Positions 1-23,090 of a DNA stretch of 23,090 nucleotides are shown piece by piece. The stretch is from a virus, in the IMG/VR virus record IMGVR_UViG_3300037010_000522, positions 1 to 23,090 of that record, one strand, 5' to 3'. The position numbers and the translations under genes are program-made. Below the pieces are notes generated by a model, which saw nothing but the letters and a program-made list of their open reading frames with translations, had not been told where the DNA came from and did no database searches. Position 1 is the stretch's first letter; every line of letters starts with the position of its first letter.

Positions 1-22
1 TGCGGCGGGCATAGCCCGCAAG

Positions 23-68
23 TTTGACCTAACTTTGACCGGCAAGCGCCTTAGCCGAGCCCTATACT
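23..68 (+). promoter_or_regulatory. Promoter with tandem TTTGAC boxes
   Basis: TTTGAC occurs at 23-28 and again at 34-39, exactly 11 bases apart, and a -10-like TATACT lies at 63-68. The normal -35 position (40-45) is poor, which suggests dependence on an activator bound to the direct repeat. The same layout recurs before 3202 and 5293. The promoter faces the pentapeptide-repeat gene. Promoter activity is inferred from the motifs. Confidence 0.6.
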
Positions 69-82
69 ATGGCATGGCAACC

Positions 83-109
83 GGGCCAGCCCTCGCCCCT
101 AACCGGCCC
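83..109 (+). promoter_or_regulatory. 5' leader hairpin
   Basis: GGGCC (83-87) can pair with GGCCC (105-109), with CTAACC just before the 3' arm. The hairpin lies between the promoter and the GGAGG at 113-117. A nearly identical leader precedes the next gene (796-825), and a related one with different stem bases precedes 5293. A role in mRNA stability or translation is inferred. Confidence 0.5.
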
Positions 110-125
110 CACGGAGGAAATCGGA

Positions 126-752
126 ATGAAGCCCTATACACGCAAAGAAATCGAGGCCTTCCAGGCTGACCCCAAAGGGTGGCTCAGGAAGAATGGCGGC
201 TACAGGGCAGATCTTTCCGAGGTAGACCTCCATGACGCAGACCTCTCAGGTGTGGACCTCACCAGTGCAGACCTCACCAACGCGAACCTCAGAGGGACGA
301 ACCTCTATGGGGCAAACCTCCGCGGGGTGGACCTCCGCGAGGCGGATCTAGCCGGGTCGGACCTCACCAGGGCCAACCTCCATGGAGCGAACCTCTATGG
401 TGCGAACCTATCTATGGTAAACCTCTCCGGATCAAACCTATCCGGGTCAAACCTATCAGGGGCTGACCTAGCCGTGTCGGATCTCTACGGCGCGGACCTT
501 TATGGTGCAGACCTTACCGGGGCTGACCTTACCGGAGCAGGCCTCGCCGGAGCTGGCCTAACCGGGGCGGATCTCACTGAGGCGGACCTAACCGGGGCAG
601 ACCTCACCAGGGCTGACCTCACCAGGGCGAATCTCCACGGAACGAACCTCTATGGAGCGAACCTCTATGGAGCGAACCTCACAGGAGCGGACCTAACCGG
701 GGCCAACCTCTATGGGGCGAACCTCCCTATGACAGAGCTCACCAGGCTCTAA
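126..752 (+). CDS. Pentapeptide-repeat protein
   Basis: This 208-residue protein has a short N-terminal region (about residues 1-28) followed almost entirely by A(D/N)LxG-type pentapeptides (DLTGA, NLYGA, DLSGV and similar). Such repeats fold into a right-handed quadrilateral beta-helix. Known members include DNA-mimic proteins such as MfpA and Qnr that act on DNA gyrase, but many have no known function. No signal peptide or membrane segment is visible. I chose ATG 126 because GGAGG at 113-117 sits 8 bases upstream; an in-frame ATG at 69 lies inside the promoter and leader. It is the first gene after an early-type promoter, so a host-takeover or anti-defence role is possible but not shown. 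The coding DNA is itself a degenerate 15-base tandem repeat. Confidence 0.9.
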   Translation: MKPYTRKEIEAFQADPKGWLRKNGGYRADLSEVDLHDADLSGVDLTSADLTNANLRGTNLYGANLRGVDLREADLAGSDLTRANLHGANLYGANLSMVNLSGSNLSGSNLSGADLAVSDLYGADLYGADLTGADLTGAGLAGAGLTGADLTEADLTGADLTRADLTRANLHGTNLYGANLYGANLTGADLTGANLYGANLPMTELTRL

Positions 753-782
753 GTTAGAAGGACGACGCATACAATCTACACT
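753..782 (+). promoter_or_regulatory. Weak promoter candidate
   Basis: TTAGAA (753-758), an 18-base spacer and TACACT (777-782) could be a promoter, with TACAAT at 770-775 as an alternative -10. The match is weak. The site sits immediately upstream of a leader hairpin nearly identical to the one at 83-109, and that context is the main support. Confidence 0.3.
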
Positions 783-795
783 GTGGTGAAGCAAC

Positions 796-825
796 GGGGC
801 CAGCCCATCACACCTAACCGGCCCC
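796..825 (+). promoter_or_regulatory. 5' leader hairpin, copy 2
   Basis: GGGGCC (796-801) pairs with GGCCCC (820-825), and CTAACC (814-819) directly precedes the 3' arm. GGAGG follows at 828-832, four bases before the ATG at 837. About 35 bases resemble the leader at 81-118, so the leader appears duplicated. Confidence 0.55.
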
Positions 826-836
826 CCGGAGGAATC

Positions 837-1022
837 ATGGAATTGAGAGAAGTAATCCTACGCGAGATCCTGGTGCGGCAGGAGAACTACGCCGCCACTG
901 TCCTGAAGGCGGCATCAGAGCACAATGCGTCGCTCCGGCAGTTGCTGGAAAAAGTCATGTCAGGCAGCGTCGCTGCTGACCAAGCGTCCCAGGCCAAGGA
1001 AAGTGGGGCTGGCAATGACTGA
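837..1022 (+). CDS. Hypothetical protein
   Basis: A 61-residue protein beginning MELREVILRE, predominantly helical and charged, with an Ala/Ser-rich C-terminus. No family is recognised. Start ATG 837 is set by GGAGG at 828-832; an earlier in-frame GTG at 783 would place the leader hairpin inside the gene and is rejected. It overlaps the next gene by 8 bases, implying translational coupling. Confidence 0.7.
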   Translation: MELREVILREILVRQENYAATVLKAASEHNASLRQLLEKVMSGSVAADQASQAKESGAGND

Positions 1023-1299
1023 GCCCCTGCGTTCGCCCTGCGCCGACGACTGTGTTCATCCGGACCATGCAAAGGACACCCCACGTACGGAGAGCGCAGA
1101 TCTCAGCACCATCACTTACCTGGCCCAGTGCATCACTCGCCTTGAGAATGTCCTCTACGACTACAGGGCCATCTGCATTAATCCTCAAGGGTCAGCCTAC
1201 GCGGGACTCAGCAGCCTGCAAAAAGAATACGTCACACTTCTCAAGATGGGCGTGGAAATTTACGAGGCGAACAGCCAGAGGCCCCCATGGTCACGATGA
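1015..1299 (+). CDS. Hypothetical protein
   Basis: A 94-residue protein starting at ATG 1015, inside the end of the preceding gene. The first 30 residues contain two Cys and two His (CADDCVHPDH). This could be a small metal site, but the spacing matches no zinc finger I can name. The rest is helical (LAQCITRLENVLYDY). No family is recognised. The earlier in-frame ATG at 925 would overlap the upstream gene extensively and has no better ribosome binding site. Confidence 0.65.
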   Translation: MTEPLRSPCADDCVHPDHAKDTPRTESADLSTITYLAQCITRLENVLYDYRAICINPQGSAYAGLSSLQKEYVTLLKMGVEIYEANSQRPPWSR

Positions 1300-1472
1300 C
1301 TAACGACGAACTCGCGAAGGCCCTGGTGTGGGCTGACCAGATGCTACGCGCTTCTGGAACTGCTGCTGTCTACCACGCCCTCTACGCAGACCATCTGAGT
1401 GCGCTGCTGCAGGAGCAGCGCCGGAGAGCGCTGGCCCGGAGTTCTGATCTGGTGCCCCACACAATACAATGA
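1287..1472 (+). CDS. Hypothetical protein
   Basis: A 61-residue, mostly helical protein rich in Ala, Leu and Arg, with an RRRALAR basic patch near the C-terminus. It overlaps the upstream stop codon. ATG 1287 and ATG 1296 are both possible starts, and only a weak AGAGG lies upstream. No family is recognised. Confidence 0.55.
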   Translation: MVTMTNDELAKALVWADQMLRASGTAAVYHALYADHLSALLQEQRRRALARSSDLVPHTIQ

Positions 1473-1509
1473 CAAATAGGGCCTAGTCGGCTGTCTATTA
1501 GGAGGGCTC

Positions 1510-1710
1510 ATGAACAGCGTCACCAAGCTAGAAGTTATCAGGCGTCTTTGTCTTCTGGCCTCTGAAGTTGGAACAATGGTTTACAACGACGAGAGTGACC
1601 ACGACTGCTTCTGCTCTATTCACGACGAGCACGATGAATTCCGATTTGACGAAGAAGTGATCGCCTTCATTGAGAGCACGGTCAGGCAGGCAATAATTGA
1701 GCGGTATTGA
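1510..1710 (+). CDS. Hypothetical acidic protein
   Basis: A 66-residue protein with a strongly acidic centre containing Cys and His residues (DESDHDCFCSIHDEHDE) and a helical C-terminus. AGGAGG at 1500-1505 supports ATG 1510. The clustered acidic, His and Cys residues could bind metal, and the charge would suit a small DNA-mimic inhibitor. Neither idea is supported by a recognised family. Confidence 0.7.
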   Translation: MNSVTKLEVIRRLCLLASEVGTMVYNDESDHDCFCSIHDEHDEFRFDEEVIAFIESTVRQAIIERY

Positions 1711-1741
1711 AGTGGCGCGCGAGGCACAGAAGCCGCATACT
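1697..1741 (+). promoter_or_regulatory. Promoter candidate
   Basis: Two TTGA motifs (1697-1700 and 1707-1710), about one helical turn apart, lie upstream of CATACT (1736-1741). This resembles the tandem TTTGA-box promoters elsewhere in the window, although the repeat spacing is 10 rather than 11 and the -10 is imperfect. It would drive the gene at 1774. Confidence 0.35.
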
Positions 1742-1773
1742 ATAGTGTGGCAAACGGCCATGGGAGGCGGGCA

Positions 1774-2175
1774 ATGTTCAGCATCTACGGCAAGACGTTC
1801 CCATACCGAGAACAGCTCAAGGCACTTGGTTGTCGCTGGAACCCGTCGCTAAGGTGCTGGGAAACGAATAACCCGGTGGTGGCGCTTAAGTGCGATGGCT
1901 GGCTTGGCGTGACGGTTATGGGCGAAGTGAGTAAGCCCACAGAGGATCTTCGCATCGAGTATCCTAGCCGAGGTGCCACCTACTATGACGAAGAATATGG
2001 GGTCTACAAGTATTCCAAGTATCCCAAGCGCGATGCGCGAGCGGGCCAGCAGAGACGCCAGTTTCTCGGATCATACATAACGCTTGACTTGGCGAAGGCC
2101 GCCCACCCCACAGCGGTCTTGGTGAGCACCTCTGGGTATTACGAGCCCTTTGCGGGCATCCTTGCTGGGGAGTAG
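1774..2175 (+). CDS. DUF5710-like domain protein
   Basis: A 133-residue protein. Residues about 1-35 (IYGKTFPYREQLKALGCRW followed by NPSLRCWET) match the DUF5710 pattern of a short strand, 'K.LG.rWn', then 'k.W', seen in many phage and plasmid proteins, often attached to DNA-processing domains. The remainder, with many Tyr, Arg and Lys residues, is not recognised. ATG 1774 is chosen because GGGAGG at 1763-1768 is well placed; the GTG at 1747 is too close to the predicted -10. The function of the domain is unknown. Confidence 0.7.
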   Translation: MFSIYGKTFPYREQLKALGCRWNPSLRCWETNNPVVALKCDGWLGVTVMGEVSKPTEDLRIEYPSRGATYYDEEYGVYKYSKYPKRDARAGQQRRQFLGSYITLDLAKAAHPTAVLVSTSGYYEPFAGILAGE

Positions 2176-2180
2176 CGCAT

Positions 2181-2408
2181 ATGAGCGATAAGTTCACGCT
2201 GTGGTTTCGAAAGAAGATTGTGGTGAATACAGACCCACAGCGGCGGTGCTATGATGGGTGCAACTTCAGCGAAGAAACGGTGTTGACAGAGTGGGAAGAG
2301 ATCTACTCTAGCAGCAGCAAAGATGATCTTGAAGACAGTGCAGTCCGGTTCAAACGCATCAATAAGAACTCCGAGTATAAGGTTATTGAACAGGGGGCAA
2401 GGCCATGA
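2181..2408 (+). CDS. Hypothetical protein
   Basis: A 75-residue mixed-charge protein beginning MSDKFTLWFRKK, with a Ser-rich stretch (SSSSKDD) in the middle. No family is recognised. GGGGAG upstream supports ATG 2181. Its TGA overlaps the next ATG as ATGA, so the two genes are probably translationally coupled. Confidence 0.65.
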   Translation: MSDKFTLWFRKKIVVNTDPQRRCYDGCNFSEETVLTEWEEIYSSSSKDDLEDSAVRFKRINKNSEYKVIEQGARP

Positions 2409-2734
2409 CCGCACTTCACCGACTTACAGGTATTCGCGAGGACTACGCGGCAAGGCTCCGAGAGGCAAGGGCGTTCGCCCTTGCCACCGACATCGCTAGC
2501 GAGGCGACGGACGGAATGCTCAAGCCCTGGCTGCTTGAAGCCTTCGAGCAGGACGTCGCACTGATCGCCCCCTGCCAGGAGCATGCGTTCGCGATGGTGC
2601 TGTCGGAAGTAGGCCCCGAGGGGGTCTACTCGGAGAGCCTAGGGCGCAGCATCGCGCCAACCGACTTCAGGAAGCTACCTCCTGAGTATGTAGCCATCAT
2701 GGTGGAGCTGATGAACGAAAAGGAGATGGCGTGA
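2405..2734 (+). CDS. Hypothetical protein
   Basis: A 109-residue helical, acidic protein (LREARAFALATDIASEATDG... LPPEYVAIMVELMNEKEMA). The start overlaps the preceding stop by four bases. No catalytic motif, membrane segment or signal peptide is visible and no family is recognised. It belongs to a coupled cluster running from 2181 to 3099. Confidence 0.65.
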   Translation: MTALHRLTGIREDYAARLREARAFALATDIASEATDGMLKPWLLEAFEQDVALIAPCQEHAFAMVLSEVGPEGVYSESLGRSIAPTDFRKLPPEYVAIMVELMNEKEMA

Positions 2735-3099
2735 TGCGGACAGCGAAGATAAAGAGGGCGCTGGCGATGCTTGAGAAACTTGGCATTGGACACGGCACGC
2801 CCGAGAACCCGGCAGAAGAGTTCTTCGTGGCTGTGGAGGCCCAGAATGAACTCATGTCTCTTGTGACCTGCGTGGCAGGTCTGCGGAGCGATAATCGCAC
2901 ACTTCGCGAGGCGCAGACAGAGGCCCACAAGCGGAGAACGGAGGAATTGCAGAAGAACATGGCTCGTGTCAAAGATGTAGCCCAATACATCTATGATAAA
3001 GGGCACCACAAGGACTGCCCTAAGATCCAGGGCATCGATGATAATGATTGCGACTGCGGCTACGCCGAGGCCATGGGCAATCTGAAGGCACTGCTATGA
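2734..3099 (+). CDS. Hypothetical coiled-coil protein with Cys/His tail
   Basis: A 121-residue protein with a central helical region likely to form a coiled coil (RSDNRTLREAQTEAHKRRTE). The C-terminus contains HHKDC and CDCG, giving a possible metal site. ATG 2734 is preferred over GTG 2731 because AGGAG at 2721-2725 is better spaced. No family is recognised. It ends the operon, just before a new promoter. Confidence 0.65.
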   Translation: MRTAKIKRALAMLEKLGIGHGTPENPAEEFFVAVEAQNELMSLVTCVAGLRSDNRTLREAQTEAHKRRTEELQKNMARVKDVAQYIYDKGHHKDCPKIQGIDDNDCDCGYAEAMGNLKALL

Positions 3100-3119
3100 C
3101 ACCTGCCTACCGGGCACAC

Positions 3120-3165
3120 TTTGACTAAAGGTTGAGCCAGCCTCTGGCCCAACGAGCCTTATACT
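3120..3165 (+). promoter_or_regulatory. Promoter with tandem TTTGA-like boxes
   Basis: TTTGAC (3120-3125) and GTTGAG (3131-3136) lie 11 bases apart. TATACT is at 3160-3165, and CGAGCC plus a pyrimidine just before it is shared with the promoter at 23-68. GGGC/GCCC leader pairing follows at about 3174-3187, then AAGGAG before ATG 3202. Confidence 0.6.
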
Positions 3166-3201
3166 TATTGCACGGGCGCCCAGGCCCCACAAGGAGCAAG
3201 C

Positions 3202-3513
3202 ATGGCGAAAGACTTTTACCAAATGATCCTGGCCCATGGAGAGCTTGGCAGCACACCTGAAGCTCACCCAACCTTTGACATGGGCGTCATGGGGCTGAAA
3301 GAAGGCACCTATTTGGCCGAGGCGCTCACTACTGCAAGCGGGCACGCGGACACCTATATGTTTGAGGGAACCACCATCAATGTCCTGCAGGCATGGGGCA
3401 ATCCGGAGTATAGGTTCTGGGCACTGCCGCTTCACGACGAACAGTGCGTGGAAGCCTGCTACCAGTTTGCTGAGCGGTGGATGGAAGTTCCTGCCGACCA
3501 GGATCCCCGATGA
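3202..3513 (+). CDS. Hypothetical protein
   Basis: A 103-residue protein (MAKDFYQMIL...). It has mixed alpha/beta character and several aromatic residues (YMFEGTTINVLQAWGNPEYRFW). AAGGAG just upstream gives a clear start. It is first in an operon behind its own promoter and leader. No domain is recognised and no membrane segment is present. Confidence 0.75.
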   Translation: MAKDFYQMILAHGELGSTPEAHPTFDMGVMGLKEGTYLAEALTTASGHADTYMFEGTTINVLQAWGNPEYRFWALPLHDEQCVEACYQFAERWMEVPADQDPR

Positions 3514-3710
3514 GCCAGCACGACTTGAACCTTCTCATCAAGGATACCATTTCAGACGCGGTGGGGAATCTGCTCTACTACCACCGCAAGGAAGACTCAG
3601 AACTTCCGGTGGGGTGCATTGACCAAGCCGTTCGCGACGGAGTAATCACCATTGATGAAATGGTTGAGGAATTCCGTTACGAACTGACCAAGGGCCTCAA
3701 GCATGGGTAG
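3510..3710 (+). CDS. Hypothetical protein
   Basis: A 66-residue acidic helical protein (MSQHDLNLLIKDTISDAVGN...). ATG 3510 overlaps the preceding stop as ATGA. An earlier in-frame ATG at 3477 lies inside the upstream gene. No family is recognised. Confidence 0.65.
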   Translation: MSQHDLNLLIKDTISDAVGNLLYYHRKEDSELPVGCIDQAVRDGVITIDEMVEEFRYELTKGLKHG

Positions 3711-4086
3711 ACACCCCCGGCTGGCTCACAGCATAACGGAGATCCTAGAGGCGCAGAGCGAAGCGCATCGCAACGGGCATCTGTTGGTGTGGACGGACTT
3801 AGCCGGGCAGCGCAGCATCGGAGTGTGCGAGTGCGGGGCCAGCTTGCAGATAAACGGAGACAATGCGTTCCAGCCAGTCGTGGTAAGCGGCACTGACATA
3901 CCGCACAGCGAGATTCAATTTCTGAATAAGGGGGAGATGGCTCGGGAGCGCCGCAGACTGCTAAGCGTCCCCCATCCCTCTATACCTGTCGCGCCGAAGC
4001 CGGGGCCTGGAGAAAGGCCGCCCATAACGGCTGACTTTGCAAGACAGCAGGCCGCATCAACGCAGTGGAGGAAGAAAAAGCGATGA
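3703..4086 (+). CDS. Hypothetical protein with CxC motif
   Basis: A 127-residue protein. The first half has a beta-rich pattern around a CEC motif (QRSIGVCECGASLQI), and the C-terminus is basic and Pro-rich, ending WRKKKR, which could contact nucleic acid. It overlaps both neighbours. No family is recognised. Confidence 0.65.
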   Translation: MGRHPRLAHSITEILEAQSEAHRNGHLLVWTDLAGQRSIGVCECGASLQINGDNAFQPVVVSGTDIPHSEIQFLNKGEMARERRRLLSVPHPSIPVAPKPGPGERPPITADFARQQAASTQWRKKKR

Positions 4087-4331
4087 TTGCCGTGTCAACC
4101 CCCGAGCAGTTGCTTATGGAAGCCAAGTTGCGCAGTGGGGCACCCGTGGCCCGCCTTACCCTGAAGCATGTCAGGCGCGTGCCGGATGGCCCCTGGTGGC
4201 CCCTCTACCAGCTTACCCTATACGGTGCCCTGCACCGCACGCTTAACGCGCAGGATGGCTTGTTTTTGGAAGTGTTGTTTGACCTTTACGCCCCGAAGGG
4301 CGCTATCATAAGGAGGTATAGATGGAGATGA
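4083..4331 (+). CDS. Hypothetical protein
   Basis: An 82-residue protein starting at ATG 4083 inside the preceding stop, with GGAGG about 10 bases upstream. It is hydrophobic in parts (WWPLYQLTLYGALH), but no clear membrane helix is seen, and it ends with basic residues (IIRRYRWR). No family is recognised. Confidence 0.65.
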   Translation: MIAVSTPEQLLMEAKLRSGAPVARLTLKHVRRVPDGPWWPLYQLTLYGALHRTLNAQDGLFLEVLFDLYAPKGAIIRRYRWR

Positions 4332-4687
4332 AGGAATTCATTCGCCTACTCGCCAAGGAAAGCCCTGGCAAGCAGATTCTTGTCTGGGCGTGGGAATGGA
4401 AACTTGCCCACCCGATGGGCACGGTGAGCGAGTTCTTTCTGGCTCAGAGAGCCAAGGGGAAAGATGGCGAAGTGTGGGGTATCTGGACGGGCCCGACGAC
4501 CAAGAATCTCTACTGGTGTTTCGTTAACATGCTGGACTACCGGGGGCGCAAGAAGGTGTGGAACGAGGATATGCACTGTCGCGCCATCAATGCTTTGGCC
4601 CGCAAGTGCGGATACGGGGGCATGTATGGGATGACGCGAAATGCAGTTGCTGAGGCACTGGCGCGGGCTTACGAGGAGGAAGTGTGA
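4322..4687 (+). CDS. Hypothetical protein
   Basis: A 121-residue soluble protein rich in Trp and Lys (ILVWAWEWKLAHPMG... VWGIWTGPTTKNLYW). AAGGAGG at 4310-4316 is strong; ATG 4322 and ATG 4328 are both compatible. The C-terminal region (ALARKCGYGGMYGMTRNAVAEALARAYEEE) could be a small helical nucleic-acid-binding unit, which is a guess. It is followed by three tiny membrane-protein genes. Confidence 0.7.
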   Translation: MEMKEFIRLLAKESPGKQILVWAWEWKLAHPMGTVSEFFLAQRAKGKDGEVWGIWTGPTTKNLYWCFVNMLDYRGRKKVWNEDMHCRAINALARKCGYGGMYGMTRNAVAEALARAYEEEV

Positions 4688-4711
4688 TGGTGGTCATGAT
4701 AGGGACAGAAT

Positions 4712-4861
4712 ATGATTGACTTCCTGAAGTTCTGCACTTCCGATTTTTGGAAGTTCTTCGCCGTAATCACCATCATATACACGGTAGGAAGTGTTGCAGT
4801 CAAACTCATCCAAGCCGCGCTGACAGGATTGGCGCTTATGATCTGGGGCCCTAAGAAATAA
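4712..4861 (+). CDS. Small membrane protein
   Basis: A 49-residue protein, MIDFLKFCTSDFWKFFAVIT followed by a hydrophobic run through about residue 45, then GPKK. This is enough for one long or two short membrane helices with a basic C-terminus. The ribosome binding site (AGGGACA) is weak. It is the first of three consecutive tiny membrane proteins. Such clusters in phage early regions often include envelope-acting or superinfection-exclusion peptides, but no homologue is recognised. Confidence 0.55.
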   Translation: MIDFLKFCTSDFWKFFAVITIIYTVGSVAVKLIQAALTGLALMIWGPKK

Positions 4862-4904
4862 GTCAATCAGTGCTCATAACCGATGTTCCGCTTCAGGTGG
4901 AGAT

Positions 4905-5009
4905 ATGACCACAATAGCAATCATCCTCGTAGTGTTTCTGGGGCTGGCCTACCTTCGGTATAGGCGCCAGGAGAACCACCGAAAGAACTTCAAGGGCCTG
5001 CACAAATGA
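4905..5009 (+). CDS. Tiny single-pass membrane protein
   Basis: A 34-residue protein with one membrane helix at residues 3-17 (TIAIILVVFLGLAYL) followed by a strongly basic tail (RYRRQENHRKNFKGLHK). The charge pattern predicts N-out, C-in topology. GGTGGAG lies upstream, and the stop overlaps the next ATG as ATGA. No family is recognised. Confidence 0.55.
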   Translation: MTTIAIILVVFLGLAYLRYRRQENHRKNFKGLHK

Positions 5010-5158
5010 GTAAGTGGGAGCGAGCAGGGTGGTTCGTTTATGGAATGATACTGGCCGTCCTAGCAGTTAGGCAGACGCAGGTGCCCGAGCGTGTCATTGT
5101 ATCCGCCTTTTCAGTTGTGTTCATGACAATGGCGCGCACAGGCAGGCCAAAACATTGA
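5006..5158 (+). CDS. Small two-helix membrane protein
   Basis: A 50-residue protein with hydrophobic segments at about residues 9-21 and 29-42, starting within the stop of the upstream gene. Its short loop and basic ends fit a helical hairpin. A holin-like or exclusion role cannot be told from sequence, and there is no lysis gene nearby. The tandem-box promoter begins a few bases after its stop. Confidence 0.55.
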   Translation: MSKWERAGWFVYGMILAVLAVRQTQVPERVIVSAFSVVFMTMARTGRPKH

Positions 5159-5164
5159 ATAAAG

Positions 5165-5209
5165 TTTGATGCAACTTTGACTTGCGCCCGCTTTGTTGAA
5201 GCATATGCT
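5165..5209 (+). promoter_or_regulatory. Strong promoter with tandem TTTGA boxes
   Basis: TTTGAT (5165-5170) and TTTGAC (5176-5181) are 11 bases apart and directly abut TTGCGC (5182-5187). A 16-base gap leads to TATGCT (5204-5209). This joins the tandem-box layout with the TTGCGC element seen at other promoters here. It serves a gene with highly biased codon use. Confidence 0.65.
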
Positions 5210-5240
5210 TGTGTATGTAGGGCACCGGCAGCGTCCCGCG

Positions 5241-5271
5241 GCCACCCCTTCTAACCAGTGGCTCACGCCAC
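5241..5271 (+). promoter_or_regulatory. 5' leader hairpin, copy 3
   Basis: GCCAC (5241-5245) can pair with GTGGC (5258-5262), with CTAACC (5251-5256) near the 3' arm as in the leaders at 83-109 and 796-825. The stem bases differ but pairing is kept. GTGGC can alternatively pair with GCCAC at 5267-5271, so two exclusive hairpins are possible. Confidence 0.45.
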
Positions 5272-5292
5272 CCTGTTACAAAGGAGCCTATC

Positions 5293-5703
5293 ATGGCTGC
5301 TACTTCCACCAAGATCCCCGCTGGTTCGCGCCCCGCCCCGGCGCTCCCCGCCGCCCCCAAGGCGAAGGTCCAGCCCATCAAGCAGGCCGACGTCCCCGAG
5401 GGCGTTGCCAAGGCTGTCCGCGGCCATCTCGCTGACCGCCCCACCTGTTCCGCTATCCGCAAGGAGATCGCGAACAGCGACATCATCACCAAGGCGGCCG
5501 ACACCACGGCGCGGCAGGGGTCGCTGCGCTACAACATCATGAAGGCCATCCAGGCGTCCGCGACGGTGGCCGAGGCCATCTCCAAGGAGGTCCACGGCCC
5601 CGGCAAGCACGAGGCGCTGGACAAGCCCTACCGCATCAAGCGGGTGGATGTCGGGTTCGCGCGGGCCAACGGGCTCATCACGCTGACCAAGGCGGACAAG
5701 TAG
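5293..5703 (+). CDS. Ala/Pro/Lys-rich protein, paralogue of 19976-20356
   Basis: A 136-residue protein. Residues 1-50 are rich in Ala, Pro and Lys and look disordered. Residues about 70-136 form a compact domain with the pattern R..I...I..A.TVAEA ... Y.I...D..FA..N.LI.L. The same pattern occurs in the protein encoded at 19976-20356, so the two appear to be paralogues. Both have an AAAGGAGCC ribosome binding site directly before ATGGC, strongly GC-biased codons unlike neighbouring genes, and a strong hairpin after the stop. These signs point to high expression. The basic flexible N-terminus and small domain could suit a DNA-binding or nucleoid-associated role, but no family is recognised. Confidence 0.8.
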   Translation: MAATSTKIPAGSRPAPALPAAPKAKVQPIKQADVPEGVAKAVRGHLADRPTCSAIRKEIANSDIITKAADTTARQGSLRYNIMKAIQASATVAEAISKEVHGPGKHEALDKPYRIKRVDVGFARANGLITLTKADK

Positions 5704-5711
5704 TCAAACCT

Positions 5712-5743
5712 CCATGGGCCAGGGCTCACACCCTGGCCCATGG
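5712..5743 (+). terminator. Hairpin, probable terminator
   Basis: A perfect 13-bp stem, CCATGGGCCAGGG (5712-5724) with its complement (5731-5743) and a six-base loop, begins 8 bases after the preceding stop. There is only a weak T-rich tail. It may therefore end transcription partially or protect the 3' end of an abundant mRNA. Confidence 0.7.
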
Positions 5744-5760
5744 CCTATTCTGGAGCGATC

Positions 5761-5973
5761 ATGTATTCCGAAGTAAACTACAAGTCCAAGAAGGCCATGA
5801 AAGAAGCCATCGCCGCAAATGGTGACGCGGGCGGTGTCTACAACCCGGGGCTCGGCGAAGAACCGCCCACGAACGGGGTGGTCGCGCTGGAAGGCCCCCA
5901 CTACCCCCAGCCTCACACTTGGTATGCGCGGGTTCAGCTCAAGGACGGCCTCATCGTGAAGGTGCTGCAATGA
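5761..5973 (+). CDS. Hypothetical protein
   Basis: A 70-residue protein (MYSEVNYKSKKAMKEAIAAN...). GGAG at 5751-5754 supports ATG 5761; the in-frame ATG at 5740 lies within the terminator stem and is less likely. The N-terminal part is basic and helical, the rest beta-like (HTWYARVQLKDGLIVKVLQ). No family is recognised. Confidence 0.65.
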   Translation: MYSEVNYKSKKAMKEAIAANGDAGGVYNPGLGEEPPTNGVVALEGPHYPQPHTWYARVQLKDGLIVKVLQ

Positions 5974-6110
5974 TCAACGGAAAGCACAGGAAGAAGGTGC
6001 AGGATAAGAAGTCCAAGGCCCTAGCTATCAAGAAAGATATGCGCGATAGGGCCAAGAAGACCGAAGTGGCACGCGCACGAAAGAAGACAACGGAGGCGGC
6101 CCCGTGGTGA
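5970..6110 (+). CDS. Small Lys/Arg-rich protein
   Basis: A 46-residue, extremely basic peptide (MINGKHRKKVQDKKSKALAI...), about 40% Lys plus Arg. ATG 5970 overlaps the preceding stop as ATGA. The composition suggests nucleic-acid binding, but no motif defines a family. It overlaps the next gene by several bases. Confidence 0.6.
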   Translation: MINGKHRKKVQDKKSKALAIKKDMRDRAKKTEVARARKKTTEAAPW

Positions 6111-6307
6111 TTTACGACGTTGAACGAAGCGATGACTCTATCAAGGTTTATGGGCGCTGTCCGTTCTGCGGGAAAAGCTGGGAAGTTTCCATGAGTATCA
6201 CGGAATACACCAGATGGTGCTACAGCGAGGAGACTGTTCAAAAAATATTTCCTGATCGTTCTCCTGCTGAGCGCGAACTTTTGATCAACGGCGTGTGCTG
6301 CGACTGA
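6104..6307 (+). CDS. Small Cys-rich phage protein (CPFCG motif)
   Basis: A 67-residue protein with CPFCG near residue 19 and a C-terminal FPDRSPAERELLINGVCCD. It resembles a common family of small phage proteins with a CxxC and an 'FPxLSxxERExLxxGxC' tail, recalled from general knowledge; their function is unknown. The Cys residues could bind zinc. The start is GTG 6104 or GTG 6107, inside the preceding stop. Confidence 0.7.
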   Translation: MVIYDVERSDDSIKVYGRCPFCGKSWEVSMSITEYTRWCYSEETVQKIFPDRSPAERELLINGVCCD

Positions 6308-6335
6308 CGCGACGTTCCTATAAGGGGAAAGTCCA

Positions 6336-6449
6336 ATGTGCATCGTAATCTTCATAATCGTAGGCTTCCTGATCTTCGTGCCTCCAGTTGGAGTACTCTT
6401 GTTACTGATGCTGGTGATCGCAGCGTGTGCCAAATTCCTTTTCAAGTGA
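6336..6449 (+). CDS. Tiny hydrophobic membrane protein
   Basis: A 37-residue protein, hydrophobic from residue 2 to 32 (CIVIFIIVGFLIFVPPVGVL and onward) and broken by PP, so it could form one long or two short helices. It has a short basic end. AAGGGG upstream supports ATG 6336. No family is recognised. Confidence 0.55.
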   Translation: MCIVIFIIVGFLIFVPPVGVLLLLMLVIAACAKFLFK

Positions 6450-6612
6450 CACCGGCGCCGGTTTGGGGCGCCATGCCCCGCGTATGGCGCGGCATTCAAC
6501 TGGGCCCCAGACCGCCTCAGGCGCGGCTCTGCGGTGTGGGGCGTAGGGGTGTGCTGTGGGGCCGCCCGGCCCGCCACGGTGCCTCTATGGGCCTGTGTTA
6601 AGGACCAAAAGG
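6450..6612 (+). other. GC-rich structured non-coding stretch
   Basis: No convincing gene is present. The sequence holds a perfect 12-base palindrome (6451-6462), a GCGCCAT/ATGGCGC stem (6468-6474 with 6484-6490), and a long hairpin pairing 6504-6515 with 6531-6542 with a single G-G mismatch. It separates one operon from the promoter at 6613-6648. It could be a terminator region or a small structured RNA. Confidence 0.5.
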
Positions 6613-6648
6613 TTGATTTGGCGCCGATATTATTGATGCCGTATGCTT
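6613..6648 (+). promoter_or_regulatory. Promoter
   Basis: GTTGAT (6613-6618) directly abuts TTGGCG (6619-6624), and an 18-base spacer leads to TATGCT (6643-6648). AAAGGTTGA at this site is shared with the promoter at 3120-3165. A GGGCC/GGCCC leader hairpin follows at about 6655-6668, then AAGGGGA before ATG 6683. Confidence 0.6.
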
Positions 6649-6682
6649 TAGGTGGGCCAAGCGGCCCTAGAAGGGGATAATC

Positions 6683-6910
6683 ATGGAAACGACTGGCACG
6701 CCAAGAGAACCGGAGTTCAATCAGGCCATCACCCAAACTTCAAGCGGCTTTGCCTCCAAGTGCTGCTACGATGACGCCGCTCCCCGCAAGGGGCCGAGTT
6801 TCCGGTATAACCCGGCCACTTACCGATACGAGCCACAGCTTGTTTCCTTCACAGACTTCGACAAGTCATTCCTTGCGCAGATTGGGTGGGATGCCTCGAG
6901 GGTCAAGTGA
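6683..6910 (+). CDS. Hypothetical protein
   Basis: A 75-residue protein (METTGTPREPEFNQAITQTS...), polar with several Tyr, Phe and Pro residues. AAGGGGA supports the start. It is first in its operon. No family is recognised. Confidence 0.7.
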   Translation: METTGTPREPEFNQAITQTSSGFASKCCYDDAAPRKGPSFRYNPATYRYEPQLVSFTDFDKSFLAQIGWDASRVK

Positions 6911-7062
6911 TTATCTTCTGGATAATTCTTCTGTGCCTACTACTGGGGTTCAGATTGCCAGCTATCATGGTAATACTTGGGCTGATAATGCTTGGCTCCT
7001 TGGTGAAATTTCTGGCCGCAGGGCTGCCCAGCATGAGTATCAGGGGCAGGGGCCGCAATTGA
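6907..7062 (+). CDS. Small membrane protein (GTG start)
   Basis: A 51-residue protein beginning at GTG 6907, overlapping the preceding stop. Two hydrophobic helices are likely, at about residues 2-15 and 19-40, followed by a basic tail (SIRGRGRN). GAGGG upstream acts as ribosome binding site. It belongs to the same class of tiny membrane proteins as those at 4712-5158 and 6336. Confidence 0.5.
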   Translation: MIIFWIILLCLLLGFRLPAIMVILGLIMLGSLVKFLAAGLPSMSIRGRGRN

Positions 7063-7074
7063 GGCAAAATAGAA

Positions 7075-7103
7075 TTGCGTTGGGTAATGGCGACATTTAT
7101 GCT
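7075..7103 (+). promoter_or_regulatory. Promoter with leader hairpin
   Basis: TTGCGT (7075-7080), a 17-base spacer and TATGCT (7098-7103) fit a sigma70-type promoter. The transcript would start with a tight hairpin, TGGGCA (7110-7115) with TGCCCA (7119-7124), followed by AAGGAG (7128-7133) before ATG 7141. Confidence 0.6.
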
Positions 7104-7140
7104 TGCATATGGGCACGGTGCCCACACAAGGAGACCGGCA

Positions 7141-7389
7141 ATGAGCCACGACTTGATCGCCCGCAACTCGAAGTCTAGAGTTCGCGGGCCTGTGTTCTTT
7201 GTCGGTATTGCCAAGCCCACGAACGGGCACGGTGGTTCTGATGAAGGTGCCAGGAACATCTATAGGATGGGCCGGGTCTATGGAACCATCCTTTACGCAG
7301 AGGAAGTGTTCTTCCTTCCGCTTACAACGAAACCCAGCATCACGCCATGCGACTGTGCAGATTGCAGGAACGCGGTGGCCCATGTCTGA
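7141..7389 (+). CDS. Hypothetical protein
   Basis: An 82-residue protein (MSHDLIARNSKSRVRGPVFF...) with a C-terminal CDCADC cluster that may bind metal. AAGGAG at 7128-7133 fixes the start at ATG 7141; the in-frame ATG at 7075 coincides with the promoter. It overlaps the next gene by eight bases. No family is recognised. Confidence 0.7.
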   Translation: MSHDLIARNSKSRVRGPVFFVGIAKPTNGHGGSDEGARNIYRMGRVYGTILYAEEVFFLPLTTKPSITPCDCADCRNAVAHV

Positions 7390-7756
7390 GACATGTGTTC
7401 TTTACACGACTAAGGTGTGCCACGAGCGAGTCAAGGTCGGCAGTATCCTTTGTAGCACGATGCGTGGCGCACTCCTGAAAGTAATTGAGGTCCGCACTAA
7501 TGGGGGCCTCCTGGCCGAGACCTACGGAGGATTCCTTCACGGGCGCATCTCCCCCGCAGTCAAACCACGCCGGACGGCACTGATCCAGCCTTATTCTGAC
7601 AGTGCCAAGATCTACAATGTCCCGAGTGGTGATGGCAAGGTGCTCAGCGGAGAAATGTTCTGCTGCTACCGCCATGTCACCTTAGTTCCAGTGGCAGAAG
7701 TCACACGCACCTTCCTCGACGATGGTTCTGTCCTCATCAACAGCAGTATTCTATAG
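7382..7756 (+). CDS. Hypothetical protein
   Basis: A 124-residue protein (MSETCVLYTTKVCHERVKVG...), mostly beta-like with hydrophobic strands separated by Gly-rich turns, and several Cys. ATG 7382 lies inside the end of the preceding gene, so translation is coupled. The open frame extends upstream to 7199, but that part overlaps a real gene and has no ribosome binding site. No family is recognised. Confidence 0.65.
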   Translation: MSETCVLYTTKVCHERVKVGSILCSTMRGALLKVIEVRTNGGLLAETYGGFLHGRISPAVKPRRTALIQPYSDSAKIYNVPSGDGKVLSGEMFCCYRHVTLVPVAEVTRTFLDDGSVLINSSIL

Positions 7757-7765
7757 GAGCCCAGT

Positions 7766-7954
7766 GTGCATATCCACGAAAGCATCACCCCCGAACGAGT
7801 TGCAGAAATGGCTAAAAGAGACGACTGCGAAGGCATCTGCATCGCCTGTGGTGAGGATGCCTGCGGGGTTGAACCCGACGCGCGGAACTACGAGTGCGAG
7901 TGCTGCGGGGCGCACAAGGTGTTCGGTGCAGAAGAACTTCTTTTCATTGTTTGA
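7766..7954 (+). CDS. Small zinc-ribbon phage protein
   Basis: A 62-residue protein with CIACGEDACGVEPDARNYEC followed by ECCG. The two CxxC-type pairs separated by GVEPDAR look like a zinc ribbon. From general knowledge this pattern is very common among small phage proteins of unknown function. AGGAG at 7754-7758 supports GTG 7766. Confidence 0.75.
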   Translation: MHIHESITPERVAEMAKRDDCEGICIACGEDACGVEPDARNYECECCGAHKVFGAEELLFIV

Positions 7955-7963
7955 GGGGCGTAA

Positions 7964-8161
7964 ATGGATAAGATCTTCCACATCCACGGGTGGGCGTCAG
8001 ACGGAAAGCCGCTTATTCGGCATGGGACTGAGATCATGGGCGCGGCTCTCGGTAAGAAAGACCGAGCAACTCTGGCTTCGCTTAAAGTTGGGGAATCCTT
8101 CACCCCTTTGTTCACAACCCTGTCAGGTAAGATCGCCTACCGTGTGGAGCGTGTCCAGTGA
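7964..8161 (+). CDS. Hypothetical protein
   Basis: A 65-residue protein (MDKIFHIHGWASDGKPLIRH...), apparently a small beta-rich domain ending KIAYRVERVQ. GAGGGG upstream supports ATG 7964. Its stop overlaps the GTG start of the RadC-like gene, so the two are probably coupled. No family is recognised. Confidence 0.65.
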   Translation: MDKIFHIHGWASDGKPLIRHGTEIMGAALGKKDRATLASLKVGESFTPLFTTLSGKIAYRVERVQ

Positions 8162-8787
8162 AGACTCCCTCTGTCCATGAACAAATCAGAGCCTATGGGG
8201 GAGAGACACTGTCAAATGAACAGATCATTGATCTGTTGCTCCCAGGTATGGGGCCGGGGCATCTGGGCGCATGGCGCCTCAGCGAACTCATTAGCATGAG
8301 TGGACAGCAGCTTGTGGAAGAGTGCGAGCTAACGAAGCTCCAAGCATCGCGGATCGTAGCTCTTGGTGAATTCGTCCGCAGGTGTGGCGCCCCCTCAAAA
8401 CACGCTTGCATCAATACTCCCCGGTTGGCCGGAGAATATCTACTTCCGAAAGCTAAGGGTTTGACAGAGGAGGTATTCGGTGTCGTGTGCCTTAACTCCA
8501 GAGCGCGCGTTATATCTGATCGCATTGTCTCAAAGGGAACGTCTACGGGGACTCTCGTTGGACCACGCGAAGTTCTTAGAGAAGCGCTTCTTAGAGGGGC
8601 CGTGTCCGTGCTCGTGTGGCACAACCATCCGAGCGGCGATCCAAGCCCTAGCCGAGAAGACATATCTCTCACGCGACGTCTCCGCGCAGGATGCGATGCT
8701 ATCGGAGTTCCTCTTGCGGACCACATCATTGTGGGCGAAGACACCTACCACAGTTTCAGATCCTCGGAGGGCTGGGATGTTAGATGA
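8158..8787 (+). CDS. radC: RadC-like JAMM-domain protein
   Basis: A 209-residue, full-length RadC/UPF0758-type protein. Residues 1-80 are a helical region (LSNEQIIDLLLPGMGPG ... LTKLQASRIVALGEF). Residues 90-209 hold the JAB1/MPN fold with a complete metal-binding signature: HNHPSGDPSPSREDI (His155, His157, Ser165, Asp168) and a likely catalytic Glu105. The biochemical role of RadC proteins is not settled; the old link to DNA repair is disputed, and they are frequent on mobile elements and phages. The start is GTG 8158, overlapping the preceding stop. Given its position among accessory genes, a role against host defence or in DNA processing is possible but unproven. Confidence 0.88.
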   Translation: MKTPSVHEQIRAYGGETLSNEQIIDLLLPGMGPGHLGAWRLSELISMSGQQLVEECELTKLQASRIVALGEFVRRCGAPSKHACINTPRLAGEYLLPKAKGLTEEVFGVVCLNSRARVISDRIVSKGTSTGTLVGPREVLREALLRGAVSVLVWHNHPSGDPSPSREDISLTRRLRAGCDAIGVPLADHIIVGEDTYHSFRSSEGWDVR

Positions 8788-9190
8788 ACGCTTCAAACTT
8801 AAATGCAAGCTCATGGCCACACTGAGGGCTGGAACATGGAAGCCTGATGGTCGTGAGAACGGCTATTTTGAGCTGGATCTAATTAGGGCGCTTCAAGCAG
8901 CCACCGATATAATGAGTATGGCGGAGAAAACAGAGTCGAAAGCAGAAAAGAAACCAGAGCCCCAGCATCCAACCATCAAAGAGAAGCTGCGTGGGGACAC
9001 AATTCGTATCCAGCGCGTAGACCAATATGGCGTGCGTGGGACGTCTATTCCTGTGTGGGCGCGTGAGGCTATCCTGAAGGAAGGTATCGGCCTACTCGCG
9101 AATAATATCTGTATGCGTTTTCCAGCCAGTCTATATTCTCGCGTCGCCATAGAAGAGCAAGCATACCTGCTGAAGCAGCTTGGCCTGTAA
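8777..9190 (+). CDS. Hypothetical protein
   Basis: A 137-residue protein beginning MLDERFKLKCKLMATLRAGT, with a Lys/Glu-rich linker in the middle (EKTESKAEKKPEPQH) and a C-terminal globular part (IPVWAREAILKEGIGLLANN...). GGAGG at 8766-8770 supports ATG 8777. The frame stays open back to 8480 inside radC, but that part is treated as shadow. No family is recognised. It is the last gene before the structured gap. Confidence 0.7.
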   Translation: MLDERFKLKCKLMATLRAGTWKPDGRENGYFELDLIRALQAATDIMSMAEKTESKAEKKPEPQHPTIKEKLRGDTIRIQRVDQYGVRGTSIPVWAREAILKEGIGLLANNICMRFPASLYSRVAIEEQAYLLKQLGL

Positions 9191-9304
9191 AGCGGGGCCG
9201 CAGAGCGCGTCAGGGTTGGGCCATGGCTGGGCGGCGTGCCCAACATGGCCCAAAGCCTTGAGCGGGCGCCTGAGCGCATCGGGGCGCGGTCCCATTTGCG
9301 GCCC
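9191..9304 (+). other. Structured non-coding gap with strong hairpin
   Basis: No gene is supported here. TTGGGCCATG (9216-9225) pairs perfectly with CATGGCCCAA (9244-9253), and an inner GGGC/GCCC (9229-9232 with 9238-9241) extends the structure. Further GC-rich inverted repeats follow to about 9290. There is no T-tract. It may end the accessory operon or be a small RNA or origin-associated element. Confidence 0.5.
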
Positions 9305-9333
9305 TTGCGCTTTACCGTGGCAGGGCTTAACAT
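9305..9333 (+). promoter_or_regulatory. Promoter of the TTGCGC class
   Basis: CCTTGCGC with the hexamer at 9305-9310, a 17-base spacer and TAACAT (9328-9333). The same CCTTGCGC element with 17 or 18 spacing precedes 13393 and 19700. It would drive the replication block. Confidence 0.5.
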
Positions 9334-9369
9334 TACCTTCCGGCCATTTATGCAGCTATAGGGGTTAGC

Positions 9370-11415
9370 ATGAGTAATAAGCTCCAAACCAGTGACGATG
9401 TCATGGTCGAAATGCTTGACAAAATTAGAAAATCAGGCCTAACTGAAAAGCACGCCGCTCGGCTTGGGTTCGACACATATACGGCCCAGGAGGCTCTAAC
9501 CTCCAACCTGCCCTTTCCCAAGGCTGGGTTCAAGATCCCTTACTTTGACTTAGCTGGCAACGAAACAAAATTCTGGCGCTTCCGTTATCTTGAGTCTACC
9601 CTAAACGCTTGGGACAAAGCGACTGGTAGGAAGGAAATGCGCTACTGTCAGCCAAAAGGCTCGTTGAACGAGTTATACCTGCCCCCTCTAGTTAACTGGG
9701 CCAAGATAGCTGGAGATACAACGGTCGCAGTTATCATTACGGAGGGGGAATTGAAGGCAGCCTGCGCCTGCGCCGCTGGGTTCCCCACCATCGGGCTAGG
9801 AGGAGTCTGGTGCTTCAGGTCGTCTGCAAATCACATGCACCTGCTTCCGATGTTTGATGAATTCAAATGGGAGCAGCGAACAGTCTTCATCTGCTATGAC
9901 TCCGACGCCGCTGTGAATACGAAAGTTATGGCCGCAGAGAACGCCCTGGCCCGCGAACTAACCCTGCTAGGAGCCGTGCCCTTCGTCGTTCGCCTGCCCC
10001 AAACATCCCCGCCTCTTAAAACGGGGCTTGATGATTATTTAGTTGAGGAAGGGGTGGAGGCACTGAAGGTCGCGCTGCAAGAAGGTGTGGAATGGCGGGC
10101 CGCTAAAGAACTATTCAAACTCAACGAAGAAGTGGTGTATGTCAGAGATCCTGGTGTCATCCTTCGGCTTGATAACATGCAGAAAATGACACCCATGAGT
10201 TTCACTAACCATGCCTACGCGAACCGCCGGTATTTTGAGGAAGTAATCGGCGCCAAAGGCGTGAAGCTAGTAGAACGAAGCGCCCCAGCAGAATGGATGA
10301 AGTGGCCCCTTCGCGCAGAAGTTGCCCGCTGTGTCTACAAACCGGGTGAAGACCACTTCTACAAAGGGGCGATGAATACATGGCCCGGATGGGGCTGCTA
10401 CCCCGCTGAGGGATCTGTCCAGCCGTGGGAAGAGCTCATGGAATATATGTTCAATGTTGAAGACATCCCAGAACGCGCCAAAGATCGCAAGTGGTTTGAG
10501 CAATGGCTGGCATATCCACTTCAACATCCAGGAGAAAAGCTCTATACCGCCGCAGTTTTCTGGGGAACAAGGCATGGCACAGGCAAGTCACTGATCGGCT
10601 ATTCCATGATCAAGATTTATGGGAAAAATGGAACTGAGATTGGCGACCGTGACCTTCATGCTTCGTTCAATGAGTGTATGGAAAATAAGCAGTTCATCAT
10701 GGGAGAGGAGATAACGGGCGGGGATAAGCGGGCCGTGGCTGATCACATGAAGTCAATGATCACCCAAAAGCAGCTCAGATTGAATGTCAAATACATCCCA
10801 AGCTATACGATTGACGATTGCATCAATTATTACTTCACAAGTAACCACCCCGACGCATTCTTCCTAGAGGATACGGATCGTCGGTTTTTTATTCACGAAA
10901 TAAATGCGCCGCCGAAGCCGTTCAAGTTCTATTCCGACTACATGACTTGGCTGAACGGCAGCGGTGCCAACGCATTGTTTGACTATCTATTGAAGATCGA
11001 CTGCTCAGACTTCAATCCGCAGGGCGCCGCCCCCATGACAGTGTCTAAGCAAGAAATGATTGATAATGGCAAGAGTGATATTGCCGCATGGGTCGCGCTA
11101 CTTAAAGATCAGCCCGATTATGTGACGCGACTTGGCGGTGTGACCTTGAAACATCGTCTTTGGTCCGCCACAGAACTTCATTCAATATACGATAAGGATG
11201 GGCGCGGCAAGACGACAGTGGGAGGCATGGCGCGAGAATTGGCGAGGGCGGGTATTGAGAAAGCTGCGGAAGGGGCGAATATTTTCACTGACCATGGTAT
11301 GCAGAAACTGTGGATTATCAGGCCGATTCCCCACACGGTATCCCCCGCTGAGTTGTCTGAAATGTATCTCACAGAACGGGGGATTGCGTGCAAGAAAACT
11401 ACTACAAAGTTCTAG
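9370..11415 (+). CDS. Phage primase-helicase (TOPRIM-like + SF3 ATPase)
   Basis: A 681-residue replication protein. The N-terminal part (about 100-240) is a DUF3854-type TOPRIM-like domain with ITEGE (Glu125) and CYDSDA (Asp177, Asp179), which would bind metal for primer synthesis. The C-terminal part (about 360-560) is a D5/DUF5906-type superfamily 3 helicase ATPase: Walker A GTRHGTGKS (Lys406), a Walker B-like FIMGEE, and a sensor region with YYFTSNHPDAF. It probably unwinds DNA and primes synthesis for the polymerase at 15103. No N-terminal zinc-binding domain is visible. The start is ATG 9370 after a weak GGGG. The end overlaps the DnaJ-like gene by 28 bases. Confidence 0.85.
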   Translation: MSNKLQTSDDVMVEMLDKIRKSGLTEKHAARLGFDTYTAQEALTSNLPFPKAGFKIPYFDLAGNETKFWRFRYLESTLNAWDKATGRKEMRYCQPKGSLNELYLPPLVNWAKIAGDTTVAVIITEGELKAACACAAGFPTIGLGGVWCFRSSANHMHLLPMFDEFKWEQRTVFICYDSDAAVNTKVMAAENALARELTLLGAVPFVVRLPQTSPPLKTGLDDYLVEEGVEALKVALQEGVEWRAAKELFKLNEEVVYVRDPGVILRLDNMQKMTPMSFTNHAYANRRYFEEVIGAKGVKLVERSAPAEWMKWPLRAEVARCVYKPGEDHFYKGAMNTWPGWGCYPAEGSVQPWEELMEYMFNVEDIPERAKDRKWFEQWLAYPLQHPGEKLYTAAVFWGTRHGTGKSLIGYSMIKIYGKNGTEIGDRDLHASFNECMENKQFIMGEEITGGDKRAVADHMKSMITQKQLRLNVKYIPSYTIDDCINYYFTSNHPDAFFLEDTDRRFFIHEINAPPKPFKFYSDYMTWLNGSGANALFDYLLKIDCSDFNPQGAAPMTVSKQEMIDNGKSDIAAWVALLKDQPDYVTRLGGVTLKHRLWSATELHSIYDKDGRGKTTVGGMARELARAGIEKAAEGANIFTDHGMQKLWIIRPIPHTVSPAELSEMYLTERGIACKKTTTKF

Positions 11416-11720
11416 GAGTTCCGCCATCCGCTGAAGTGTCAGAGATCAGAGAAGCCTACTGGAATATCGCCAAGGCAAACCACCCCGATCTAAATCCTAG
11501 TGGGGCAGATATCATGTCTGCTGCCACAGAAGCCTACGGCGTTCTATCTGATGATAAGAAACGCCTCCGCTATGACAGGTTGCTGGACTTTACCATGACT
11601 AAGTGCCCTGAGTGCTCTGGTCGTGGAACGACTCTGCGAGTGACTGGCTTCAGTGCAGTGGGCGCTCGTATTGAGAAATGTAAAGCCTGCAACGGGGAAG
11701 GATATGGAAATAAAGGCTAA
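11388..11720 (+). CDS. DnaJ-like co-chaperone with zinc-finger repeats
   Basis: A 110-residue protein with a J domain at residues 4-65 containing the essential HPD (32-34), followed by CPECSGRG (73-80) and CKACNGEG (98-105). These are two of the four CxxCxGxG repeats of a full DnaJ zinc domain. It lacks the Gly/Phe linker and the substrate-binding domain. It could recruit host DnaK to a phage complex, for example to remodel replication proteins as lambda does with host DnaJ. That function is inference. The start is GTG 11388, inside the primase-helicase gene. Confidence 0.85.
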   Translation: MQENYYKVLGVPPSAEVSEIREAYWNIAKANHPDLNPSGADIMSAATEAYGVLSDDKKRLRYDRLLDFTMTKCPECSGRGTTLRVTGFSAVGARIEKCKACNGEGYGNKG

Positions 11721-12096
11721 GTTTCTTTCTAAGATAAGGATTAAAGGAGATTGCTGGCTGTGGGTCGGGGCACTGACAGACGATGGCTATGGATTAGTTA
11801 GCATAGATGGAACAAGCAAGCGCGCTCACCGTGTTGTCTTCGAAGAACAGGTTAGAAAACTTTCCTCAAAGGAACTCCTGTCTGCGACTTGCAGTAACAG
11901 GAATTGTGTCAACCCCGATCATATGGAGATCATATCGCCAGAGACCCTTCGTCGCAGAAATCAAGCCGCGCACAACGCAACTCTTTCTCAACTGTGCTCT
12001 AAAGGGCATGAGTTAGATGAGAACCGTAAGTGTCGGATATGCGCCAATGACTACATGCGCGACTACATGCGCCGACGGCGCAAAGAAGCAAAATAG
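11704..12096 (+). CDS. HNH endonuclease
   Basis: A 130-residue HNH-family nuclease of the phage homing type: CWLWVGALTDDGYG, then AHRVVFEE (His42), CSNRNCVNPDHM (Cys63, Cys68, Asn70, His73). Its C-terminal tail has another four Cys (CSKGHELDENRKCRICANDY) and a basic end. Free-standing HNH genes of this kind are usually selfish mobile elements between phage genes. It overlaps the end of the DnaJ-like gene, and ATG 11704 follows AAGG. Its insertion between primase-helicase and ligase genes fits a homing history. Confidence 0.85.
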   Translation: MEIKAKFLSKIRIKGDCWLWVGALTDDGYGLVSIDGTSKRAHRVVFEEQVRKLSSKELLSATCSNRNCVNPDHMEIISPETLRRRNQAAHNATLSQLCSKGHELDENRKCRICANDYMRDYMRRRRKEAK

Positions 12097-12098
12097 AG

Positions 12099-12128
12099 TT
12101 GGCGCGGAAACCAAACGAGCAGTATAAT
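12099..12128 (+). promoter_or_regulatory. Promoter
   Basis: TTGGCG (12099-12104), an 18-base spacer and a perfect TATAAT (12123-12128) lie just after the HNH gene. The same -35 and spacer occur at 6619-6648. It would serve the small gene at 12149 and the ligase. Confidence 0.6.
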
Positions 12129-12148
12129 ATATTAAGGGGCTGGGCACC

Positions 12149-12370
12149 ATGGACGAAGCAGTCAGAACCTCTCTGGTAGAAGTATCACTGGCTATCAACG
12201 TATGTGAAATGAAACTTGAGCACCTTTCTCGGTCAATGGTTGGGAGGTCCTACCATGAAAAAGAAATAGCCCAAGAACTTCGGCAGTGCCGAGCGCGTAT
12301 AGACGGGCTGGTTCAGCCGGTCACACAGACAAACACCCAAGTGACAGAAGCACAGTCAAAAAACTTGTAG
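12149..12370 (+). CDS. Hypothetical helical protein
   Basis: A 73-residue helical protein (MDEAVRTSLVEVSLAINVCE...) with a Thr/Gln-rich C-terminus. AGGGG about 10 bases upstream supports ATG 12149. It precedes the ligase by 10 bases and is probably cotranscribed with it. No family is recognised. Confidence 0.65.
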   Translation: MDEAVRTSLVEVSLAINVCEMKLEHLSRSMVGRSYHEKEIAQELRQCRARIDGLVQPVTQTNTQVTEAQSKNL

Positions 12371-12380
12371 AGGATAAAGC

Positions 12381-13298
12381 ATGGCAATCAGGGGAATGAA
12401 GGCGGCCACCGCGCCCATGGATCTTCGCAAGATACGTCTTCCGAAGTATGGCAGCACTAAGATCAATGGTGTGCGCGGAATCGTTGTTGATGGTGTGTTG
12501 ATGAGCTACAACATGAAGCCCATCGTAAACGACTTCACCCAGGCCATGTTCGGCAGGCCGGAATTAAATGGCTTCGATGGAGAAATTGTGGTCGGGGCCC
12601 CAAACGACCACAATTCACTTCGCAACACAATGAGCGCCATCACTAGGCACCACGGGGAATGCGATGTTCATTTTCATATCTTTGATAATTATCTGCTAGA
12701 TGCTGACTACCGTAGCAGGTATGAAAATCTGCTGTGGCAGCGCGACACTGGAAAGTGGCGTGGCGTGTGCGACCGCCTTGTGGTCGTTGAACAGAAAATC
12801 ATCGCAACACACGACGCTCTTGAAGCATTTGAAGAAGATGTCTTGAACCAGGGCTTCGAAGGAATCATGCTGCGCCGTATTGACGGGCGCTACAAGTTCG
12901 GGCGAAGCACCCCTGGCGAAGATGATCTGTGGAAAGTGAAGCGGTTCGTAGACGCAGAGGCTGTGATAATCGGGTTCGAGGAGGGAATGCACAATGCCAA
13001 CGAACTTCAAGTGAACGAGCTGGGCAAGGCCAAACGGACTTCCCACAAAGAAAACAAAGTCCCAAAAGGCACGCTCGGGGGACTGCTGGTTATCGGAATA
13101 AACGGCCATTACAAGGGAGTTGAATACCGAGTCGGCATCGGATTCGATCAGCTAACCGCCCAAGAAATCTGGGACAATCAGGTCACCTGGATGGGAAAGA
13201 TCATCAAGGTGAAATACTTTCCAGTGGGAAACCTCAACAAACCGGCCCATACTTCCTTCGAAGGAGAGTTCTTGGGGGAGCGGCCCGAGGGAATGTGA
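12381..13298 (+). CDS. ATP-dependent DNA ligase
   Basis: A 305-residue ligase that seals nicks in duplex DNA using ATP. Nucleotidyltransferase motifs are visible: motif I TKINGVR with the adenylated Lys27, FDGE near residue 66, HIFDN (motif III), EGIMLR (motif IV) and LWKVKR (motif V). They are followed by an OB-fold region. Motif I usually reads KxDGxR, and here Asp is replaced by Asn. It lacks large accessory domains, as is common for phage ligases. It probably joins Okazaki fragments for the phage polymerase. AGGA precedes ATG 12381. Confidence 0.9.
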   Translation: MAIRGMKAATAPMDLRKIRLPKYGSTKINGVRGIVVDGVLMSYNMKPIVNDFTQAMFGRPELNGFDGEIVVGAPNDHNSLRNTMSAITRHHGECDVHFHIFDNYLLDADYRSRYENLLWQRDTGKWRGVCDRLVVVEQKIIATHDALEAFEEDVLNQGFEGIMLRRIDGRYKFGRSTPGEDDLWKVKRFVDAEAVIIGFEEGMHNANELQVNELGKAKRTSHKENKVPKGTLGGLLVIGINGHYKGVEYRVGIGFDQLTAQEIWDNQVTWMGKIIKVKYFPVGNLNKPAHTSFEGEFLGERPEGM

Positions 13299-13326
13299 GA
13301 CGCAGCAACTTTGAGGGCATCTGGCC

Positions 13327-13356
13327 TTGCGCATGAGCGTAAGGAGCCCCTACACT
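13327..13356 (+). promoter_or_regulatory. Promoter of the TTGCGC class with leader hairpin
   Basis: CCTTGCGC (hexamer 13327-13332), an 18-base spacer and TACACT (13351-13356). A GCCC/GGGC hairpin (13365-13368 with 13373-13376) follows, then GGAGG (13383-13387). TTTGAG lies further upstream at 13310-13315. Confidence 0.55.
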
Positions 13357-13392
13357 TACCCATGGCCCAAACGGGCATACTTGGAGGGCCTC

Positions 13393-13824
13393 ATGGCCAA
13401 AACGAAAACACTTGTTCCCGAGTTAGAAGTTCCTGAGCCAACCGAGTTCCAAGTTCCCGAAAGCCTCGCAGCTTGCGCCGACCTGCTTTACTCTATCCGT
13501 GAAATGCGGCTGGGTATTGAAAAGCAGGTTGATGAGCTGAAGCAGCGCGAGACACAGCTTCGGGACCACCTGATCAACACGCTGCCCAAGGGCGAAGCTT
13601 CCGGGATCGCGGGGCGCATTGCGCGTGTCGCCATCGTCGTAAAGGAAGAGCCCCAGGTGCAGGACTGGGATGCCTTCTACGGATACATCAAAGAGCATGA
13701 TGCCTTTGATCTGCTGCAGAGGCGTATGTCGGCCCCCGCAGTCAAGGCGCGTTGGCAGGAAGAAGAGACCGTGGCAGGGGTGGGCGTCTTCAACAACGTC
13801 ACCATTTCTCTGCGGAAGGTGTAA
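13393..13824 (+). CDS. Conserved phage coiled-coil protein
   Basis: A 143-residue protein. A coiled coil at about residues 35-72 (LYSIREMRLGIEKQVDELKQ...) is followed by a compact domain with 'DWDAFYGYI...AFDLLQRRMSAPAVKARW' and a C-terminal VTISLRKV strand. I recall similar coiled-coil proteins near ligase or ssDNA-binding genes in other phages, usually unannotated. A DNA-binding or Gam-like protective role is only a guess. GGAGG at 13383-13387 sets ATG 13393; the upstream ATG at 13327 coincides with the promoter. Confidence 0.75.
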   Translation: MAKTKTLVPELEVPEPTEFQVPESLAACADLLYSIREMRLGIEKQVDELKQRETQLRDHLINTLPKGEASGIAGRIARVAIVVKEEPQVQDWDAFYGYIKEHDAFDLLQRRMSAPAVKARWQEEETVAGVGVFNNVTISLRKV

Positions 13825-13883
13825 GAACATGATAGATCCCCGAAGTTTCGGTCGTGTTGACGGGGAATAGACCCCACAATTCT

Positions 13884-13983
13884 GGGCTGATGGCGAAACG
13901 GCAAACGCGGTGTGATCACACTGGCTGCAAAGGGCATGACGTCTGCCCTAGCTTTGAAGGTTCAAATCCTTCTCAGCCCACCA
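13884..13983 (+). tRNA. tRNA-like element, isotype unresolved
   Basis: A 100-base element with most tRNA hallmarks: a 7-bp acceptor stem (GGGCTGA 13884-13890 with TCAGCCC 13973-13979), discriminator A, encoded CCA (13981-13983), T8, a D arm (GCG/CGC with GG in the loop) like bacterial tRNA-Leu, and a perfect T arm (GAAGG, TTCAAAT, CCTTC at 13956-13972). A long variable-arm-like hairpin lies at 13932-13948. No canonical anticodon arm can be drawn: where it should be lies the palindrome GTGTGATCACAC (13910-13921). It may be a degenerate class II tRNA or a tRNA-like regulatory RNA. Confidence 0.6.
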
Positions 13984-14037
13984 TTTCAACACTGAGTGCA
14001 GGCAGTTCCCTGCACAGTTCACTAGTGGAGCAACACC

Positions 14038-14796
14038 ATGGCAAAGAAAGAAGTGGCCGCGCCTGTCGTAACACAGGTCAACACCTGGGATCAGCAGCTT
14101 GCTGATGCCGCAGCAGAAGTTTCCAGCATGGAGGCTGGAAACAGCAATTTCATCAGCACCCGCAACGGAATTCTGTCCTACAACGGAACTCCGATTCCCG
14201 GTAACAAGCTGAATGTCGTGGTGATCAACCACGCCATGGAGAACCACTATTACACCGAGCGCTTCGATCCGGACAGCCCTGCGAGCCCGGTATGCTTTGC
14301 GTTCGGAACGGACGAGGCTACCATGGCCCCGCACGAGCTTAGTTCGGAGCCGCAGGCCGAGAAGTGTGCAGTCTGCCCGCGAAATCAGTTCGGTTCTGCT
14401 GACACTGGTAAGGGGAAGGCGTGCAAGAATATCCGGCGACTTGGGGTAATCACCGAAGACGACCTGGAAGACGTCAAGGCCGCTGCCCTGGCTGTGATCA
14501 AGGTTCCCGTCACCAGCGTCAAGCCCTGGAAGGCATACGTCCAGAGTTTGAACAACACGCTGCGGCGCCCTCCGTTCTCCGTAGTGACGCAGATCGCGCC
14601 CGTGCCGCATCCGAAGCACCAGTTTGAGCTGACCTTCAAGCTGGATGCTCAGATCACCGACGGGGCCGACCTTCAGGCGATCTTGGACCGGCGCGACGCC
14701 GCCATGGAGGAACTGTGCCGCCCGTATGCGCCCCCCGTGGCGCAGGACGAGGCCGCAGAGCAGCCCCAGAAGCCTCAGGGAAAGCGCAAGTTTTAG
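14038..14796 (+). CDS. Conserved phage four-Cys protein, possible ssDNA-binding role
   Basis: A 252-residue protein with GNGILSYNG-like and beta-rich N-terminal segments and four Cys (86, 110, 113, 129) in the pattern C...C..CP....GKGKAC, probably a zinc site. The C-terminal tail is Pro/Gln/Lys-rich (AEQPQKPQGKRKF). From memory, phage proteins with this CxxCP...GKGKxC pattern occur near replication genes and may bind ssDNA, but I cannot name the family with certainty. The tail lacks the acidic tip typical of SSB. GC-biased codons and a downstream terminator suggest strong expression. ATG 14038 follows GGAG. Confidence 0.7.
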   Translation: MAKKEVAAPVVTQVNTWDQQLADAAAEVSSMEAGNSNFISTRNGILSYNGTPIPGNKLNVVVINHAMENHYYTERFDPDSPASPVCFAFGTDEATMAPHELSSEPQAEKCAVCPRNQFGSADTGKGKACKNIRRLGVITEDDLEDVKAAALAVIKVPVTSVKPWKAYVQSLNNTLRRPPFSVVTQIAPVPHPKHQFELTFKLDAQITDGADLQAILDRRDAAMEELCRPYAPPVAQDEAAEQPQKPQGKRKF

Positions 14797-14809
14797 GGGT
14801 GGCCGCTAC

Positions 14810-14843
14810 AGGCCCGCAGGGGTTCAGGCACCTCTGCGGGCCT
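14810..14843 (+). terminator. Rho-independent-type terminator
   Basis: A 13-bp stem (14810-14822 with 14831-14843, one G-T pair) with an eight-base loop is followed by GCTTT. It starts 14 bases after the four-Cys protein's stop and separates that unit from the polymerase operon. Confidence 0.8.
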
Positions 14844-14863
14844 GCTTTATGGAGGGATAGTCG

Positions 14864-15106
14864 GTGATAAATCCAGACCACCTCGTCGAGGACCGCCAAA
14901 GCATCCACAACTGGTTGATAGTCCTTAGGACATGGCGAACGCTCACAGCTTTCTTGAGTAAGACCACAGACGAGGAAGCCTGCTGGTCTCTTCTTAAGTT
15001 TGAGAAAGAACAGCAGAACCGGCCACTCTTCGTAAAGCGCATCTACGGCAAGGCCTCAATCCTACGGGCTCGCAATGAGCGCGCCAAACTGAAAGGCACC
15101 AAGTGA
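14864..15106 (+). CDS. Hypothetical helical protein
   Basis: An 80-residue, helical, Trp- and Lys-containing protein (MINPDHLVEDRQSIHNWLIV...) with a basic end. GGAGGG at 14851-14856 supports GTG 14864. Its stop overlaps the GTG of the DNA polymerase gene, so it is coupled to it. A polymerase accessory role is possible by position only. Confidence 0.65.
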   Translation: MINPDHLVEDRQSIHNWLIVLRTWRTLTAFLSKTTDEEACWSLLKFEKEQQNRPLFVKRIYGKASILRARNERAKLKGTK

Positions 15107-16962
15107 GTATTCCTAACCCATGGGTCCTTGACTTTGAGACTGAGGCCATTGGGGGCAGGCCCGACTATCCACCTGTTCCTGTGAGCTTCAGCATCCAGAG
15201 CCCAAGAGACGAAGCTCAACGGTTCTACGCATGGGGCCACCCCACGGAGAACAACTGCACCTATGATGAGGCTGTCGCTGTTCTGCATGAGTGCTGGAAT
15301 AGCGGAGAGCCAATTCTGTTCCACAACATGAAGTTTGATATAGACGTCGCGCAGCATCATATGGGGTGCGGAGACATTGAATGGCAGCGCGTTCACGACA
15401 CTATGTTCCTTCTATTCCTGATGTATCCCCATGCTCGGTTTCTGTCGTTGAAGCCAAGCGCGGAGAAACTTCTGAATATGCCCCCTGATGAACAGGAAGC
15501 TGTTCGTGATTGGCTAGTCGCTAACGGGGTGTGCAGCGACACGAAGGGGTGGGGAGCGTTCATCTCCAAGGCACCAGGATCCCTTGTTGGAACTTATGCC
15601 GAGGGCGACGTTATCAGGACCAAACTTCTTTTCGAGCTGCTCTACCCGCAGGTGGTGGAAGCTGGAATGCTTCCAGCCTATGATCGAGAACGTGAGCTCA
15701 TGTTCGTTCTTCTACAGAATGAACGCGAGGGTGTCCGAGTTGATCTGGAACTTCTGAAGAAAGACCTGGACATTTACGAAGCTGCTATGGAAAAAGCAGA
15801 GTCTTGGATCCGAGAGCGCTTGGGTGTTCCTGAACTGAACTTGGACGCTGCGGCGCAAGTAGCCAACGCCCTAGACGCGAGTGGTGTAGTCACCCAGTGG
15901 CATCTCACGAAGACTGGCAAGCGGTCCACCGCCAAAGATAAGATGACCCCCGACATGTTCACAGACGAGCGGGTTAGTCAGGCGCTGGGCTATCGGAGCC
16001 GTCTCTCCACACTACTCGGCACCTTCATGCGAAATTGGCATGATGTTGCCGTGAGGTCAAACGGAATCATCTACACTAACTGGAGTCAGGTTCGCCAGCC
16101 CGGTTCCGGAGACGGAAGCAAGGGGGCACGAACTGGCCGTATGTCAAGCAGCCCTCCGTTCATGAACATTGCCAAAGATCTGGAAGAAAAGAGTGACGGG
16201 TATGTCCACCCTGAGTTCTTGGATGTTCCAGAACTTCCAGCCATTCGCAAATACATTCTTCCTGACCATCCAGGCGATCTCATTCTACACCGAGATTATA
16301 GCCAGCAGGAGCTACGAGTGCTGGCGCATATGGAAGATGGCGCCTTCATGGCCGCGTATATCGCGGACCCATCCATGGATGTTCATGAATATGTCAGGCA
16401 AGAAATCAAGCGCCTGACGGGGGTTGAATACACCCGGTCGCAGGTGAAGCAGGTGAACTTTGGTATCATCTATGGCATGGGCTATGGAGCTTTGGCCAAG
16501 AAACTTGACAGCACAGTAGATGTCGCCAAGGACATCAAAACCGCCCAGCGAAGGGTTCTTCCGGGGGTGGCGGCTTTGGAGCGATCAATTAAGAAAATCG
16601 GCGGTTCCGGGGGTTTCATCACTACCTGGGGCGGTCGGCGCTACTTCGTGGAGGAGCCCAAGATCGTAAAGGGCGCGGCAATGTCGTTTGAGTATAAGCT
16701 GCTCAACTACCTTATTCAAGGTAGCGCAGCGGATATCACAAAGCAGGCGCTGATCAACTACCACAAAATGAAAAAGCACGGCCGATTCCTTATCACGGTT
16801 CATGACGAAATCAACATCTCCGTGCCTAAAGAATACGCCGATGAGGAAATGGAGATTCTCAAGAAAGCCATGAATTCCGTGCCACTTGATGTTCCCCTGC
16901 TATCTGATGGTAAAATCGGACCTAACTGGGGAAATATGAAGAAGTTCGTGGACAAAGAATAG
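15103..16962 (+). CDS. DNA polymerase, family A, with 3'-5' exonuclease
   Basis: A 619-residue replicative polymerase. The N-terminal proofreading domain carries DFETE (Asp10, Glu12), HNMKFDID near residue 75 and YAEGD near residue 190 (exo I-III). The polymerase domain has motif A DYSQQELR (Asp398), motif B R...K...NFGIIYG (Arg445, Lys449, Phe453) and motif C HDE (567-569). Phe at the position equivalent to E. coli Pol I 762 implies good discrimination against dideoxynucleotides. There is no 5'-3' exonuclease domain, as in T7-type enzymes. The start is GTG 15103, overlapping the preceding stop. It would copy the phage genome and, if the modification cassette works as proposed, incorporate a modified dUTP. 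Confidence 0.95.
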   Translation: MSIPNPWVLDFETEAIGGRPDYPPVPVSFSIQSPRDEAQRFYAWGHPTENNCTYDEAVAVLHECWNSGEPILFHNMKFDIDVAQHHMGCGDIEWQRVHDTMFLLFLMYPHARFLSLKPSAEKLLNMPPDEQEAVRDWLVANGVCSDTKGWGAFISKAPGSLVGTYAEGDVIRTKLLFELLYPQVVEAGMLPAYDRERELMFVLLQNEREGVRVDLELLKKDLDIYEAAMEKAESWIRERLGVPELNLDAAAQVANALDASGVVTQWHLTKTGKRSTAKDKMTPDMFTDERVSQALGYRSRLSTLLGTFMRNWHDVAVRSNGIIYTNWSQVRQPGSGDGSKGARTGRMSSSPPFMNIAKDLEEKSDGYVHPEFLDVPELPAIRKYILPDHPGDLILHRDYSQQELRVLAHMEDGAFMAAYIADPSMDVHEYVRQEIKRLTGVEYTRSQVKQVNFGIIYGMGYGALAKKLDSTVDVAKDIKTAQRRVLPGVAALERSIKKIGGSGGFITTWGGRRYFVEEPKIVKGAAMSFEYKLLNYLIQGSAADITKQALINYHKMKKHGRFLITVHDEINISVPKEYADEEMEILKKAMNSVPLDVPLLSDGKIGPNWGNMKKFVDKE

Positions 16963-16996
16963 GGTGTCCGGAAGTAAGTTCAATTGAAAAGGAGAA

Positions 16997-17671
16997 ATGA
17001 TGGCCCGAGGAAAAGTAGAACAGATCACAGCATGGTCGTTCTCTCGCTACAAGGCATACGAGGCCTGCCCCTTCAAAGCAAAGCTGGCTTTCATAGATAA
17101 AATGAAAGAGCCGCCCAACCCGGCCATGGATCGTGGCATCAGAATTCATAGCTTGGCTGAGTCCTTCGTCAACGCCAAGGAAGGCACGCCCTGCCCCCCT
17201 GAGCTGGAACTCTTTGAGGAGGATTTCCTAGAGGCTCGTAAAATGCACCCGGAGGTTGAGTGCGAGTGGGCCTTCACCAATATCTGGGAACCGACAAGCT
17301 GGTTCGGCAAAGATGCGTGGTGCCGGGTCAAGACCGATCTCACCTACACGAATGGTAACGAACTTATCGTCGTGGACCATAAGACCGGAAAGCGCAACGA
17401 GGACCATAAGGAACAGCTTTCGCTATATGCCTTGGCAGGGTTCATCATTAACCCCGACGTTGATGTCGTTAGGGGCGCTCTTTGGTATCTGGATCAAGGA
17501 GCTCCGATCGTTGATCAAGTCTACGAACGGGGCCAGATGGGGGAACTGGCAGATGCGTGGGAAGAAAAGACACGACCCATGCTGAACGACACGATCTTCG
17601 CCCCGAAGCCCGGTAATGCCTGCCGCTGGTGCCACTGGAAGAAGAGTAACGGCGGCCCCTGCAAGTTTTAG
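16997..17671 (+). CDS. Cas4/RecB-like PD-(D/E)XK nuclease
   Basis: A 224-residue nuclease. Visible motifs are His51 (RGIRIHSLAE), Asp114, the core VDHKTG (Asp127, Lys129) and Gln140 (EQLSLYAL), typical of the RecB/Cas4 group. Cys24 together with Cys209, Cys212 and Cys222 matches the split four-Cys 4Fe-4S site of Cas4 and AddB. It probably resects DNA ends for recombination, alongside the VRR-NUC and SNF2 proteins that follow. No CRISPR genes are nearby, so a Cas4 adaptation role is not implied. AAGGAG precedes ATG 16997; ATG 17000 is an alternative. Confidence 0.9.
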   Translation: MMARGKVEQITAWSFSRYKAYEACPFKAKLAFIDKMKEPPNPAMDRGIRIHSLAESFVNAKEGTPCPPELELFEEDFLEARKMHPEVECEWAFTNIWEPTSWFGKDAWCRVKTDLTYTNGNELIVVDHKTGKRNEDHKEQLSLYALAGFIINPDVDVVRGALWYLDQGAPIVDQVYERGQMGELADAWEEKTRPMLNDTIFAPKPGNACRWCHWKKSNGGPCKF

Positions 17672-17680
17672 AGGTGGAAC

Positions 17681-18154
17681 ATGCTGCTACAAAAGATCAA
17701 CGAAGCTCGCAGTTACCCGTGCTGCGAAGTGATGCAGCCCCCCGGCCACTACCGCGTTGATGTCGCAATCACGCCCAAGGTCAAGAACCTGCCCCAACCT
17801 GTGACAATGCACGTCTATAAGTGTCACAAGTGCTACCGTAAGATGCTGACAGACCATGACTTAAGTATCTTAGAAGTGAGTGGCGTCCAGAACCCGACAG
17901 TGGCGTGGGCTAGGAGCCACGGCATCAGAGCCACTAAGCTCCAAGGTCAGGGTAATCGCTCACTTCCTGACTACGAGTTTTGGATCAAAGGCGGAAAGCC
18001 CAAATTGATGGAGTTCAAGCGCCCCGGAGAACTTCCGACCGCGCTCCAGGAAGACACCATCGCGAAGTTTGCCGCTGACGGCTACGTGGTTGAGATACAC
18101 GATGACAAGCACTCCGCCATCGCTTCCCTGCAAAGGTCACTAGATGCTCGTTGA
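17681..18154 (+). CDS. VRR-NUC domain nuclease with Cys-containing N-terminus
   Basis: A 157-residue protein. The C-terminal half is a VRR-NUC domain: WARSHGIRATKL, then GNRSLPDYEFW (Asp97), MEFKRPGE (Glu111, Lys113) and Gln123. Such domains are PD-(D/E)XK nucleases linked to branched DNA. Stand-alone phage versions resolve or cut recombination intermediates. The first 65 residues add Cys14, Cys15 and CHKC (48-51), a possible zinc site not usual in minimal phage VRR-NUC proteins. It overlaps the start of the helicase gene by 11 bases. Confidence 0.88.
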   Translation: MLLQKINEARSYPCCEVMQPPGHYRVDVAITPKVKNLPQPVTMHVYKCHKCYRKMLTDHDLSILEVSGVQNPTVAWARSHGIRATKLQGQGNRSLPDYEFWIKGGKPKLMEFKRPGELPTALQEDTIAKFAADGYVVEIHDDKHSAIASLQRSLDAR

Positions 18155-19619
18155 AACCGCCCGCCCCGCAGTTCCCTGGATTCCTCACAACTATCAGAAG
18201 AACGTGATGAAGTTCATGCTAGAGAACGCGTCGGCGGGGCTGTTGCTAGACCCCGGCCTTGGGAAGACTTCATGCACCTTTGGGACGCTGAAGGTTCTCA
18301 AGGCAAAGAGCATGATGAAATCTGCTTTGGTCATCGCACCACTACGAGTCTGCTACGCAGTATGGCCCCGTGAGGCCGAAAAGTGGAAAGACTTTAATGA
18401 CATGAAGGTGGTGGTGCTACATGGAAAAGACAAAGAAGCCAATCTCTCAGTTAAAGCAGACATCTATGTCATCAATCCGGAAGGGCTGGAATGGCTATTC
18501 TCTAATCCACGCTTTAAGAAATTAGCCCCAGATATTTTGGTGATTGATGAGAGTAGCCGGTTCAAGAATACGCAGGCCAAGAGGTTCAAGGCGCTAAAAC
18601 CTTGGCTGAAGACATTCCGAAGGCGCTACATTCTGACCGGAACACCTGCCCCCAATGGACTACTGGACCTATTTGGGCAGATCTATATCCTAGACCTGGG
18701 AAAGTCCTTTGGCCCCTACATCACAAAGTTCAAGAACGACTTCTTTTATCCTTCTGGGTTTGGGGGGTTCACTTGGCGTCCGAAGAATGATACAGCAGAG
18801 CGCATCAATGAACTGCTCAAGCCGCTGACCATTCGTCTTGAGGATAAGGACTACCTAGAAATTCCGCAGCTTGTGACTAGCCCAGAAACCGACATTATCA
18901 TTGATCTGCCAGATGATGCTCGGAAAATCTATCATGACCTTGAAAAGGAAATGATAGCCAAACTATCCGAGACCGAAGTTCTGACAGCGATGAGCGCGGC
19001 AACCGCAAGTATGAAGTGCAGGCAGCTCGCGAATGGTTGCGTCTACAGACAACTGGAATACGCGCCCGCTATGAAGGAGGATAGGTGGCACTATGTCCAT
19101 GACGAAAAGATTAAGGCGCTTGAAGATTTTGTTAGTGAACTTAATGGGAAACCTCTGCTTGTCGCCTACGAGTTCGTTCATGACATGGAAAGGATTCGTA
19201 AGGCGTTTCCAACTGCGACGTTCGTTGCGGACATCAAGGCATCCAAATTCGCTGATGTTGAGCGTAGATGGAACGCGGGGGAAATTGAAATGCTGGTGGG
19301 GCACCCCGCCTCGATTGGTCACGGGCTCAATCTGCAGGAAAGCGGAAACCACATCCTCTTCTACGGCCCCACCTGGGATTTGGAGCTATACGACCAGTTC
19401 ATTAAGCGCATCCTGCGACAAGGCAACAAAAGTTCCCACGTCTTCGTGTATCATATCCTAGCAAGAAATACCGTAGATTTCGCTGTGATGCGAGCGCTTC
19501 GGGGGAAGGCCAAGGTTCAGAGCAGCCTACTCGAGTCGCTTAAGGACTACGCATCTGAGGTTGAGTTCAATCCAACCGGAAGCGAAGCGGCACGTGCGAT
19601 CATGAAGAATCTAATTTAG
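18144..19619 (+). CDS. SNF2-type superfamily 2 helicase/translocase
   Basis: A 491-residue protein with two RecA-like domains. The motifs are DPGLGKT (motif I, Lys41), IDESS (motif II, 135-138, in place of DEAH), LTGTPAPN (motif III) and QFIKRILRQGN (motif VI). This is the compact phage SNF2-like group. It would translocate on duplex DNA using ATP and may cooperate with the preceding nucleases in recombination or repair. It starts at ATG 18144 inside the VRR-NUC gene, and is followed by a promoter rather than a clear terminator. Confidence 0.93.
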   Translation: MLVETARPAVPWIPHNYQKNVMKFMLENASAGLLLDPGLGKTSCTFGTLKVLKAKSMMKSALVIAPLRVCYAVWPREAEKWKDFNDMKVVVLHGKDKEANLSVKADIYVINPEGLEWLFSNPRFKKLAPDILVIDESSRFKNTQAKRFKALKPWLKTFRRRYILTGTPAPNGLLDLFGQIYILDLGKSFGPYITKFKNDFFYPSGFGGFTWRPKNDTAERINELLKPLTIRLEDKDYLEIPQLVTSPETDIIIDLPDDARKIYHDLEKEMIAKLSETEVLTAMSAATASMKCRQLANGCVYRQLEYAPAMKEDRWHYVHDEKIKALEDFVSELNGKPLLVAYEFVHDMERIRKAFPTATFVADIKASKFADVERRWNAGEIEMLVGHPASIGHGLNLQESGNHILFYGPTWDLELYDQFIKRILRQGNKSSHVFVYHILARNTVDFAVMRALRGKAKVQSSLLESLKDYASEVEFNPTGSEAARAIMKNLI

Positions 19620-19638
19620 CATTTTGTTCCTCACCCCC

Positions 19639-19667
19639 TTGCGCTTGACCGATGGAAGTGCTACCCT
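19639..19667 (+). promoter_or_regulatory. Promoter of the TTGCGC class
   Basis: CCTTGCGC (hexamer 19639-19644), a 17-base spacer and TACCCT (19662-19667), closely resembling the elements at 9305 and 13327. It overlaps the ATG at 19652, so the downstream gene should start at GTG 19700. Confidence 0.5.
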
Positions 19668-19699
19668 TGGTTTGCGCTACTTTTCTGAATAGGTCCCAA

Positions 19700-20356
19700 G
19701 TGACTGAAACCTACCAGCTCCGCTGTGATCTACAACGCCACGTCGTGTTACTTGTCGGAACCAGTGGCGATCAATCCTTTTACATCGCCAAGGAGAAATC
19801 TAAGGTTGATGTTCTTAAGACTCGCCGTGCAGCATTTGACAAGGAATACTGCATGGAGATTACTGAGTATTCATTAGCGGACTTCGCTAACCGAACGCTC
19901 AAATTAAAAGAACTAGGGGTGCAAATCACCCCTCGGGCTGCGGCCCATCTCAACACCCTCTCAAAGGAGCCATTCATGGCCAAGGTCCAGAAGATCCAGG
20001 AACCCGCGTCGGACGCCCAGGTCGATCCGGTCACCCCCGCCGCCAAGCCTGCCAAGGAGCCCAAGGCTCCCAAGGAGCCCAAGGCCCCCAAGCTCAACGA
20101 GGACGGCTCCATCATCGAGCCCACGCCGCGCAACCGCCGCGAGAAGATCGATGGCGACCGCAAGATCAAGGTGATTGGCGCGAACCCCGCGCGGCTCGGG
20201 ACCACGCGCCATGCCATCGTGGAGTTCATTCTCGGAGCTCGGACCGTGGCGGAGGCTCTGGATAACAGCGTGGTTCGCAAGGATGGCACCGAATACAAGA
20301 TCGGTATGCCCGACATCTACTTCGCTCTGGAAAACAATCTGATCGAGCTCATCTAG
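19700..20356 (+). CDS. Composite protein, long product of a nested gene
   Basis: A 218-residue reading frame. Residues 1-92 (VTETYQLRCDLQRHVVLLVG... ITPRAAAHL) form a separate domain of unknown function. Residues 93-218 equal the complete short protein starting at ATG 19976. ATG 19652 lies within the predicted promoter, so GTG 19700 (after AATAGGT) is preferred. Base and codon use change sharply at 19976, from ordinary to strongly GC-biased. There is no stop codon between the halves, so the first domain can be made only as a fusion. This may be a recent gene fusion or a deliberate two-product gene. Confidence 0.65.
   Translation: MTETYQLRCDLQRHVVLLVGTSGDQSFYIAKEKSKVDVLKTRRAAFDKEYCMEITEYSLADFANRTLKLKELGVQITPRAAAHLNTLSKEPFMAKVQKIQEPASDAQVDPVTPAAKPAKEPKAPKEPKAPKLNEDGSIIEPTPRNRREKIDGDRKIKVIGANPARLGTTRHAIVEFILGARTVAEALDNSVVRKDGTEYKIGMPDIYFALENNLIELI
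19976..20356 (+). CDS. Lys/Pro/Ala-rich protein, nested start; paralogue of 5293-5703
   Basis: A 126-residue protein starting at an internal in-frame ATG preceded by AAAGGAGCC, the same ribosome binding site used at 5293. The N-terminus is a flexible Lys/Pro/Glu tail (PAKEPKAPKEPKAPK). Residues about 65-126 form the domain R..I...I..A.TVAEA...Y.I...D..FA..N.LI.L, shared with the 5293 gene. Strong codon bias and the hairpin after its stop suggest an abundant product. A DNA-binding role is possible given the charge, but no family is recognised. Confidence 0.75.
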   Translation: MAKVQKIQEPASDAQVDPVTPAAKPAKEPKAPKEPKAPKLNEDGSIIEPTPRNRREKIDGDRKIKVIGANPARLGTTRHAIVEFILGARTVAEALDNSVVRKDGTEYKIGMPDIYFALENNLIELI

Positions 20357-20372
20357 TCGTCGGTCGCCATAA

Positions 20373-20410
20373 TTCGCCCCGTCTGTGGTTTAGTCCATAG
20401 CCGGGGCGAA
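20373..20410 (+). terminator. Hairpin, probable terminator
   Basis: TTCGCCCCG (20373-20381) pairs with CGGGGCGAA (20402-20410), and an inner CTGTGG/CCATAG extends the stem. It lies 17 bases after the preceding stop and is followed by GTTCTCT. It resembles the hairpin after the paralogue at 5703 in position, but not in sequence. Confidence 0.7.
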
Positions 20411-20427
20411 GTTCTCTGGAGTGTCAA

Positions 20428-21384
20428 ATGAAAACTGTGGTGTTCAGTTTCAATCCTCCTACACCCGACGGCTCGTTGGCAAACGCGCGAACTGCGACTT
20501 TTATTGCTGACACGCTCGATGTCCCACTTATTTGTGATAAGAATATCGCAGATGTTGAGGCTGATGTTCTCATTCTTGTGGCGGGTGTTTTCATGTATTG
20601 TCGTTGTCTGCCCGAAGTCGGCGCCGCTGTAGAAAAAGCCAAGCGCGTCGTCTGGGCACAGAATGACTACACCATCAAGCCCCCGCTTGCGGACGGCATT
20701 GCCGAAAGCCCGTTTAGAAAAGCATTCAGGAACCGTAGGTCTGCTGGTCTGCCCGATGTTGATTTCTGGACCACAATGAAGAAGGCCTCAGAAAAGACGC
20801 CCTTCAGTGCGTGGGTGAACTGGAATCAGATGGCGTATGAAACCCCCATCAGTGACGAAGCTTTTGAGCTGAATCGTGAGCACGCCATTGAATCATTCAT
20901 CTACTACGGGGCCGATAGGCTGGGGCGCCGAGACTACTTTGACTGGTATTTCAATGGACAGAAGGCGCCATTGACTATCAGTTCCTTTAGTAAGTCAATG
21001 TCTCGCTACGAAGATGATGCCGATATCATTCCTGCATTCAAGCGAACTGAGTTCTTTGACCGATTGGGCCAGTATTCCGCCGGGCTATACCTGGAGGACA
21101 AACGCTCGCACGCCGAGTTCACCAGCCCTGCCACGCGGTTCTATGAGATGCTCCGCGTGGGGGTTGCCATGTTCTTTCAGCCCCAGGCGGTTCCCATGCT
21201 GGCGAAGGCTGGGTTCGATGTTGCGCCCTTTGTTGCCACGCCGGGGCAGCTACCAGACGCGCTCAGCAGGGCGCCAGAGGTGGCTCGCCAGCAACGGGCA
21301 CTGTGGGGTGGTAGGCCCTACCTTCAGCACCTAAAGGAACAGCTTTTGCGAGAGCACGCACGCATCCAGGAGGGTGTCAAATGA
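20428..21384 (+). CDS. Possible glycosyltransferase-like enzyme, first gene of modification cassette
   Basis: A 318-residue protein with a Rossmann-like N-terminus (KTVVFSFNPPTPDG ... DVLILVAGVFMY ... RVVWAQND). A C-terminal segment (LGQYSAGLYLEDKRSHAEFT and TRFYEMLRVGVAMFF) resembles the nucleotide-sugar site of GT-B glycosyltransferases, where an acidic residue is followed by 'RfyE.l..Gv'. This assignment rests on pattern only. If correct, it could attach a sugar to a hydroxymethylated base, as known for phages that glycosylate DNA. It is translationally coupled (ATGA) to the next gene, a modification-family protein. GGAG precedes ATG 20428. Confidence 0.55.
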   Translation: MKTVVFSFNPPTPDGSLANARTATFIADTLDVPLICDKNIADVEADVLILVAGVFMYCRCLPEVGAAVEKAKRVVWAQNDYTIKPPLADGIAESPFRKAFRNRRSAGLPDVDFWTTMKKASEKTPFSAWVNWNQMAYETPISDEAFELNREHAIESFIYYGADRLGRRDYFDWYFNGQKAPLTISSFSKSMSRYEDDADIIPAFKRTEFFDRLGQYSAGLYLEDKRSHAEFTSPATRFYEMLRVGVAMFFQPQAVPMLAKAGFDVAPFVATPGQLPDALSRAPEVARQQRALWGGRPYLQHLKEQLLREHARIQEGVK

Positions 21385-22229
21385 GTAATCCTATGCGCGT
21401 AGACGACCTGTGCTATTGGATCAAAGAGCGCCATTCCATCTATACCAAGAAGCAGGCTGGGGAGCCAAAGCCTTGGACCCAGGACCCAATCTTGCAAAGT
21501 TATCGGTTCTGCAATGTCTATCGAAATCTCGATACCGTGACAGAATGGATCCACGCAAACTGGATGAACCGCAGCGATCCGAATATGTTCGTGGCTATGG
21601 CTATCGCACGGTTCGTGAACTGGCCAGACACCCTTGAAGAAATGGGGTTTCCGTTGCCGTGGGATCCCGAGCATTTTGTATCGGTCCTACATGATCGCCG
21701 GCGCAGGAACGAGAAGGTTTACAGTGGGGCCTACATCGTATCCACTAACGGCCACGCCATGGATAAGGCCGAGTATCTCGCCAACTTCGTCATCCAGCCC
21801 ATCTGGGACAACCGCATTGACGTTCGCCCAAAGAAGGGTGACACTCTTGAGTCCTTCTACCAGCGGCTTGTCAAGTTCGATGGGCTGGGCAGCTTCATGG
21901 CTGGGCAGGTGATAGCTGATCTGAAGTATGACAAGTTCAGCCCACTTTACGAAGCAAGCGATGAATTCAGTTGGGCGACCAGCGGGCCTGGGAGTCGGCG
22001 AGGCATGAACCGTGTCATCCAGCGGCCTCCTGCAGCGCCTATCACTGAGCGGGTGTGGAGGGAGAACCTGACCATCCTTCACCAAGCCGTTCAGGACAGG
22101 CTCGCCCCTTTGGGTATGCCGCCAATCTGCGCCCAGGACCTCCAGAACGCATTATGTGAGTTCGACAAATTCGAGCGCGTCCGGCTTGGGGAGGGCACCC
22201 CGCGCTCCGGATACCCTGGGAGGGGCTGA
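21381..22229 (+). CDS. aGPT-PPlase / 5-hmdU kinase helical-domain family protein
   Basis: A 282-residue protein. Characteristic stretches are WIKERHSIYTKKQAGEPKPW, then DPILQSYRFCNVYRNLDTVT, GLGSFMAGQVIADL, GPGSRRGMNR, and LCEFDKFERVRLGEG near the C-terminus. From memory these match the family called alpha-glutamyl/putrescinyl thymine pyrophosphorylase or 5-hmdU DNA kinase helical domain, found in phages that hypermodify thymidine. Family members act on 5-hydroxymethyl-uracil in DNA; the exact reaction of this clade is uncertain. No P-loop is visible, so it would not be a kinase on its own. AGGAGG at 21368-21373 and ATGA coupling support the start. Confidence 0.75.
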   Translation: MSNPMRVDDLCYWIKERHSIYTKKQAGEPKPWTQDPILQSYRFCNVYRNLDTVTEWIHANWMNRSDPNMFVAMAIARFVNWPDTLEEMGFPLPWDPEHFVSVLHDRRRRNEKVYSGAYIVSTNGHAMDKAEYLANFVIQPIWDNRIDVRPKKGDTLESFYQRLVKFDGLGSFMAGQVIADLKYDKFSPLYEASDEFSWATSGPGSRRGMNRVIQRPPAAPITERVWRENLTILHQAVQDRLAPLGMPPICAQDLQNALCEFDKFERVRLGEGTPRSGYPGRG

Positions 22230-23090
22230 TGGAATTCCGTGCAAGAAACCTCACGCAGGTGATGGCCGCGTGCCTTCCTAAACTTGTGGAGGGAACCGCA
22301 GAGTCCTCGCGTAACGGGCCGGTGATCTTAATTGACGAACCGGTGATCCTCACTTACGAGAAACCTTGCGAGCGAGTGCTGTTCTCACCCACACGCGACG
22401 CTAACCCATTCTTTCATCTAATGGAAGCTCTATGGATGCTGGCGGGGCACGACGACGTTGAGTTTCCCACCAGGTTCAATTCAAAGTTCAGTCAGTTCTC
22501 AGATAATGGTGTGACCTTCAATGGAGCCTACGGTTTCAGATGGCGCAAGTATTTTGATACAGATCAGATTGAACTGGCTGTCAAAGAACTAACGGAAAAC
22601 CCAGGTTCAAGGCGCGTGGTAATCGGGATGTGGGATCCGATGTGCGATCTTGGCTCCACGAGCAAAGACATTCCGTGCAACACGCACATCTATCTGAGCA
22701 TCCGGGAGAACTCTGGGCTGCTAGATATGACAGTGTGCAACCGAAGCAACGACGCAATCTGGGGGGCCTTCGGCGCGAACGCTGTTCACATGAGTATTCT
22801 TCAAGAATATCTGGCTGCATCAATTGGCGTGGGCGTTGGGCGCTACCGTCAAGTGACAAACAATCTCCACTTCTACTCGAATACCTTCAGCGTGGAGAAA
22901 CTATCGCGCATTGCGGATGAGTGTGGATCAGACACGGCGTATTCACTAGGGCGTGTCCGTCCCTACCCGCTGATCTCCATTTCCCCAGGCTGCTGGATGA
23001 CTGAGCTCCGAGAGTTTCTGGCCAACCCTTCAATGAGCCCTGGTCATTACCACGACGACTTCTTTGCCAGAGTAGCATACCCCATGTTCT
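22229..23090 (+). CDS. Thymidylate synthase homologue, probable dUMP hydroxymethylase (partial)
   Basis: The first 287 residues are present; the gene runs off the window end. The fold signature is clear: SRRVVIGMWDP (phosphate-binding Arg pair), DIPCNTHIYLSIR with catalytic Cys150, NRSNDAIWGAFGANAVHMS, and NNLHFY. Asn184 in GAFGAN corresponds to the residue that selects dUMP; dCMP hydroxymethylases carry Asp there. The NRSND.IWG.FGANAVHMS form is typical of phage enzymes that make hydroxymethyl-pyrimidines, so 5-hydroxymethyl-dUMP is the likely product. Ordinary dTMP synthesis is the alternative. Its ATG overlaps the preceding stop (TGATG), so all three cassette genes are coupled. Confidence 0.85.
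   Translation, partial: MEFRARNLTQVMAACLPKLVEGTAESSRNGPVILIDEPVILTYEKPCERVLFSPTRDANPFFHLMEALWMLAGHDDVEFPTRFNSKFSQFSDNGVTFNGAYGFRWRKYFDTDQIELAVKELTENPGSRRVVIGMWDPMCDLGSTSKDIPCNTHIYLSIRENSGLLDMTVCNRSNDAIWGAFGANAVHMSILQEYLAASIGVGVGRYRQVTNNLHFYSNTFSVEKLSRIADECGSDTAYSLGRVRPYPLISISPGCWMTELREFLANPSMSPGHYHDDFFARVAYPMF

Follow-up and report, generated by a model that had tools for sequence, protein, structure and literature searches.

A kinase-free virus gene cassette predicted to glycosylate 5-hydroxymethyldeoxyuridine in DNA

Known thymidine hypermodification proceeds by (pyro)phosphorylation of 5-hydroxymethyl-dU (5-hmdU) in DNA, followed by the transfer of an amine or an amino acid (PMC6449724, PMC5977210, PMC9476957). 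The corresponding cassettes of the phages M6, ViI and PhiW-14 carry, close together, genes for a thymidylate synthase (TS)-family dUMP hydroxymethylase, a HMUDK_hel protein (HEL) and an HD/YfbR phosphohydrolase (HD), and in this they resemble the cassette described here, which was found on a window (the whole stretch of DNA analysed, 23,090 nucleotides of an IMG/VR virus fragment). In contrast to theirs, the window cassette is without a P-loop 5-hmdU kinase, an amino-acid:DNA transferase (ADDT), and PLP and radical-SAM enzymes, and has a GT-B glycosyltransferase (P1) instead. Phage T4 beta-GT (PF09198) is comparable to P1 in its GT-B fold, its catalytic Asp and the layout of its UDP-binding Arg and Glu residues, and it adjoins a TS-family hydroxymethylase (gene 42; NC_000866), just as the P1 unit includes the TS-family protein P3; however, P1 falls outside PF09198, its predicted acceptor is 5-hmdU and not 5-hmC, and T4 is without HEL. 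DNA glycosyltransferases of the TAGT type (PF20691) are found in the slot of P1, near HEL and TS, in other phages, but they have a GT-A fold and are unrelated to P1 in sequence (PMC13216743). A 2026 survey counted 288 phages with a solitary TAGT of unknown context (PMC13216743), some of which may be accounted for by HEL-TAGT-TS cassettes. Kinetoplastid base J and the glucosylated dihydroxypentyluracil of Bacillus phage SP-15 are likewise 5-substituted uracils of DNA that bear a sugar, and neither is described with HEL. The synthesis of base J proceeds through hydroxylation of T within DNA. SP-15 relies on synthases of the flavin type (Thy1) together with a teichoic-acid-like cluster (PMC5977210). 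Our literature search found no description of HEL together with a DNA glycosyltransferase, although glycosyltransferases in pathway literature outside the search are not excluded, and none of P1's GT-B family, the main pathway paper lying outside its coverage.

We consider it probable that the window cassette represents a branch of thymidine hypermodification that works by glycosylation, without the kinase, and leads to glycosyl-5-hmdU, which would be base-J-like if the sugar is beta-glucose. This reading, under which thymidine hypermodification in phages would have a second branch that adds sugars, is built on the observed genes, their coupling and their families, the predicted fold and conserved active-site layout of P1, the absence of the kinase route, and the recurrence of the cassette.

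The original prediction had proposed three coupled genes at this position, and the unit is indeed composed of P1 (20428..21384, + strand, 318 aa, ATG start), which is GT-B DNA glycosyltransferase-like by fold and invariant residues, P2 (21381..22229, + strand, 282 aa), which encodes HEL, a member of the HMUDK_hel / aGPT-PPlase1 family (PF18723), and P3 (22229..23090, + strand), encoding a TS-family protein predicted to be a dUMP hydroxymethylase. The three ORFs run in the same direction, P1 and P2 overlapping by 4 bases (ATGA), with AGGAGG preceding P2, and P2 and P3 by 1 base (TGATG). P3 is open at the window end, with 287 of its 330 aa inside, and is present in full length on contig L003 (6006-6998). 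As seen in a related complete genome, the unit terminates with an HD/YfbR-like phosphohydrolase located just past the window (L003:6940-7494), after which come structural genes on the opposite strand. Synonymous changes predominate among the close relatives of the three genes, with a dN/dS of 0.04-0.07 for P1 and 0.12-0.25 for P2 (window versus relatives) and of 0.13-0.20 for P3 (L003 as reference versus relatives); P1, P2 and P3 are thus under purifying selection, far beyond chance.

Contig G001 (60,490 bp) is 99.8% identical to the window, and its end is bridged to its start over approximately 247 bp by four contigs (L003, L005, L007 and L012), so that it is a complete genome map of approximately 60.2 kb. 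Among the 47 mismatches between the window and G001, 44 are located in the last 640 bases (22449-23090), which are 96.5% identical to L007 versus 93.8% to G001; this clustering suggests a mixture of strains or recombination where the window contig ends. Elsewhere, the window encodes a primase-helicase with DUF3854 and DUF5906 domains (9370-11415) and a family A DNA polymerase (15103-16962).

P1 has no sequence match in Pfam, PHROG or PDB, and a 38-member profile likewise remained without a family; PF13524 (Glyco_trans_1_2) was weakly matched by 5 of the 38 members. No match was obtained between P1, with its GT-B fold, and the GT-A TAGT family PF20691, or between P1 and PF09198 up to an E-value of 10 (T4 control: 1e-99), and a pattern-limited scan of genome contigs yielded no bacterial copy. 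The AlphaFold2 model of P1, computed with an alignment (A3) of 38 diverse homologues, has a pLDDT of 94.2 and a pTM of 0.90 and displays a GT-B fold, for which ranks 1 to 5 of the Foldseek search against the PDB are all T4 DNA beta-GT (E 1.8e-9 to 1.8e-8), the best being 1c3j (E 1.8e-9, TMq 0.65, probability 1.00). The T4 alpha-GT bound to HMU DNA (1y8z) matches at E 2e-7 and outranks the other GT-B enzymes except Gtf3, Gtf3-type protein glycosyltransferases also fitting the fold (TMq 0.57). Identity to T4 beta-GT in the fold match is approximately 10%, and hhalign detects only a weak similarity in sequence (E 2e-4 over 62 columns, probability 45%).

In T4 beta-GT, D100 is the catalytic base, while R191, R195, R269 and E272 bind UDP. 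Ten positions of P1 are invariant in 38/38 homologues (D80, N133, Y159, G161, R164, R167, D224, S233, R237 and E240), and among them D80, R164, R167, R237 and E240 correspond to T4 D100, R191, R195, R269 and E272, respectively, within the motif pairs WAQND80/YLFTD100, YYGADR164LGR167/YGGSFR191SGQR195 and R237FYE240/R269VWE272. R237 and E240 were paired by hhalign and the others through comparison of the motifs by eye, using the T4 sequence from NC_000866. Since the fold is T4-like and the invariant residues match, P1 is, as far as the model can be trusted, a GT-B transferase having the catalytic layout of T4 beta-GT but standing outside PF09198. What had been advanced as only a possible glycosyltransferase has thereby gained a confident GT-B model, with T4 DNA glucosyltransferases as the best solved matches, and invariant catalytic and nucleotide-binding residues, and an unannotated DNA glycosyltransferase family gains a name and an active site. 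P1 is predicted to transfer a sugar to 5-hmdU in DNA; both the sugar and the acceptor are inferred.

GT-B protein and small-molecule transferases (Gtf3, SenB and BshA) also match the P1 model, and there is no direct assay of P1, which leaves room for a nucleotide-level or non-DNA glycosyltransferase that would have, for example, 5-hm-dUMP, a protein, or a lipid or surface sugar of the host as its acceptor, and would merely travel with the hydroxymethylase genes. We regard this as unlikely, considering that T4 DNA beta-GT leads the matches and T4 alpha-GT follows closely, that the D100-like Asp is invariant, that P1 is tightly coupled with HEL and TS genes across unrelated phages, and that it is exclusive of the DNA amino-acid transferase.

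The lack of a P-loop kinase, which the original prediction had noted for the window, holds for the complete, near-identical genome as well. No Walker-A 5-hmdU kinase was found in the window or in this whole related genome, whose P-loop proteins are only a primase-helicase, an SNF2-type helicase and a terminase. Phage M6, which has the kinase, ADDT and HEL, was used as a positive control for all three; PF18748 (P-loop 5-hmdU DNA kinase) gave no match in the window or G001 (M6 control: E 1e-19), and there was none for PF18724 (amino-acid:DNA transferase; M6 control: E 2e-48) or tailoring enzymes, the kinase and ADDT Pfam models matching M6 but not G000 or G001. The PF18748 model also missed a divergent P-loop protein of L015/G002, which a custom kinase HMM caught; this HMM found nothing in G001. 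By HMMs and tblastn, the M6 kinase, the amino-acid:DNA transferase, and PLP, radical-SAM and SPASM proteins were all absent from G001. The genes past position 23090 had been pointed to as a possible location of PLP or radical-SAM enzymes; this was not borne out, as the HD phosphohydrolase is found there, and neither L003 nor G001 has kinase, ADDT, Nmad5, PLP or radical-SAM genes past the window.

Scans of IMG/VR recovered 57 P1 loci and 80 HEL loci, many of them cut by contig ends; the P1 loci were dereplicated to 41 clusters. Dozens of virus contigs and two cultured E. coli phages carry P1 homologues next to HEL and TS, and HEL is present in 32/41 P1 clusters, TS in 33/41, HD in 25/41 and the amino-acid transferase in 0/41. 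A P-loop kinase (M6-gp54-like) was found in 18/41, often with a SPASM radical-SAM enzyme; P1 is therefore not strictly exclusive of the kinase, and the proposal that P1 always replaces it was rejected on this count. The prevailing architectures are kinase-less, either GT-HEL-TS-HD as in the window or HEL-GT-TS and HEL-GT-SPASM-TS in other contigs, or have the order HEL-GT-SPASM-KIN-TS-HD. The latter, consisting of HEL, a P1-type GT, a SPASM radical-SAM protein, a P-loop kinase, TS and HD, recurs in L041, L042, L046, L047 and L053-L058 and suggests a radical-SAM-tailored glycosyl or other base.

At HEL loci without P1, the neighbour of HEL is often a TAGT (PF20691) and more rarely a GT4-like protein, the TAGT occupying the place of P1 in related kinase-less cassettes. 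In all, 16 dereplicated virus clusters have TAGT genes next to HMUDK_hel and TS or close to them, and most of these clusters lack a P-loop kinase (L101:3080-3865, L107:7096-7950, L126:7220-8014, L143:7183-7980, L161:7187-7993, and others). GT4-like proteins form a third glycosyltransferase family in the neighbourhood of HMUDK_hel, being immediately upstream in L130 (6730-8001) and near HEL in L110 (5673-7004), L145 (5675-7033), L151 (11993-13279) and L152 (11383-12672). In the loci surveyed, HEL accompanies DNA glycosyltransferases of two or three unrelated kinds and the kinase with roughly equal frequency.

When glycosyltransferases and kinases were counted in the HEL-recruited loci only (54 clusters), the kinase was present in 2/27 clusters with any DNA glycosyltransferase versus 19/27 without (p 3e-6), and ADDT in 0 versus 6 (p 0.02). 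Among these loci, glycosyltransferase and kinase are alternatives, but this is only a tendency after tree correction: the minimum number of changes of presence on the HEL tree was 15 for the glycosyltransferase and 20 for the kinase, and of 8 independent pairs 5.9 were opposite and 1.0 alike (median p 0.125, not significant). The exclusion is also limited to the loci closest to the HEL of the window.

These data bear on the possibility that modification still runs through the kinase route: a kinase that is distant or supplied by the host would phosphorylate 5-hmdU in DNA, with the GT-like protein coupling a sugar or other group by displacement of pyrophosphate. HEL is named after the kinase, the M6-gp54-like P-loop protein is found in those 18 of the 41 P1 clusters, and PhiW-14 uses a pyrophosphoryl intermediate (PMC5977210); nevertheless, the complete genome has neither a Walker-A kinase nor a match to the kinase HMMs, which do match the M6 control, and kinase-less GT cassettes recur, and we consider this route quite improbable.

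P3 matches Thymidylat_synt (Pfam, E 7.5e-19) and phrog_5131 (E 4e-101), and is 49% identical to the TS of M6/MP1412, annotated also as deoxyuridylate hydroxymethyltransferase; the DNA of phage M6 has 5-hmdU-derived bases (PMC6449724). Among solved structures, the MilA CMP hydroxymethylases come nearest to P3 (E 2e-21), with true thymidylate synthases further off (E 8e-9). Cys150 is at the position of the nucleophile, and Asn184, read beforehand as the dUMP-type residue of a TS homologue, is confirmed and occupies the position of an Asp in MilA. The best reading of P3, judged from its sequence, is a dUMP hydroxymethylase, its activity being inferred. That P3 would instead hydroxymethylate dCMP, with P1 glycosylating 5-hmC as in T4, has in its favour the coupling in T4 of beta-GT with a TS-family dCMP hydroxymethylase, the CMP hydroxymethylases closest to P3 in the PDB and the HEL-less P1 homologue of the T4-like phage S13, but is hardly tenable given an Asn where cytosine enzymes have Asp, the identity to the enzyme of a known 5-hmdU phage, and the presence of HEL and HD, which belong to the M6-type set.

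P2 matches PF18723 (HMUDK_hel) with an E-value of 2.2e-44 and a score of 152 bits (cut-off 25), and also corresponds to phrog_2396; PF18723 is likewise above cut-off in M6, LuckyBarnes, EP_H11 and IME392. The protein starting at 21381 had been proposed to be of an aGPT-PPlase / 5-hmdU-kinase-helical family, and the profile match removes the objection that it might belong to an unrelated one; the kinase-associated helical family stands, while a pyrophosphorylase has not been demonstrated. The AlphaFold2 model of HEL (pLDDT 96) has no significant Foldseek match, its top matches being a series of HhH DNA glycosylases together with the queuine-salvage enzyme DUF2419 at non-significant E-values of 0.3-1, and base presentation by HEL is for this reason an inference. 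P2 is predicted to act alongside the modifying enzyme, either by binding DNA or by presenting the base. More tentatively, and with some doubt on our part, HEL could be a general 5-hmdU-presenting module and not a kinase subunit, with the P-loop kinase, P1-type GT-B, TAGT-type GT-A and GT4-like glycosyltransferases as interchangeable partners, its pairing with P1 leading to 5-hmdU:A glycosylated, base-J-like DNA. The kinase-free cassette in itself sets HMUDK_hel, a widespread protein, apart from the kinase behind its name. In L096, on a virus contig of 463 kb where no TS lies close by, HMUDK_hel has a 4-base overlap with an inosine-uridine nucleoside hydrolase family protein (7105-8004).

In the proposed glycosylation branch, P3 would convert dUMP to 5-hydroxymethyl-dUMP, the HD/YfbR-like enzyme would probably remove competing nucleotides such as dTMP, and the 5-hydroxymethyl nucleotide would be incorporated into the phage DNA. 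P1 would then move a sugar from a nucleotide-sugar straight onto the 5-hydroxymethyl group in DNA, giving 5-(glycosyloxymethyl)uracil, while HEL may bind DNA or present the 5-hmdU base to P1, and would presumably give equal service to the P-loop kinase in M6-type phages. No sugar-nucleotide genes are among the genes examined, so the sugar donor would be that of the host. A published result on T4 beta-GT fits this scheme: the enzyme glucosylates single-stranded 5-hmU, and in duplexes it accepts 5-hmU paired with G but not with A (PMC4111573). A phage glycosylating 5-hmdU:A would need an adapted enzyme or partner, as which HEL could serve. The suggestion of a sugar-containing base is thus supported by a T4-like GT-B P1 and the missing kinase, but DNA as the acceptor, the sugar, the beta linkage, the role of HEL and protection from restriction are inferred, and there are no chemistry data. 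Possible new enzymes to label 5-hmdU in DNA may be found here.

The prediction is directly testable in the cultured phages EP_H11, IME392 and LuckyBarnes. The order TS-TAGT-TAGT-HEL was found in Brevibacterium phage LuckyBarnes, which has no match to PF18748 or PF18724. Cronobacter phage S13, which is T4-like, encodes a P1 homologue (gp057, L029:14635-15486) near uvsW and without HEL, and the P1 family may also serve 5-hmC phages. E. coli phage EP_H11 has homologues of P1 and HEL, a P-loop AAA_28 protein, TS and HD, and vB_EcoM_IME392, with its HEL match, has genes of sizes and order matching those of EP_H11. Just upstream of the P1 homologue, EP_H11 encodes a de-N-acetylase of the PIG-L type along with a GT-A-like protein that has a DDD motif (L028:9643-11295), which would make GlcNAc addition followed by deacetylation on DNA possible in this phage.
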